Source: Paracoccaceae bacterium
Lineage (GTDB): Bacteria > Pseudomonadota > Alphaproteobacteria > Rhodobacterales > Rhodobacteraceae
NCBI GenBank assembly: GCA_003605175.1
Contig: QWDA01000007.1
Coordinates: 62,001 to 126,000 of the forward strand
DNA: 64,000 bases
Direction of reading: 5' to 3'
Shown here: positions 1 to 64,000 of the stretch, piece after piece
How the letters are laid out: each line of letters begins with the position of its first letter
Numbering within the stretch: position 1 is the first letter of the stretch
Notes under the pieces: model-generated
What the model was told of the DNA's origin: nothing
The model's database searches: none
What the model saw: only the letters and a program-made list of their open reading frames with translations
Made by a program: the position numbers and the translations under genes

Positions 1-266
1 GCGGCGGGCGTATCGCGCCAGAGCGAGCGCGGGAACTGGTCGAGCGCGATCACCAGCGCCAGCCGCCCGCGCGGGGTCTCGGCCCAGTGATCCAGTTCCG
101 AGCGCGCCGCGGCAGTGGTCAGCGGCCCGAACCGCTCGCAGATCACCGCGTCCATGCCGCCGCGCATCCGGGTCGCCCAGAATTCCGCGTGGCGTTCCTC
201 GTTCTCCCAATGCCCGTCCTCCGGAAACCAGAGGTCGAGCACGTCTTCGGGTCGAAACTCCGTCAT
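1..266 (-). CDS. DUF924 family protein (partial, runs off the left edge)
   Basis: Only about the first 88 residues lie inside the window. The visible protein begins MTEFRPEDVLDLWF and ends with LALVIALDQFPRSLWR, a segment typical of DUF924, a family of small helical proteins of unknown function usually near 180-200 residues. Two ATGs lie six bases apart. I chose the downstream one because it leaves normal spacing after an AAAGGGG Shine-Dalgarno; the other start (272) would add Met-Thr. It lies on the same strand as the ABC genes that precede it, about 110 bases after them, so co-transcription is possible but not shown. No role can be assigned. Confidence 0.8.
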   Translation of the reverse strand, partial: MTEFRPEDVLDLWFPEDGHWENEERHAEFWATRMRGGMDAVICERFGPLTTAAARSELDHWAETPRGRLALVIALDQFPRSLWRDTPA

Positions 267-378
267 CGTCATCCCCTTTCGCCCGGCCGAGGCTACCAGC
301 AAGGACGGCGCGCGGGAAAGCCGGAGGTGACGCAGGGCACGCACAGGCGCCCTGCGCTGACGAGAGGATCGCCGCGTC

Positions 379-1164
379 TCAGAAGGTCGGCAGCACCGGC
401 AGCGGCTGGCCCAGCCATTTGAGGCTGATCTCGTTCAGCTCACCGCCCAGCTTCTTGTGCAGGATGAAGACGTTCACCCACTGGAGCAGATCGTAATTGC
501 CCTTTTTCACGCCGATGAAGGCGGGACTGTCCTTGAGGATGAACTTCCGCTCGAGACCGATATCCGGGTTCTTCTCGCCGATCTCGGCGGCGAGCGTGTT
601 GCCGGAGACCAGAACGTCGACCTGACCCGAGACGAAGGCCGACATGGTGGCCGCGTTGTCGCCGAAGCGGATGATCTCCACGTCGTCGCCCGCGATCTTG
701 GTCAGCTCCAGATCTTCGAGCGTGCCGCCGGTGAGGCCCACCTTCTTGCCGGCGAGGTCGCCGACCGTGCCAACCTCGACCGAGGCCGGCGCGAAGGCGC
801 CCGAGTAGAACGGCGCATAGGCGGCCGAGAACCAGATCGACTTCGCCCGCTCCGGGTTCGCGCCCATGGTCGCGATCACCAGGTCCACCCGGTTGGTTTC
901 GAGGAACGGAATCCGCTGCTTCGAGGTAACCGGCACCAGCTCCAGCTCGACGCCCAGATTCTCGGCGATCAGCTTGGCCACGTCCACGTCATAGCCCACC
1001 TGCTCGCCCTCGTCGCCGAGCGAGCCGAAGGGCGGAAAGCTCTCGGGCACAGCGATCTTGATCGTGCCGGCCGCCAGGATGTCCGACAGGTCGGCCAGCG
1101 CCGCTCCGGTGGTCCCCGCCAGGATCGCCACGGCCGCCAGGCAATTGCGCAAAGTTTTCTTCAT
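379..1164 (-). CDS. Polar amino-acid-type ABC transporter substrate-binding protein (family 3)
   Basis: A 261-residue periplasmic binding protein of the SBP_bac_3 type. Residues 1-24 form a clear signal peptide (MKKTLRNC, hydrophobic core, cleavage after AALA). The mature start TIKIAVPESFPPFG and the later QVGYDVDVAKLIAENLG and DLVIATMGANPERAK are standard for receptors of polar amino acids or related small charged compounds. It is the last gene of a three-gene transport unit, 52 bases after the permease gene, with a GGGAG site before ATG. No ATP-binding subunit is encoded nearby, so the ATPase must come from elsewhere. The ligand cannot be read from the sequence. Confidence 0.9.
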   Translation of the reverse strand: MKKTLRNCLAAVAILAGTTGAALADLSDILAAGTIKIAVPESFPPFGSLGDEGEQVGYDVDVAKLIAENLGVELELVPVTSKQRIPFLETNRVDLVIATMGANPERAKSIWFSAAYAPFYSGAFAPASVEVGTVGDLAGKKVGLTGGTLEDLELTKIAGDDVEIIRFGDNAATMSAFVSGQVDVLVSGNTLAAEIGEKNPDIGLERKFILKDSPAFIGVKKGNYDLLQWVNVFILHKKLGGELNEISLKWLGQPLPVLPTF

Positions 1165-1216
1165 GTCCTTGGTCTCCCTCTTGGACTGTTTCTTGGACTG
1201 GGTCTTGGAAACGGGG

Positions 1217-1921
1217 TCAGCCCGCCGCCACGGGTCGTTTCGAGACCGCGCCGAGCCGCGCCTCCAGCCGCCGCGCCCAGACCGAGAGCGGGAAGCAGAG
1301 GCAGAAATAGATCAGCGCCATCACCGGAAAGATGATGAAGGGCTCGGTCCCATCGACCGGCGCATTGGCCCAGCGCTTGCCGATCGTCATGAGGTCGTGG
1401 AACCCGATGATATAGGCGAGCGAAGTGCCCTTGATGATCTGCACCATGAACCCCACCGTCGGCGCCAGCGCGAGCCGGAGCGCCTGGGGCAGGATCACCA
1501 GCCGCAGCGTCGAGAGGAAATGCAGCCCCAAGGACCGCGCGCCCTCCCACTGGCCGGCGGGGATCGCCTCGATGGCGCCGCGCCAGACATCAGCCAGATA
1601 GGCGCTCGAGTAGAAGGTCAGCGCGGCCGAAGCGGCGATCCACGGGTTGACGTCCTGGCCGAGAAGCCGCGGCACCCCAAGCCCGGCGATGAAGAGAAGC
1701 ATCAGGAGCGGCGCCGACTCGAACAGCCAGATATAGGCGATCGCCACCCGCTTGGCCCAGCGGACGGGCGAGGTGCGCAAGACGGTGATGCCCGCCCCCA
1801 CCAGACCGCCGCCGAGAAAGGCGATCAGCGACAGATAGATCGTGTATTGCGTCGCCTCGAGGAGCTGGAACAGCACGATCCCGCCCGGCTTGCCGAGGAT
1901 CGCGACCAGGAAATCGCTCAC
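1217..1921 (-). CDS. Amino-acid-type ABC transporter permease
   Basis: A 234-residue inner-membrane permease of the HisMQ family. It has about five hydrophobic spans and the cytoplasmic coupling motif EGARSLGLHFLSTLRLVILP, which matches the EAA-x3-G-x9-I-x-LP pattern. The start is GTG: the codon overlaps the stop of the upstream permease gene (GTGA, 4-base overlap), so the two are translationally coupled and presumably form a heterodimeric channel. The reading frame stays open far upstream, antisense to nothing useful, and that extension is not part of the protein. Specificity is unknown. Confidence 0.9.
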   Translation of the reverse strand: MSDFLVAILGKPGGIVLFQLLEATQYTIYLSLIAFLGGGLVGAGITVLRTSPVRWAKRVAIAYIWLFESAPLLMLLFIAGLGVPRLLGQDVNPWIAASAALTFYSSAYLADVWRGAIEAIPAGQWEGARSLGLHFLSTLRLVILPQALRLALAPTVGFMVQIIKGTSLAYIIGFHDLMTIGKRWANAPVDGTEPFIIFPVMALIYFCLCFPLSVWARRLEARLGAVSKRPVAAG

Positions 1922-2610
1922 CGCGCCGCCCTCCGCCAGGGGAACAGCCGCGGATAGGCCAGCGCCAGCGCCGTCTTGAAGACGAGCGAGACGAGGATGT
2001 AGATCAGCGTCAGCGTAAGGAACACCTCGAAGCTCCGGAACGTCCGGCTGTCGATGAAGACCCCCGCCTCGGTAAGGTCGCGCACGCCGATTTCCGAGAC
2101 GATCCCCGTGGTCAGGAACAGGAAGATGAACTGGCTCGACAGCGAGGCGTACATCCGCGCCAGCGCCTGCGGCAGCACCACGAGGAAGAACGACCGCACC
2201 CCCGGCAGCCCCAGTGCCTGCGCCGCCTCGCCCTGCCCGTCCTCGACCGAGGCCAGCCCGGCCCGCAGGATCTCCGAGAAATAGGCCGAGAAGTTCAGCA
2301 TCAGCGCGAGGATCGCATGCGCCCAGAACGGCCATTGATAGCCGAGGAGCATCGGCAGCCCGAAGGCCACGAAGAAAAGCTGCACGATCAGCGGGGTGTT
2401 GCGGATGAACTCGACATAGCAGGCCGCGAGGAGGCCCATCACCGGCACCCGCCCATAGCGCATGCCTGCCAGGCCCAGAGCCAGGACAAAGCCGAGCACC
2501 GCTCCGGCCAAGGTGATCCCGATGCTCATCAGCGTGCCCTCGAAGAGACGCGCCAGATAGTCGGGATTGCGGTAGATTTCGAAGAAGCGCAGATCCATCG
2601 GCGGCACCAT
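1918..2610 (-). CDS. Amino-acid-type ABC transporter permease
   Basis: A 230-residue HisMQ-family permease and first gene of the transport unit. It has five or so membrane spans and the coupling motif GEAAQALGLPGVRSFFLVVLP. An alternative start, MDLRFF, lies 12 bases further in at 2598. Neither start has a strong ribosome site, so the exact N terminus is uncertain. The gene overlaps the next permease gene by four bases. About 260 bases separate it from the response regulator upstream, and the regulator's terminator lies in that gap, so this operon has its own promoter. Confidence 0.88.
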   Translation of the reverse strand: MVPPMDLRFFEIYRNPDYLARLFEGTLMSIGITLAGAVLGFVLALGLAGMRYGRVPVMGLLAACYVEFIRNTPLIVQLFFVAFGLPMLLGYQWPFWAHAILALMLNFSAYFSEILRAGLASVEDGQGEAAQALGLPGVRSFFLVVLPQALARMYASLSSQFIFLFLTTGIVSEIGVRDLTEAGVFIDSRTFRSFEVFLTLTLIYILVSLVFKTALALAYPRLFPWRRAAR

Positions 2611-2783
2611 GAAGACGCCCCGATGCGGGCAAAAGCGCCCCCGGGCCCCGCCACCGCAGCACCCGCGGAAACCGACCGGATTCGCCCGGAAACTAGGCGC
2701 CTCGCCCGAGAAACAGGCGAACGCAGTTCAAACCGGCAGGGAACCGCCCAGCGAAGCGGCGATACCTCGCCCGGCGCCGCGAC

Positions 2784-2811
2784 AAAAAAAGGCCGGGCAC
2801 GAAGCCCGGCC
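2784..2811 (-). terminator. Rho-independent terminator of the response regulator gene
   Basis: Read on the minus strand, GGCCGGGC and GCCCGGCC pair perfectly around a TTCGT loop and are followed at once by seven T residues. It lies about 60 bases after the stop of the response regulator gene and ahead of the amino-acid ABC operon. Confidence 0.9.
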
Positions 2812-2872
2812 AGTCCAACAGGGAGGATGCCACAACATTACCCCGTTGTGGCCAGGGGATTCGTCGTACCGG

Positions 2873-3559
2873 CTAGGAAACGAGCCGGTACCCACCAGAT
2901 TCCGTAACAAGTAGGCGTGCATTTGACGGGTCTGGTTCAATTTTTTGGCGAAGCCGATAAATATGTGTTTCCAGCGTGTGGGTTGTCACCCCGGCATTGT
3001 AGCCCCAGACTTCGTGCAGCAGCACGTCCCGCGCCACCACGCCCTCGGTCGCCCGGTAGAGGAACTTGAGGATGTTCGTCTCCTTCTCGGTGAGACGGAT
3101 CTTCTTCTCTTCCTCGGTGAGCAGCATCTTCTGCGCCGGCCGGAACGTGTAGGGCCCGAGCTGGAACACCGCGTCTTCCGACTGTTCGTGCTGGCGGAGC
3201 TGCGCCCGGATCCGCGCCAGCAGCACCGGCAGCTTGAACGGCTTCGTCACGTAATCGTTGGCCCCCGCATCGAGACCGAGGATCGTGTCGGCATCGGTGT
3301 CGTGGCCGGTCAGCATCAAGACCGGGCACTTGACCCCCTGCTTGCGCATCCGCCGGCAGAGTTCGCGGCCATCGGTATCGGGCAGGCCCACATCCAGGAT
3401 CACCAGGTCGTAGATCGCCTGCTTCGCCTTCTCGATCGCCTCGGCGCCCGATGCGGCCTCGAACACGTCGAAATCCTCGGTCAGAACCAGCTGTTCGCCA
3501 AGCGCCTCGCGCAGATCGTCGTCGTCGTCTACAAGAAGGATTTTCTTCAGGTTCGCCAT
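2873..3559 (-). CDS. OmpR-family response regulator, CenR-like
   Basis: A 228-residue two-domain regulator. Residues 7-120 form the receiver: acidic pocket DDDD near residue 11, phospho-acceptor Asp in LVILDVGLPDTDG, switch Thr in LMLTGHD and conserved Lys in YVTKPFK. Residues 130-226 form the winged-helix DNA-binding domain, including VTTHTLETHIYRLRQKIE. From memory this matches the alphaproteobacterial CenR group of cell-envelope regulators; that paralogue call is inference. No histidine kinase is adjacent. It is monocistronic, with a GGGAGG site before ATG and a strong terminator, and diverges from ribA. Confidence 0.9.
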   Translation of the reverse strand: MANLKKILLVDDDDDLREALGEQLVLTEDFDVFEAASGAEAIEKAKQAIYDLVILDVGLPDTDGRELCRRMRKQGVKCPVLMLTGHDTDADTILGLDAGANDYVTKPFKLPVLLARIRAQLRQHEQSEDAVFQLGPYTFRPAQKMLLTEEEKKIRLTEKETNILKFLYRATEGVVARDVLLHEVWGYNAGVTTHTLETHIYRLRQKIEPDPSNARLLVTESGGYRLVS

Positions 3560-3723
3560 CTCGGACCTCCCGCACTGACCTTGCCCGAAGATGTGCCCCC
3601 TGTCGCGCCAGACAAGAGTTGCAACAATCGCTTCACGGGCTCGTGTCGGAGGAGCGGGATTTGTTTCATTTTCGCAAGGAAGCGTCTACATCCGGCGGGA
3701 CGCATGGAGGATGACGCAAGCCG

Positions 3724-4800
3724 ATGACGCTCGGGCCGGATCTCGGGGAACGCCTGGCGCGGGCGCGGGCCGATCTCAGGATTGGCGTGCCCGTGGCCGT
3801 CCGCGCGGGGGCCGAAACCGCGCTCGTCGCCGCGGCCGAGACGCTCTCGCCCGCCCGGCTCCGCGCGCTCCGCGCCGCCGGGCCCACCGTGCTCGCGATC
3901 ACCGACTGGCGGGCGCGCACCTTGAAGGCCCATGTCTATGACGGCGACCTGACCCGCCTCACCCTGCCCGAGGAGGCCGACGCGGCCTGGGTCCGCGCGG
4001 TCTCCGACCCGGCCGCCGACCTCGCCGCGCCGATGAAGGGGCCGTTCGCGGCCGAACGCGGCGGCGACGCCGGGATCCACCGCCTCGCGCTCAGGCTCGC
4101 CAAGGAGGCCCGCCTCCTCCCCGCCGCGCTGGTCACGCCGATCCCCGCCCCGGCGCTCCCGCAGGGCGTGACGCTTCTCGACCTCGCAGAGATCGCCGCC
4201 GAGGCCGGGGTCAGCCCGCTCAACCGCGTGATCTCCGCCCGCGTGCCGCTCGCGGCGGCCGAGGCGGGCCGGGTCCATGTCTTCCGCCCCGAGGACGGCG
4301 GCGAGGAGCACTACGCCGTCGAGATCGGCCGCCCCGACCGCGACGCACCGGTGCTGGTGCGGCTGCACTCGGCCTGCTTCACGGGCGACGTGCTCGGCTC
4401 GCTGAAATGCGATTGCGGACCGCAGCTCCGCGGCGCGCTGGCGCGAATCGCCGAGGAAGGCTCGGGCGTGCTACTCTACCTCAACCAGGAGGGCCGCGGC
4501 ATCGGGCTCGCCAACAAGATGCGCGCCTATTCGCTCCAGGACCAGGGCTTCGACACCGTCGAGGCCAACCACCGGCTCGGCTTCGAGGATGACGAGCGCG
4601 ATTTCCGCATCGGCGCGGCGATCCTGTCGCGGCTCGGGATCGGCCAGGTCCGGCTGATGACCAACAACCCCCGCAAGGTCGCCATGCTCGAAGGCTGCGG
4701 CCTCGGGGTGACCGAGCGCGTGCCCCTCGCGGTGGGCCGCAACCCGCTCAACGAGAACTATCTCGACGTCAAGGCGCGGAAGTCCGGCCACCTGCTCTAG
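3724..4800 (+). CDS. ribA: GTP cyclohydrolase II with long N-terminal domain
   Basis: A 358-residue protein catalysing the first step of riboflavin synthesis, opening GTP to 2,5-diamino-6-ribosylamino-4-pyrimidinone phosphate. The C-terminal half carries the RibA signatures: zinc-binding [15 protein letters not shown] (about residues 220-234), [10 protein letters not shown] (about 256-265) and the GTP-site segment MTNNPRK. The first ~150 residues are an extra Ala/Pro/Arg-rich domain without the RibB acidic motifs that I can see. It is therefore not an obvious RibBA fusion, though long RibA forms occur in alphaproteobacteria. It stands alone, divergent from the response regulator and convergent with the sugar ABC genes. 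Confidence 0.92.
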
Positions 4801-4849
4801 GCAGGATGCGCCCGCTGCTGCTGCGCCGCGCGGCGGCATTCGGAATCGG

Positions 4850-5875
4850 TCACTGCTTGCCGCCGGTGAGCCCGAGTTCACCTGCTCCCGAACCGTCCGC
4901 GTTCAGCATCGACAATCCCAGTGCCTGCCTTCGGCGCTGACGGTATCGGTCGATCTGGGTGTCGGCGATCACGCCGATCAGGATCACGCTGCCCATCACG
5001 GCGAAGTTGAGCGAGGACGGTATTCCGAGGAGGTTCACGAGATTCTGCAGCTCCTGCAGCAGCACGACCCCGAGCACGACCCCGATGATCGACCCCTCGC
5101 CGCCACGCAGGGAAAACCCGCCCAGGACTGCGGCCGCGATACCGTAAAGCTCGTAGAAATTGCCATGCGACGATGGCTGGATCGAGCGCGTGTACATCGC
5201 GAAGAACACCGCGGAGACCGCCGTCAGCACGAGGCAGATCACATAGGCCAGGACGATCACCCGCGTGCTGTCGATCCCCGCATAGCGCGCAGCCTCCTCG
5301 TTCTTGCCGACCGCGAAGAGGTGCCGGCCGAACACCGTCCTGTGCAGCGTGAACCAGGCCACCGCCGCCACCACGGCAAATGCCATGATCGAATGCGGCA
5401 CACCGCCGGTGCGGCCCGACACCACCCATTCCAGCATCGGGAAACTGTCCCCGAACGAGAAGCCGGCCGTGCCGTCGGCGGTGTAGAACCGGGCGATGCC
5501 GCGATAGATCAGGAGCCCGCAAAGCGTCACGACGAAGGGCTGGAGCTTCAGCCGCGTGATCAGGAAACCGTGGATCACCCCCATCACCGCGCCGATGCAG
5601 ATCACTATGAGCGTCGCCAGCGGCCAGGGCACATCGTGGTTCACGATCAGATCCACGAAGATCACGCCCAGAAGCGCGATCACCGACCCGACCGAGAGTT
5701 CGATCCCGCCGGTCACGATCACGAAGGCCTCGGCCACGGAGAAGAGCCCGAACAGGCCGATCAGGTTGGCGGTATTGGCCAGGTTGATCGGCGAGAGGAA
5801 GCGCGGATTGATCGCCGCGACCACGGCGCCGACGACGAGGACAAGTACGAGGAGACCGACATCCTTTTTCTGCAT
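4850..5875 (-). CDS. Sugar ABC transporter permease, RbsC type
   Basis: A 341-residue polytopic membrane protein of the BPD_transp_2 family (ribose/xylose/galactose-type importers), with 8-10 hydrophobic spans. The motifs GGIELSVGSVIALLGV and AAAVLGGFSLRGGEGSIIGV are the two hallmark segments. It is the last gene of the minus-strand operon, 14 bases after the ATPase gene, with an AAGGGG ribosome site. It most likely works with the 499-residue ATPase and the binding protein at 7466-8410. The substrate is not determined; the soluble C-terminal tail of about 25 residues is unusually long. Confidence 0.92.
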   Translation of the reverse strand: MQKKDVGLLVLVLVVGAVVAAINPRFLSPINLANTANLIGLFGLFSVAEAFVIVTGGIELSVGSVIALLGVIFVDLIVNHDVPWPLATLIVICIGAVMGVIHGFLITRLKLQPFVVTLCGLLIYRGIARFYTADGTAGFSFGDSFPMLEWVVSGRTGGVPHSIMAFAVVAAVAWFTLHRTVFGRHLFAVGKNEEAARYAGIDSTRVIVLAYVICLVLTAVSAVFFAMYTRSIQPSSHGNFYELYGIAAAVLGGFSLRGGEGSIIGVVLGVVLLQELQNLVNLLGIPSSLNFAVMGSVILIGVIADTQIDRYRQRRRQALGLSMLNADGSGAGELGLTGGKQ

Positions 5876-5889
5876 CGAGCGCCCCTTCC

Positions 5890-7389
<1,500 letters not shown>

Positions 7390-7465
7390 TGGGTCACATT
7401 CCGTCCGTGCCGGAAGGACCGCGCGGGATAGCCTCCACGCGATCCGTTCCCGGCCAGATTGCCGT

Positions 7466-8410
7466 TCAGCCCGCGATCCGCGCCTTCAGTTCCGCCTCGA
7501 AGGCATCGACATTGGATTGGTCGATGACCTTGGTCGGCACGATGATCAGCCCGTCTTCAGGAATCCCGGATGTGTCGCCTTCCAGGTATTTCGCCATCAG
7601 ATGCATCCCCTGGTAGCCCCACTGGTACGGGTCCTGCACGACGGTGCCGGCAAAGGCACCCTCGCGCACCGCGCCGAGCGTGATCGGGTCCTCGTCGAAG
7701 GCGATGACCGTGATCTCGCCAAGCTTGCCCGCAGCCTGCAGCGCCTCGAAGATCTTCGGCGGATTGTAGGAGTAGAACCCCACCATGCAGTTCACATCGG
7801 GGTTTGCCGCCAGGACGTCGTCGACATTCGACCGGGCGCGCGCGAAATCCACATCGTCGCCGCGCACGTCGACGAGCTCGATCCCCGAGCCTTCGACCGC
7901 CTGCCGGAAGCCCGCGATCCGCTCCACGGCATTGTCCGCACCGAGAAAGCCGACGAAGCCCATGCAGGTGCCGCCGTTGGGAAGCGCCTTCTTCGCGATC
8001 TCGCCCGCCTGCACGCCGGCATCGGTGTTCGAAGACCCGAGATAGGCGATCCGGTTGCTGGCCGGCGCATCGGAATCGGTGGTGAACAGCGGAATCTGCG
8101 CGGCGATCCGGTTGAACGCGTCGATCGAGGTCTTCGGATCGACCGAGGAGATCATGATCGCATCTGTGCCCGCCGCGACAAGGTCGTCCATGAGCGCGTT
8201 CTGCAGCGCCGCCGTCCCCTGCGCCGGATAGCGGAACTGGGTTTCGTATCCCGGAAGCTCCGCCTGCGCGGCGTTGACGCCCGCTTCGGCGAGCTTCCAG
8301 AAATCCGACGCGGCATTCACCACGAAGGCCAGCGCGGGCTTGTCCTGGGCCTGGGCCGCAGAGGCCGCGACACAGGCAAGCGCGGCGAACGCGAGTTTCG
8401 ATCTGAACAT
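7466..8410 (-). CDS. Sugar ABC transporter periplasmic binding protein (first of two)
   Basis: A 314-residue RbsB-like protein (Peripla_BP_4 type). I start it at MFRSKLAFAALA because a GGGAGGA site lies just before that ATG; the upstream in-frame start would add eight residues that spoil the signal peptide. Cleavage is likely after AQAQ. Motifs of the family include DAIMISSVDP, PLFTTDSDAP and CMVGFYSYNPP. It directly precedes the double ATPase and permease genes on the same strand and so is probably their receptor. A second, only distantly similar binding-protein gene lies immediately upstream. Confidence 0.92.
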   Translation of the reverse strand: MFRSKLAFAALACVAASAAQAQDKPALAFVVNAASDFWKLAEAGVNAAQAELPGYETQFRYPAQGTAALQNALMDDLVAAGTDAIMISSVDPKTSIDAFNRIAAQIPLFTTDSDAPASNRIAYLGSSNTDAGVQAGEIAKKALPNGGTCMGFVGFLGADNAVERIAGFRQAVEGSGIELVDVRGDDVDFARARSNVDDVLAANPDVNCMVGFYSYNPPKIFEALQAAGKLGEITVIAFDEDPITLGAVREGAFAGTVVQDPYQWGYQGMHLMAKYLEGDTSGIPEDGLIIVPTKVIDQSNVDAFEAELKARIAG

Positions 8411-8558
8411 TGAAAGTCCTCCCTTTGACCGCAATCAGTTGCGGATGAACAGGGTCCGGCAACCGTCGGGCCCCAACGGCACGTGTCTGAACGGGTTCCC
8501 CCGGAAAAGGCGGGACCGCGCCACTCTGCGCGGCCCCGGCGCCGCTTCCCCTGGGAGG

Positions 8559-9554
8559 TCAGTTCTCGGCGCAGAATCCCGGGTCTTCACGGTTGCAGAT
8601 GTCGAGGCCGGTATAGAGCGGATCGTCCACCGTCTCGCCGTTGATCAGCTGGATCATCACGTCGGGTGCACGATAGCCCATTTCGAACGGCCGTTGCCCG
8701 ACCTGCGCATGGCTGCGCCCGTCGCGGAACGCCTGGGTCTGCGGCGGCAGGGTGTCGCCGGCGATGATGATCAGGTCATTGGACTTCAGCTTGTCCATCA
8801 CGCCATCGGTCACCTGCGCGTAGGCCTGCGGCGCGAACTGCGCCCAGCCGCCGACCAGGATGAAGGCGTCGAGATCCGGGTTCGCCGTGAACACGTCCGA
8901 CATCTGCTGGTTTGCGAGGTCGGCCTGGTCGTTGGTGAAGACCGGGCAACCGTCGATTTCGGACCAGCCGTTCTGACCGGACAGACGGTCGATGCCCTTT
9001 TCACCGCCGGCCGTGTCGCGGAACCCTTGCGCGCGGGCGTTGATGTTGTCGGCCGCGACGTTGCCGAGCTGCAGGCAGACCGAACCGCCATCTGGCTTGA
9101 GGAGCGCGGCCTGCTCGGCCATCTTGACGCCCATCAGGTAATTGTCGGTGCCGAGATAGGTGGCGCGCAGGTCACGGTCGGACTCAAGGAAATCGGCGTC
9201 GATCGTCATCACCGGGCTGTCCGGCGCGATGTCGCGGATTCGGTTGGCCATCGCCGGCGCGTTCGACGGCGATATCGCGATCGCGGCGACGCCGGAGGTC
9301 AGCAGGTCGTCCACGATCTGCACCTCGCCCGCCTCGTCGGCCGAGGACGCCGGGCCGGTGTAGAGGCAGGCGTATTCGCTGTCGGCGTTCTCCTCCATCC
9401 ACTTCTGGCAGCCCAGGTTGATCTGCTCGAAGAAGGGGTTGTCGAGGCCCTTCACGACAATGGCCAATGTCTTCTTGTCCTGCGCCGATGCCCCGGCAGC
9501 AGCCAGTGCGCATACGGCGACAGCCGACAACAGTAGTCCGGTATTCCGTGTCAT
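8559..9554 (-). CDS. Sugar ABC transporter periplasmic binding protein (second of two)
   Basis: A 331-residue Peripla_BP_4-type receptor. The signal peptide is residues 1-24 (MTRNTGLLLSAVAV, ending SAQ). Family segments include LAIVVKGLDNPFFEQI near the mature N terminus and the hinge ISPSNAPAMANRIRDI. It has several Cys residues (CQKW, YACLY, SVCLQL, GCPVF and the C-terminal ICNREDPGFCAEN), suggesting disulfides. It shares the strand of the dehydrogenase and the first transporter. The divergent ATPase-permease pair at 10.7-12.5 kb has no receptor of its own, so this protein may serve that pair; this is inference from layout. Confidence 0.9.
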   Translation of the reverse strand: MTRNTGLLLSAVAVCALAAAGASAQDKKTLAIVVKGLDNPFFEQINLGCQKWMEENADSEYACLYTGPASSADEAGEVQIVDDLLTSGVAAIAISPSNAPAMANRIRDIAPDSPVMTIDADFLESDRDLRATYLGTDNYLMGVKMAEQAALLKPDGGSVCLQLGNVAADNINARAQGFRDTAGGEKGIDRLSGQNGWSEIDGCPVFTNDQADLANQQMSDVFTANPDLDAFILVGGWAQFAPQAYAQVTDGVMDKLKSNDLIIIAGDTLPPQTQAFRDGRSHAQVGQRPFEMGYRAPDVMIQLINGETVDDPLYTGLDICNREDPGFCAEN

Positions 9555-9601
9555 CTCAATCCTCCCGACTTGAAATTCACCCCGGATTTCAGATACTTAT
9601 G

Positions 9602-10582
9602 TCACCCAGGGTACCAGATTATGCGTGGATCGTGCTTCTCGCGCCTATAGGACCACGCCTTCTCGATAAGCGCCTTCTCATCGACCTCGGGCTCCCAGCC
9701 CAGGACGTGACGAGCCTTGGAATTGTCGAGCCAGTTGCTGTGCAGCGATGTGGGGATCTCGATACCGGGAGCGCCCATTCCCTCCGTCAGGCGCGCGGCG
9801 ACCGTCGCGTAATCCACCGGGCGGTTCATCGAGATGTTGAACGTCTGCTGCCGGGCCGACGGGTTGTCGAGCACGGTCAGGATCGCCGCGACCAGATCGT
9901 CGACATGAACGAAGTTGCGCTTGAGCGAATCTCCGGTCCGGTCGAGCAGGATCGGCACGCGCCCTGCCTCGTGATGCCCGGCGACCTCGTCTTCCGGCAT
10001 GAAGTCGGTCCAGGGCGGCCCGCCGAACTGGTCCGGCCCGAAGGACAGGGCACAGCGAAAATCGTCCTTCTCCATGATCCAGGGTGCGCGCAGGATGCAG
10101 CCGTTCAGATCGTACTGGATGCCGTATTGCTCCAGCATGACCTCCTCGAGCACCTTGGTCAGCGCGTAGCAGCCCTTGTAGGCGCGGCGCGGCGCGGTTT
10201 CGGTGATCGGCCCGTCATAATGCTGGAACGCATGCCCGACGGCACAGTCGCCGCCGATCAGAACGAACTGTTCGGCATCGGGCGAGGCGCGGAACGCCTC
10301 GAGCAGCACGAACATGCCCTTGACCGCGACGTCCATGGCCAGGTCCGGGCTCTCCTTGACCGCCGCCATGTGAAGCACATGCGTCACGCCCTTCATCGCC
10401 GCCGCGACAGCCACCGGGTCGTTCAGCGAACCCCGGATGACCGACACGCGGTCCGCCTCATTGATCGTCCGGTTGTGACAGAGCGCGACGACGGACCAGT
10501 CGCCAAACCGCGGATTCCCGAGGAAGCGCGGCAGGAATGCCTGCCCGACCTTTCCGGTCGCTCCCGTCAGCAGAAGCCGCAT
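9602..10582 (-). CDS. NAD-dependent epimerase/dehydratase (extended SDR)
   Basis: A 326-residue extended short-chain dehydrogenase/reductase. It has the dinucleotide motif TGATGKVG at residues 6-13 and the catalytic YALTK with the expected upstream Ser/Thr region. Late segments are typical of sugar epimerases: RNFVHVDDLVAAIL (residues ~225-238) and FNISMNRPVDY. It is the first gene of the minus-strand sugar operon, with a perfect GGAGGAGATTC ribosome site and a promoter-operator region directly upstream. It probably acts on the imported sugar or a lactone/acid derived from it; the actual substrate cannot be assigned. Confidence 0.88.
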   Translation of the reverse strand: MRLLLTGATGKVGQAFLPRFLGNPRFGDWSVVALCHNRTINEADRVSVIRGSLNDPVAVAAAMKGVTHVLHMAAVKESPDLAMDVAVKGMFVLLEAFRASPDAEQFVLIGGDCAVGHAFQHYDGPITETAPRRAYKGCYALTKVLEEVMLEQYGIQYDLNGCILRAPWIMEKDDFRCALSFGPDQFGGPPWTDFMPEDEVAGHHEAGRVPILLDRTGDSLKRNFVHVDDLVAAILTVLDNPSARQQTFNISMNRPVDYATVAARLTEGMGAPGIEIPTSLHSNWLDNSKARHVLGWEPEVDEKALIEKAWSYRREKHDPRIIWYPG

Positions 10583-10606
10583 GAATCTCCTCCCCGATTG
10601 AAGAAA

Positions 10607-10642
10607 AGTATGATTTACTAATATTAGTCGGTCAAGTATTGA
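10607..10642. promoter_or_regulatory. Divergent promoter region with palindromic operator candidate
   Basis: A+T-rich island in the gap between the dehydrogenase gene and the divergent ATPase gene. On the minus strand TTGACC and CATACT are separated by exactly 17 bases, and that spacer contains the perfect palindrome ACTAATATTAGT (10617-10628). A second dyad, TCAA-gta-TTGA, lies at 10632-10642. On the plus strand TTGAAG (10598) and ATATTA (10621) are also 17 bases apart and overlap the same palindrome. One repressor bound here could silence both transcripts; the LacI-type protein encoded at 12.6 kb is the natural candidate. Confidence 0.55.
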
Positions 10643-10705
10643 TCTATTAACGAGTGCCTGAATCTTCCTTCAGGCCCGGGCGGGAGCGCCAAGGGGAGGA
10701 TCACG

Positions 10706-11446
<741 letters not shown>

Positions 11447-11459
11447 AGGGAGGAGAGGC

Positions 11460-12455
11460 ATGACGTCCATCGAAGAGGTCATCGGCCAGAGCCAGCATCG
11501 CGGCAGCCTGTCCCGCGCCATGAATTTCCAGGCATTCTGGGTTCTTGTCGCCGCGATCCTCGCCTGCCTCGCCCTGACGTTCCTCACCGACGCCTTTGCC
11601 AGCGAGCGCAACCTGTTCAACGTGTCGCGCAACTTCGCCTTCGTCGCGATCATCGCGATCGGCATGACCGTCGTGATCGCCTCGGGCGGGATCGATCTTT
11701 CGGTCGGCTCGACCGTGGTCCTGACGGCGATGGTGATCTCGGTCCTGATGTCCGGCGGATCCGGATTCTGGATATCCGCCCTTGCCGCGCTTGCGGCGGC
11801 GCTTCTCGTCGGCCTCCTCAACGGGATCCTCATCGCCTATGTCGGAATGCCGCCATTCGTCGTGACGCTCGGGATGCTCTCGGCCGCGCGGTCGCTGGCG
11901 ATGGTCCTCTCCAACAACAAGATGATCTGGGAGTTCGGGCCGGATCACGACCTGCTGCTCTGGATCGGAGGCGGTTCGACCCTTGGCCTCCCGCATCCGC
12001 TCTACGCGCTCCTGACCCTCGCGATCATCGCCGGCCTCATCCTTCGCTGGACCCGCTGGGGCCAGCACGTCTTCGCGATCGGCGGCAACGAACAGGCCGC
12101 GACCCTGACCGGCATTCCGGTCAAGCGGCTGAAGGTCTCGGTCTACATGTTCTCGGCCTTCACCGCCGGCGTCACGGGCATCCTGATGGCCGGCTGGCTG
12201 GGCAGCGTGACAACCAACCTTGGCCAGTCGATGGAGCTCGCGGTCATCGCCGCGGCGGTTATTGGCGGCGCCAATCTCGCCGGCGGCGAGGGTACGGTCC
12301 TCGGCGCCGTGGTAGGGGCACTCCTCATCGAGGTGATCCGGAACTCGCTCATCCTGCTGGGGATCTCGGCGTTCTGGCAAGGCATGTTCATCGGCAGCTT
12401 CATCATCATCGCCGTCGCCTTCGATCGGATCCGCAAACTCAGATCCAGCGACTGA
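11460..12455 (+). CDS. Sugar ABC transporter permease, RbsC type
   Basis: A 331-residue BPD_transp_2 permease, starting MTSIEEVIGQ after a GGGAGGAGAG site. It has about 8-10 hydrophobic spans, with the family segments ASGGIDLSVGSTVVLTAMV and AAAVIGGANLAGGEGTVLGAVVG. It forms a pair with the single-domain ATPase 13 bases upstream and precedes the LacI-type regulator gene. It is a second channel of the same superfamily within 7 kb of the first. The two are not close duplicates by eye, which suggests different ligands or separate acquisition. Confidence 0.92.
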   Translation: MTSIEEVIGQSQHRGSLSRAMNFQAFWVLVAAILACLALTFLTDAFASERNLFNVSRNFAFVAIIAIGMTVVIASGGIDLSVGSTVVLTAMVISVLMSGGSGFWISALAALAAALLVGLLNGILIAYVGMPPFVVTLGMLSAARSLAMVLSNNKMIWEFGPDHDLLLWIGGGSTLGLPHPLYALLTLAIIAGLILRWTRWGQHVFAIGGNEQAATLTGIPVKRLKVSVYMFSAFTAGVTGILMAGWLGSVTTNLGQSMELAVIAAAVIGGANLAGGEGTVLGAVVGALLIEVIRNSLILLGISAFWQGMFIGSFIIIAVAFDRIRKLRSSD

Positions 12456-12552
12456 CCGGGACAGGGAAGGAGAACACATTCCGCCTTTGACATGATTGCA
12501 CGACAACAGGATCGGCGCTAGCCACAGCGTTCACTTCAGGGTTCCAGCCAGC

Positions 12553-13590
12553 ATGACGCCCGTCACCTCAAAGAGCCAGGACAACGGTCGCAGGAATCGG
12601 GCGACGATGATGGAAGTCGCCTCACTGGCCGGCGTCTCGCAGGCGACCGTTTCGCTTGTCCTGAACGGCAGCCCCGGTGCGAAGCTTGCCGACGCGACCC
12701 GGGAACGGGTGAAGGACGCCGCGCGGAAACTCGGCTACCGCCTGCCCCACCGTAAACCCAAGAAGTCTCCGGGCCCTCAGCCGGCGATCCTGTTCCTTGC
12801 CGACGAGATCGCCAGCGATCCCTGGATGACCATGGCCTATGACGGCGCGCAGAAGAAGGCCTCCGAATACGGCTACACCGTTCTTCTTGCCGTCACCGGC
12901 AACTCCGAGGACGAGGCCGCGGTGCTGGAACAGTTCGAGGGGATGCGCATCGCCGGTGTGATCTACGGCACGATCCTGACCCGCCTGGTCGAACCCTCCG
13001 CTGCCGTGCTTAAGCACCGGACCGTGCTTCTGAACGCCTATGACAGCCGGCGCCGCCTGCATTCGATCATTCCCGGAGACCTTCTCGGGGGGCGGGCCGC
13101 CACGCAACACCTGATCGACGCCGGCCGCCGGCGGATCGCCCTCATCAACGGCCAGCGCGGGATCGACGCGTCGCGCGACCGTCTCAAGGGATACCGGCAG
13201 GCCCTGGCGTCCAACGACATTCCCTTCGACCCCAAGCTCGTGCGCTGGGGAAACTGGGAGCCCTTGTCCGGCTACGAACACACGAAGGAACTGCTCAAGC
13301 TCTCCCCCCGGCCCGACGCGATCTTCTGCGGGAACGACCCGATGGCCTATGGGTGCTACGACGCCCTTCGAGAAGCCAGGATCTCGATCCCCGACGAGAT
13401 CGCCGTCATCGGATTCGACAACCGCGATCTCGCAAACAGCATGCACCCGCCGCTGACCACGGTGATCCTGCCGCATTACGAAATGGGCGAGATCGCCGCC
13501 GAACATCTCATCGAAATGATCGGCGGCCACAACACGCGCCCCACGCAGACGAAGGTCGAATGCACGCTGGTCCACCGGGCTTCCGTCTGA
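12553..13590 (+). CDS. LacI-family transcriptional regulator
   Basis: A 345-residue repressor-type regulator. The helix-turn-helix is near the N terminus (MMEVASLAGVSQATVSLVLN), followed by the hinge helix and a periplasmic-binding-protein-like effector domain ending near IGFDNRDLANSMHPPLTTV. An in-frame TTG at 12496 would lengthen it by 19 residues. I prefer ATG at 12553, though neither has a strong ribosome site. It follows the permease gene by about 100 bases on the same strand. It probably senses the imported sugar and controls the divergent promoters at 10.6 kb. Confidence 0.9.
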   Translation: MTPVTSKSQDNGRRNRATMMEVASLAGVSQATVSLVLNGSPGAKLADATRERVKDAARKLGYRLPHRKPKKSPGPQPAILFLADEIASDPWMTMAYDGAQKKASEYGYTVLLAVTGNSEDEAAVLEQFEGMRIAGVIYGTILTRLVEPSAAVLKHRTVLLNAYDSRRRLHSIIPGDLLGGRAATQHLIDAGRRRIALINGQRGIDASRDRLKGYRQALASNDIPFDPKLVRWGNWEPLSGYEHTKELLKLSPRPDAIFCGNDPMAYGCYDALREARISIPDEIAVIGFDNRDLANSMHPPLTTVILPHYEMGEIAAEHLIEMIGGHNTRPTQTKVECTLVHRASV

Positions 13591-13765
13591 ACCCGGGTCC
13601 GGCCCCCCGTCCGGTGGGCAGAATTCCGTCCAGATATGCGAGCCCGGCTCCCTCACCCGTGACAGGCGCGGATGGCTCGTGCTATGGTTGCGCTCGCCAA
13701 ACAAGTTCAATCCCATGTTGCCGCCGAGCGCGCGCGCCCCGGACCGGTTTCCGAAAGGACCCCAG

Positions 13766-13849
13766 ATGCACGTCGCCAGGACAGCCGCGCGCCCGTGGCA
13801 GGCGTCGGTCGCGCCGCGTCGCCGCCAGGGACACGATCGTGTCGAATAA
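13766..13849 (+). CDS. Possible 27-residue leader or upstream reading frame
   Basis: A short frame starting MHVARTAARPWQAS behind a good AAAGGA ribosome site with seven-base spacing. It ends in TAA, overlapping the GTG start of the AAA-like gene by a few bases in another frame. It could be a translationally coupled leader, or the surviving front of a frameshifted longer gene, or chance. The peptide is Arg-rich with no recognised motif. Confidence 0.25.
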   Translation: MHVARTAARPWQASVAPRRRQGHDRVE

Positions 13850-14327
13850 CGGGCGCGGCGGGTTCCGCACCACGGTGCAGCAGGTCAACCGCCCAACCGC
13901 CGTGCTCGAGGCATTGGTGGCCGAGATCGCCCGCCACGAACGCGGCGGGCTCGGGGTGATCCTCGAGGGCGCGCCGAGCCCCGGGCGCCGCGCCTTCGCC
14001 GAGGCGCTGGCCGACGCCGCCGGACGCAGCCTTCGCGTCGTCGAGGCGACCGAGTTCGACAAGCGCGACCGCATGCGTGCCCTCGGGGCGCTCCTCGACG
14101 AAGCCGAGGCGCTCGGCGCGATCCTGTTCTTCGACGAGGCCGATGCGCTGTTCGGCACCCGCACCGAAACCGCAGACGCCCATGACCGCTTCACCGAAGC
14201 GGAGATCGGCTACTTCCTGAAACGCCTGGACGAGACCGAGGGCGTCGCGATCCTCGCCACCGCGTCCCGCAACGCGCTCGACGAAATCCTGGTCAGGTAC
14301 ATGCAGGCCGTCCTCAGCCTCGGCTGA
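13839..14327 (+). CDS. Small AAA-like protein with degenerate P-loop
   Basis: A 162-residue protein. The start is GTG, after AGGGA; no ATG lies nearby in frame. It resembles the C-terminal AAA module of the ATPase linked to contractile injection systems. Walker B is clear in ILFFDEADALFG, followed by a family-like stretch DAHDRFTEAEIGYFLKRLDE and the sensor-like ILATASRNALDE. The P-loop position reads EGAPSPGRRAFAE instead of GPPGTGKT, so the Lys-Thr needed for ATP is gone, and the arginine-finger region is replaced by LVRYMQAVLSLG. No injection-system genes lie nearby. It could be a scaffold remnant or a pseudo-ATPase. Resemblance is from memory. Confidence 0.6.
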   Translation: MSNNGRGGFRTTVQQVNRPTAVLEALVAEIARHERGGLGVILEGAPSPGRRAFAEALADAAGRSLRVVEATEFDKRDRMRALGALLDEAEALGAILFFDEADALFGTRTETADAHDRFTEAEIGYFLKRLDETEGVAILATASRNALDEILVRYMQAVLSLG

Positions 14328-14367
14328 CCCCTTCCGGCGCGCGCCGCGACCGCATAGCCTCCCGGCC

Positions 14368-14862
14368 ATGCACCCTCACGACCTCGTCCTCACCCCCACC
14401 CATCTCCGCTTCCTCGGCCGCCGCCTGCCCCGCAGCATCGGCCGGGGCGGCCTCACCTCCGACAAGCGGGAGGGCGACGGCGCCACGCCCCGCGGCCTTC
14501 TCCGCGTCACCGGCATGCTCTACCGCCCCGACCGGATCGCCCGGCCCGCGCCCTGGGCCGAACCCATCGGCCCCGCCGATCTCTGGTCCGACGACCCCGC
14601 CGACCCGACCTACAACCAGCCCGTGCGCGCGCCCCATTCCGCCAGTCACGAGAGGCTCCGCCGCGCCGACCGGCTCTACGACCTCGTGATCCTCACCGAC
14701 TGGAACTGGCCCGCCGCCCTGCCCGGCCGCGGCTCGGCGATCTTCCTGCACCGCTGCCGCCGCCCGCTCCATCCCACCGCCGGCTGCATCGCGCTCCGCC
14801 CGGGCGACCTCGCCTGGCTCGCCCGCCGCATCGCCCCGGGAACGCGGATCCTGATCCGCTAG
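14368..14862 (+). CDS. L,D-transpeptidase (YkuD-fold) family protein
   Basis: A 164-residue protein with the catalytic block HRCRRPLHPTAGCIAL near residues 130-145. This matches the YkuD-type H-x(n)-[ST]-x-G-C motif, with Cys as nucleophile of peptidoglycan 3-3 cross-linking or lipoprotein attachment. An earlier segment DKREGDGATPRGLLRV fits the substrate-proximal T-P-x-G pattern. There is no signal peptide or membrane span, so either export is by another route or the true substrate is cytoplasmic; short unexported homologues are common in this order. It lies just upstream of, and convergent with, the peptidoglycan-binding pseudoprotease gene. Confidence 0.85.
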   Translation: MHPHDLVLTPTHLRFLGRRLPRSIGRGGLTSDKREGDGATPRGLLRVTGMLYRPDRIARPAPWAEPIGPADLWSDDPADPTYNQPVRAPHSASHERLRRADRLYDLVILTDWNWPAALPGRGSAIFLHRCRRPLHPTAGCIALRPGDLAWLARRIAPGTRILIR

Positions 14863-14981
14863 TAAGCGGGAATCGCCGCACCCGGCCTCAAGCTGGGATT
14901 CCGCAGGCGCTCACCGGCCCCGCCCGGGACAAGGCCCGAAGGACCGCCGGGCGACATGGTGACCGACGCACTCGCCCCCCC

Positions 14982-16682
14982 TCAGTTCCAGCACTCCACC
15001 AGAACCGTCATGTCCGCCCCCACGAGCGCGATGTCCTCCGGGTCGAGCGGCGCCACCCGCTCGGACGCGGCCGGCGCCACCCCCTGCGCCTCGAGGAATG
15101 CCCCAAGCGCCGCGGCATCGGCCGCGAAGCGCACCTCCTTCGGCAGGCTCTGCGCCGGATCCTCCCGCCGCGGCAGAAGCATACCCACCACGCCGCCTGC
15201 CATGTCCAGAACCGGCCCGCCCGCAACGCCCGGCTGCGCCATCAGCGCGAGCCGCGCAAGCCGCGCGTCGCCGTCGAGCCCGCGCACATCCTCGAGCGTC
15301 CCGAAGCTGATCGTCGGCGCGCCCAGGACCCCGTCATAGGCATAGCCTGCCACCGCCACCTCGGCATCGCGGCGCGGCATCCCCGCCCGGAGCCGTCCGA
15401 ACTCGATCGGCACCTGTGCCGCCACCGGCCGGAGCAGCGCCACACCGAGCCCGTCGTCGAACGCCGCCACCTCGGCCTCGGCCTCCCCGTCGAGCGTGAT
15501 CCGCGAACAGCCCGCCACCCGCTCGGCCGCGGTGAGCACCGCGCCGGCAGCATCGACATAGAAACCCGAGGCAGACCGTTCCGGCCGCCGCAGCTGCAAT
15601 CCCGCCAGCAGATCTCCGCCGCGGATCTCCGGATTGCCCGCCGTGTCGGGCAGCACCACACCCGGGATCGGCGCGAAACTCTCCTGCATCGCCGCCAATG
15701 CCACGCCGCGCCGCATCGCGTCGCCCGCGGGCCAGATCAGCGCGAAGCCCTTCACCCCGTCATCCGTGAGCTGCGCCTCGACCCGGGTCTGGTAGCGCGC
15801 ATTCTCGCCCTCGATGGTGAACCGCCCCCGGCCGATCCGCCGCGCGCCCGCCAGAGGCACCACCTCGAGCGTCTGCATCACCTCATAAAGCCCGAGCAGC
15901 GCATCGGCCCCGCCGGTTGCCGAGATCAGGAGCACCTGCACCCCGTCCGATCCCTCGTAGCGGGCGAACGGCGCCTCGTAGCCCGTCAGCGTCACCAGCC
16001 CCAAAGGCAAGGCGATCTCGATCCCCGCCTCCATGTCGCGGACCGGCGCGAGCCCCAGGCTCGCCTGCGCCGCGCGCCAGGCCTCGACCAGCGCCGACCG
16101 CTGCGCCGAAGTCAGAACCCCGGTCTCCGCGAACCCGCTCGCACGCTGCCAGGCCGCCATCGACTTCCGCGTGCCGGGCCCGAAATCGCCGTCGATCCGC
16201 GCGGCATAGAACCCCGCCGCCTTCAGCGCGCGCTGCACCTCCTCGCGCTCGGCCTTGCCCAGCCGCCGTTCCGCCGCCCGTGCCTCGGCCGGGCTCTCCT
16301 CCGCCGGCACCGGCGGCACCGGCGCGGCGCCCGGCTCCGGCGCCGCCCCCGCCACCGGCCAGAATTGCTCCCGGTAGTTCGAGCCATCGGCGAGGTAACT
16401 GTCGCCCGGGATCTGCCCCGCCGCCCGGAGCCGCGCCAGCGTCTCGGCGGCCACAGCCTCGTCATAGGGCCCGAGCGCGATCGCGTACCAGCCCGAGGCC
16501 AGCCGGTACCCCGCCACGTCCTCGAGCCGCGCGGCATAGGCGCGGGCGCGCTCCTCGGCCTGCGCCAGCGTTGGCCGCGCCTCGACCTGCACCCAGGCCT
16601 CCACCGCCCTCGCCGCCCCGGCCGCCAGCCCCAGCGCGAATACCAGCGCCAAACGCCCGACCAAACCTGCGATCCGTGCCAT
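14982..16682 (-). CDS. Secreted SPOR / peptidoglycan-binding protein with trypsin-like domain lacking the catalytic triad
   Basis: A 566-residue exported protein starting MARIAGLVGRLAL, with a signal peptide to about residue 26. Residues ~28-105 look like a SPOR domain (ASGWYAIALGPYDEAVAAETL). Residues ~140-200 are a PG_binding_1 domain (RALKAAGFYAARIDGDFGPGT). The C-terminal ~200 residues follow the trypsin/DegP layout. However, the His position in VLTAAERVAGC is not His (usual form VLTNAHVV) and the Ser position in QPGVAGGPVLD is Ala (usual GxSGGP). It is therefore probably a pseudoprotease tethered to peptidoglycan at septa. The upstream in-frame start (16754) would add 24 unlikely residues. 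Confidence 0.82.
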   Translation of the reverse strand: MARIAGLVGRLALVFALGLAAGAARAVEAWVQVEARPTLAQAEERARAYAARLEDVAGYRLASGWYAIALGPYDEAVAAETLARLRAAGQIPGDSYLADGSNYREQFWPVAGAAPEPGAAPVPPVPAEESPAEARAAERRLGKAEREEVQRALKAAGFYAARIDGDFGPGTRKSMAAWQRASGFAETGVLTSAQRSALVEAWRAAQASLGLAPVRDMEAGIEIALPLGLVTLTGYEAPFARYEGSDGVQVLLISATGGADALLGLYEVMQTLEVVPLAGARRIGRGRFTIEGENARYQTRVEAQLTDDGVKGFALIWPAGDAMRRGVALAAMQESFAPIPGVVLPDTAGNPEIRGGDLLAGLQLRRPERSASGFYVDAAGAVLTAAERVAGCSRITLDGEAEAEVAAFDDGLGVALLRPVAAQVPIEFGRLRAGMPRRDAEVAVAGYAYDGVLGAPTISFGTLEDVRGLDGDARLARLALMAQPGVAGGPVLDMAGGVVGMLLPRREDPAQSLPKEVRFAADAAALGAFLEAQGVAPAASERVAPLDPEDIALVGADMTVLVECWN

Positions 16683-16840
16683 GAAGATCCCGACTGCCCG
16701 CTTCCGCGCCTTCGCGCGCTGTTGGCAATCTAGCAGAGCGCCCCGCCGATGCATCCCCTTTGTGCCACGGGCGCACCGGCTCGATTGACGCCGCGCGGGG
16801 GGGCGCCTATGGAGACCCCGGCTTTCGGACGGGGATCGCT

Positions 16841-17791
16841 ATGAGCGCCACGCAGCACAAACCGACATCCTTCCAGGAGATCATCCTTAGACTGCAGGCC
16901 TACTGGGCCGCGCAGGGCTGCGCGATCCTGCAACCCTACGACATGGAAGTCGGCGCCGGCACCTTCCACCCCGCCACCACGCTCCGCGCGCTCGGCCCCG
17001 ACCACTGGGCCGCCGCCTATGTGCAGCCCTCGCGCCGCCCCACCGACGGCCGCTACGGCGAAAACCCGAACCGGCTCCAGCACTACTACCAGTTCCAGGT
17101 GATCATGAAGCCCTCGCCGCCGGACTTCCAGGCGCTCTACCTGGGATCGCTCCAGGCCATCGGGATCGACAATTCGCTGCACGACATCCGCTTCGTCGAG
17201 GACGACTGGGAAAGCCCCACCCTCGGCGCGTGGGGCCTCGGCTGGGAGGTCTGGTGCGACGGGATGGAGGTCTCGCAGTTCACCTATTTCCAACAGGTCG
17301 GCGGGCATGACTGCAAACCGGTCTCGGGCGAACTCACCTACGGGCTCGAACGGCTCGCGATGTACGTGCTCGGCATCGACCACGTCATGGACATGCCCTT
17401 CAACGCGCCGGACACGGCACGCTCGCTCAGCTATGGTGACGTGTTCCGCGCCGCCGAGGAGCAGTATTCGCGCTGGAATTTCGACGTCGCCGATACCGTG
17501 ATGCTCCTGGAACACTTCGAGCACGCCGAGGCGGAATGCGCCCGCATCCTCGCCGAACCGGCGCTCGATCCCAAGACCGGCAAGCGCATCGTCATGGCGC
17601 TCCCCGCCTACGACCAGACCATCAAGGCCAGCCACCTCTTCAACCTTCTCGACGCCCGCGGCGTGATCTCGGTGACCGAGCGCCAGGCCTATATCGGCCG
17701 CGTCCGCGCGCTCGCCAAGGCCTGCGCGGATGCGTTCGTGGAGGCACAAGAGGCGCACATCACCGGCCGCGTTGCAGAGAAGATAGTCTGA
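16841..17791 (+). CDS. glyQ: Glycyl-tRNA synthetase alpha subunit
   Basis: A 316-residue class II synthetase alpha chain that forms the alpha2beta2 bacterial glycyl-tRNA synthetase with GlyS, charging tRNA-Gly. Diagnostic stretches are [20 protein letters not shown] near the start, [18 protein letters not shown], and the motif-2/3 regions [19 protein letters not shown] and [13 protein letters not shown]. Length is normal. The start is ATG at the beginning of the conserved N terminus. The partner gene glyS lies 0.9 kb downstream on the same strand, separated by a long palindrome and a small membrane-protein gene. Confidence 0.97.
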
Positions 17792-17806
17792 ATTCCTTGG
17801 TCCATA

Positions 17807-17874
17807 GGGCAGCGCCCGACCCGAGGGGTGGGCGCAGAAGTGCCCGCCCCTGGGGGGCGGGTCGGGCGCTGCCC
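17807..17874. repeat. 68-nt GC-rich palindrome after glyQ
   Basis: Outer arms of 16 bases (17807-17822 and 17859-17874) are perfect inverted complements. Inside them GGGGTGGGC pairs with GCCCGCCCC apart from one mismatch, giving a long near-continuous stem with a small loop. There is no T-run, so it is not a standard terminator. A REP-like element or an mRNA-stabilising structure between glyQ and the next gene is more likely. Confidence 0.75.
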
Positions 17875-17975
17875 GGCGGTGCCCGCCGGGCGGAACGGAT
17901 GGACGGCGCGGTCCTGCATTTCAAGACGGGGACATCTTCCAGGACGGCCCCGCCGGGCCGCAGCGGTGGAAACCA

Positions 17976-18473
17976 ATGAACGGCCGCCTCCTCGTCGCCA
18001 CCCTCCTCGCCTGCGCCCTCGCTGCCGGCGCGGCGATGTACTACCTTCAGGTCTACGCCTTCTACACCCGCCTCGACCCCGCCACCGTCGACCTCCGCAT
18101 CACCACGGGCGACACCGCCGCGCCCCTTGCCGCAACCGACCTCCAGGCCATCGACGCCACCTCTTCGCCGATCCGCTTCCGCGCCTGCTTCACCACCACG
18201 GGCACCACTGACACTGCCGACCCCTATCCCGACGCCACCCCGCTCACCGCCCCCGGCTGGTTCTCCTGCTTCGACGCCGACCGCATCGGCGCCGACCTCG
18301 AGGCCGGCCGCGCCCGGGCCGTGCTCGGCCAGCGCGACGTGATCTGGGGCATCGACCGCGTGCTCGCGCTCTACCCCGACGGGACCGGCTTCGCGTGGCA
18401 GCAGATCAACCCCTGCGGCAAGGAGGTCTTCGACGGCAACGCTGCCCCGCCCGGCTGCCCGCCGCGGGAGTAA
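17976..18473 (+). CDS. Small membrane-anchored protein, DUF6446-like
   Basis: A 165-residue protein with one N-terminal membrane span (LLVATLLACALAAGAAMYYL) and a periplasmic remainder containing several Cys residues (RFRACFT, WFSCFDAD, NPCGKE, PPGCPP). From memory it corresponds to a Rhodobacteraceae family (DUF6446) found between glyQ and glyS; I am moderately sure of the family name and there is no known function. Its placement inside the glycyl-tRNA synthetase locus suggests co-transcription rather than a role in charging. Confidence 0.75.
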   Translation: MNGRLLVATLLACALAAGAAMYYLQVYAFYTRLDPATVDLRITTGDTAAPLAATDLQAIDATSSPIRFRACFTTTGTTDTADPYPDATPLTAPGWFSCFDADRIGADLEAGRARAVLGQRDVIWGIDRVLALYPDGTGFAWQQINPCGKEVFDGNAAPPGCPPRE

Positions 18474-18486
18474 CCCAAAAAGCCAA

Positions 18487-18625
18487 GCCGGGCGAGCGCC
18501 TGCCCGTGGGATGGCGCCGCAACGGCTGATCGGCGCATTTTATGGTGCCACCCCGCCGTACCAACGTTGGGCACGGAACCTCACCAAAGCGCCAGCCCGC
18601 CGGGACGGGCAGGCGCTCGCCCGGC
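18487..18625 (+). repeat. MITE-like 139-bp palindromic element, copy A
   Basis: Begins and ends with perfect 20-base inverted repeats: the left arm GCCGGGCGAGCGCCTGCCCG (18487-18506) is the exact complement of 18606-18625. The interior is unrelated to coding sequence and very similar along its whole length to copy B at 30259-30397, which is also exactly 139 bases. A further shared stretch of about 24 bases (to the GGGCGGGG near 18649) follows the right arm in both copies. It sits between the DUF6446-like gene and glyS. No transposase is present, consistent with a non-autonomous element or a large REP/BIME. Confidence 0.85.
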
Positions 18626-18738
18626 GCCTTCGGCGCTGTTCGGGCGGGGGATCCGAACCACCGTCGTCACACCCGACCCGTTGCGATCCCCGCCCGCTCC
18701 CGATAACAGACCCCCGACCCGAACAGCCGGCCCGAACC

Positions 18739-21102
18739 ATGCCCGACCTCCTGATCGAACTCCTTTCCGAGGAAATCCCCGCCCGGATGCAGCCCCGCGC
18801 GAGCGCCGACCTCAAGCGCCTCGTCACCGACGGGCTCGTCGAGGCCGGCCTGACCTATGCCGCCGCCCAGGCCTTCGCGACGCCGCGCCGGCTGACCCTC
18901 GCCGTCGAGGGCCTGACCGCCGCCTCGAAACCCACGAAGGAAGAACGCAAGGGCCCCCGCACCGACGCCCCGGAAAAAGCGCTAGAAGGCTTCCTCCGAT
19001 CGACCGACCTCACGAAGGACCAGCTCGAGGCCCGGGACGACAAGAAGGGCCAGGTCTGGTTCGCGGTGATCGAGAAACCGGGCCGTCCCGCCGCCGAAAT
19101 CGTCGCCGAGACCCTCGAAACCGCGATCCGCAACTTCCCCTGGCCCAAGTCGATGCGCTGGGGCGCGGGCGACCTCCGCTGGGTGCGCCCGCTCCACTCG
19201 ATCCTCTGCCTTCTCACCGACGAGACCGGCGCCAGCATCGTGCCGGTCGACATCGACGGCATCCGCTCCGGCGACACCACCCGCGGCCACCCGGTCCACG
19301 CGCCGGGTGCCTTCCCGGTCACAGGCTTCGACGACTACGTGGCGAAACTGAAGGCCGCCAAGGTCGTGCTCGACCCCGCCGAGCGCGCCGAGACCATCTG
19401 GCACGACGCCACCACGCTAGCCTTCGCGCGCGGGTTGGAAGTGGTCGAGGACGAGGGCCTCCTCGCCGAGGTCGCGGGCCTCGTCGAATGGCCGGTCACG
19501 CTGATGGGCGCGATCGGCGAGAGCTTCCTCGGCCTCCCGCCCGAGGTGCTGCAGACCTCGATGAAGGAGCACCAGAAGTTCTTCTCGGTTCGCAACCCCA
19601 AGACCGCCCGGATCGAGGGCTTCGTCACCGTCGCCAACACCGAGACCGCCGATAACGGCGCGACCATCCTCGCGGGCAACCTAAAGGTGCTCTCGGCCCG
19701 GCTCTCGGATGCGAAGTTCTTCTGGGAGAACGACCTCCGCACGGTGAAAAAGCCCGGCGGCCTCGAAACCATGGCCGCGCCGCTCGCCAACGTCACCTTC
19801 CACGCCAAGCTCGGCTCCCAGGCCGACCGCATCGCCCGCATCGCCGATCTTGCCGACAGGATCGCGTCAGAAGTTGGGTCCGACCCAATGGACGCGGCAA
19901 AGGCCGCTCGGATCGCCAAAGCCGATCTCGCCTCGGAAATGGTCTACGAATTCCCCGAACTCCAGGGCATCATGGGCCGCTATTACGCCAAGGAAGCGGG
20001 CCTCTCCGACGCCATCGCCGACGCCGCCCGCGACCACTACTCCCCGCTCGGCCCGTCCGACGCCGTACCCACCGCCCCCATCTCTGTCGCCGTGGCGCTC
20101 GCCGACAAGATCGACACGCTCGCCGGCTTCTGGGCCATCGACGAGAAACCCACCGGCTCGAAGGACCCGTTCGCGCTGCGGAGAGCGGGATTGGGCGTGA
20201 TCCGCAATCAAGCGGCAAACAGGGTTCGCATTGGTCTAACGGCAATTCTATGGGAAGGGATCGTTTCAAGTTTGCAGGCACGGGCAAAGGTCCCGGGCGA
20301 ACTGTCCTACTTCGTGGCGTCTGACGACGAAGGGGAAGTATGGGCGAGCTTTTGGCATCCGGACCCAAACTACCACTCCAAGAGTGCTGATGATCCGCCA
20401 GATGATATCTTCGACGAGGAAGCATTCGAAAGCTTTCGCGAACTTGCCGAAGGTGGAAAGCTAGCTAGAACGGCGGACACGTACTTTACTGACTTGACTG
20501 CCAATCCGCCCGAGCTTGAGCGGTCCAACGGACGTCCTGCATTCCCGAGACGACTTCCAAGTGTGGCGGGATTTGTGGGCGACCTCCTCGCCTTCCTCCA
20601 CGACCGCCTGAAGGTCCATCTCCGCGACGAGGGCATCCGCCACGACGTGATCGACGCCTGCCTCGCGATGCCGAATAACGACGACCTCACCCTCCTCGTC
20701 GCCCGCGCCCGCGCGCTGCAATCCGTGGTCGCGACCGAGGACGGCCAAAACCTCATCCAGGGCTTCAAGCGCGCCAACAACATCCTCACCCAGGCCGAGG
20801 AAGCGGACGGGGTGGCCTACGAGTTCGGCGCCGACCGGAAGTTCATGGAGGCGCCCGAGGAGAAAGCCCTGATCGACGCGCTCGACGCTGCCGACGAGGT
20901 GATCCGGCCCGCCATGGACGCCGAGGACTTCGCCAAAGCCATGCAGGCCATGGCCGCCCTCCGCGCCCCCATCGACGCCTTCTTCGAGGCGGTGCAGGTC
21001 AATACCGACAACCAGATCGTCCGCCGCAACCGGCTCAATCTCCTGCACCGGATCCGCGCCACCTGCCTCGCCGTGGCCGACCTGACGCGGCTCGAAGGCT
21101 GA
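18739..21102 (+). CDS. glyS: Glycyl-tRNA synthetase beta subunit with an internal low-GC insertion
   Basis: A 787-residue beta chain (tRNA-recognising partner of GlyQ), starting MPDLLIELLSEEIPARM. Core motifs include SMKEHQKFFSVRNPKT and KDPFALRRAGLGVIRNQA, and the C-terminal HD/anticodon part contains DLLAFLHDRLKVHLRDEGI. The family is usually near 690 residues. The excess lies between about residues 490 and 610, where the sequence SYFVASDDEGEVW...PNYHSKSADDPP has no counterpart that I recognise. It is also markedly poorer in G+C: 96 of 180 bases in 20341-20520, against 41 of 60 in 20581-20640. The frame remains open, so an enlarged functional protein is expected. Confidence 0.95.
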   Translation: MPDLLIELLSEEIPARMQPRASADLKRLVTDGLVEAGLTYAAAQAFATPRRLTLAVEGLTAASKPTKEERKGPRTDAPEKALEGFLRSTDLTKDQLEARDDKKGQVWFAVIEKPGRPAAEIVAETLETAIRNFPWPKSMRWGAGDLRWVRPLHSILCLLTDETGASIVPVDIDGIRSGDTTRGHPVHAPGAFPVTGFDDYVAKLKAAKVVLDPAERAETIWHDATTLAFARGLEVVEDEGLLAEVAGLVEWPVTLMGAIGESFLGLPPEVLQTSMKEHQKFFSVRNPKTARIEGFVTVANTETADNGATILAGNLKVLSARLSDAKFFWENDLRTVKKPGGLETMAAPLANVTFHAKLGSQADRIARIADLADRIASEVGSDPMDAAKAARIAKADLASEMVYEFPELQGIMGRYYAKEAGLSDAIADAARDHYSPLGPSDAVPTAPISVAVALADKIDTLAGFWAIDEKPTGSKDPFALRRAGLGVIRNQAANRVRIGLTAILWEGIVSSLQARAKVPGELSYFVASDDEGEVWASFWHPDPNYHSKSADDPPDDIFDEEAFESFRELAEGGKLARTADTYFTDLTANPPELERSNGRPAFPRRLPSVAGFVGDLLAFLHDRLKVHLRDEGIRHDVIDACLAMPNNDDLTLLVARARALQSVVATEDGQNLIQGFKRANNILTQAEEADGVAYEFGADRKFMEAPEEKALIDALDAADEVIRPAMDAEDFAKAMQAMAALRAPIDAFFEAVQVNTDNQIVRRNRLNLLHRIRATCLAVADLTRLEG

Positions 21103-21129
21103 CCCCCGCAAAACCCGCGCGGCAAAATG

Positions 21130-21152
21130 AAAAGGGGCCCCGCAGGGCCCCT
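21130..21152 (-). terminator. Terminator between convergent glyS and the BCCT gene
   Basis: Read on the minus strand, AGGGGCCC and GGGCCCCT form a perfect stem around TGCG and are followed by TTTT. It lies about 25 bases after each of the two convergent stop codons, so it can serve the BCCT transcript and, less efficiently, glyS. Confidence 0.8.
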
Positions 21153-21174
21153 TCCGTAAGCAAAGCCGACAGGC

Positions 21175-22815
21175 CTACCGCTTTTCGCTGCGCAGCCCCT
21201 TCAGGATCGCCCAGCACATCAGCAACAGCACGACCGTGAACGGCAGCCCCGTCGAGATCACCATCGCCTGAAGCGCGCCGAGCCCGCCGCCGATCAGGAG
21301 CACGATGGCCACCGCGCCTTCGAAGGTGCACCAGAACACCCGCTGCGGCACCGGCGCGTCGATCTTGCCGCCCGCGGTGATCGTGTCGATCACCAGCGAC
21401 CCGCTATCCGACGATGTTACGAAGAACACGATCACCAGCACGATCCCGATCACCGAGGTGATCGACGAAAGCGGCAGGCTCTCCAGCATCGCGAACAGCG
21501 AGATCGGCGGGTTGTAGCTGTCGATCACCTGCGCCTTCACCGCGCTGCCGACAGGATCGCTCAGCACCTGGTCGATCGCCGCACCACCAAAGGTCGCCAT
21601 CCAGAGCACGCAGACGACCGAGGGGATGATCAGCACGCAGGTCACGAATTCACGCACCGAGCGGCCGCGGCTCACGCGGGCGATGAACATGCCGACGAAG
21701 GGCGACCAGGAGATCCACCAGGCCCAATAGAACGCGGTCCAGCCCTGCATGTAGCCGGAATCCTCGCGACCGAACGGGTTGGACAGCGGCACGATATCGC
21801 GCAGATAGCCGGCGAAACCCTTACCGAAATCAGTCAGGATCGTGCCCACGCCCGCCGCGAACAGGACGAAGAACAGCAGAAGCGCCGCGATCACCATGTT
21901 GATCTCGGACAGCAGCTTCACCCCGCCGTCGAGCCCGCGCAACACCGAGAACAGCGCGATCGCGGTGATGACGGTGATCAGCACCACCTGCACGGTGATG
22001 TTGTTCGGGATGCCGAAGACATGCTCCAGACCCGCGTTCGCCTGCTGCGCGCCGAAGCCGAGCGAGGTGGCCAGTCCGAACAGCGTCGCGAACACCGCCA
22101 GCGTGTCGATGATGTGCCCGGTCCAGCCCCAGATCCGCTCACCGAAGATCGGATAGAACGCCGAACGGATCGTCAGGGGAAGGCCCTTGTTGTACGAGAA
22201 CAGCGCCAGCGCCAGCGCGACGATGGCGTAGATCGCCCAGGGATGCAGCCCCCAGTGATAGATCGTCGCCGCGAGGCCCATCTCCTTCGCCGCCGCCACG
22301 TTCGCCGCGATGATCGTACCATCCTCGGCAAAGGGCGAAGGCGTCCCGAGCGGCTCGGAAATCGCCATGTGATAGACCGGCTCGAGCACGCCGAAGAACA
22401 TCAGGCCGATCCCCATGCCCGCCGCGAACAGCATCGCGAACCAGCCGACATAGGTGTAGTCCGGCCGCGCATCCGCCCCGCCGATCCGCACGCTGCCATA
22501 AGGGCTGACGATGAGGAACAGGCAGAACAGCACGAAGATGTTCGCCGAGAGCAGGAAGAACCAGTCGAAGGTCGAGGTGATCGCCGGCCTGAGCCACTGG
22601 AAGAACGTTCCGGCCTGCTCCGGAAGGGCCAGCGCGTAGAACACGAAAGCGACGATGGAAAGCCCGGAGACCAGGAAGACCGGGTTGTGAATGTCGAACC
22701 CGAAGGGTCCGACACTGCTGGATATGTTGTCCTGACCTATCTGGTACTCGGTCTCGATGATATCCGCGTGCCCCTCGGGGGCCGGGATGCCTTGGTCGGC
22801 TGTTGGATCGGTCAT
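21175..22815 (-). CDS. BCCT-family osmolyte (betaine/choline/carnitine) transporter
   Basis: A 546-residue inner-membrane protein with about 12 spans. Family hallmarks are GMGIGLMFFGVLEPVYH, the tryptophan-rich WWISWSPFVGMFIARVSRGR that forms the substrate pathway, and a late FFVTSSDSGSLVIDTI. The N-terminal 50 residues are hydrophilic and acidic. BCCT carriers import quaternary ammonium compounds such as glycine betaine or choline with Na+ or H+. The exact substrate is unknown and no betaine-metabolism genes lie near. A GGGAGG site precedes the ATG. Confidence 0.94.
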   Translation of the reverse strand: MTDPTADQGIPAPEGHADIIETEYQIGQDNISSSVGPFGFDIHNPVFLVSGLSIVAFVFYALALPEQAGTFFQWLRPAITSTFDWFFLLSANIFVLFCLFLIVSPYGSVRIGGADARPDYTYVGWFAMLFAAGMGIGLMFFGVLEPVYHMAISEPLGTPSPFAEDGTIIAANVAAAKEMGLAATIYHWGLHPWAIYAIVALALALFSYNKGLPLTIRSAFYPIFGERIWGWTGHIIDTLAVFATLFGLATSLGFGAQQANAGLEHVFGIPNNITVQVVLITVITAIALFSVLRGLDGGVKLLSEINMVIAALLLFFVLFAAGVGTILTDFGKGFAGYLRDIVPLSNPFGREDSGYMQGWTAFYWAWWISWSPFVGMFIARVSRGRSVREFVTCVLIIPSVVCVLWMATFGGAAIDQVLSDPVGSAVKAQVIDSYNPPISLFAMLESLPLSSITSVIGIVLVIVFFVTSSDSGSLVIDTITAGGKIDAPVPQRVFWCTFEGAVAIVLLIGGGLGALQAMVISTGLPFTVVLLLMCWAILKGLRSEKR

Positions 22816-23478
22816 TCAGACCTCCCTGTTGTTGTTCCCTTGATTCTTCTTCAATCGCGGCATGAAAACCGGTGCACGGGCGCGCGCCGCTATCCTGCCG
22901 CCGTTCGGTGGCCGAACATGGTCGGCCAGGTCCGGCACATGGCTCGCCGTCGCTCGGAGAAGCCAGGCTGACAAACGGAAATCGTCATGGTCCCGCGAGC
23001 GCCCGGCGCTGACGCCGACCCCCCGCATGCCTACCGCAATTTCACCCCGTGACGGCCCGCGCGTTCTTCAGGCTTTCCCTGCGCGCCATGATGCGATCTA
23101 ACGTCCTCCCTCCCCTTCTGCCTGTTGGTACGGCGTACCCGTTTCAGTGGTTTGCCCCCGGAAGCCGCACATTCCGGAGATGCTACGTTACGTTTTCCAC
23201 GCAAATCCGTTCGCAGCGTCAGATCGTGTCAAGAAAACGACGCGAATCCGCTTTTTGGGCGCCGGCGCCCACCGATTGCACGCCAAAGCTGTATCGGCGC
23301 GCGAACCCGAAGGCGACGGCGCCCGCCGGCGCACAGATCCCCCGGTACGACCCGCCGCCTGCCCTTCGGACGGGTGCGCCGGCCCGGGCGCATCGCGACG
23401 CATCGAGGCCCGATGGCAACGCCGCGCTTGTAAACGGAGTGCGACACCTTATCCTGCGGGCGAAGGAGTCGCGCCGCA
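22816..23478. other. Long intergenic region without a convincing gene
   Basis: About 660 bases between divergent BCCT and PPDK-like genes. The short frames here lack ribosome sites and recognisable products. Visible structure: a dyad GGTAC-ggc-GTACC at 23127-23139 and a perfect 14-base palindrome GGGCGCCGGCGCCC at 23257-23270, either of which could be an operator or a hairpin in a PPDK-like leader. I see no tRNA and no riboswitch pattern that I recognise. Confidence 0.6.
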
Positions 23479-26046
<2,568 letters not shown>

Positions 26047-26207
26047 TCCGCTGCTGATGCAAACCGGAAACAATACGGTTCCCGGTTCGCAACACCCTGC
26101 GACTCCTGGTGGGGTGGACGATCGCGGTTCAGTTCTTTATCCGAGCTGCCGAGTTTGGGGTTCGCCCGTGGGCCCTGGGGGTAATGGTCTTCTTGGAGGG
26201 GGACTCC

Positions 26208-26912
26208 ATGATTTTCCGACCCGCGTTGTGGGCCGTCGCTCTTCTGAGCATCCATCTGGCGACGGTGTCGTCCGCTGGTGACCTCGTGCTGAGCCAGTCG
26301 AATAACCCGAAAGCCGAGCTGAACGAGCAGGTGCTCGCGATGCTCGGCCAGGAACGTCAGGCGATTTCAGGGGTTTCCACCGAGAAGGTGAAGCGCCTGG
26401 TGACGCAGCCGACACGCCGCAACCTCTGGTTCAAGAAGCCCGAGGTCGTGGAGGATCGCTACGCCGCCGCCTATGTCGACGGTCTGCCGACCGTCAAGGG
26501 CGGCAAAGCCTGGCACTGCCTGACCGAGGCGCTCTATTTCGAGGCGCGGGGCGAGTCCGTCGAGGGCATCTTCGCCGTTGGCGAGGTGATCCTGAACCGC
26601 GTCGACAGCCCGGCCTTCCCCGACAATGTCTGCAGCGTCGTCCACCAGGGCACCGGCGAGCGCTTCCGCTGCCAGTTCACCTATACCTGCGATGGCCGCA
26701 AGGAAGTGATCAGCGAGCCCGCCGCCTGGGAGCGTGTCGGAAAGGTCGCCGACCTCCTCCTGCGCGGCTCGGTGCCGCGGGCACTGACCGACGGCGCCAC
26801 CTACTACCACACCAAGGCGGTGAATCCCCGCTGGGCGCGGGTCTTCACGCAGACGGCCTCGATCGGCTATCATCTTTTCTACCGGAAGGAAGCGCGCTAC
26901 GCCTCGAAATGA
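26208..26912 (+). CDS. Cell wall hydrolase, SleB (Hydrolase_2) family
   Basis: A 234-residue exported protein starting MIFRPALWAVALL after a TTGGAGGGGG site; the signal peptide ends around SSAGD. The catalytic domain occupies roughly residues 95-230: WHCLTEALYFEARGESVEG contains the conserved Glu of this muramidase-like fold, followed by AVGEVILNRV and CQFTYTCDG. These enzymes cleave peptidoglycan glycan strands during growth or remodelling. The region between the signal and the domain is low in complexity and probably unstructured. The folate genes begin about 55 bases downstream, possibly in the same transcript. Confidence 0.9.
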   Translation: MIFRPALWAVALLSIHLATVSSAGDLVLSQSNNPKAELNEQVLAMLGQERQAISGVSTEKVKRLVTQPTRRNLWFKKPEVVEDRYAAAYVDGLPTVKGGKAWHCLTEALYFEARGESVEGIFAVGEVILNRVDSPAFPDNVCSVVHQGTGERFRCQFTYTCDGRKEVISEPAAWERVGKVADLLLRGSVPRALTDGATYYHTKAVNPRWARVFTQTASIGYHLFYRKEARYASK

Positions 26913-26967
26913 GCGTCGCGCAGATCTGGCCGCCCGGCCAGTCAGCGGTGAGGAGGCCGACCGTCCG

Positions 26968-27891
26968 ATGTCCAGCGATATAACGCTCGCCTTTGCGCAT
27001 CCCGAACTCCGGGCCGCCGCCACGGCGGTGCCGCCTATGCCCGACCGGATCTCGCTCCGCGACCATGTCGTCAAGACCGAGATCGGCGCCTTCCAGCCCG
27101 AGCGGGGCCGCACCCAGCGGCTCAACTTCAACGTGGTGGTGGAGGTCCGCCCGGCCCATGACGTGGGCGACGACGTGGACCGCATCCTGTCTTACGACAA
27201 GATCACCGAAGCCATCGCCGCCGAGCTGGAGCGCGAGCGCCTGAACCTGCTCGAAACCCTGGCCGAGCGGGTCGCCGCGCGAATCCTCGCCGCGCCCCAG
27301 GCCCTGCGCACCTTCGTCCGGATCGAAAAGCTCGATCTCGGCCCCGGCGCGCTCGGCGTCGAGATCGTGCGGACCCGCGCCGAGCTGTCCGAGCGGCTGA
27401 TGAGCGAAATCTCCGACGAACCCGCGCCGCTGGTGTTCTTCCTCGGGCAGGAGGCGATGGTCTCGCCGCGACTGAGAACCTGGCTCGACGGGATCGAGGC
27501 CAGCGGCAAGCCGGCGATCCTCTGCGTGGCCCGCGGCAGCGCCGAGCGGCCCCAGGTGCCCATCGCCATCGCCCAGCAGCGGATCGACCTGTTGCATCTC
27601 GAGCAATCGGCCTGGGTGCTGGCCGCGCAGGACAAGCGCTGCGTGGTCATCGACAGCCGCACCGAGCTCGACTGGGCCTCCCGGCGCGGCCGGATCAGCG
27701 TCTGGGCGCCGTCGAAGATGGTGCTCGACGCGACGCATCCGCCCGCGTCGGAGGAGCCCGACCAACTCGCCCTCTGGCTCGCCGAACAGTTCGGCGCCGC
27801 CGAGATCGTCTTCGTCGGCGCTCCCGCGCCCGCCGGCAGCGGGGCGTACAGCCTTCCCGCCGACGCCGAATCCCTCGTCCCGCGCACATGA
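26968..27891 (+). CDS. folB: Dihydroneopterin aldolase-like protein with extra C-terminal domain
   Basis: A 307-residue protein. Residues ~25-130 match FolB, which converts 7,8-dihydroneopterin to 6-hydroxymethyl-dihydropterin: IGAFQPERGRTQRLNFNVVVEV, LSYDKI with its Tyr, LLETLAERVA and VRIEKLDLGPGALGVEIVR. FolB proteins are normally ~120 residues. The additional ~170 residues (APLVFFLGQEAMVSPRLRTW onward) form an alpha/beta-looking domain that I do not recognise. folP follows with a 4-base ATGA overlap, supporting a folate role. The start could be a later Met (MPDRISLRDHV). Confidence 0.85.
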   Translation: MSSDITLAFAHPELRAAATAVPPMPDRISLRDHVVKTEIGAFQPERGRTQRLNFNVVVEVRPAHDVGDDVDRILSYDKITEAIAAELERERLNLLETLAERVAARILAAPQALRTFVRIEKLDLGPGALGVEIVRTRAELSERLMSEISDEPAPLVFFLGQEAMVSPRLRTWLDGIEASGKPAILCVARGSAERPQVPIAIAQQRIDLLHLEQSAWVLAAQDKRCVVIDSRTELDWASRRGRISVWAPSKMVLDATHPPASEEPDQLALWLAEQFGAAEIVFVGAPAPAGSGAYSLPADAESLVPRT

Positions 27892-28880
27892 GCCGCAATC
27901 ATCTCGAACCCCTGCCCCGCACCGGCCCGCGCCCCGAGACGGCACTGCCCCTCGCCGGCAGCACCCATGTCTGGTTCGACGGCCTCGCGGATGCCCGCGC
28001 CGCCGCCGCGCTCCCGGAGGCCGACCGGCTCCGCCTCTCCGCCCTCCGCCCCGCGCTCTGCGGCCTGACGCTCGACCGCCCCCGGATCATGGGCATCCTG
28101 AACGTCACCCCCGACAGCTTCTCCGATGGCGGAGACCTGCCCAGCATCGAATCCGCCGTGATCCGTGCCCGCGCCATGACCCAGGCCGACATCCTCGACA
28201 TCGGCGGCGAAAGCACCCGCCCCGGCGCCGACGAGGTGGCGGTGGACGAGGAGATCGCCCGCACCGCCCCGGTGATCGCCGCGATCCGCGCCGCGGGCAT
28301 CGCCAAACCGATCAGCATCGACACCCGCAAGGCGCCCGTGGCCGTGGCCGCGCTCGACGCCGGCGCCGATATCGTCAACGACGTCTCGGCGATGACTTAC
28401 GACCCGGCCATGGCGCCGCTCGTCGCCGCGCGGGGCGTGCCGGTCTGCCTGATGCATGCGCAGGGCGACCCCAAGACAATGCAGGAAGCCCCGGTCTACG
28501 GCGATGTCGTAGCCGAGGTCGCCGATTTCCTCCGCCAGCGAATCGACGCGGCGCGCGAGGCCGGCATCGCACCCGAAAACATCATCGCCGATCCCGGCAT
28601 CGGTTTCGGAAAGACATTGCAACACAACGTGTCTGTGCTCCGGCGCCTTTCGCTCTATCATGACCTCGGTTGCCCGATCCTGCTCGGCGTCTCGCGCAAG
28701 CGTTTCATCGGGGCGATCGGCCGGATCGAGGCGGCGAAGGACAGGATGCCCGGTTCGCTCGCGGTGGCGCTGCACGGCGCAGGCCACGGGGTACAGATCC
28801 TCCGGGTCCATGACGTCAACGAGACCGGGCAGGCCCTGCGCCTCTACCTGGCAATGCACGAGGCGGAACAGGATGCGTGA
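27888..28880 (+). CDS. folP: Dihydropteroate synthase
   Basis: A 330-residue enzyme joining 6-hydroxymethyl-dihydropterin pyrophosphate to p-aminobenzoate, the sulfonamide target. All signatures are present: [59 protein letters not shown] and GVSRKRFIG. The ~65 residues before the catalytic barrel are an extension relative to the E. coli enzyme (282 residues), a form I believe is usual in this order. Coupled by ATGA to the folB-like gene upstream and overlapping glmM by eight bases, so folB-folP-glmM are one operon. Confidence 0.96.
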
Positions 28881-30213
28881 ACTCTTCGGCACCGACGGCG
28901 TGCGCGGCACCGCGAACACCCACCCGATGACGGCGGAGGTCGCACTCCGGATCGGCGCGGCGGCGGGCCGCTATTTCCGGCGGGACCGCTCGGCGGCGCA
29001 CCGGGTGGTGATCGGCAAGGACACGCGGCTCTCGGGCTACATGTTCGAGAACGCGCTCACCGCCGGATTCACCTCGACCGGCATGAACGTGCTCCTCCTG
29101 GGCCCCGTGCCGACCCCCGCGGTGGGGCTTTTGACCACCTCGATGCGGGCGGATGTCGGTGTGATGATCTCCGCCTCGCACAACCCGCACCACGACAACG
29201 GCATCAAGTTCTTCGGCCCCGACGGCTTCAAGCTCTCCGACGAGGCCGAGGAGGAGATCGAAGACATCCTGCGCTCCGAGATCCAGCTCGCCAGTGCCGC
29301 CAATATCGGCCGCGCCAAGCGCATCGACGACGGGTTGTTCCGCTATATCGAGCGCGCGAAATCCACCTTCCCGAACGACCTCCGGCTCGACGGGCTCAAG
29401 GTGGTGATCGACTGCGCCAACGGCGCCGCCTACAGGGCCGCGCCGCAGGTGCTGTGGGAGCTCGGCGCCGAGGTGATCCCGGTGGGCGTCAGCCCGAACG
29501 GCACCAATATCAACCAGGGCTGCGGCTCGACCGACACGCGCAGCGCCGCCGAGGCGGTGGTGGCCCATGGCGCCGATATCGGCATCTGCCTCGACGGCGA
29601 TGCCGACCGGGTGATGATCCTCGACGAAACCGGGACCGTGGCTGATGGCGACCAGGTGATGGCGCTCCTCGCCGCGCGCAGCGCCAGCGAGGATCGGCTG
29701 GCCGGCAACACGCTCGTCGCCACGGTTATGTCCAATCTCGGGCTCGAACGGCATCTCGCCGGGCTCGGCATCACGCTGCACCGCACCGGTGTCGGCGACC
29801 GCTACGTGGTCGAGGCGATGCGCAAGGGCGGCTTCAACATGGGCGGCGAGCAATCGGGCCATATCGTGCTGACCGACTACGCCACCACCGGCGACGGGCT
29901 GATCGCCGGGCTCCAGGTGCTGCGCGAGATGGTCCAGACCGGCAAGCGCGCCTCCGAGCTCGCGCACCAGTTCACCCCGGTGCCGCAGCTTCTGAAGAAT
30001 GTCCGCTACGCCGCCGGCGCGCAGCCGCTCGAGGCGATGGCCGTCAAGGCCGCGATCGCCGATGCCGAGGTGCGGCTCTCCGGCGCCGGCCGGCTCCTGA
30101 TCCGCAAGTCGGGCACCGAACCCCTGATCCGGGTGATGGCCGAATGCGAGGACGAGGGGCTGCTCGAGGAAGTGGTCGACGGCATCGTCGCGAAGGTGTC
30201 CGAGGCCGGGTAG
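28873..30213 (+). CDS. glmM: Phosphoglucosamine mutase
   Basis: A 446-residue phosphohexomutase converting glucosamine-6-phosphate to glucosamine-1-phosphate for UDP-GlcNAc and cell wall synthesis. The N terminus [15 protein letters not shown] and the phosphoserine loop [18 protein letters not shown] are diagnostic. The metal-binding DGDADR and the substrate loop [19 protein letters not shown] follow at the expected spacing, and length is typical. The start overlaps the end of folP, as in many proteobacteria where folP-glmM are linked. The MITE-like copy B lies 45 bases after the stop. Confidence 0.97.
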
Positions 30214-30258
30214 CATCGGCGACGCCGCCGCGGGCTTTTGCCTCGTTACCAGGCGCAA

Positions 30259-30397
30259 GCCGGGCGAGCGCCTGTCCGCGGGATGGCGCTGCGACGGTTG
30301 AGCAGGGCGATTTATGGTGCAAGCCCGCCGTACATCCGTTCGGCACGGAACGTCACCAAAGCGCCAGCCCGTCCGGGCGGGCAGGCGCTCGCCCGGC
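30259..30397 (+). repeat. MITE-like 139-bp palindromic element, copy B
   Basis: Same length and orientation as copy A. Terminal inverted repeats are 30259-30278 and 30378-30397 with one mismatch. The interior matches copy A closely, for example the shared GTCACCAAAGCGCCAGCCC-type stretch and ATTTATGGTGC near the centre. It lies between glmM and the uronate island, followed by the same CATTCGGGCGGGG-like tail. Confidence 0.85.
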
Positions 30398-30503
30398 GCT
30401 TTCGACGCCATTCGGGCGGGGAATGCACATCGCCGCAATGGTAAAGTGAACCAAGGCGTGTCGTCGCGGATGGTCAGCTTCAGGCGGCACTCCCCACGCC
30501 CCG

Positions 30504-31955
30504 CTACCGCCCCGCGACCTCGACCACCGCCTGGGCCGCGCCCTCTGCCAGAAGCCCCGCGTAGGCCCGCGTCACCGCGTCACGGAACCGCGCGTCGCCC
30601 GCCAGCGCCGAGGGAAACACCTCTGCGAACCCCAGTAGCGCCGCCACCTTGCCTTCCGCCGTCTCCGCTCCGTCCGAGGCCGCCTTGAGCCGCCCGGCCA
30701 GGGGGTCGCGCACGTCGATCGCCGCGCCCTTTTCGTCAACGCCGCCTACATAGCGCATCCAGCCCGCCACGCCGAGGCACAGCCCCTCGGGCACCCGCCC
30801 CGCCGCGAGATCGTCGGCGACGGTGCCGAGGATCCGCTGCGGCAGCTTCTGGCTTCCGTCCATGGCGATCTGCCAGGTCCGGTGCCGGATCGCCGGGTTC
30901 CGGTAGCGCTCCAGAAGCGCCACGGCATAGGCCGGCAGGTCCTCGCCCTCGGGCTGCGGCACGGTGGGCAGGATCTCCTCCTCCCAGAGCCGCTCGCAAA
31001 GCCGCGCGAAACCGGGTGCCGCGACGGTCTCGGCGATGGTCTCGTGCCCCGCGAGGTAGCCCAGATAGGCCAGCGTCGAATGGGTCCCGTTCAGGCAGCG
31101 CAGCTTCATCAGTTCATGCGCCTCGACGCTCCCCACCATCTGCGCGCCCGCCCGCTCCCAGGCCGGCCGCGCGCCGCCCACGAAATCGTCCTCGATCACC
31201 CATTGCCGGAACGGCTCATGCGCCACCATCGCCGCGTCGCGATAGCCCTCCGCCGCCTCCAGCGCGGCGATGTCGGCCTCGGTCGTCGCCGGCGTGATCC
31301 GGTCGACCATGGTCGCCGGAAACCGCCCCTCGGCGGCGATCCACTCCGCGAGCCCCGCATCCCGCGCCCGCGCGAAATCCAGCACGATATCCCGCGCCAG
31401 CCGCCCGTTCGACGGCAGGTTGTCGCAGGTCAACACCGTGAACGGCGCCAGACCCGCCGCGCGCCGCCGCGCCAGCGCCTCGACGAGATAGCCCGGCGCC
31501 GAGACCGGCCAGCCCGGCCCGGCGAGATCGTGGACGATATCCGGATGCGACGGGTTCAGCCGCCCGGTCGCGGGGTTGTGGCAATAGCCCTTCTCGGTGA
31601 TCGTCATCGACACGATCCGCACCGCGGGATCGGCCATCGCGGCCAGCACCGCCTCGGGATCCTCCGGCGCCACCAGGCAGCGGCAGATCGAACCGATCAC
31701 CCGGGGCTTGGCGCCCTCCGGCCCCAGCTCGACAGCAGTATAGGCGCAGCCCTGCGGCGCCAGCTGGTCGCGCGGGCCCGCGCTCCTGAGGCTCACCGCG
31801 ACGATGCCCCAGTCGCCGCCCGAAGCCGCCATCGCCTCCTCGGTATAGATCGCGTTGAACGCACGGAAGAAGGCGCCGGGGCCCAGATGGACGATGCCGG
31901 GCGCGGGCGCCGCGCCCTTCCGGGTCAGCCGTTCAGCGGGCAAGCCAGCCTCCAT
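30504..31955 (-). CDS. uxuB: Mannitol dehydrogenase-family protein, probable fructuronate reductase
   Basis: A 483-residue polyol-specific long-chain dehydrogenase. The N-terminal nucleotide-binding part begins VHLGPGAFFRAF, and the catalytic Lys lies in ELMKLRCLNGTHSTLAYLG (family pattern K-x-R-x-LN-x-x-H). Within an operon of uronate genes it most likely reduces fructuronate to mannonate (UxuB), the step after UxaC; tagaturonate or mannitol would be alternatives for this family. Its ATG lies 23 bases inside the kduD coding region, so the genes are tightly coupled. The last gene of the minus-strand uronate operon. Confidence 0.85.
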   Translation of the reverse strand: MEAGLPAERLTRKGAAPAPGIVHLGPGAFFRAFNAIYTEEAMAASGGDWGIVAVSLRSAGPRDQLAPQGCAYTAVELGPEGAKPRVIGSICRCLVAPEDPEAVLAAMADPAVRIVSMTITEKGYCHNPATGRLNPSHPDIVHDLAGPGWPVSAPGYLVEALARRRAAGLAPFTVLTCDNLPSNGRLARDIVLDFARARDAGLAEWIAAEGRFPATMVDRITPATTEADIAALEAAEGYRDAAMVAHEPFRQWVIEDDFVGGARPAWERAGAQMVGSVEAHELMKLRCLNGTHSTLAYLGYLAGHETIAETVAAPGFARLCERLWEEEILPTVPQPEGEDLPAYAVALLERYRNPAIRHRTWQIAMDGSQKLPQRILGTVADDLAAGRVPEGLCLGVAGWMRYVGGVDEKGAAIDVRDPLAGRLKAASDGAETAEGKVAALLGFAEVFPSALAGDARFRDAVTRAYAGLLAEGAAQAVVEVAGR

Positions 31956-32670
31956 CCACGTTCAGGACCGCGCCGGTCACATACCCCGAGGCCGGCGTGC
32001 AGAGAAACGTCACCGCCCCGGCGATATCCGCCGGATCGCCCCAGCGCCCCGCCGGGATCCGGCCCAGGATCTCCGCCGAGCGCTTCGGATCGGCCCGGAG
32101 CGCCTCGGTGTTGTTCGTAGCGATATAGCCCGGCGCGACCGCGTTCACGTTGATCCCCGCAGGCGCCCATTCATTGGCCAGCGCCTTGGTGAGCCCCGCC
32201 ACGCCATGCTTCGACGCGGTATAGCCCGGCACGCGGACCCCGCCCTGGAACGACAGGAGCGAGGCGATATTGACGATCCGGCCGCCGGCCCCGCGCGCCA
32301 TCGCCGCCTTGGCGAAGGCCTGGCTCAGCAGGAACACCGATTTCAGGTTCACGTTCAGCACGTCGTCCCAGTCGCTCTCGGCATGGGCAACCGCATCCTC
32401 GCGCCGGATGATGCCCGCGTTGTTCACCAGGATGTCGAGATCGCCCGGCAGAGCCGCCGCCGCGCCCGGTTCGGCCACATCGAGAGCCATCTCCTCCGCC
32501 GTCCCGCCGGCCGCGACGATCGCCGCCACCGTTTCCGCGCAGGAGCGCCGCCCGGCCGCGATCACATGGGCGCCAGCCGCCGCCAGACCCTCGGCGATGG
32601 CCCGGCCGATCCCGGTATTCGCGCCGGTAACCAGCGCGCGCTTGCCGTCGATCCGGAAAGCCGCGCTCAT
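31933..32670 (-). CDS. kduD: 2-deoxy-D-gluconate 3-dehydrogenase / 2,5-diketo-3-deoxygluconate reductase (SDR)
   Basis: A 245-residue classical SDR: TGANTGIG at residues ~15-22, NNAG, and the catalytic SLLSFQGG...YTASK. The early and late parts (RALVTGANTGIGRAIA, PAGRWGDPADIAGAVTFL) fit KduD, which reduces 2,5-diketo-3-deoxygluconate to 2-keto-3-deoxygluconate with NADH. The position directly after kduI (4-base overlap) supports this over a generic SDR role. Product would feed into 2-keto-3-deoxygluconate kinase and aldolase, which are not in the window. Confidence 0.92.
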   Translation of the reverse strand: MSAAFRIDGKRALVTGANTGIGRAIAEGLAAAGAHVIAAGRRSCAETVAAIVAAGGTAEEMALDVAEPGAAAALPGDLDILVNNAGIIRREDAVAHAESDWDDVLNVNLKSVFLLSQAFAKAAMARGAGGRIVNIASLLSFQGGVRVPGYTASKHGVAGLTKALANEWAPAGINVNAVAPGYIATNNTEALRADPKRSAEILGRIPAGRWGDPADIAGAVTFLCTPASGYVTGAVLNVDGGWLAR

Positions 32671-33494
32671 CGCAGATCCCCCATGTCGACCATGTCCATG
32701 TCGGTGAAGTCCACATTGTCCCCCGCCATCGCCCAGCAGAAGGTGTAGGACGCCGTGCCGGCCCCGGCATGGATCGACCAGGGCGGCGAGATCACCGCCT
32801 CCTCGTTCGCCATCACGATATGCCGCGTCTCCTCGGGCTTGCCCATCAGGTGGAACACCCGCTGCCCCTCGGGCAGGCCGAAATAGAGATAGGCCTCCAT
32901 CCGCCGGTCATGGACATGCGCCGGCATCGTGTTCCAGATCGAGCCCTCCTTGAACTGGGTATAGCCCATCAGGAGCTGGCAGCTCTCGCAGACCTCGGGA
33001 TGCAGGAACTGGATGATCGTCCGCTCGTTCGCCGTCTCGCGCGACCCGAGCTCGACCCTCCGGGCATCGGCCAGCGTGATCAGCCGCGTCGGGCAGGCCC
33101 GGTGCGCCGGCGCCGAGAGCACATAGTAGCGGCCCGCGCCTTCGAACGTCACCGCCCCCGCGCCCATGCCGATATAAAGCACCTCGCCGGATCCCAGCGC
33201 GTGGGTCGTGCCCGCCACGGTCACCCTGCCCGGATCGCCGATGTTTAGCACCGCCGCCTCGCGCCGGTCGAGGAACGAGGGCGTCCCGGTCTCTGGCACA
33301 TGGTCGAGCACCAGGGGCGCGCCGTCCGGCACCGCCGAGCCCAGGATCAGCCGGTCGTAATGCGAATAGACCAGCTTGATCTCGCCCGGCCCGAACAGCC
33401 CGCCCACATGGAACTGCGCGCGCAGCCCCTCGGTGTCGAGCGTCTTCGCGGTGGCCGGGTCGATCGCATAACGGGTTTCGGCGGAATGGGTCAC
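32667..33494 (-). CDS. kduI: 5-keto-4-deoxyuronate isomerase
   Basis: A 275-residue double-cupin isomerase converting 5-keto-4-deoxyuronate to 2,5-diketo-3-deoxygluconate. The zinc site is visible in NTMPAHVHDRRMEAYLYF and the following acidic/His region. LFGPGEIKLVYSHYDRLILG near residue 35 and MGKPEETRHIVMANEEAVISPPWSIH are characteristic of KduI. The start codon is GTG after AAAGGACG. It overlaps kduD by four bases. With the KdgF-like cupin gene 15 bases upstream it forms the unsaturated-uronate branch of this island. Confidence 0.95.
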   Translation of the reverse strand: MTHSAETRYAIDPATAKTLDTEGLRAQFHVGGLFGPGEIKLVYSHYDRLILGSAVPDGAPLVLDHVPETGTPSFLDRREAAVLNIGDPGRVTVAGTTHALGSGEVLYIGMGAGAVTFEGAGRYYVLSAPAHRACPTRLITLADARRVELGSRETANERTIIQFLHPEVCESCQLLMGYTQFKEGSIWNTMPAHVHDRRMEAYLYFGLPEGQRVFHLMGKPEETRHIVMANEEAVISPPWSIHAGAGTASYTFCWAMAGDNVDFTDMDMVDMGDLR

Positions 33495-33509
33495 GTAGGT
33501 CGTCCTTTC

Positions 33510-33821
33510 TCAGAGAAAATCGTCGCGGCGCGGGGTGAAGCTGTCGATGAGCTCGCCCGGCTCCAGGCAGACGCAGCCATGCCGCGCGCCAGAGGGGATC
33601 ACGAAACTGTCGCCCGGCCCGATCTCGAAGGTATCGTCGCCCAGGAAGAAGCGAAACCGGCCGGAGCGGACATAAGTGGATTGTACATGCGGATGGCTGT
33701 GCAAGGCGCCCTCGGCGCCTTCGTCGAACCGGAACGCGACCACCATCAGCTCGGGGCTGTCGGCCAGCACCTGCCGTGTGACCCCGGGATCGGGATGATG
33801 GACGGGAAAGTCCTTCAGCAT
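33510..33821 (-). CDS. kdgF: Cupin-domain protein, KdgF-like
   Basis: A 103-residue single cupin with the metal-binding pattern HSHPHVQSTYVRSGRFRF and the second motif PSGARHGCVCLEPG. Small cupins of this size linked to kduI/kduD are KdgF, which opens 4,5-unsaturated galacturonate or mannuronate to 5-keto-4-deoxyuronate. This supplies the substrate of the neighbouring kduI product. A strong GGGAGGG site precedes the ATG. The symbol rests partly on context. Confidence 0.82.
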   Translation of the reverse strand: MLKDFPVHHPDPGVTRQVLADSPELMVVAFRFDEGAEGALHSHPHVQSTYVRSGRFRFFLGDDTFEIGPGDSFVIPSGARHGCVCLEPGELIDSFTPRRDDFL

Positions 33822-33837
33822 CGCCCTGCCCTCCCGC

Positions 33838-35118
33838 TCAGTGGAACAGCGACGGCAGCCAGAGCGACAGCGCCGGAATGTAGGTCACCAGCATCAAGGT
33901 CGCGAAGGCGGCCCCGTAGAACGGCCAGATCGTCCGCATCGCGTCCTGCATCTGGATCTTGCCCACCGCGCAGCCCACGAACAGGACGGCGCCCACCGGC
34001 GGGGTGCAGAGGCCGATCCCGAGATTCAGGATCAGGATCACGCCGAAATGGATCGGGTCCACCCCGAAGGCCTGCGCCACGGGCAGGAAGATCGGTGTGG
34101 TGATGACGATCAGGGGCGACATGTCCATGAACGTGCCGAGGATCAGGAGCACCACGTTCATCAGGAGAAGGATCAGGATCGGGTTGTCCGAAAAGGATTG
34201 CAGCGCCGCAACCAGCGTCGTCGGCACCCGGAGATAGGCCAGCAGCCAGCCGAAAGCCCCGGCGCAGCCGATCACCATCAGCACCATCGCCGTGGTGCGG
34301 ACGGCGCCGAAGGTCGCCTCGACGAAATCCTCCCAGCTCAGCGAGCGGTAGACCAGAAGCGTCACCAGAAGCGCATAGACCACCGCGATGTTCGAGCTTT
34401 CCGAGGCGGTGAAGATCCCCGAGCGAACGCCGCCGAAGATGATCGCCACCAGGATCAGCCCGGGCACCGCGCTGGCGAAGATCCGGCCCAGCGCCTCCAG
34501 TCCCGGAAACGGCTCGGTCGGGTAGCCGCGCTTCCTCGCGACGAGCCAGGCCGCCACCATCAGCGACAGCGCCAGGATGAAGCCCGGCAGGATTCCGGCG
34601 GTGAACAGGTCGGCGATCGAGAGCCGCCCGCCCGCCGAGATCGAATAGATGATCATGTTGTGCGACGGCGGGATCATCAGTGCTATGATCGAACCCACCA
34701 CGGTGATGTTCACCGCGTAGTCGACGCCGTAGCCGCGCTCCTTCATCTGCGGCACCATCAGCCCGCCCACGGCGGAGGCATCCGCCGCCGCCGAGCCCGA
34801 GACGCCGCCGAACATCACCGAGGCCATGATGTTCACCTGCCCCAGCCCGCCGCGCAGATGCCCCACCATCGCGCCCGCCAGCGCGACCAGCCGCCGCGCG
34901 ATGTCGCCGCGCACCATCAGGTCGCCGGCGTAAATGAAGAACGGGATCGCCATCAGCGCGAAGACCGAGACGCCGGAATTCAGCCGCTGGAACACCACCA
35001 CCGGCGGCAGGCCCAGATAGACCACCGTCGCGAAGCTCGAGATGCCGAGACAAAACGCGACCGGCGTGCCGATCAGCAGGAAAAACACGAAGGTGCCGAA
35101 CAGGACCCAGAGTTCCAT
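33838..35118 (-). CDS. TRAP transporter large permease subunit (DctM)
   Basis: A 426-residue inner-membrane protein with about 12 spans; this is the Na+-driven channel subunit of tripartite carriers. Family segments include GGVSGSAAADASAVGG, IPPSHNMIIYSISAGG, and the late TPPVGAVLFVGCAVGKI. It sits between the small subunit gene (3-base gap) and the KdgF-like cupin gene. Together with DctQ and DctP it should import uronates or unsaturated uronates for the enzymes encoded around it. Confidence 0.94.
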   Translation of the reverse strand: MELWVLFGTFVFFLLIGTPVAFCLGISSFATVVYLGLPPVVVFQRLNSGVSVFALMAIPFFIYAGDLMVRGDIARRLVALAGAMVGHLRGGLGQVNIMASVMFGGVSGSAAADASAVGGLMVPQMKERGYGVDYAVNITVVGSIIALMIPPSHNMIIYSISAGGRLSIADLFTAGILPGFILALSLMVAAWLVARKRGYPTEPFPGLEALGRIFASAVPGLILVAIIFGGVRSGIFTASESSNIAVVYALLVTLLVYRSLSWEDFVEATFGAVRTTAMVLMVIGCAGAFGWLLAYLRVPTTLVAALQSFSDNPILILLLMNVVLLILGTFMDMSPLIVITTPIFLPVAQAFGVDPIHFGVILILNLGIGLCTPPVGAVLFVGCAVGKIQMQDAMRTIWPFYGAAFATLMLVTYIPALSLWLPSLFH

Positions 35119-35121
35119 CGC

Positions 35122-35646
35122 CTAGCCCTCCATCGGATCGGGCTCGCCGAACCGCGACGTGTGCAGCCCCGCAAGGCGGCGAAACACCCGCTCGACCGAG
35201 AACAGGACGACCAGCACCCCGCCCGCGATGACCGGGAAGAAATCGAAGGCGCCCGACAGCCCGATCGACGGGATCGTGGTGCCGGCGGTCTTCTGCGCGA
35301 GCTGCCCGCCATAATAGATCATGCCGCCTCCGAAGGCGGTCACGGCGACGTCGGAGATCGTGTGCAGAACCGCCTTCGCGCCATCCGGCAGGACGTAGAG
35401 CAGCACATCGAAGGACAGGTGATAGCCCTCGCGGATCCCCACCGCGGCACCGAGGAAGATGAACCATCCCATGATCATCACCGAGCCCGGCTCGGTCCAG
35501 ATCAGGCTCGAGTTCAGCACGTAGCGCCAGAACACCTGCGCCGCGATCGCCGCGGTCATCAGGACGAGCCCGATCCCGGCGATCCAGAGCGCGATCCGCG
35601 CCAGCGCGCCGGTGACGAGCGCGAGCGATTTCATGACATCCTGCAC
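35122..35646 (-). CDS. TRAP transporter small permease subunit (DctQ)
   Basis: A 174-residue four-span membrane protein of the DctQ family. It includes the conserved AQVFWRYVLNSSLIWTEPG segment and FIFLGAAVGIREGYHLSFDV. The start is GTG behind a GAGGGGGG site; an ATG 12 bases further in is the alternative. It bridges the periplasmic receptor and the large subunit. A perfect GC hairpin separates it from the upstream receptor gene, so expression of the membrane subunits can be lower than that of the receptor. Confidence 0.9.
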   Translation of the reverse strand: MQDVMKSLALVTGALARIALWIAGIGLVLMTAAIAAQVFWRYVLNSSLIWTEPGSVMIMGWFIFLGAAVGIREGYHLSFDVLLYVLPDGAKAVLHTISDVAVTAFGGGMIYYGGQLAQKTAGTTIPSIGLSGAFDFFPVIAGGVLVVLFSVERVFRRLAGLHTSRFGEPDPMEG

Positions 35647-35670
35647 GGGACGACCCCCCTCATCGGCAGA

Positions 35671-35698
35671 CGGGCGGGCCTCCGGAAAGGCCCGCCCG
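35671..35698 (-). promoter_or_regulatory. Intercistronic hairpin between TRAP receptor and permease genes
   Basis: Eleven-base perfect arms CGGGCGGGCCT and AGGCCCGCCCG around a six-base loop, just after the receptor stop codon and before the small-subunit gene. There is no T-run. It most likely protects the receptor mRNA from 3' decay or partly terminates transcription. Confidence 0.7.
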
Positions 35699-35708
35699 CG
35701 TTCTTACC

Positions 35709-36680
35709 TCACTCGGTCGCCTGGATCCGCTCGACTAGGCTCTTGAGTTTGTCCGAGGTCACGTATTTCTGGTAGACCGGCTTCATCGCCTCGATGAACG
35801 GTGTCTTGTCGATATCGGTGACAAGCTGCACGCCGGCTTCCATGACCTTCTGCTCGGATTCCTTCTCGCGCGCCGCCCAGAGATCGCGCATGATCGGCAC
35901 GCTGTCCTTCGCGGCCTGCCGCACGGCGGCCTGGTCTTCCGCCGAGAGCGAGTCCCAGGTCTTCTTCGACATCACCAGCACTTCCGGCACGATCAGGTGC
36001 TGGTCGAGCGTGTAGTACTTGGCGACCTCGAAATGGCCCGAGCTCTCGTAGGATGGCCAGTTGTTCTCGGCCCCGTCGATCACCCCGGTCTGGATCGAGG
36101 AGTAGACCTCGCCATAGGGCATCGGCGTCGCGTTCGCGCCGAGCGCGCCGACCATGTCGACGAAGATGTCAGACTGCATGACGCGGAACTTCATGCCCTT
36201 GAGGTCTTCCATCGAGTTGATCGGCCTTTCGGAGTTGTAGAAGCTCCGCGAGCCGCCGTCGTAATAGGCGAGCCCGATCAGGTCATGCGGCTCGAAGGCG
36301 GCGAGGATCTCGTCGCCGATCGGGCCATCCATGACGTGGTGCATGTGCTCGACCGAGCGGAATATATAAGGCAGCGAGACGACCTGCGTCTCCTCGACGA
36401 TGTTGTTGAACGGGCCCATCGAGACCCGGTCCATGTCGATCACGCCGAACTGGGTCTGTTCGATCGAGTCCTTCTCCTCGCCGAGCTGTGCCGAGGGGAA
36501 CACCTCGATGCAGAGTCGGCCGCCGGTGCGCTCTTCGAGCAGCTTGCCCATTTCCTGGACCGCGACGACGGTCGGGTAACCCTCGGGATGCGTGTCCGAG
36601 GAACGCAGCGTTCTCTCGCAGGCCGTGGCCGCGGTGGCCATCGCGGCAGTCGCGAGAAGGGCAGCAGTGAGTGTCTTCAT
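35709..36680 (-). CDS. TRAP transporter periplasmic receptor (DctP family), probable uronate binding
   Basis: A 323-residue exported receptor; the signal peptide is residues 1-20 ([20 protein letters not shown]). DctP-family segments are [20 protein letters not shown], the ligand carboxylate-binding Arg in [11 protein letters not shown], and [20 protein letters not shown]. The Arg fits an acidic ligand. Given the flanking uxaC, kdu and kdgF genes, the ligand is probably a hexuronate or unsaturated uronate; this is inference. The first of the three TRAP genes, 33 bases after uxaC, preceded by AGGGAGGACACC. Confidence 0.93.
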
Positions 36681-36713
36681 GGGTTGGTGTCCTCCCTTTT
36701 GGACAATGGCTCT

Positions 36714-38120
36714 TCAGAGCCGGTAAGCCTGTTTGGCCAGGCGATAAGTCAGGTCCTGCGCCACGTCGAAGGCTTCTGCCTCCCTGAGCCGGCCAGTGCC
36801 GACCAGCCCCGCGAGAAAGGCGCAGTCCGAACGCCGCGCGACGTCGTGGCGCGCGGGGATCGAGCAGAAGGCGCGGGTGTCGTCATTGAACCCGGCCGTG
36901 TTGTAGAAACCGCAGGTCTCGGTGGTGGCCTCGCGGAACTTCCGGATGCCCTCGTAGCTGTCGAAGAACCACCAGGGCGGGCCGAGCCGCAACGCGGGAT
37001 AGGCCCCGGTCAGCGGCGCCAGTTCACGACCATAGGCGGTTTCGTCGAGCGTGAACAGGATCACCGTAAGATCCGGCTCCATTCCCACCGCGTCGAGCAT
37101 CGGCTTCAGCGCGGCCACGTAATCGGTCCGGCCCGGGATATCGAACCCCTTGTCGCGCCCGTGCCGGGCAAAGACCGTCGAAGAATGGTTCCGCCGCGCG
37201 CCGGGATGGATCTGCATCACCATCCCGTCCTCGAGGCTCATCCTCGCCATCTCGGTCAGCATCTGGCCCCGGAACGCGTCGGCCTCCTCGGCCGTGCAGG
37301 CGCCCGCCAGCGCCTTGGCGAACAGCGCCGCGGCATCGGCGGCCGGCAGGTTCTCGGTCCGCGCCGAAGGATGCCCGTGATCTGTCGCCGTCGCGCCGAA
37401 TTCGCGGAAATAGGCCCGGCGGCTGCGGTGGGCGTTCAGATAGCCTTCCCAGGTTGCCGCATCCTCGCCGGTGATCTCGCCCAGCGCCGCGACGTTCTCC
37501 GCGAACCCTTCGAACTCCGGATCCACCACCGCATCGGGCCGGTAGGTCGTGATCACCCGGCCGCCCCAGCCGCTTTCGCGAATCGCCCGGTGCCAGCTCA
37601 GATCGTCCAGCGCGCCCTCGGTCGTCGCCAGCGCCTCGATGCCGAAACGCTCGAACAGCGCCCGGGGCCGGAATTCCGGCGCCCCGAGCTTCGCGTCGAT
37701 GAAATCGTAACAGTGGTCCGCCGTCTCCGCCGAAAGCACCACATCGAGCCCGAACACATGCTCGAAGGAATGGTCCAGCCACAGCGCCGAGGGCGTGCCC
37801 CGGAACAGGTGATACCTCTCGGCAAAGCGCCGCCAGATCACCCGCGGATCGGCCTCGGTCGCGCCCCCGTCGGCGCGCGGCACGCCCAGATCCTCCAGCG
37901 CGACGCCCTGGCTCACCAGCATCCGGAACACGTAGTGATCGGGAATCACGAACAGCTCGGCCGGGTTCGGAAAGCGTTGGTTCTCGGCGAACCAGCGCGG
38001 ATCGCAATGGCCATGCGGCGAGATGATCGGCAGATCCTTCACGCTCTCGTAGAGCGCGCGGGCCAGATGCCTCTGGCGCGCGTCAACGGGAAACAACCGG
38101 TCTGGATCGGTAAGCGCCAT
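36714..38120 (-). CDS. uxaC: Glucuronate (uronate) isomerase
   Basis: A 468-residue amidohydrolase-fold isomerase interconverting glucuronate/fructuronate and galacturonate/tagaturonate. The N-terminal metal-site motif ISPHGHCDPRWFAEN is diagnostic, with later DHSFEHVFGLD and HPGARRNHSS. Length matches the family (~470). It is the first gene of the island operon, preceded by a near-consensus promoter; its own ribosome site is weak. Its product would pass to the UxuB-type reductase encoded last in the operon. Confidence 0.95.
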   Translation of the reverse strand: MALTDPDRLFPVDARQRHLARALYESVKDLPIISPHGHCDPRWFAENQRFPNPAELFVIPDHYVFRMLVSQGVALEDLGVPRADGGATEADPRVIWRRFAERYHLFRGTPSALWLDHSFEHVFGLDVVLSAETADHCYDFIDAKLGAPEFRPRALFERFGIEALATTEGALDDLSWHRAIRESGWGGRVITTYRPDAVVDPEFEGFAENVAALGEITGEDAATWEGYLNAHRSRRAYFREFGATATDHGHPSARTENLPAADAAALFAKALAGACTAEEADAFRGQMLTEMARMSLEDGMVMQIHPGARRNHSSTVFARHGRDKGFDIPGRTDYVAALKPMLDAVGMEPDLTVILFTLDETAYGRELAPLTGAYPALRLGPPWWFFDSYEGIRKFREATTETCGFYNTAGFNDDTRAFCSIPARHDVARRSDCAFLAGLVGTGRLREAEAFDVAQDLTYRLAKQAYRL

Positions 38121-38156
38121 GAAGAAGAGGTCCGGAAAGAAGTCGCCTTTGATAAT

Positions 38157-38185
38157 CTAATATGCTAGTCTGCTTGTTGTGTCAA
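38157..38185 (-). promoter_or_regulatory. Sigma-70-type promoter of the uronate operon
   Basis: On the minus strand a perfect TTGACA (38185-38180) is followed, 17 bases later, by TATTAG (38162-38157). Transcription would begin about 30 bases before the uxaC ATG. The spacer and -10 region hold the imperfect dyad CTAATATGCTAG, a plausible site for the divergently encoded GntR/FCD regulator. Confidence 0.65.
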
Positions 38186-38228
38186 ACACCCGCGCATGCG
38201 AAGGTCGCACACCGCCAAGGACTGAGAA

Positions 38229-38930
38229 TTGCCAGACACCGCGCTTTCCGCCCTGCCATTCGAACCCGTGCCGTCGACGACCGACCAGGTGTTCCGCACG
38301 CTCTACGCCGCCGTCATTTCGCTGCGGCTGCCGCCCGGCACCAAGGTCTCCGAAGCCGAGATCGCCAAGCAGCTCGACGTTTCGCGCCAGCCCGTGCGCG
38401 ACGCGTTCTTCCGGCTCTCCAAGCTGGGCTTCCTGTCGATTCGCCCGCAGCGCGCCACGCTGGTCACCCGCATCTCGACCCGCGCCGTCCATGACGCGAT
38501 CTTCGTGCGCGGCGCGCTCGAAACCGAATGCGTGGAGGCCGTCTGCCAGCGGCGTTCGGAGACCGACCTTGCGGAACTGCACGCGCTTCTCGCCAGCGAG
38601 AAGGCGGCGATCGGATCGAGCAACCCCGAGGATTTTCACGCCGAGGACGACGCCTTCCACCAGACGCTCTGTCGGATCGCCGGCCATGCCCATGTCTGGG
38701 AGATCATTCAGGAACAGAAGGCCCATATGGACCGCGTCCGCTACCTGACGCTCTCGACCGAACGGCGCATCTCCGTGCTCGCCGAACATGGCGAGATCCT
38801 CGCGGCCATCGAGGCGCGCGACGGCCCCCTGGCCCGGGAACTGGTGCGCGCGCATATCTCGAGTGTCGCCGGCGCGCTCGACGCGATCCGGGCCGAGCAT
38901 CCCGACCGGTTCGAGGACCACGCGGGCTAG
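38229..38930 (+). CDS. GntR-family regulator with FCD domain, probable uronate regulator
   Basis: A 233-residue FadR-type regulator. The winged helix spans residues ~17-85 (KVSEAEIAKQLDVSRQPVRDAFFRLSKLG) and the ligand-binding FCD domain ~95-225, with its metal-binding pattern DAFHQTLCRIAGHAHVW and EHGEIL. The start appears to be TTG after AAGGA, since no ATG or GTG lies suitably in frame. It is divergent from uxaC, with the shared A+T-rich promoter gap between them. Regulators of this type commonly repress hexuronate operons and release on binding a uronate. Confidence 0.9.
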   Translation: MPDTALSALPFEPVPSTTDQVFRTLYAAVISLRLPPGTKVSEAEIAKQLDVSRQPVRDAFFRLSKLGFLSIRPQRATLVTRISTRAVHDAIFVRGALETECVEAVCQRRSETDLAELHALLASEKAAIGSSNPEDFHAEDDAFHQTLCRIAGHAHVWEIIQEQKAHMDRVRYLTLSTERRISVLAEHGEILAAIEARDGPLARELVRAHISSVAGALDAIRAEHPDRFEDHAG

Positions 38931-38975
38931 GCTACCCGAGAGCCTGGCAGCGCGCGCGACGGCCTTGCGCCTCTC

Positions 38976-39938
38976 TCACCCCGGCCGATACGCCCGGCTT
39001 GCCTCCGGATCGTCCATCGCATGGCCCAGCCCGGCAACGGCCTCCCAGGCCGCCGCCGGAATCGCCCGCCCCGCCCATTTGAGCGTCTCGGCCACGCGCT
39101 CGGGCTTCGTCACGCCAACCACCGTCGATGTGATCCGGGGATCGCGCATCGAGAATTGCAGCGCGAGCGGCCCCGGCGGCACGCCATGCGCGGCACAGAC
39201 CGCCTCGACTGCGCGCACCGGCGCGAGCGCGTCATCGCTGGCCGGCTGGTAGGTTACGCGCGGCATCTCGGCCGACCCCTTCGCCAGCACCCCACCGGCA
39301 TAGGGCGCCGCGTTCAGAACCGCGATCCCGGCGCCATGGGCATAGTCGAACATCGCGTCGGCCGAGCGGTTGAGGAGCGTGAAACGGTTGTGGCTGATCA
39401 GCGCGTCGAACGGCCAGTCGCGCAGGATCGGCAACATCACGTCGATCCGGCCCATCGCCAGACCCACCGCCTGCGCCAGCCCCTCCTCCTTCAGCTTGAA
39501 CAGCTCGGCGAGCGCCCCGCCCTCGCGGGTGATCTCGCCCAGGTCACGGGCATGCTCGGGGTCGTGCAGGTGCAACATCGGTACCCGGTCGAGCCCGAGC
39601 CGGCCCAGGCTTTCCTCGATCGACTGCCGCACCCGCGCCGCGTCGAACCGCCCGGTCTCCATGTCGCGGTCGAGCTTGGTCGAGAGCACGAACCCCTCGG
39701 GCAGCCCGCCCCGCTCGCGCAGCACCGCGCCGATCCGCGCCTCGCTCCGCCCGAAACCGTAATTGTTCGACGTGTCGAGGAAATTCACCGGCCCCTCGAA
39801 GATCGCCATGAGCGTCGCCCGCGCCCGCACCTCGTCCACCTCGTAGCCGTAGGTGTCGGGCATGTTGCCGATGGCCGACGTTCCGAAACAGAGCGGCGTG
39901 ACGGCCAGCCCTGTCTCTCCGATCTTGCGACGCTCCAT
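38976..39938 (-). CDS. Aldo/keto reductase, D-threo-aldose 1-dehydrogenase-like
   Basis: A 320-residue TIM-barrel oxidoreductase starting MERRKIGETGLAVTPLCFG after an AGGAGGAGC site. The catalytic tetrad is readable: Asp in FLDTSNNYGFG, Tyr in the same motif, Lys in VLSTKLDRD, His in MLHLHDPEH. The later STVVGVTKPERVAET is the NADP-binding end. The sequence style is that of L-fucose/D-arabinose (D-threo-aldose) 1-dehydrogenases; the exact sugar is inferred. It is divergent from a sugar ABC operon, so it likely oxidises or reduces the sugar imported by it. Confidence 0.87.
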   Translation of the reverse strand: MERRKIGETGLAVTPLCFGTSAIGNMPDTYGYEVDEVRARATLMAIFEGPVNFLDTSNNYGFGRSEARIGAVLRERGGLPEGFVLSTKLDRDMETGRFDAARVRQSIEESLGRLGLDRVPMLHLHDPEHARDLGEITREGGALAELFKLKEEGLAQAVGLAMGRIDVMLPILRDWPFDALISHNRFTLLNRSADAMFDYAHGAGIAVLNAAPYAGGVLAKGSAEMPRVTYQPASDDALAPVRAVEAVCAAHGVPPGPLALQFSMRDPRITSTVVGVTKPERVAETLKWAGRAIPAAAWEAVAGLGHAMDDPEASRAYRPG

Positions 39939-40084
39939 GGCGCTCCTCCTCACAAGAGACCGCGGCGAGATACCCCGCGCCGCCGCGCCATTCAATGCCC
40001 GTCCCCGGAGACCTTCCCTGATGGAACGGAACGCACCCCGGGAAACACGCGGCAACCGCTGTCCCGGCCGCTTCTCCCAAGGCA

Positions 40085-40113
40085 TTGATATCGACTCGGA
40101 AAAGTCGCAAGAT
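40085..40113 (+). promoter_or_regulatory. Possible promoter of the sugar ABC operon
   Basis: TTGATA and CAAGAT lie 17 bases apart, and the spacer contains the dyad CGACT-cggaaa-AGTCG. It is about 110 bases ahead of the binding-protein gene in the 286-base gap shared with the divergent aldo/keto reductase gene. The -10 match is poor, so this is tentative. Confidence 0.3.
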
Positions 40114-40224
40114 CCGCCCAGCGACTGGACAACAGATCCGGCGTGGACCTATGACGACCTTCCGGATCCAGATAACTGGCACTCCGGACAATGGCTCCCC
40201 GGAGCCCAGACTGGGAGGATACCC

Positions 40225-41139
40225 GTGAAGAAACTGACGATGGCCGCCGCGGCGGCCGCTCTTTTGGCGTCTGCCGCCTCGGCGCAGGAACGCTATGTGA
40301 TGATCACCCACACCCAGGGCACCGATCCGTTCTGGCCGGTGGTCGAAAAGGCCGGCAAGGACGCGGCCGAGGATATCGGCGCCGCCTTCGAATACAACTT
40401 CGCGCCCTCGGGCGACATGGCCGACATGGCAAAGCTCATCGAAGCCGCTGCCGCGACCCAGCCCGACGGGCTGATCGTCTCCCTGCCCGACGCCGACGCG
40501 CTCGGCGGCGCGATCAAGGCGGCGGCCGAGTCCGGCATCCCGGTGGTCACCATCAACTCGGGCCTCGAGCATTCCAAGGATGTGGGCGCGCTGATGCATA
40601 TCGGCCAGCCCGAGAAGCTCGCCGGCGAGGCAGCGGGCGCACGCGCGCAGGGTGAAGGCGCCACCAAGGCGCTCTGCCTGAACCAGGAAGCCTACAACAC
40701 CGCGCTGGTCGATCGCTGCCAGGGCTATTTCGACGCGATGGGCCAGGATCTGAACATGATCGACGTCTCGAACGACGTCGCGCAGATCACCACCCGGACC
40801 GCCGCCGCGCTGCAGGCCGACCCGAGCATCGACGCGCTCCTCGCCACCGGCCCGCATGTCTGCGAAGCGGCTGCCAAGGCGGTCGATGAGGTGGGTGCCA
40901 AGGTGCACCTCTCCTGCTTCGACCTGACCCCCGGCGTCATCAGCCTGATCGAGGAAGGCAAGGTCCAGTACACGATCGACCAGCAGCAGTACCTGCAGGG
41001 CTACATGCCGGTGGTCGTGCTGCATCTCTACAACAACTATGCCGGCATGCTGCCGGGCGCGAACATCCCGTCGGGCCCCGGCTTCGTCGATGCCTCGAAC
41101 GCCGCCGGCGTGGCGGCACAGGCCGGCGTCAACCGCTGA
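40225..41139 (+). CDS. Sugar ABC transporter periplasmic binding protein
   Basis: A 304-residue Peripla_BP_4-type receptor. I start it at GTG after GGGAGGATACCC because this gives a textbook signal peptide (KKLTMAAAAAALLASAASAQ). The frame is open for 124 codons upstream, but that part has no signal. Mature start RYVMITHTQGTDPFWPVVEKAG, then PDGLIVSLPDADALGG and PVVTINSGLEHSKD, are family-typical. A late QQQYLQGYMPVVVLHLY is the usual C-terminal lobe. It is the first gene of a receptor-permease-ATPase operon. Confidence 0.93.
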   Translation: MKKLTMAAAAAALLASAASAQERYVMITHTQGTDPFWPVVEKAGKDAAEDIGAAFEYNFAPSGDMADMAKLIEAAAATQPDGLIVSLPDADALGGAIKAAAESGIPVVTINSGLEHSKDVGALMHIGQPEKLAGEAAGARAQGEGATKALCLNQEAYNTALVDRCQGYFDAMGQDLNMIDVSNDVAQITTRTAAALQADPSIDALLATGPHVCEAAAKAVDEVGAKVHLSCFDLTPGVISLIEEGKVQYTIDQQQYLQGYMPVVVLHLYNNYAGMLPGANIPSGPGFVDASNAAGVAAQAGVNR

Positions 41140-41156
41140 CGCGAAGCCGCGACATG

Positions 41157-41181
41157 GGGGAGAGCCGGCGCGGCTCTCCCC
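41157..41181 (+). promoter_or_regulatory. Intercistronic hairpin between sugar receptor and permease genes
   Basis: A perfect 11-base stem, GGGGAGAGCCG against CGGCTCTCCCC, with a three-base loop, 18 bases after the receptor stop codon and without a T-run. The placement mirrors the hairpin in the TRAP operon and suggests receptor mRNA protection or partial attenuation of the permease and ATPase genes. Confidence 0.75.
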
Positions 41182-41210
41182 AACCATAGCGTCCCAGGGA
41201 GGAGGGGAAC

Positions 41211-42341
41211 ATGGCCGTCCACGAAGCCAGCAGCCAGCGCAGCGAGGCCGACCGCCTGAACAAGGGCGGGATCCTGGACCAGCTCAAACGCCGGCCGGAA
41301 GTCGGCTCGTTCATCGTGATGATGGTGGTGATCATCGCCATCGGCTTCGCCTCGCACGGCAACGCGTTCAACCCGCTCGGGCTCAAGAACAACCTGTCGA
41401 TCATCGCCCAGTTCGGGATCATCGCAACCGGCGCCTGCCTCCTGATGATCGCCGGCGATTTCGACCTCTCCATCGGCTCGATGATCGGTTTCGCCGGCAT
41501 GTCCATGTCGATGATGCTGAAATGGGGCCTGCCCTTCGGCCTCGGTACCGCGACACCGGTCACCGCCTTCCTGATCACCCTCGCCATGACCCTGTTCCTC
41601 GGCTGGCTGATCGGCACCATCGTGGTGCGCTCGAAGCTCTCCAGCTTCATCGTCACCCTCGCCTTCCTGTTCTTCCTCCGCGGCGTCACCGAGGTCTGCT
41701 TCCGCATCATCAACCAGTCGACCCAGATCTCCGGCCTGCCCGACTACAAGGAAACGAGCTGGTTCGCCGATCTCTTCGGCGGCGAGTTCTTCACCTGGTT
41801 CTACAGCGCCTGGTACGCGCTCGGCGGCAACCTCAACCGCGCCGGCAACCAGTGGGTCAGCGGCTTCGACGCGCGGCTCCTTTGGTGGATCATCGTGGCG
41901 GGCGTCGCCTATCTGATCCTCGCCCGCACCCAGGCCGGCAACTGGATCTACGCCACCGGCGACAACCGCGAAAGCGCCCGCGCCAACGGCGTGCCGGTCG
42001 ACAAGGTGCGGATCTCGCTCTTCATGGTCACCGCGCTCTGCGCCACGATCTTCGCTGCCTGCCAGGTGTTCGACACCAACACCGCCGATGCCGCCAAGGG
42101 CAACCTCAAGGAGCTCGAGGCCATCGCCATCGCCGTCGTGGGCGGCACGCTGATGACCGGCGGCTTCGGCTCGGTGATCGGCGTCGTGTTCGGCGCGGTC
42201 ACCTTCGGCCTCGTCGCCAACGCGGTGTTCTTCATCCCGGCGATCGACGGCAGCTACTACCGCGTCTTCGTCGGCGTGGTGCTGCTCACCGCGGTGTTCC
42301 TAAACGAAAGCGTCCGCAAGCGCATCACCGGAGGGCTCTGA
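41211..42341 (+). CDS. Sugar ABC transporter permease, FrcC/RbsC-like
   Basis: A 376-residue BPD_transp_2 permease. Compared with the two other permeases in the window it has a longer N-terminal cytoplasmic segment and an insertion around residues 165-220 (RIINQSTQISGLPDYKETSW), a region characteristic of FrcC-type proteins. Membrane-domain hallmarks are MIAGDFDLSIGSMIGFAGM and AIAVVGGTLMTGGFGSVIG. It follows the intercistronic hairpin and a GGGAGGAGGGG site. The ATPase gene begins one base after the stop region. Confidence 0.93.
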   Translation: MAVHEASSQRSEADRLNKGGILDQLKRRPEVGSFIVMMVVIIAIGFASHGNAFNPLGLKNNLSIIAQFGIIATGACLLMIAGDFDLSIGSMIGFAGMSMSMMLKWGLPFGLGTATPVTAFLITLAMTLFLGWLIGTIVVRSKLSSFIVTLAFLFFLRGVTEVCFRIINQSTQISGLPDYKETSWFADLFGGEFFTWFYSAWYALGGNLNRAGNQWVSGFDARLLWWIIVAGVAYLILARTQAGNWIYATGDNRESARANGVPVDKVRISLFMVTALCATIFAACQVFDTNTADAAKGNLKELEAIAIAVVGGTLMTGGFGSVIGVVFGAVTFGLVANAVFFIPAIDGSYYRVFVGVVLLTAVFLNESVRKRITGGL

Positions 42342-42342
42342 G

Positions 42343-43122
<780 letters not shown>

Positions 43123-43144
43123 GCGGGGGCCGCCCCGAGCGGCC

Positions 43145-43978
43145 CTACGCCTTCCGCAGCCAGAGCGACCCGCCGTCGCCCTTGAGGTCGGGCCGGAAGG
43201 TCCGGCAGACCTGCCGCAGGTCGCCCGCCATGTCGCGCCAGACATATTGCGCCGCGAACAGCGTCTCGAAATAGCCCGAGAACACCCAGCCCACCAGCGC
43301 GAGCTGCTCGTTGAACCGCAGCCATTCCCAGCCCTTCGGATAGCCATAGGGCAGGAACACGTCATGCACATGCACGTTCACCCCCGGCTGCAGCGCCGGG
43401 AAGCCGCGGTTGAACAGGATGTCCACGTCGAAGCCCTGCTGCGCGAAATGGCTCGAGTCGATGAACAGCACGTCGCCAGGCTCCAGCGCGGCGATCCGCT
43501 CCACATCAGAGGGCATCAGCACCCGACGCTCGATATTCACCGGCAGTTTCTCGATATCGCAACGCGGTGCCGGATCGATGCAGGTCACCTCGGTGTCGAG
43601 CCCGTGATCGGCGATGGCGCGGGCGATGAAATGCGTCGTGTTGCCCGAGCCCACTTCCAGAACCCGGCGCGGCTTCAGGCTGACGATGGCGGTGTAGATC
43701 GCGCAGGCATCGAAGGCCGAGAGATAGCGCGACCCGAAGCTCGGCCCGCCCTCCTCTGCGTCGATGGCGATGAAATAGCCCTCGTTGCGGTCCATCTCGT
43801 CGAGGAACCGGCGGAACCGGGGCGCCAGCCCGTCGAACTGATCCTTGATATGCGGATAGATCGGCACCTCCCAATTCGCCGCATGGGCGTGATCGTAGGG
43901 CGAGTAGAACCCCTTCTTCCGGATCCCGAGCCCGGTCAGGAGAAGGTTGGTGCGGCATTTCATTTGCTGGGCGATCAT
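43145..43978 (-). CDS. Class I SAM-dependent methyltransferase family protein
   Basis: A 277-residue protein with the SAM-binding motif RRVLEVGSGNTTHFIARAI (about residues 107-125), the acidic strand TEVTCIDPAP and a motif-IV-like GDVLFIDSSHF. The arrangement resembles Methyltransf_24-type enzymes often found near glycan or small-molecule modification genes. The His-rich NVHVHDVFLPYGYPKGWEW is conserved in style. Substrate unknown. Neighbours (the sugar ABC operon converging on it, and the GNAT gene upstream) give no clear pathway. The start could also be MKCRTN, five codons later. Confidence 0.78.
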   Translation of the reverse strand: MIAQQMKCRTNLLLTGLGIRKKGFYSPYDHAHAANWEVPIYPHIKDQFDGLAPRFRRFLDEMDRNEGYFIAIDAEEGGPSFGSRYLSAFDACAIYTAIVSLKPRRVLEVGSGNTTHFIARAIADHGLDTEVTCIDPAPRCDIEKLPVNIERRVLMPSDVERIAALEPGDVLFIDSSHFAQQGFDVDILFNRGFPALQPGVNVHVHDVFLPYGYPKGWEWLRFNEQLALVGWVFSGYFETLFAAQYVWRDMAGDLRQVCRTFRPDLKGDGGSLWLRKA

Positions 43979-44139
43979 CGGCGAGGGTCCCGGTTTCCTG
44001 TTGTCCCGAAGCGGGCATCGACCGGTCCGACAGGGTTCCCCTCGCAACCCCGGAACCTCCCGACGCGCAGGACAAACGCCCACGCCGCTCCGCCGCCGAT
44101 CTGACGCGGCTATGCTGAAAATTCGGTTAAAATCTTGGC

Positions 44140-44754
44140 CTAACGCCGCGCCGCAAGCCAGGCCAGGCAGAAGGCCGCGAGCAGTATCCCCCAGGACCAG
44201 AGCCTCGACACCTGTTTCAGTATTTTCGCCTCCGGATAATCCCGGCACTGTCGGTCCGGGCCTGTCCGATACTTTGTACTTTCGACTGCGAAGCCCTCGC
44301 TGCGGAACAGCGCGTCGGAGGCGTCGTTGCCGGCCCAGACGGTGGCCTTCAGGCTGTCCCAGCCGCGTTCTTCGGAAAGCGCAACGGCGTGCCGCAGGAG
44401 CGCCCGCGCAATTCCCTTCCGGCGAAACTCCGGCAGGACGCAGATGTCGTCGATACCGACATAGGGCAGATACTGGACATCCTGCCGCGCCCAGACCGAC
44501 AACAGCACGTATCCCGCGAAATCTTCGCCCCGATAGGCCGCGAAAAGGTTGGGGCTCTCGGCCAGCGTCCGGCCGCCCTCCCTGAACGACCCCTTGATCG
44601 AGCCCTCGATCATCACTTCGAAGCTGTTCGCGGGAAACGCCCAGGGCTGCCGCGCGCGGTGCTCTTCGAAGGTCTCCCGCGAACAGCGCAAGATCTCCGG
44701 CAGGAGCGACCGGGGCGCCGGCACGATCCGCAGATCCTCCGGCGCCCCGCCCAT
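44140..44754 (-). CDS. GNAT-family N-acetyltransferase with C-terminal membrane anchor
   Basis: A 204-residue acetyltransferase starting MGGAPEDLRIVPA. The acetyl-CoA-binding core is DDICVLPEFRRKGIARALLRHAVAL, with the R/Q-x-x-G-x-G/A loop at RRKGIA, followed by KATVWAGNDASDALFRSEGF. The last ~18 residues (LWSWGILLAAFCLAWLAARR) are a single hydrophobic span, suggesting a tail-anchored enzyme facing the cytoplasm. The gene starts two bases after the ilvC stop codon, so it is translated from the ilvC transcript. Substrate unknown. Confidence 0.83.
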   Translation of the reverse strand: MGGAPEDLRIVPAPRSLLPEILRCSRETFEEHRARQPWAFPANSFEVMIEGSIKGSFREGGRTLAESPNLFAAYRGEDFAGYVLLSVWARQDVQYLPYVGIDDICVLPEFRRKGIARALLRHAVALSEERGWDSLKATVWAGNDASDALFRSEGFAVESTKYRTGPDRQCRDYPEAKILKQVSRLWSWGILLAAFCLAWLAARR

Positions 44755-44756
44755 GC

Positions 44757-45836
<1,080 letters not shown>

Positions 45837-45868
45837 TTATTCTGCGTGCAAGTTTTGACTTTTTTTCC

Positions 45869-45896
45869 CTTTTGCCGCAAAAGTCATTCTTATAAT
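45869..45896 (+). promoter_or_regulatory. Lrp gene promoter with adjacent operator dyad
   Basis: A perfect -10 box TATAAT (45891-45896) lies 21 bases before the Lrp ATG; the -35 region is weak. Just upstream is the dyad CTTTTG-ccg-CAAAAG (45869-45883), itself within wider arms GACTTTT/AAAAGTC. It sits in the gap divergent to ilvC and could be bound by either Lrp protein to control both directions. Confidence 0.5.
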
Positions 45897-45916
45897 TCTC
45901 TTTGGCATAAATACTC

Positions 45917-46372
45917 ATGCTCGACGACACCGACAGGCGCCTCCTCCGCCAGATGCTCGCCACGCCCGAAGCGGGCGTCTCCGATCTCGCGAGCCGCGCC
46001 GGCCTCTCGCCGGCCGCCACCTCGCGCCGGATCGACCGGCTGAAGCGCGCGGGCGTGATCCGCGGCATCCACGCGGTGATCGACTGGCGCGCGCTCGGCT
46101 ACGCGGTCGAGGTCTCGCTCCGCGTCACCCTCGACAAGACCGCGCCGCGCGCCTTCGACGATTTCATCGCCGCCGCCCGCGAGATCCCCGAGGTTGCCGA
46201 GATCCAGACCTTCCTCGGACGCGTCGACCTGCGCCTGTCCGTGCTCGCCCGCGACATGGGCCACTACCAGGAGCTCTACCGCGAACGGATCCTGACGCTG
46301 CCGCATATCGCCGACATCGAATCGCTGATGCAGGTGGCCACGATCAAGGCGAGCCAGGCGCTGCCCATATGA
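45917..46372 (+). CDS. Lrp/AsnC-family regulator (first of a coupled pair)
   Basis: A 151-residue regulator: helix-turn-helix in residues ~5-55 (DLASRAGLSPAATSRRIDRLKRAGVI), then the RAM/AsnC effector domain (EVAEIQTFLGRVDLRLSVLARDM). Lrp-type proteins assemble as octamers and respond to amino acids. It is divergent from ilvC and probably senses a branched-chain or related amino acid. It overlaps the next Lrp gene by four bases (ATGA). Confidence 0.93.
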   Translation: MLDDTDRRLLRQMLATPEAGVSDLASRAGLSPAATSRRIDRLKRAGVIRGIHAVIDWRALGYAVEVSLRVTLDKTAPRAFDDFIAAAREIPEVAEIQTFLGRVDLRLSVLARDMGHYQELYRERILTLPHIADIESLMQVATIKASQALPI

Positions 46373-46836
46373 TCGATCTCGACGCCACCGACCGCGCGAT
46401 CCTCCGCGCCCTGGCCGAGGACGGCGCGCTCTCCGCCGGCGCCGTGGGCCGCGCCCTCGGCCTCTCCCAGCCCGCCGCCTGGCGGCGGATCCGCCGGCTG
46501 ACCGAGGCCGGCGTGCTGGCCGGCCGCCGGGTGGAGATCGACCTCGACAAGGCCGGCTTCGGCGTGACCGTCTTCCTCGGCGTGAAGCTCGCCACCAAGG
46601 GGCGGGTCAGCCTCGAGGATTTCGAACGCGCCGTCACTGCGATCCCGGAAGTGCAGATCGTCCACCACGTGCTCGGGCTCTACGACTACCGGCTCCGGGT
46701 CGTCGCCCGCGACATCGCCGATTTCGAGCGGATCCTGCGGCGGCGGATCATGACGCTGCCCGGCGTCGGCAATGTGGAGGCCAACGTGCTGATGTCGGAG
46801 GAACGCCGCCCCGGCCCCATCGGCAGCCAGGCCTGA
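46369..46836 (+). CDS. Lrp/AsnC-family regulator (second of a coupled pair)
   Basis: A 155-residue Lrp-family protein: helix-turn-helix AVGRALGLSQPAAWRRIRRLTEAGVL and effector domain VQIVHHVLGLYDYRLRVVARDIADFE. It is clearly homologous to the upstream gene product but diverged, with the recognition helix differing (SQPAAWRRIRR against SPAATSRRIDR). It is coupled by an ATGA overlap, so equal amounts of both proteins are expected, which makes mixed oligomers possible. Confidence 0.93.
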   Translation: MIDLDATDRAILRALAEDGALSAGAVGRALGLSQPAAWRRIRRLTEAGVLAGRRVEIDLDKAGFGVTVFLGVKLATKGRVSLEDFERAVTAIPEVQIVHHVLGLYDYRLRVVARDIADFERILRRRIMTLPGVGNVEANVLMSEERRPGPIGSQA

Positions 46837-46845
46837 CCCAGAGGA

Positions 46846-46866
46846 GCGCGCCCGTTCCGGGCGCGC
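46846..46866 (+). terminator. GC-rich hairpin after the second Lrp gene
   Basis: Nine-base perfect arms GCGCGCCCG and CGGGCGCGC around a three-base loop, ten bases after the stop codon. There is no T-run, so termination would be weak or factor-dependent. It lies between convergent genes. Confidence 0.4.
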
Positions 46867-46919
46867 GCATCTTCACTTGTGCGTCGCCTCCGGCGCCGCC
46901 GTTGGCGCCCCTGGCGGCG

Positions 46920-48101
46920 TTACCCCCCGAGCCCCGCCCGCATCGCCGCGCGGCGCAGGGGCGCGATGCCGTGGACCGCCCGGAGCCCGGCCAGCCGCAG
47001 CGACTGCACCGGCACCAGACCCGACTTGCAGACCCGGTTGAACAGGTCGATCGCCCGCGCCCGCGCCGCGAGATCGCGTCCCCGCGCCGCCGCATAGGCG
47101 TCGAGCATCGCCGGCGCCCCCAGCGCCTCGGGTGCCGCCACGGCAAGCCCCACCAGCACCGCCACGTCCTGCAGCGAGGTGTTCAGCCCCTGCGCCCCGA
47201 TCGGCGGCAGCACATGCGCCGCCTCGGCGATCAGCGCCACCCGTTGCGCGACCATCGCCTGCGCCCGCTGGGTCACCACCGGCCAGACCTGCCGCCCGGT
47301 CGCCAGCTCCAGCGCCCCCAGAACGCCGCAGGACCGCGCCTGCATCTCCGCCGCGAAGGCGCCCGCCTCCATCGCCGCCAGCGCCACCGCGCGCGGCCCG
47401 TCATCCATCCAGACCACCGCCGAGGCCGGCCGCCCCCCCGCATCGCCCAGGGGCACCAGCGTGAACGCCCCGCCGCGATTGTAGATCTCGGTCGAAACGC
47501 CCTCATGCGGCAAGTCGTGGGTGACCGAAAAGGCCAGCGCCTTCTGCCCGTAGCGCGTCACGTCCACGCCGATCCCCGCCGCCTCGCGCAGGGGTGAGGC
47601 GCGCCCGTCCGCCGCCAGTGCCAACCGCGCCCGGAGCCGCGCCCCGTCGCTCAGCGTCACCAGCGCCTCGCTCTCGCGCTGCACGAGCGTACGGAACCCG
47701 GTGCCCAGCCGCAGCGACACCCCCGGCAAGGCCGCAATCGCCTCGGCCAGCACCCGCCGCGCACGCCAGTTGGGGAGGTTCCAGCCAAAGGCCGCCTCGC
47801 CGGTCTCCTCGGCCCGGAATTCCCGGCTCTCGCGGATTTCCGGCGGCCAGCCGACGCTGTCCACCACCCGCAGAACCTCGAGCGGCGTCGCATGGGGCGC
47901 CAGCGCCTGCCAGAGCCCGGCCCGCTCGATCAACGTACGCGAGGGTTGCAGATAGGCGGTCGACCGCAGGTCCGAACCCTCATCGCCCGAAGGCGGCGCC
48001 GGATCGGCCAGCACCACCCGGAACCCGGCCTGCCCGAACGCCGCCGTGGCGATCAGCCCCGCCAGCCCGCCCCCGGAAATGAAGAGATCGACGCGTTCCA
48101 T
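46920..48101 (-). CDS. UbiH/UbiF-family FAD-dependent hydroxylase
   Basis: A 393-residue flavoprotein monooxygenase. It has the N-terminal FAD motif ISGGGLAGLIATAAFGQAGF, the middle DG motif (RLALAADGRASPLREAAGIG), and the C-terminal GD-type region altered to LIAEAAHVLPPIGAQGLNTSLQDVAVLV. The PPIGAQGLN stretch is the ubiquinone-hydroxylase hallmark, so it most likely hydroxylates a ring position in ubiquinone synthesis; UbiH, UbiF, UbiI and UbiL cannot be separated by eye. It is convergent with the Lrp genes. Confidence 0.9.
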   Translation of the reverse strand: MERVDLFISGGGLAGLIATAAFGQAGFRVVLADPAPPSGDEGSDLRSTAYLQPSRTLIERAGLWQALAPHATPLEVLRVVDSVGWPPEIRESREFRAEETGEAAFGWNLPNWRARRVLAEAIAALPGVSLRLGTGFRTLVQRESEALVTLSDGARLRARLALAADGRASPLREAAGIGVDVTRYGQKALAFSVTHDLPHEGVSTEIYNRGGAFTLVPLGDAGGRPASAVVWMDDGPRAVALAAMEAGAFAAEMQARSCGVLGALELATGRQVWPVVTQRAQAMVAQRVALIAEAAHVLPPIGAQGLNTSLQDVAVLVGLAVAAPEALGAPAMLDAYAAARGRDLAARARAIDLFNRVCKSGLVPVQSLRLAGLRAVHGIAPLRRAAMRAGLGG

Positions 48102-48164
48102 GACCCACTCCTAATCCGACCGCGCGCGCCGCGAAACCGCCTTCTGCCGGGCACGGGCCACCAC

Positions 48165-48217
48165 GCCCTGCGCCTTCCCCTCCCCTGGGAGGGGAAAAGA
48201 GGGGGAGGGCGCAGGGC
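48165..48217. repeat. Nested GC-rich palindrome
   Basis: Outer arms GCCCTGCGCC (48165-48174) and GGCGCAGGGC (48208-48217) are perfect complements. Inside is another perfect palindrome with ten-base arms, TTCCCCTCCC and GGGAGGGGAA (48175-48196). It lies between the HAD-type gene and the UbiH gene. A related CCCTCCC/GGGAGGG palindrome occurs at 61.1 kb, so this is likely a genome-wide REP-like motif. Confidence 0.7.
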
Positions 48218-48246
48218 CGCGGGGGAGGGCACAGACCCGAGGGGCC

Positions 48247-48894
48247 TCAACCCGCCAGCCGCGCCAGGAACCCGGCCAGATCGTCGGTATGGTGATGGAT
48301 ATGCGCCGCCGGCTCGGGCGCGGGCGCCACATGGACCGTGCGCATCCCCATCGCGTGGGGCTCGGCGAGGTTCCTCGGATCGTCCTCGAACATCGCCCCC
48401 CGCGCCGGGTCGAGCCGGTCCGCGGCGAACACCGCCTCGAAGGCCGCGCGCTCGGGCTTCGGCCGATACCCCGCGTCTTCGACCCCGTAGACCGCGTCAA
48501 AGAGCCCCGATAACCCCCGTGCCGCGATCACCCGCTCGGCATAGGCAGCAGAGCCATTTGTGTAGACGATCCGCCGCCCCGGCAGCGCCCGGATCCGCGC
48601 CGCCAGGGCCGGATCCGGCGCCAGACCGTCAAAGGAAATGTCATGCACATCGAGCAGATAGGGATCGGGGTCGATTCCGTGCTCCGCCATCAGCCCCGCC
48701 AGCGTTGTCCCGTAGCGCCGCCAATAGGCGCGCCGCAGCACGTCGGCCTCCGCCTCGGACACCCCCAGCGCCGCCGCGACCCAGGCCGTCATCCGCGCCT
48801 CGATCTGGTCGAAGAGCCGCGCCTCGGGCGGATAAAGCGTGTTGTCGAGGTCGAACACCCAGTGGGTGACATGGGAAAAATCGCGCGCCGGCAT
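48247..48894 (-). CDS. HAD-family pyrimidine 5'-nucleotidase-like hydrolase
   Basis: A 215-residue haloacid-dehalogenase-fold hydrolase. Catalytic motif I is WVFDLDNTLYPPEA, motif II IVYTNGS, motif III KPERAAFEAVF and motif IV EDDPRNL. The pattern FDLDNTLYP is typical of the SDT1/YjjG-like pyrimidine 5'-nucleotidases, which dephosphorylate UMP/CMP-like compounds. I start it at ATG 48894; a TTG nine bases upstream would add three residues. There is no clear ribosome site. It is divergent from a GntR regulator gene. Confidence 0.88.
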   Translation of the reverse strand: MPARDFSHVTHWVFDLDNTLYPPEARLFDQIEARMTAWVAAALGVSEAEADVLRRAYWRRYGTTLAGLMAEHGIDPDPYLLDVHDISFDGLAPDPALAARIRALPGRRIVYTNGSAAYAERVIAARGLSGLFDAVYGVEDAGYRPKPERAAFEAVFAADRLDPARGAMFEDDPRNLAEPHAMGMRTVHVAPAPEPAAHIHHHTDDLAGFLARLAG

Positions 48895-49095
48895 GGGCCG
48901 CAACCTAGTGCGGCCCCCGAGAATTGGCGAGCCCTACGAACCCGCCGGCGGTGCGACAAGTATGGAGGTTGCACGCAGCCGTGCCGGGCCTAGTAATGAG
49001 GCGTCGCCGGCGGGGAGGCCGGCAGGCATTGGGTCGTCGATGCTTGATCGGCCCGGCAGGGCGGCCCATTGTCGGGCAGGGAGGAGACCGAAGCG

Positions 49096-49752
49096 ATGCG
49101 GGAAACCAGGAACGTCCAGGCCGATGCCTACCAGCTGATCCTCGAGGCGATCGACACCGGCACCTATCGGCCGGGCGACCGGCTGGTGGAGAGCGAACTG
49201 GCCGAGCGCTTCGGCGTCTCGCGCACGCCAATCCGTGAGGCGCTTCAGCGGCTCGAAACCCAGTCGCTCCTTGCCCGCGACGGGCGCAGCCTGATCGTCG
49301 CCTCGCTCGACCACAACGAGATGGCCGAGCTCTACGTGGTCCGCGCCGAGCTCGAGGCGCTGGCGGCCCGGCTCGCGGCGCGGCACGCGACCGAAGAGGA
49401 AGTGCGGGTGATGCGCAAGCTCATCGAGGAGGACAAGGCGCGGCTCGGCGACCCGGCGGCGCTCGCGCGGTCGAACCGCGCGTTCCACCGCCAGGTGCAT
49501 CTCGCCTCGCATAACCGCTTCCTGGTGCAGCAGCTCGACCTGGTGTTCCGCTCCATGGCGCTGATGGCCACCACCTCGCTCGCCATCGAGGGCCGCGGCG
49601 AGGTGGCGCTGGCCGAGCATGGTCGGATCGTCGACGCGATCGCCGCGGGCGATGGCGACGCCGCCGCCGCGTCCTTCCGCGCGCATATCTCGAACGCTTT
49701 CGAGACCCGGCTCACCCGGAACGCGGCCGCCTATGGCGCAGGCGCCGGGTGA
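49096..49752 (+). CDS. GntR-family regulator with FCD domain
   Basis: A 218-residue FadR-type regulator: winged helix in residues 5-70 (RLVESELAERFGVSRTPIREALQRL) and the FCD effector domain with its metal-site pattern NRAFHRQVHLASHNRF and EHGRIVDAI. Start ATG at MRETRN, with GGAGG upstream; an upstream frame extension is not needed. Its target is not evident, since neither neighbour is a catabolic gene. The last 41 bases overlap the end of the convergent glycosyltransferase gene. Confidence 0.9.
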   Translation: MRETRNVQADAYQLILEAIDTGTYRPGDRLVESELAERFGVSRTPIREALQRLETQSLLARDGRSLIVASLDHNEMAELYVVRAELEALAARLAARHATEEEVRVMRKLIEEDKARLGDPAALARSNRAFHRQVHLASHNRFLVQQLDLVFRSMALMATTSLAIEGRGEVALAEHGRIVDAIAAGDGDAAAASFRAHISNAFETRLTRNAAAYGAGAG

Positions 49753-51652
49753 GGTGGCCGAGCGACAGGCCATGGGCGGTCTTGTCCCAGAAATACGGCC
49801 GCAGGATCAGGTCGGCGAAGGCGCGGTAGCTCGCGAACGCGGCGAGCGGGAAATAGAGGAGCGTCGTCGGGATCCATTTCAGGAGCCAGCGCTCGCCGCC
49901 CTTCCACACCCCCAGCGCCGCCACCAGAAGATCGAGCGCCTGGCTCGCCAGGAAGAAGCCGACCAGCCCCGCCAGCACCGGCCCTGACAGCGCGTCGGCC
50001 AGCGGATGCGCCCCGCCGAGCGGCAGGAGCCAGAAACTCCACAGGAGCGGCGCCAGAAGGAACAGCGACAGGGAGCCGAGGAACATCACCTGGAACCCCA
50101 GGAACCGGCGCGGCCCCAGCTCGCGCCAGAGCCGCAGCGGCGCCCGCATATGCACCGCCCAGGTCAGGGCATAGCCCTTGATCCAGCGCGCCCGCTGCCG
50201 GATCCAGGCGCCCAGATGGCAATTTGCCTCCTCCCGCGTGAGCGTGTCGAGGATCTCGGCCCGAAACCCCATCCGCGCCAGCCTAATCCCCAGATCGGCA
50301 TCCTCGGTGACGTTATGCGCGTCCCAGCGCCCCGTGGCCTCCAGCGCGGCGCGGCGGAAGAACAGGCCTGCCCCGCCCAGCGGAATCGCGAAACCCAGCC
50401 GCGCGATCCCGGGCAGGATCACCCCGAACCAGGCCGCGTAGTCGATGGCGAAGCACCGCGCCAGCCAGTTCTGGTCGCCATTGTAGAACCCGAGCCGCCC
50501 CTGCAGGCACACCACCTCGGGCGGTGCCGCCGCGAACCCGGCCACCACAAGGCGGATCTGCCCGGGCTCCGGCGCGTCCTCGGCATCGTGGATCCCCACG
50601 ATATCGCCCCTGCAGAAATCGAGCGCGTAGTTCAGCGCCCGCGGCTTCGTCCGGATCGTCCCGTTCGGCACCACGATCACCCGGAACTCCGGCCCCAGCC
50701 CGCGCCGCTCCAGCGCCGCCTCGGTCTGATCGTCGCCCGCCTCGCAGACGAGGCAGATCTCCAGCCGCCCGGCCGGGTAGTCGAGCTCGGTGAGCCGGTC
50801 GATCAGATGCGCCGAGATATCCGCCTCGCCCAAGAGCGGCACGAGGAGCGAAACCACCGGCGTCACCTCGGGCTCGGGCAGCTCGCGCGGGGCACGCTCC
50901 GGCGCCGTCAGCCGCGCCACCAGCGCCGCCGTCCGCAGCCCCGTCACCGCCGCCAGACAAAGGGTCACCCAGCCGGTCATCGCCATCAGCGCCACACCCG
51001 GCGCCAGCGCCAGCGCCCCCAGAAGCGCCGCCGGCACCAGGAGCCCGACTGCCGCGATCCGCATCGGCCGCCAGCGCCGCACGCTCAGCCCCTTCGGTGG
51101 CCGCGCCTCGGCCCGCGCCGTCAGCCAGTCCGACCGAAGCTCGAGCACCGCGCAGGTCAGGTCGCTCTCGTCGGCAATCGCCATCCGCACCGGCCCCAGC
51201 GCCGCCTCCAGCGCGGGGCGGACATCCTCGAACCGATGCGGCCGGCTGGTGGCCACCACGGTGAGCGGCCCCGCCCGCCGCCAGGGCACCAGCCCGTGCC
51301 GCAGGCAGAAATCCGCGCCAAGGAGGTCGAGCATCGCCGGGTCGATCCGCTCCGGCAGCGGCCGAACCCGCAGCACGCCCTGCTGCAACGCCAGCCCCGC
51401 GGCGAGCATGTCCTCGCTGACGAAGCGCTCGGAAATGAGAATCGCCCCCAGCCGCACGCCCTCGGCGCCCCGCTGGAGGTTCAGCGCGCGGTCGAGATTG
51501 GTGGGCACCAGCGCGCCGGTGCGCACCAGGATCTCGCCGATCGGCCGCGCCCGGAACGGCGAGGCGGCATCGTCGAGCGCGAGCGCACCGTCATAGCGCG
51601 CGGCACCCGCCCCGGTCGGGGCGGCGGAAAGAACAGGCGGTCGGGCAGGCAT
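49712..51652 (-). CDS. Membrane family-2 glycosyltransferase with N-terminal MshEN-like domain
   Basis: A 646-residue protein. Residues ~35-165 resemble the MshEN (T2SSE-N) domain, with two tandem blocks: IGEILVRTGALVPTNLDRAL and RLGAILISERFVSEDML. Two membrane spans follow (~200-245). The GT2 catalytic domain comes next: acidic motif HDAEDAPE, acceptor motif VTEDADLG and the processive RQRARWIKG. Three or four further spans close the protein. The architecture recalls E. coli NfrB, where an MshEN domain binds c-di-GMP, though there it is C-terminal. It probably makes an exported polysaccharide. Preceded by a CtrA-type box. Confidence 0.88.
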   Translation of the reverse strand: MPARPPVLSAAPTGAGAARYDGALALDDAASPFRARPIGEILVRTGALVPTNLDRALNLQRGAEGVRLGAILISERFVSEDMLAAGLALQQGVLRVRPLPERIDPAMLDLLGADFCLRHGLVPWRRAGPLTVVATSRPHRFEDVRPALEAALGPVRMAIADESDLTCAVLELRSDWLTARAEARPPKGLSVRRWRPMRIAAVGLLVPAALLGALALAPGVALMAMTGWVTLCLAAVTGLRTAALVARLTAPERAPRELPEPEVTPVVSLLVPLLGEADISAHLIDRLTELDYPAGRLEICLVCEAGDDQTEAALERRGLGPEFRVIVVPNGTIRTKPRALNYALDFCRGDIVGIHDAEDAPEPGQIRLVVAGFAAAPPEVVCLQGRLGFYNGDQNWLARCFAIDYAAWFGVILPGIARLGFAIPLGGAGLFFRRAALEATGRWDAHNVTEDADLGIRLARMGFRAEILDTLTREEANCHLGAWIRQRARWIKGYALTWAVHMRAPLRLWRELGPRRFLGFQVMFLGSLSLFLLAPLLWSFWLLPLGGAHPLADALSGPVLAGLVGFFLASQALDLLVAALGVWKGGERWLLKWIPTTLLYFPLAAFASYRAFADLILRPYFWDKTAHGLSLGHLTRRLRHRRPRSG

Positions 51653-51699
51653 GGGCGGTCACCGGCAGCGAACACCCAAGCAGAACTCCGCCTACATGG

Positions 51700-51714
51700 T
51701 TAATTTTGTCTTAA
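51700..51714. promoter_or_regulatory. CtrA-type binding box upstream of the glycosyltransferase gene
   Basis: TTAA-TTTTGTC-TTAA matches the full CtrA consensus TTAA-N7-TTAA, with a further TTAA (51718-51721) three bases later. It sits in a short A+T-rich gap, about 50 bases before the glycosyltransferase start and after the carA stop. Confidence 0.55.
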
Positions 51715-51744
51715 GGGTTAACAACTTACAACCAGAAGTTGCCA

Positions 51745-52914
51745 CTACCTCGCAGCGACACCAACCGGTTTCCGGGCCGACATCGCCGCCGCGAACCGCT
51801 CGAACAGGTAGTAGCTGTCCTGCGGGCCGGGGCTCGCCTCGGGATGGTACTGCACCGAAAAGACCGGGCGATCGGCCAGGCGGATCCCGCAATTCGACCC
51901 GTCGAACAGCGAGACATGGGTCTCGACCACGCCCTCGGGCAGGGTCTGGCTGTCCACCGTGAACCCGTGGTTCATAGAGGTGATCTCCACCTTGCCGGTC
52001 TCCAGATCCTTCACCGGATGGTTCGCGCCATGGTGGCCGTGGTTCATCTTGATCGTCTTCGCGCCGAGCGCCAGCGCCAGCATCTGGTGACCGAGACAGA
52101 TGCCGAAGACCGGCATGTCGGTCCGCTCCAGCACCGTCTTGATCATCGGCACCGCATATTCGCCCGTCGCCTCCGGGTCGCCCGGCCCGTTCGACAGGAA
52201 CAGCCCGTCGGGCTCCTGCGCCAGCACGTCTTCCGCCGTCGCGGTGGCCGGCAGCACCGTCACGTCACAGCCGGCACTCGCCAGGCAGCGCAGGATGTTC
52301 CGCTTGGCGCCATAGTCGATCGCAACAACCCTGTGCCCCGCCCCCTGGCGCGGCCGGTAGCCCTCGGGCCAGGCCCAGCGCATCTCGTCCCAGCGATAGG
52401 ACTGGGTGCAGCTCACTTCCTTGGCAAGGTCGAGCCCCACCAGCCCCGGAAAGCCCCGCGCCGCGGCGACCAGCGCCTCGATGTCGAAATTGCCCGTGGG
52501 ATCGTGGCTCAGCGCCACATGCGGCGCGCCCTGCTGGCGAATCGCCCGCGTCAGCCGCCGCGTGTCGATCCCGCCGATCCCGATCCGGCCCCGCCGCGCC
52601 AGCCAGGCGGTCAGGTCCTCGGCCGCGCGCCAGTTCGACGGCTCGGTCGGATCCCATTTCACCACCATCCCTGCCGCCACCGGGTCGGCGGTCTCGTCGT
52701 CGTCGGGATTCACGCCGACATTGCCGATATGCGGAAAGGTGAAGGTCACGATCTGGCCCGCATAGCTGGGGTCGGTCATGATTTCCTGGTATCCGGTCAT
52801 CGCGGTGTTGAAGCAGAGCTCGGCGGTGGTCTGCCCCTCGGCCCCGAAGCCGATCCCGTAGAACAGGGTTCCGTCGGCCAGGGCGAGGCAGGCCGTGGGT
52901 CTGGCGGTCGGCAT
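51745..52914 (-). CDS. carA: Carbamoyl-phosphate synthase small (glutaminase) subunit
   Basis: A 389-residue amidotransferase subunit that releases ammonia from glutamine for carbamoyl phosphate, feeding arginine and pyrimidine synthesis. The N-terminal domain begins ACLALADGTLFYGIGFG. The class I glutaminase has the nucleophile in VFGICLGHQMLALALG and the His-Glu pair in VQYHPEASPGP. Length is standard. An AGGAG site precedes the ATG. The large subunit gene carB is not in the window. It is divergent from a GatB/YqeY-domain gene. Confidence 0.97.
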   Translation of the reverse strand: MPTARPTACLALADGTLFYGIGFGAEGQTTAELCFNTAMTGYQEIMTDPSYAGQIVTFTFPHIGNVGVNPDDDETADPVAAGMVVKWDPTEPSNWRAAEDLTAWLARRGRIGIGGIDTRRLTRAIRQQGAPHVALSHDPTGNFDIEALVAAARGFPGLVGLDLAKEVSCTQSYRWDEMRWAWPEGYRPRQGAGHRVVAIDYGAKRNILRCLASAGCDVTVLPATATAEDVLAQEPDGLFLSNGPGDPEATGEYAVPMIKTVLERTDMPVFGICLGHQMLALALGAKTIKMNHGHHGANHPVKDLETGKVEITSMNHGFTVDSQTLPEGVVETHVSLFDGSNCGIRLADRPVFSVQYHPEASPGPQDSYYLFERFAAAMSARKPVGVAAR

Positions 52915-53070
52915 GGGCGCGCTCCTCTTTCTCTCGGGGTCGGGAAGATCCCGGACGGATTACGGGAGCCCCGCTCCCCGGTCAAGGCGCCCTGCCCATG
53001 CCACCTTGTAACCCGCCGGGCCCGGCGTTATAGGAGGCGCCCTCAGATTGCAGGGGACGAGAGTGAGCCA

Positions 53071-53529
53071 ATGACCCTCCGGAACAAGGTCTCCGACGCG
53101 CTGAAGGATGCGATGAAGGCGAAGGATGCGACCCGCCTTTCGACCCTCCGCCTCATCAACGCCGCCATCAAGGACCGCGACATCGCCGCCCGCAGCGAAG
53201 GCAATGACGAGGGCGTGGGCGACCCCGAAGTGCTCCAGATCCTCGGCAAGATGGTCAAGCAGCGCATCGAAAGCGCGCGGGCCTATGAAGAGGGCGGCCG
53301 GCTCGAACTGGCCGAGCAGGAGCGCGACGAGATCAAGGTGATCGAGGGCTTCCTGCCCAAGCAGCTTTCGGACGACGAGATCGAGACGGCGGTCGACAAG
53401 GCGATCAAGGCCACCGGCGCCACGACGATCCGCGACATGGGAAAGGTCATGGGCGCGCTGAAGGAAAAGTATACCGGCCAGATGGATTTCGGCCGCGTCG
53501 GCGGCATGGTCAAGGAGCGGCTGAGCTAG
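53071..53529 (+). CDS. GatB/YqeY domain-containing protein
   Basis: A 152-residue YqeY-family protein, related to the tRNA-binding tail domain of GatB. Visible family segments are DAMKAKDATRLSTLRLINAAIKD near the N terminus, EIKVIEGFLPKQLSDDEIE, and the C-terminal GKVMGALKEKYTGQMDFGRVGGMVKERL. The biochemical role of free-standing YqeY proteins is not settled; tRNA-linked amidation or repair roles are suggested by the fold. It is divergent from carA. Confidence 0.93.
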   Translation: MTLRNKVSDALKDAMKAKDATRLSTLRLINAAIKDRDIAARSEGNDEGVGDPEVLQILGKMVKQRIESARAYEEGGRLELAEQERDEIKVIEGFLPKQLSDDEIETAVDKAIKATGATTIRDMGKVMGALKEKYTGQMDFGRVGGMVKERLS

Positions 53530-53606
53530 CACTGGAGGCGTTCCGGTAGAATCGGAGTTGTGCCGCAATCGCGCGCGCCCCGTGTCGTGATGCCGGGCAT
53601 TCCTTG

Positions 53607-53645
53607 CCCCGCCCGAACAGCGGCGAAGGCGCCGGGCGAGCGCCT
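53607..53645 (-). repeat. Partial inverted copy of the MITE-like element (copy C)
   Basis: The stretch is, with one difference, the reverse complement of the right terminal repeat plus its following tail in copy A (about 18611-18649). Beyond 53645 the match stops, so only one end survives. It lies after the GatB/YqeY gene. Confidence 0.75.
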
Positions 53646-53750
53646 CCGTGCATCGGAAGGCAATGTCAGCGGAGCGCGAGCGCCAACACCGGAACGCATC
53701 CTGCTCCGGCCTGCCCGCTCCCGGCGGCACCGGCATTTGCCGCGCCGTCG

Positions 53751-53793
53751 GTGTACAGGTTGTGTACGGGTTGTGTACGGGTTGTGCGCACGG
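53751..53793. repeat. Short tandem repeat, 11-nt unit
   Basis: Three near-identical head-to-tail copies of GTGTACGGGTT (first copy with A at position 7) followed by a decayed fourth. They sit between copy C of the MITE-like element and the 3' end of the transglutaminase-like gene. Confidence 0.8.
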
Positions 53794-53805
53794 GAATCCG
53801 GCCCC

Positions 53806-54900
53806 TCAGGCCGGAAGTTCCCGCACCGTGATCGTGTAGACGAAGTTCGCCGGATCGAGTGCATCGCGCAGGACACCCGCGACCTCGGCCTGGGGATACA
53901 TCAGGAACGGCAACGGTGGCTCCTCGCTCCCCGGCAGGGAAACGTCATGGGCGAAGTTGTAGCCGATCCAGTTCCCCTCCCAGGACCCGAACAGCGCCCG
54001 GCGCACGTCCTGCACCTCCGGATCGCCGAGCGTCAGCGTCTTCGGCGGCTCCTCCAGCACGACCTTGCGCACATCGGCCGGGTCCGCGGGCACCCAGCCA
54101 AAGCCCTCGAGATACACATCCGCCCGGCAATGCTGCGCCTTGGTGACGTTCTCCGAGCCGGCTCCGAGGCTCTTGTAGCCGAACGCCGAGGGCGCGACCC
54201 GGAGCCCGTAGACATCCCGCGCCGGCAGCCCGGCCGCCCGCGCCAGGCCGACGAACAGCGCGTTCAGGTCGGCGCATTTGCCGGTCAGGTCGCCCATCGC
54301 CAGCATCGAAGCGACATCGCCCAGGCCACAACCCCGCGTCTCGGGATTGCGCTCGGTGCTCTCGACCACCCAGTCGTAGATCCGCCGCGCTTTTTCCAGG
54401 TCGCTCCCGGCCCCCGCGACGATCCTGTCCGAGGTCTCGCGCACGATCCCGTCGGTAGGGATCAGCGTCGTCGGCGCCGTGTAGCGCGCGCGCTCCTCCA
54501 CCGTGAGCGGCGCGGCCTTGCCCGGCGCGGAGAGATCGACCGCCCGATCCTGCGTCGCGGCGCGCGAGGTGACCTCGATCACGGCCGGCGCGTCTCCCGG
54601 CGCCCAGACCGCATGGACGAAACGCGCGCCCGACGGGTCGGTTTCCATCCCGGCCTCGGCCGCATCCGTCGCCCAGCCGGTCTCGCCCGCCTGCATCCAG
54701 GCGCTCTCGGTGATCGACGGCACCGGCACCCAGACCTGCGCCGGAGCGCCGTCGCGCGGCAACTCGATCCGGGTGACCAGCTCGAAATGGCGCCAGCCCG
54801 CCGGGCGCGGCTCGAACCCCGCCGACGCGCTGCGCGGCAGCGCCGCCGCCAGGGCCGCCAGGCCGCCGAGTTTCATCGCTGTCCGCCTGTCCGTTACCAA
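53806..54900 (-). CDS. Tat-exported transglutaminase-like protein
   Basis: A 364-residue protein. I start it at TTG 54900 because GGAGGG lies six bases before it and the resulting N terminus contains a twin-arginine signal (VTDRRTAMKLGGLAALAAAL, cleavage near SASA); an internal ATG 24 bases later would lose the arginines. The C-terminal part has the transglutaminase-core layout: catalytic Cys in LTGKCADLNALFVGLARAAG, His in KAQHCRADVYLEGFGWV and Asp in VPADPADV. Substrate unknown; many such bacterial proteins are proteases or peptide-modifying enzymes. Followed by folE2 upstream, with a 69-base gap. Confidence 0.85.
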   Translation of the reverse strand: MVTDRRTAMKLGGLAALAAALPRSASAGFEPRPAGWRHFELVTRIELPRDGAPAQVWVPVPSITESAWMQAGETGWATDAAEAGMETDPSGARFVHAVWAPGDAPAVIEVTSRAATQDRAVDLSAPGKAAPLTVEERARYTAPTTLIPTDGIVRETSDRIVAGAGSDLEKARRIYDWVVESTERNPETRGCGLGDVASMLAMGDLTGKCADLNALFVGLARAAGLPARDVYGLRVAPSAFGYKSLGAGSENVTKAQHCRADVYLEGFGWVPADPADVRKVVLEEPPKTLTLGDPEVQDVRRALFGSWEGNWIGYNFAHDVSLPGSEEPPLPFLMYPQAEVAGVLRDALDPANFVYTITVRELPA

Positions 54901-54969
54901 GGCTCGCCCTCCACCTGCGCCGTTCCGTGTTGCGGCCCGAATACGGGACGCGCCAGGCGCAGGCAAGGC

Positions 54970-56073
<1,104 letters not shown>

Positions 56074-56172
56074 GGCGACCTCCCCTCCGGTGGCCGCACT
56101 CAATTGGGGCAGCCGCACCTCCAATTCAATATATATCTCAAGCCAAGTTTACGCGCATCCGAAACAAACGGA

Positions 56173-56913
56173 TCATACACCGCCGTATCGTGCGAAGAAC
56201 CGCGCAAGGATTTGCGGTGTCTGATCGACCCTTACGGCCATTACCCGCTCGGTCAGGGCCTCGGCCTCTTCGGGCGCGAAATAACCGCGGTGCCGGTAGA
56301 TCCGGATCCGCTCGGCAAAGACCGCGCCATCGGCTTCCGGATGGAACTGGGTGGCATAGACGTTCCGGCCATGGCGAATCATCTGGAACGGGCAGGTTTC
56401 CGAGGCCAGGAGATGCGCGCAGCCCCGTGGCAGCGCCTGCGTCGCCTCCTTGTGGCCGACAAGCGCGGGGAAGCTGTCGGGAAGATCCGCCAGCAGCGGA
56501 TCCTCCGCCCCCGCCTCGGTGCGCCGCACCGTCACCGGACCGACCGGCTCGCCCCAGCGGCGCTTCGAGACCTCCGCACCGAGGTGATGCGCCAGGATCG
56601 AGATCCCGTAGCAGCAGCCCAGGAACGGAACGTCGCGCCGCGTGACCTCGGGCATCAGCCCCAGGATCGCCGCCTCGATCCGCGCTTCGTCCTCGGGTTT
56701 GGTGGCGGGGTCGTCCGAGACGCAGCCCGGCCCGCCGCCCACGACGATGCCCGCATAATCGCCAAGGTCCAGATCCGCCGGCAGGGGCTCCCGGTCCAGC
56801 CGGATCCGCCGGGTCCGCCCGGCCTCGATCCCGCCCTTCTCGAGGAAGGCCGCGAACTCGCCATCGGACGCCTCGGTCTCGGGGCGGAGCTGGAGGATCA
56901 GGAACGGGCGCAT
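56173..56913 (-). CDS. Class I glutamine amidotransferase-like protein
   Basis: A 246-residue stand-alone glutaminase-fold protein (GATase family, often mislabelled GMP synthase). The nucleophile elbow is VPFLGCCYGISILAHHLG and the His-Glu pair lies in YATQFHPEADG. The upstream YAGIVVGGGPGCVSD is the usual first strand-turn. No synthetase domain follows, so it is a stand-alone GATase, perhaps a gamma-glutamyl hydrolase or peptidase. Substrate unknown. Confidence 0.88.
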   Translation of the reverse strand: MRPFLILQLRPETEASDGEFAAFLEKGGIEAGRTRRIRLDREPLPADLDLGDYAGIVVGGGPGCVSDDPATKPEDEARIEAAILGLMPEVTRRDVPFLGCCYGISILAHHLGAEVSKRRWGEPVGPVTVRRTEAGAEDPLLADLPDSFPALVGHKEATQALPRGCAHLLASETCPFQMIRHGRNVYATQFHPEADGAVFAERIRIYRHRGYFAPEEAEALTERVMAVRVDQTPQILARFFARYGGV

Positions 56914-57017
56914 CGGGTTCCGTTACAGGAGGCAGCGGGAGGTGGGAAGACTAGCCGGAAAGGGACGGAACTTCGTCAGGCTCGCAGCGGACCTCCCTGC
57001 CGCTAGCGCGCGCCATA

Positions 57018-58199
57018 CTACACCGCCGCGAGCGCCGCCCGGATGTCGTCGAGCAAGTCCTCCGGGTCCTCTATCCCCACCGAGAGCCGCACCAGCCCCG
57101 GCGTGATCCCCAGCATCGCGCGCTGTTCGTCCTTGAGCCGCTGATGGGTGGTGGTGGTCGGGTGGGTGACGATCGACTTCGCGTCGCCCAGGTTGTTGGA
57201 GATGGTGATGAGCTCCAGCGCGTTCAGGAACCGGAACGCCGCCTCCTGCCCACCCTTCAGGTCAAGCGACAGGACCGTGCCGCCCGAGCCCATCTGGCGC
57301 ATTGCCAGATAGTGCTGCGCGTGGCTCTTCAGCCCCGGATAGATCACCCGCGCGAGGCGAGGATCGCCCTCCAGCGCCTCGGCCAGCGCCTGCGCCCCCG
57401 CCGCCTGCGCGCGCACCCGGAGATCCAGCGTCTCCATGCCCTTCAGCATCACCCAGGCGTTGAACGGGCTCAGCGCCCCGCCGGTATGCTTCAGATAGGG
57501 CTCGGCCTTCTTGCGCACGAACTCCTTCGATCCAAGCAGCACACCGCCCAGCACCCGCCCCTGCCCGTCGATATGCTTGGTCGCGGAATAGACCACCACA
57601 TCGGCGCCATTCTCGATCGCGCGGCTGAAGACCGGCGTCGAGAACACGTTGTCGACGATCACCGTGGCGCCCACCTTGTGCGCCAGGTCGGCGACGCCGG
57701 CGATGTCGATCACCTCGAGCGTCGGGTTCGAAAGCGACTCGAGGAACACTGCCTTGGTATCGGGCCGCAGCGCCGCTTCCCACTGGGCAAGGTCGGTGCC
57801 ATCGACGAAGCTCACCTCGACACCGTAGCGCGTGAGCACCTCCTCGAGGATGTAGAGGCACGACCCGAACAGCGCCCGCGCCGAGACCACATGATCGCCC
57901 GCCTTCAGGATCGCGGTCAGCGCCCCGTTCACCGCCGCCATGCCCGACGCGGTGGCAAAAGCATCCTCGGCCCCTTCCAGCGCCGCGATCCGCTCCTCGA
58001 ACATCCGCACCGTCGGGTTGCCGTAGCGGGCATAGATGAACTCGTCCGGCCCCGTTTCGATGAACCGCGCCTGCGCCTGCTCCGCGCTGTCGTAGACGAA
58101 GCCCTGGGTCAGGAAGATCGCTTCCGAAACCTCGCCGTACTGACTGCGCCGGATGCCCGCATGAACGAGCTTCGTGCGCGTTTTCCAATCTTTCGTCAT
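57018..58199 (-). CDS. metZ: O-succinylhomoserine sulfhydrylase
   Basis: A 393-residue Cys/Met-metabolism PLP enzyme starting MTKDWKTRTKLVHAG. The PLP Lys is in VVYSATKHIDGQGR, the phosphate-binding region in FATASGMAAVNGAL, and the late SNNLGDAKSIVTHPTTTTH is standard. The sequence style is that of MetZ, which forms homocysteine directly from O-succinylhomoserine and sulfide; O-acetylhomoserine use is possible. The assignment is supported by the SAM-II riboswitch in the leader. A GGAAGGACG site precedes the ATG. Confidence 0.95.
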   Translation of the reverse strand: MTKDWKTRTKLVHAGIRRSQYGEVSEAIFLTQGFVYDSAEQAQARFIETGPDEFIYARYGNPTVRMFEERIAALEGAEDAFATASGMAAVNGALTAILKAGDHVVSARALFGSCLYILEEVLTRYGVEVSFVDGTDLAQWEAALRPDTKAVFLESLSNPTLEVIDIAGVADLAHKVGATVIVDNVFSTPVFSRAIENGADVVVYSATKHIDGQGRVLGGVLLGSKEFVRKKAEPYLKHTGGALSPFNAWVMLKGMETLDLRVRAQAAGAQALAEALEGDPRLARVIYPGLKSHAQHYLAMRQMGSGGTVLSLDLKGGQEAAFRFLNALELITISNNLGDAKSIVTHPTTTTHQRLKDEQRAMLGITPGLVRLSVGIEDPEDLLDDIRAALAAV

Positions 58200-58216
58200 G
58201 GGGTCGTCCTTCCAAC

Positions 58217-58246
58217 AAAAAAGCCCCCACCGCGAGCGTCGGGGGC
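58217..58246 (-). terminator. Attenuator-type terminator in the metZ leader
   Basis: On the minus strand GCCCCC and GGGGGC pair around an inner GC-rich stem and are followed by TTTTTT. It lies between the SAM-II aptamer and the metZ ribosome site, only about 18 bases before the start codon, so it must be bypassed for metZ expression. Confidence 0.85.
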
Positions 58247-58259
58247 CTTTCGTCCCTGA

Positions 58260-58313
58260 CCTCTTTAGCGGCTTGTTTAACGTGGCCCGCAATCCGGTGT
58301 ACAAATCGCCACG
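58260..58313 (-). ncRNA. SAM-II riboswitch (metZ leader)
   Basis: The minus strand reads CGTGGCGATTTGTACACC, then GGATTGCGGGCCACGTTAA, then ACAAGCCGCTAAAGAGG. These contain the invariant blocks of the SAM-II aptamer: CGTGG pairing with CCACG, the GATTTG loop, the ACGTTAAACAAG pseudoknot strand, and GCTAAA. Binding of S-adenosylmethionine should turn metZ off. It is followed at once by a Rho-independent terminator. Confidence 0.92.
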
Positions 58314-58476
58314 ACGCGTGTTGGCTAGCGCCGCGCTCGCGTTCCGTCAAGATGTTTGGACGCCCGCCGGCCGGCACCTCCGCCTCCCGGCTCAGCCCCG
58401 CGCCAGCGCAAATGGGCCTGCATATTGACGCCATCGGCCGGCGCACCACCTTCTGTCTCGGAAAGGAGATTCCCCC

Positions 58477-59193
58477 ATGCCAGCCCCCATAGATCTCTAC
58501 TACTGGCCGACCCCGAACGGTTGGAAGGTCTCGATCGCGCTCGAGGAAATGGGCCTCCCCTACGAGGTCCACTGGGTCGATATCGGCAAGGGCGAACAGT
58601 TCAAGCCGGACTTCCTGAAGATCGGCCCGAACAACCGGATGCCGGTGATCACCGACCCGGACGGCCCCGACGGCGCGCCGATCTCGATCTTCGAATCCGG
58701 CGCGATCCTGCAATACCTCGCACGCAAGACCGGACAGTTCGGCGGCCCGACCGAGCGCGACCGGATCGCCGTCGACCAGTGGCTGATGTGGCAGATGGGC
58801 GGCGTCGGGCCAATGGCTGGCCAGGCGCACCATTTCCTGAAATACGCGCCCGCGATGGAACCGCCGCAGGTTCTGCCCTACGCGCAGGACCGCTACCGGA
58901 ACGAGGTCTCACGGCTCTACCGGGTGCTCGATACCCAGCTCGCCGAACGGGAATTCGTCGCGGGCGACTTCTATTCCATCGCCGACATGGCGATCTGGCC
59001 CTGGGCGCAGAACTGGAAGGGCCAGGAGCAGGAGATCGAGGACAAGCCGAACCTCGCCCGCTGGCTCGATGCGGTGGGCGCACGGCCGGCGGTCCGCAAG
59101 GGCAAGGATCTCGGCGCCGAATTCCGCGAACGCAAGCGAAGCCGGGAAGAGGAGCTTGAAGGGCACCGGGTGATGTTCGGCCAAAAAGGGTGA
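58477..59193 (+). CDS. Glutathione S-transferase, YfcG/YghU-like
   Basis: A 238-residue protein. The N-terminal thioredoxin-fold domain (to ~90) carries YYWPTPNGWKVSIALEEM, PNNRMPVITDP and FESGAILQYLARKTG. The T-P-N-G stretch at the active site is the YfcG/Ure2-like feature, linked to disulfide-bond reductase activity using glutathione. The C-terminal helical domain has YSIADMAIWPW. An AAAGGAG site precedes the ATG. It diverges from metZ across the riboswitch region. Confidence 0.93.
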   Translation: MPAPIDLYYWPTPNGWKVSIALEEMGLPYEVHWVDIGKGEQFKPDFLKIGPNNRMPVITDPDGPDGAPISIFESGAILQYLARKTGQFGGPTERDRIAVDQWLMWQMGGVGPMAGQAHHFLKYAPAMEPPQVLPYAQDRYRNEVSRLYRVLDTQLAEREFVAGDFYSIADMAIWPWAQNWKGQEQEIEDKPNLARWLDAVGARPAVRKGKDLGAEFRERKRSREEELEGHRVMFGQKG

Positions 59194-59258
59194 ACTTACC
59201 ATAGGTTAACCCATTTCCTGTACCCTCTTGCGCGTCATCAGGTACGGGACATGGGCAC

Positions 59259-59576
59259 ATGCACTACCGCGACCGACGCTACAAATGCAGTTTCCTCCTG
59301 AAATTCCGCTTTCCGCAGGGCGGCGTCGACGGGGAGATCCTGAATACCTCGCGCACCGGCATGCTGGTGCGCGTGCCCGGCGTATTCAGCCGGGGCACCA
59401 CCGTGACATTCGCCATGAACCTGCAAGAACGGAAGGCCAGCGTGCTCCGCTCCGGCAACGGCACGATTGCGCTGCGCCTCTTGCGCCCGCTGACCCAGAT
59501 GGAATTCGACCAGATAACTGCCGGCCGGCACCAGCGCCGCCGCCGGGAGATCGGCACCCTCGCCGAAATGACCTGA
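59259..59576 (+). CDS. Single-domain PilZ-like protein
   Basis: A 105-residue protein beginning MHYRDRRYKCSFLLKFRF. The conserved R-x-x-x-R-like start and the NTSRTGMLVRVPG block fit the PilZ c-di-GMP-binding domain, which here makes up nearly all of the protein. A short C-terminal basic tail (HQRRRRE) follows. It could be a c-di-GMP adaptor for motility or polysaccharide synthesis, or a non-binding PilZ. The family call is moderate. Upstream is TTAACCCAT, a half-site of CtrA type. Confidence 0.72.
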   Translation: MHYRDRRYKCSFLLKFRFPQGGVDGEILNTSRTGMLVRVPGVFSRGTTVTFAMNLQERKASVLRSGNGTIALRLLRPLTQMEFDQITAGRHQRRRREIGTLAEMT

Positions 59577-59591
59577 GGCGGGCTGCTCTGC

Positions 59592-60188
59592 CTACTCGTC
59601 CTCGATCACGTATTTCTGCAGGACGACGATCTGCGCCCAGAGAAAAACGAACAAGGCCGCCGGAAAGGCGAAGGTCTCGATCTTGACCCAGGCATCGGTC
59701 GACATGGTACGCCAGACGATCTCGTTGCCCACCGCCAGGGCCGCGAACATCGCAGTGAGCCGCCGGGTCAGGATCATCCAGCCTTCCTGCTGCATCGGGA
59801 GAAACTCGCTCATCACCCAGGCCAGATAGGACCGCCCCTGCAACAGCCCGATCCCGAGCAGTACCGCGAAGACCCCGTAGACGATGGTCGTCTTCATCTT
59901 GAAGAAGGTCTCGTCGTTGAACCAGACCGTGAGCCCGCCGAACAGCACCACCATGACCGCCGTGAAGACCTGCATCCGGCTGATCCTCCCGGTGAGCCAC
60001 CAGAGCAGGCCGATCGAGGCGAGCAGGACCGGCACGAAACCCGCCGCCGCGACGATGAACCCGTCATACTCGGTCCCGCCGAAACTGTAGGTCTTGTCCC
60101 GGACATGGAGATAGGCCGCGAAGAAGAGGAGCGGCGGCCCCAGCTCCAGCACCTGCTTCACCCCGCCATGGATCTCGCGTTCCGCCAT
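59592..60188 (-). CDS. yciB: Inner membrane protein YciB (IspZ-like septation protein A)
   Basis: A 198-residue protein with about five membrane spans, starting MAEREIHGGVKQVLELGPPLLFF after a GGAG site. Family features are the N-terminal ELGPPLLFFAAY, MKTTIVYGVFAVLLGIG, and the late VGNEIVWRTMSTDAWVKIETFAF. The family is linked to septation and envelope maintenance. It is coupled to the EamA-transporter gene, whose stop lies just upstream. Confidence 0.93.
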   Translation of the reverse strand: MAEREIHGGVKQVLELGPPLLFFAAYLHVRDKTYSFGGTEYDGFIVAAAGFVPVLLASIGLLWWLTGRISRMQVFTAVMVVLFGGLTVWFNDETFFKMKTTIVYGVFAVLLGIGLLQGRSYLAWVMSEFLPMQQEGWMILTRRLTAMFAALAVGNEIVWRTMSTDAWVKIETFAFPAALFVFLWAQIVVLQKYVIEDE

Positions 60189-60196
60189 CTTCACTC

Positions 60197-61033
60197 CTAT
60201 CCGCCCATCTCAACTATCACCGCGCCGCCCGCGATCAACCCCATGAGTGCGAGCCGCCGGGGGCCGACACTGTCGCCGAGGAACACCCAGCCGATCAACG
60301 CGGCGAAGACCGTGGAGGTTTCGCGCAGCACCGCCGCCTCGCCGACCTTGTCGAGCCTTGTCGCCAGCATGATCCCCCCGAAGGAGACGAACGCCACCAC
60401 CGCGCCGCTCAGCCCGCGCAGGAGGAGCGGCCCCAGCGCCGGCGGCTCGGCCATCCGGCGCCGGCGCAGCGCGGCGATCACCGGAAAGGCCAGCCCGTCG
60501 ATCAGGAAGAACCAGGCGAGAAATGTGAACGGGTCGGCCGCCGCGCGGATGCCGTAGGCATCGTAGGTCGTGTAGAACGCGACGAACATGCCGGTCAGCA
60601 CCGCAAGCCCCAGCGCCAGCCCCAGCGTCTCGCGCTGCCGCTCCAGCCGCAGGAAATTATAGAACGCGAGGCCGAGGATCCCCGACATCAGCACGCCCAC
60701 GCCCAGCCACTGGGCCGGCGTGAAGACCTCGCCGAAGATCAGCCAGGCGCCGATCACCGCGAAGAACGGGCCGGTGCCGCGCACCACCGGGTAGACCACC
60801 GTATAGGCGCCGTAGCTGTAGGACGAAGCCTGCAGGAGCTTGTAGACCACATGGATCGCCCAGGCGCCCGCAAGGATCGGCCAGAGATGCGGCGCCGGCC
60901 AGGGCACCACGAAGACCGCGAAGGGCGCGGCAATCGCGGCATAGCAGCCGTCGATGGCGCCGCGCGACAGCCAGGGATCGTGCCGGCCCTTCTGCAGCGC
61001 GCCGAAGACCGCATGCAGCACCGCCGCCATCAC
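60197..61033 (-). CDS. EamA-family (DMT superfamily) transporter, start uncertain
   Basis: A 278-residue DMT exporter-type protein with ~9-10 spans. It has two EamA repeats: YVVYPVVRGTGPFF-like segment at the middle of the first, and GIMLATRLDKVGEAAVLRETSTVFAALIGWVFLGD in the second. The annotated start is GTG 61033 with a poor ribosome site. The conserved-looking frame continues upstream (WLISLEGTEAGRHLALGL) with no ATG, GTG or TTG, so the real start may be CTG, or the ancestral start codon has been lost. Nine bases before the yciB start. Confidence 0.82.
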   Translation of the reverse strand: MMAAVLHAVFGALQKGRHDPWLSRGAIDGCYAAIAAPFAVFVVPWPAPHLWPILAGAWAIHVVYKLLQASSYSYGAYTVVYPVVRGTGPFFAVIGAWLIFGEVFTPAQWLGVGVLMSGILGLAFYNFLRLERQRETLGLALGLAVLTGMFVAFYTTYDAYGIRAAADPFTFLAWFFLIDGLAFPVIAALRRRRMAEPPALGPLLLRGLSGAVVAFVSFGGIMLATRLDKVGEAAVLRETSTVFAALIGWVFLGDSVGPRRLALMGLIAGGAVIVEMGG

Positions 61034-61140
61034 CGCGAGCCCCAGCGCCAGGTGCCGCCCCGCCTCGGTGCCCTCGAGCGAGATCAGCCAGGCGCTCGTC
61101 GGACGCCGCCGGCCGCAAGCGGGCGACCCTCCCCCTCGAT

Positions 61141-61161
61141 CCCCCTCCCGCCGGGAGGGGG
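61141..61161. repeat. GC-rich palindrome near the EamA/ftsY gap
   Basis: Ten-base arms CCCCCTCCCG and CGGGAGGGGG are perfect complements around one base. A second, imperfect CCCTCCC/GGGAGAGGGG palindrome follows about 30 bases later. The core resembles the inner palindrome at 48.2 kb. Confidence 0.6.
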
Positions 61162-61255
61162 CGGCGGTACCGTCACGGCCGACACCTCCCCCCTCCCTTG
61201 GGAGAGGGGACGGCGGAGAGGGGCACGGATTCGTCGGGAGAAAAATTCCAACGCG

Positions 61256-62578
61256 TCAGGAACCGGCCCCGGTCAGCGCGCGGGCGAAATCCTCGGGGTC
61301 GAACGGGGCGAGGTCGTCGATCTGCTCGCCCACGCCGATCGCGTGGATCGGCAGGCCGAACTTGTCGGCCAGCGCGACCAGCACGCCGCCCTTCGCGGTC
61401 CCGTCGAGCTTGGTCATCACCAGGCCGGAGACATCGGCGATCCTGCGGAAGATCTCGACCTGGGAAAGCGCGTTCTGCCCGGTCGTCGCATCGAGCACCA
61501 GGAGCGTGTTATGCGGCGCCTCGGGATCCTTCTTGCGGATCACCCGGACGATCTTGGCGAGTTCCTCCATCAGGTCCTGGCGGTTCTGCAGCCGTCCCGC
61601 CGTGTCGATCATCAGGAGATCGGCGCCTTCCTTCTCGGCGCGGGTCATCGCGTCGAAGGCGAGGCTCGCGGGGTCGGAACCCTCCGGCGCTGTCATCACC
61701 GGCACCCCGGCGCGTTCGCCCCAGATCTGCAACTGTTCCACCGCCGCGGCGCGGAACGTGTCGCCCGCGGCGATCACCACGCTCTTGCCGGCGGCGCGGA
61801 ACTGGCTCGCGAGCTTGCCGATCGTCGTGGTCTTGCCTGAGCCGTTCACGCCGACGACCAGCACCACCTGCGGCCGCTTCGCATAGACCGGCATCGGCCG
61901 GGCCACCGGCTCCATGATCCGCGCGATCTCGGCGCCGAGGATCTCCTTGATCTCACGGGTCGAAAGCTTCCTTCCCATCCGCCCCTCGGCGATGTTCGCG
62001 GTAACCCGGAGCGCGGTATCGACTCCCATGTCCGAGGCGATCAGCAGCTCCTCGAGGCTCTCCAGCATCTCGTCGTCGAGCACCCGGCGCATCTCCGGCC
62101 CGGCCCGGTCGGCGCGGCCGAACATGCGTCCGAAAAAGCCGGGCCGCCGCGCCGTCGCCTCGGCCACCGGCGTGCCGGCGGGCATGTCGAAATCGGGCGC
62201 TTCAACGCCCGGCACCTCAACGGGCGGCGCCTCGGGCATGGGGTCGGACCGGTCGGGAATGCCGAAGGGCTCGTGCTCCGGCGCCGGTTCCGGCGCAACG
62301 GGAATGTCCGGCTCCGGCGCGGGTATGTCGGGCGGCGGCACCGGGGTGGGTTCGGGCTCCGGCGCGGGTTCCGGTTCCGGCGGCACCGGCTGGGGTTCCG
62401 GTTCGGGCACGGGCGCCGGTTCGGGGGCCGGCTCGGGCGCGGGCGCGGGGATGTCGGGCGGCTGCTCCGGATCGGCGGCTTCGAGCGCGCCCCCGTCGGC
62501 GACGATCGCGTCGAGTCCCTCCTCGAGCTTCGAAGACGACTTGAAAAGTCGCTCCTTCAGTTTCGAAAAGAACGCCAT
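61256..62578 (-). CDS. ftsY: Signal recognition particle receptor FtsY
   Basis: A 440-residue GTPase that docks ribosome-SRP complexes at the inner membrane. After a short basic N terminus (MAFFSKLKERLFKSS), residues ~45-125 are an acidic Pro/Glu repeat (PEPAPEPAPVPEPEPQ and similar). The NG domain follows: G1 GVNGSGKTTTIGKLA, DTAGRLQNR, TKLDGTAKGG and the late AIGVGEQIDDLAPFD. Start ATG after AGGGAGACG; an upstream frame adds nothing useful. Confidence 0.96.
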   Translation of the reverse strand: MAFFSKLKERLFKSSSKLEEGLDAIVADGGALEAADPEQPPDIPAPAPEPAPEPAPVPEPEPQPVPPEPEPAPEPEPTPVPPPDIPAPEPDIPVAPEPAPEHEPFGIPDRSDPMPEAPPVEVPGVEAPDFDMPAGTPVAEATARRPGFFGRMFGRADRAGPEMRRVLDDEMLESLEELLIASDMGVDTALRVTANIAEGRMGRKLSTREIKEILGAEIARIMEPVARPMPVYAKRPQVVLVVGVNGSGKTTTIGKLASQFRAAGKSVVIAAGDTFRAAAVEQLQIWGERAGVPVMTAPEGSDPASLAFDAMTRAEKEGADLLMIDTAGRLQNRQDLMEELAKIVRVIRKKDPEAPHNTLLVLDATTGQNALSQVEIFRRIADVSGLVMTKLDGTAKGGVLVALADKFGLPIHAIGVGEQIDDLAPFDPEDFARALTGAGS

Positions 62579-62700
62579 CCTGCGTCTCCCTCTGCTGATT
62601 GTCACCTAGTCGCTCGGCGCAGAAGTTGGAAGACCGCCCAAATCCGGGCCCGGAACAGATTGCGGTGGCCCCGTATCGGGCCTTGTGGGAGGATGCCGGC

Positions 62701-63099
62701 ATGACACGCCTGCCATGCCTCCTCCTGCTTGCCGTGCTTCCGGCCGCTGCCCTGGCCGAAACGCCGATGAGCGCGCCGGCCTTCGAAGGCTACACCACCG
62801 GCAAGACGCTTTACTATGCCACGGATGGCTATGCCTACGGGATCGAGGAGTATCTCGAGGGGCGCCGGGTGCGCTGGTCGTTTCTCGACGGCGAATGCCA
62901 GGAAGGCGAGTGGTATCCTTCGGGCGACATGATCTGTTTCGTCTATGACGGGATCGGCGATCCGCAGTGCTGGACCTTCTACGAGAAGTCCGGCGGGATC
63001 ACCGCGCGGTTCGAGAACGACCCGGAAAGCACCGAACTGGTGGAAACCCGCCAGACGCGCGACCCGCTCCTCTGCATGGGGCCGAAGACCGGCGTCTGA
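62701..63099 (+). CDS. Small secreted protein of unknown function
   Basis: A 132-residue protein with a clear signal peptide (MTRLPCLLLLAVLPAAALA). The mature part contains GYAYGIEEYLEGRRVRWSF and four Cys residues in GECQEG, DMICFVY, PQCWTFY and LLCMGP, suggesting two disulfides in a small beta-rich domain. I recognise no named family, though such proteins are widespread in Rhodobacteraceae. It diverges from ftsY. Confidence 0.75.
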   Translation: MTRLPCLLLLAVLPAAALAETPMSAPAFEGYTTGKTLYYATDGYAYGIEEYLEGRRVRWSFLDGECQEGEWYPSGDMICFVYDGIGDPQCWTFYEKSGGITARFENDPESTELVETRQTRDPLLCMGPKTGV

Positions 63100-63136
63100 G
63101 GGGGCAGCGCCCGCCGGCCCAGAGACCTCCGGGGCA

Positions 63137-63167
63137 GATGGCGCAAGGCGCCTCCCCTTGCGCCATC
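63137..63167. terminator. Hairpin between convergent genes
   Basis: Perfect twelve-base arms GATGGCGCAAGG and CCTTGCGCCATC around a seven-base loop, between the secreted-protein gene and the convergent MarR gene. There is no T-run, so it would act as a weak or factor-aided terminator for both, or protect mRNA ends. Confidence 0.5.
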
Positions 63168-63208
63168 GGTGCAGGTCGCAAGCCCCCGCGCCCAGCGCGG
63201 ATGCGGGA

Positions 63209-63706
63209 TCAGTAGATGTAGCGGATCTGGTCGGTCCAGTAGCGCTCCACACGCTGCAGCGTCCCGTTGGCGTCCTTCAGACCGTCCTCGCTCACCACGC
63301 TCTGCGCCTCGAGTCCCTCGGCATGCCGGTCGAACAGGTCCGAGACCACGTTCCGGACATGGCGGCCCTTTTCGGTCAGGCGCACGCGGACGGAGCGCCG
63401 GTCGACCTCGCAGCGCTGGTGATGCATGTAGCCCATCTCGACGAGTTTCTTGAGATTGTAGGAGACGTTCGAACCCTGGTAATAGCCGCGGCTCTTGAGC
63501 TCCCCGGCCGTCACCTCGTTCTCGCCGATGTTGAACAGGAGGAGCGCCTGAACCGCGTTGACCTCCAGAAGCCCCAACCGTTCGAACTCGTCCTTGATCA
63601 CATCCAGAAGAAGCCGGTGCAGCCGTTCCACCAACGCGAGGCTCTCGAGATAGGTGCCGACGAAATGATTCTCGGCTGTCGGGGAAATCTTTTGTTGCAG
63701 GCTCAT
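63209..63706 (-). CDS. MarR-family transcriptional regulator, LdtR-like
   Basis: A 165-residue winged-helix regulator. I start it at MSLQQKISP after GGAGAACGAG; earlier in-frame starts lack that site. The DNA-binding region is EVTAGELKSRGYYQGSNVSYNLKKLVEMGYMHHQRCEVDRRSVRV, and the dimerisation helices flank it. In overall style (VERLHRLLLDVIKDEFERLG, NAVQALLLFNIG) it resembles the alphaproteobacterial LdtR group, which regulates L,D-transpeptidase genes; that paralogue call is from memory. It follows sdhE by 70 bases. Confidence 0.88.
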   Translation of the reverse strand: MSLQQKISPTAENHFVGTYLESLALVERLHRLLLDVIKDEFERLGLLEVNAVQALLLFNIGENEVTAGELKSRGYYQGSNVSYNLKKLVEMGYMHHQRCEVDRRSVRVRLTEKGRHVRNVVSDLFDRHAEGLEAQSVVSEDGLKDANGTLQRVERYWTDQIRYIY

Positions 63707-63777
63707 CTCGTTCTCCGGCATTCGTCGATGCGGGAGACTGGCCTGCAAATCGAAAACATTCGGTTAAACTTCGAGGA

Positions 63778-64000
63778 TTAGCCGCTTTCTGCCGGTCCCG
63801 CGGCCGCGGAAATCCGCCCGACCAGGGTCGCGAACCGCGCCGGCGGCGCATCGCGGCCGGTCAGCCAGGCCAGGATGTCGTGGTCGTTTTCCGCCAGGAG
63901 CGCCTCGTAGACATCCAGCGTCCCGGCATCGAGCCCGGCCAGGCAACGGTCCGCCCAGGCTCCGAGAATCAGGTCCGTTTCGCGAATGCCGCGGCGCCAG
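63778..64000 (-). CDS. sdhE: Succinate dehydrogenase assembly factor SdhE (partial, runs off the right edge)
   Basis: Only the last ~73 residues are visible, ending at TAA. They begin WRRGIRETDLILGAWADRC and continue LDVYEALLAENDHDILAWLTGRDAPP, the hallmark of the SdhE/SDH5 (DUF339) family, which helps insert covalent FAD into succinate dehydrogenase. The RRGIRETD segment corresponds to the conserved RGxxE patch that contacts SdhA. Confidence 0.9.
   Translation of the reverse strand, partial: WRRGIRETDLILGAWADRCLAGLDAGTLDVYEALLAENDHDILAWLTGRDAPPARFATLVGRISAAAGPAESG

Follow-up and report, generated by a model that had tools for sequence, protein, structure and literature searches.

How the SAM-II leader in front of metZ controls its gene, and which RNA strand could act as its antiterminator, are the questions raised by this locus, which lies in a stretch of 64,000 nucleotides from a Paracoccaceae bacterium (contig QWDA01000007.1; hereafter the window). 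On the minus strand, a likely promoter is followed by a SAM-II aptamer, a terminator, a ribosome site and metZ (Table 1). The initial annotation had placed a SAM-II riboswitch and its terminator at 58217-58313 and proposed a covariance-model scan; this was run with cmscan and returned RF00521 over model positions 1-79 of 79 with 69.6 bits (E 1.4e-13), against a gathering score of 36 bits. The proposed interval is exact, its bounds being the first nucleotide of P1 (58313) and the last of the U-tract (58217), and the aptamer is the only SAM-II copy found in the genome. The downstream gene had been called metZ, and its product exceeded the cut-off of the TIGR01325 model (562.4 bits, cut-off 510). 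We consider it very likely that metZ, a gene of methionine synthesis, is switched off by this riboswitch through transcription termination when the methyl donor SAM is abundant.

Table 1. Features of the metZ leader and of metZ in the window, in the order in which they are transcribed.
Feature	Position	Strand	Description and basis
Likely promoter	58350-58322	-	TTGACG 58350-58345, 17-nt spacer, TAGCCA 58327-58322; read from sequence
SAM-II aptamer RF00521	58322-58244	-	cmscan 69.6 bits; final model positions extend into the expression platform
Aptamer hairpin P1	58313-58281	-	CGUGGC 58313-58308 pairs with GCCACG 58286-58281
Pseudoknot P2	58298-58259	-	P2a, ACC 58298-58296 with GGU 58261-58259; P2b, GCGG 58290-58287 with CCGC 58271-58268
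Proposed antiterminator	58263-58234	-	GAGGUC 58263-58258 and GGG 58256-58254 with CCC 58244-58242, GAC 58240-58238 and CUC 58236-58234; bulged G 58237; from folding and covariation in relatives
Intrinsic terminator	58246-58217	-	GCCCCC 58246-58241, GGGGGC 58228-58223, six U 58222-58217
Ribosome binding site GGAAGGA	58213-58207	-	7 nt 5' of ATG 58199; read from sequence
metZ, O-succinylhomoserine sulfhydrylase	58199-57018	-	393 aa; TIGR01325

The promoter in Table 1 would place the transcript start near 58316. Among the leaders of the window's family, TTGA was found 34-37 nt 5' of P1 in 120 of 147 and TA 11-14 nt 5' of P1 in 124 of 147, and these positions indicate that the transcript likely begins a few nucleotides 5' of P1, so that the terminated RNA would be about 100 nt long. 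A consensus scan for a strict sigma-70 promoter and a terminator detected neither in the window leader; our guess is that the terminator was missed because only loops of 3-8 were allowed, and both elements were judged by folding and by comparison with relatives. The best energy of the terminator, with flanking A-U pairs, was -17.9 kcal/mol, which was equalled by 25 of 2000 dinucleotide shuffles of the leader. As the initial annotation had described, this six-U hairpin separates the aptamer from the ribosome site. A gap of 17 nt lies between the U-tract and the ATG, and the hairpin is 23 nt from the start codon. The metZ reading frame is open on the minus strand from 57018 to 58304, through the terminator and up to a TTG at 58304, and an automatic gene caller could thus put the start within the riboswitch. 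Elsewhere in the window, a member of the SorX sRNA family (RF02784, 76.4 bits) was found at 2785-2858 on the minus strand, directly 3' of an OmpR-type response-regulator ORF (2873-3559, minus strand). In Rhodobacter sphaeroides, the SorX RNA is processed from the 3' end of an OmpR-type response-regulator gene, and the same order occurs in the window.

A SAM-II match is present in 160 of the 198 genomes of the window's family, which we take to be the Rhodobacteraceae. We read the 150 leaders listed (L001-L150, the window's own included) among about 162 matches. metZ lies directly downstream in all 146 leaders tested by tblastn with the window's MetZ as query, a count that omits four of the 150, which were placed by hand. 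The conserved aptamer core noted at the outset is also found in the relatives: all six pairs of P1 are formed in 139 of 142 readable leaders and P2b in 136 of 137, whereas all three pairs of P2a are formed in only 110 of 137. The two parts of the pseudoknot are presumably the P2a and P2b of the SAM-II structure, and were named accordingly. In the aptamers of L089 and L106, P2b is altered on both strands, from GCGG/CCGC to GUGG/CCAC, and this two-sided change supports the pseudoknot.

Analysis of the terminators showed a hairpin followed by a U-tract with a dG of -8 or lower in 132 of the 150 family leaders, against 194 of 1500 shuffles, and with a dG of -15 or lower in 104 leaders, against 66 of 1500 shuffles. 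The 18 leaders without a scored terminator were excluded from the pairing tests. Inspection by eye revealed a hairpin whose U-run is broken or short in four of them (L010, L056, L058 and L137) and no U-tract terminator in the other 14, all of which have an intact aptamer (L002, L016, L020, L039, L041, L045, L051, L059, L100, L101, L104, L130, L132 and L135); these metZ leaders may have switched to a different type of control. Some leaders are unusual in other ways. In L142, a 28-30 nt unit (GACCCGAAGGGTCATGAGGTCTTGCACC) is repeated in tandem about three times between the terminator and metZ and extends the leader to 191 nt, and L150 has two successive hairpin-U stretches between the aptamer and metZ. 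L073 is without the P1-side anchor, which served display only.

To represent the RNA before the 3' arm of the terminator is transcribed, leaders were folded from the 3' part of the aptamer to the terminator loop. A recurrent hairpin in the family joined AGAGGUC and the subsequent GGG to the C-rich arm and apical loop of the terminator; the strands of the window's version are the 3' strand of the aptamer's P2 and the terminator 5' arm with its apical loop (58244-58234). In all 132 leaders, three or more of the eight nucleotides at the start of the AGAGGUCA stretch are paired to the terminator arm or loop, a raw count without a null. Since G-rich and C-rich strands pair easily and the count has no null, the specificity of the partners was tested. 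The summed duplex energy of native partners was -942.6, against -843.5 (sd 16.4) for permuted ones, and was reached by none of 1000 permutations, nor by any of 500 in a separate run. In the 37 leaders without GGUC, native partners gave -260.4 and permuted ones -235.2 (sd 9.4), with 2 of 500 permutations reaching the native value. Taken singly, 54 of the 132 leaders exceed 95% of their shuffles, and the native partner is better than the mean swapped partner in 87. In the window leader taken by itself, 5% of shuffles (z -1.5) and 68% of foreign partners score as well as the native antiterminator.

When the leader and aptamer were scanned in 37 windows, the signal had its maximum exactly at the P2 3' strand (z -7.1), with z -3.7 and -5.6 two nucleotides to either side. 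The permutations ignore relatedness, and a test on close relatives lessens the effect of kinship. For this test we formed 64 disjoint pairs of close relatives according to MetZ sequence, the 8-letter strand differing within each pair. Native combinations were better in 40 pairs and crossed ones in 13, with 11 ties (sign test p 2.7e-4, Wilcoxon 2e-5). For a strand of 10 letters, native combinations were better in 38 and crossed ones in 15 of 65 pairs (p 0.002). Control windows elsewhere in the aptamer mostly showed no native lean, apart from a slight one at the P1 3' strand (16 versus 8). These comparisons support an antiterminator that would be built from the aptamer's own 3' strand and would exclude the terminator. 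We had also considered the terminator 3' arm as a copy of the aptamer 3' strand. This was rejected for the window, as 187 of 200 permutations reach the likeness within the family; outside the family it is weak, with at least five letters shared in 23 of 47 leaders and 4 of 200 permutations reaching it.

The two states of the window leader were computed from 58316 with a folding programme that omits the pseudoknot and the ligand SAM, and gave -35.3 kcal/mol for the antiterminator state and -34.9 kcal/mol for P1 with the terminator. The near-equal values would suit a ligand-driven switch, the gap being within the error of the energies, so that both states appear possible and the winner is not indicated. 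A fold that included 18 nt of DNA 5' of the likely start was dropped, as the promoter region entered into extended artefactual pairings. For the working of the switch, in which we infer SAM binding, the folding order and termination in the cell, the following course is proposed. Without SAM, P2 would not be stably closed and its 3' strand (GAGGUC...GGG) would be free to capture the emerging terminator 5' arm and loop, which would allow read-through into metZ. With SAM, P2 would close and hold GGU, the antiterminator would be blocked, the C-rich and G-rich arms would pair, and RNA polymerase would halt at the six U, leaving the RNA of about 100 nt.

The same attenuation could be brought about by a different strand, namely the 3' strand of P1, whose GGGCC (58288-58284) can pair with a GGCCC at the terminator base; this pairing would open P1 rather than P2. 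This version looked best initially and was demoted to a rival that we now regard as unlikely. In the computed folds of the growing window RNA it appears at lengths of 74-86 nt, but from 88 nt on it is supplanted by the P2-strand antiterminator. The GCGGGCC beside P1 is almost invariant in the family, and the small lean of the P1 strand to its native partner noted above, which has a z of -4.7, amounts to 0.22 kcal/mol per leader, about a third of the 0.74 kcal/mol found for the P2 strand; outside the family the P1-strand signal is absent (z 0.2). The P1 strand may still help, since its invariant GGG is unable to covary.

That the terminator is constitutive or driven by another signal, while the aptamer acts chiefly on RNA stability, seems to us quite improbable. 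Such a role has been argued for part of the control of metA and metZ in S. meliloti, where, in the accessible part of that paper, SAM stabilises the RNAs and the metA terminator could not be linked to the riboswitch by the authors (PMC9373788). A constitutive terminator, however, would not need an apical loop that tracks the aptamer 3' end in relatives, as is observed. Least probable of all is translational control, with SAM binding masking the ribosome site and the hairpin incidental: it is known for the Sargasso Sea SAM-II, whose ribosome site is within P2 (PMC10907184, in part), and at least 14 of the 150 family leaders, having no U-tract terminator, must work otherwise, but in the window the ribosome site lies 45 nt 3' of P2a and past the U-tract, not inside P2 as in the metX type, terminators are kept in 132 of the 150 leaders, and the 23 nt from hairpin to start codon point to the transcription type under a published rule by which dual control needs 10 nt or fewer (PMC2258182, accessible text). 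The position of the terminator, its retention in the family and the covarying antiterminator thus favour transcription attenuation, as the initial annotation had done.

Beyond the family, the aptamer was found in 190 of 385 genomes of the class. We read the best-scoring 70 of the class loci listed, not a random draw, and four of these were without the core by pattern. A scored terminator is present in 47 of the 66 loci having the core pattern and missing from 19, and in several of the latter an A ahead of the U-run was seen by eye. Among these best-scoring loci, the aptamer 3' strand, mostly AAGGUCGG, pairs with the terminator 5' arm in all 47 scored leaders; native partners were better than permuted ones, with 10 of 1000 permutations reaching the native value. 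The longer P2a strand of the class leaders pairs with CCGACC or CCUGACC within the terminator arm itself. These data suggest that the alphaproteobacterial SAM-II leaders probably follow one rule of strand exchange, in which the P2 pseudoknot supplies its 3' strand as antiterminator and evolution maintains the match of the terminator 5' arm and loop to this strand. P2a would have been reduced to three pairs in the window's family, and part of this role would have passed to the terminator loop, with two or more layouts (CCCCGACGCUC and CUUUCGCUUGACC).

The best-known example of SAM-II is a translational one, whereas most alphaproteobacterial copies carry terminators and their control has been little tested. 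Regulon work, reportedly of the Leyn type, has dealt with SAM_alpha before metY, which we assume to be the present metZ. In the accessible part of that work, the element lies 5' of metY in 26 of 30 Rhizobiales and Rhodobacterales genomes (PMC4239095). The initial annotation had contrasted attenuation with the pure translational control ascribed to many SAM-II leaders; attenuation is no exception among SAM-II, according to the accessible text of two studies: many SAM-II carry putative terminators after P2, interpreted as an OFF switch (Corbino 2005, PMC1273637), and in alpha- and betaproteobacteria SAM-II is the one class for which an association with terminators is most frequent (Barrick and Breaker 2007, PMC2258182). 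Earlier mentions of an antiterminator, as far as the accessible sources go, are predictions for single genes, in Gluconobacter oxydans (PMC5756330) and in Figure S1 on S. meliloti metZ, where an alternative structure is predicted (PMC9373788). Our literature search, with most subscription journals outside its reach, found no comparative account of a SAM-II antiterminator. The value added here is an antiterminator that is testable and backed by covariation; if the P2 3' strand plays this part, a few base changes could probe how the pseudoknot drives termination.

The window leader can finally be set beside the known systems. It shares the aptamer fold of the Env/metX SAM-II (crystal structure 2QWY), from which it differs in that the ribosome site of the latter lies within P2, with translational control. 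The metZ SAM-II of Sinorhizobium meliloti, with its RZ sRNA, has the same gene in the same order, and in the accessible part of that study a terminated RNA about 100 nt in length is reported, which is higher at high SAM while metZ mRNA is lower (Scheuer 2022, PMC9373788). The Gluconobacter oxydans SAM-II likewise precedes an O-succinylhomoserine sulfhydrylase gene and has a terminator and an antiterminator predicted by a published programme; RNA-seq coverage of its leader was 20-fold over that of the gene, and the accessible text treats that single gene (PMC5756330), whereas a comparative test was made here. With the SAM-II (SAM_alpha, RF00521) leaders of metA, metZ and metX in alphaproteobacteria it has in common the full-length aptamer with P1 and P2, the methionine gene on the 3' side and the terminator after P2. 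Nothing distinguishes it from these leaders, and in the window's family P2a has three pairs and the loop of the terminator, as well as its arm, complements the aptamer 3' end. The window leader is a normal SAM-II attenuator of a kind already known.
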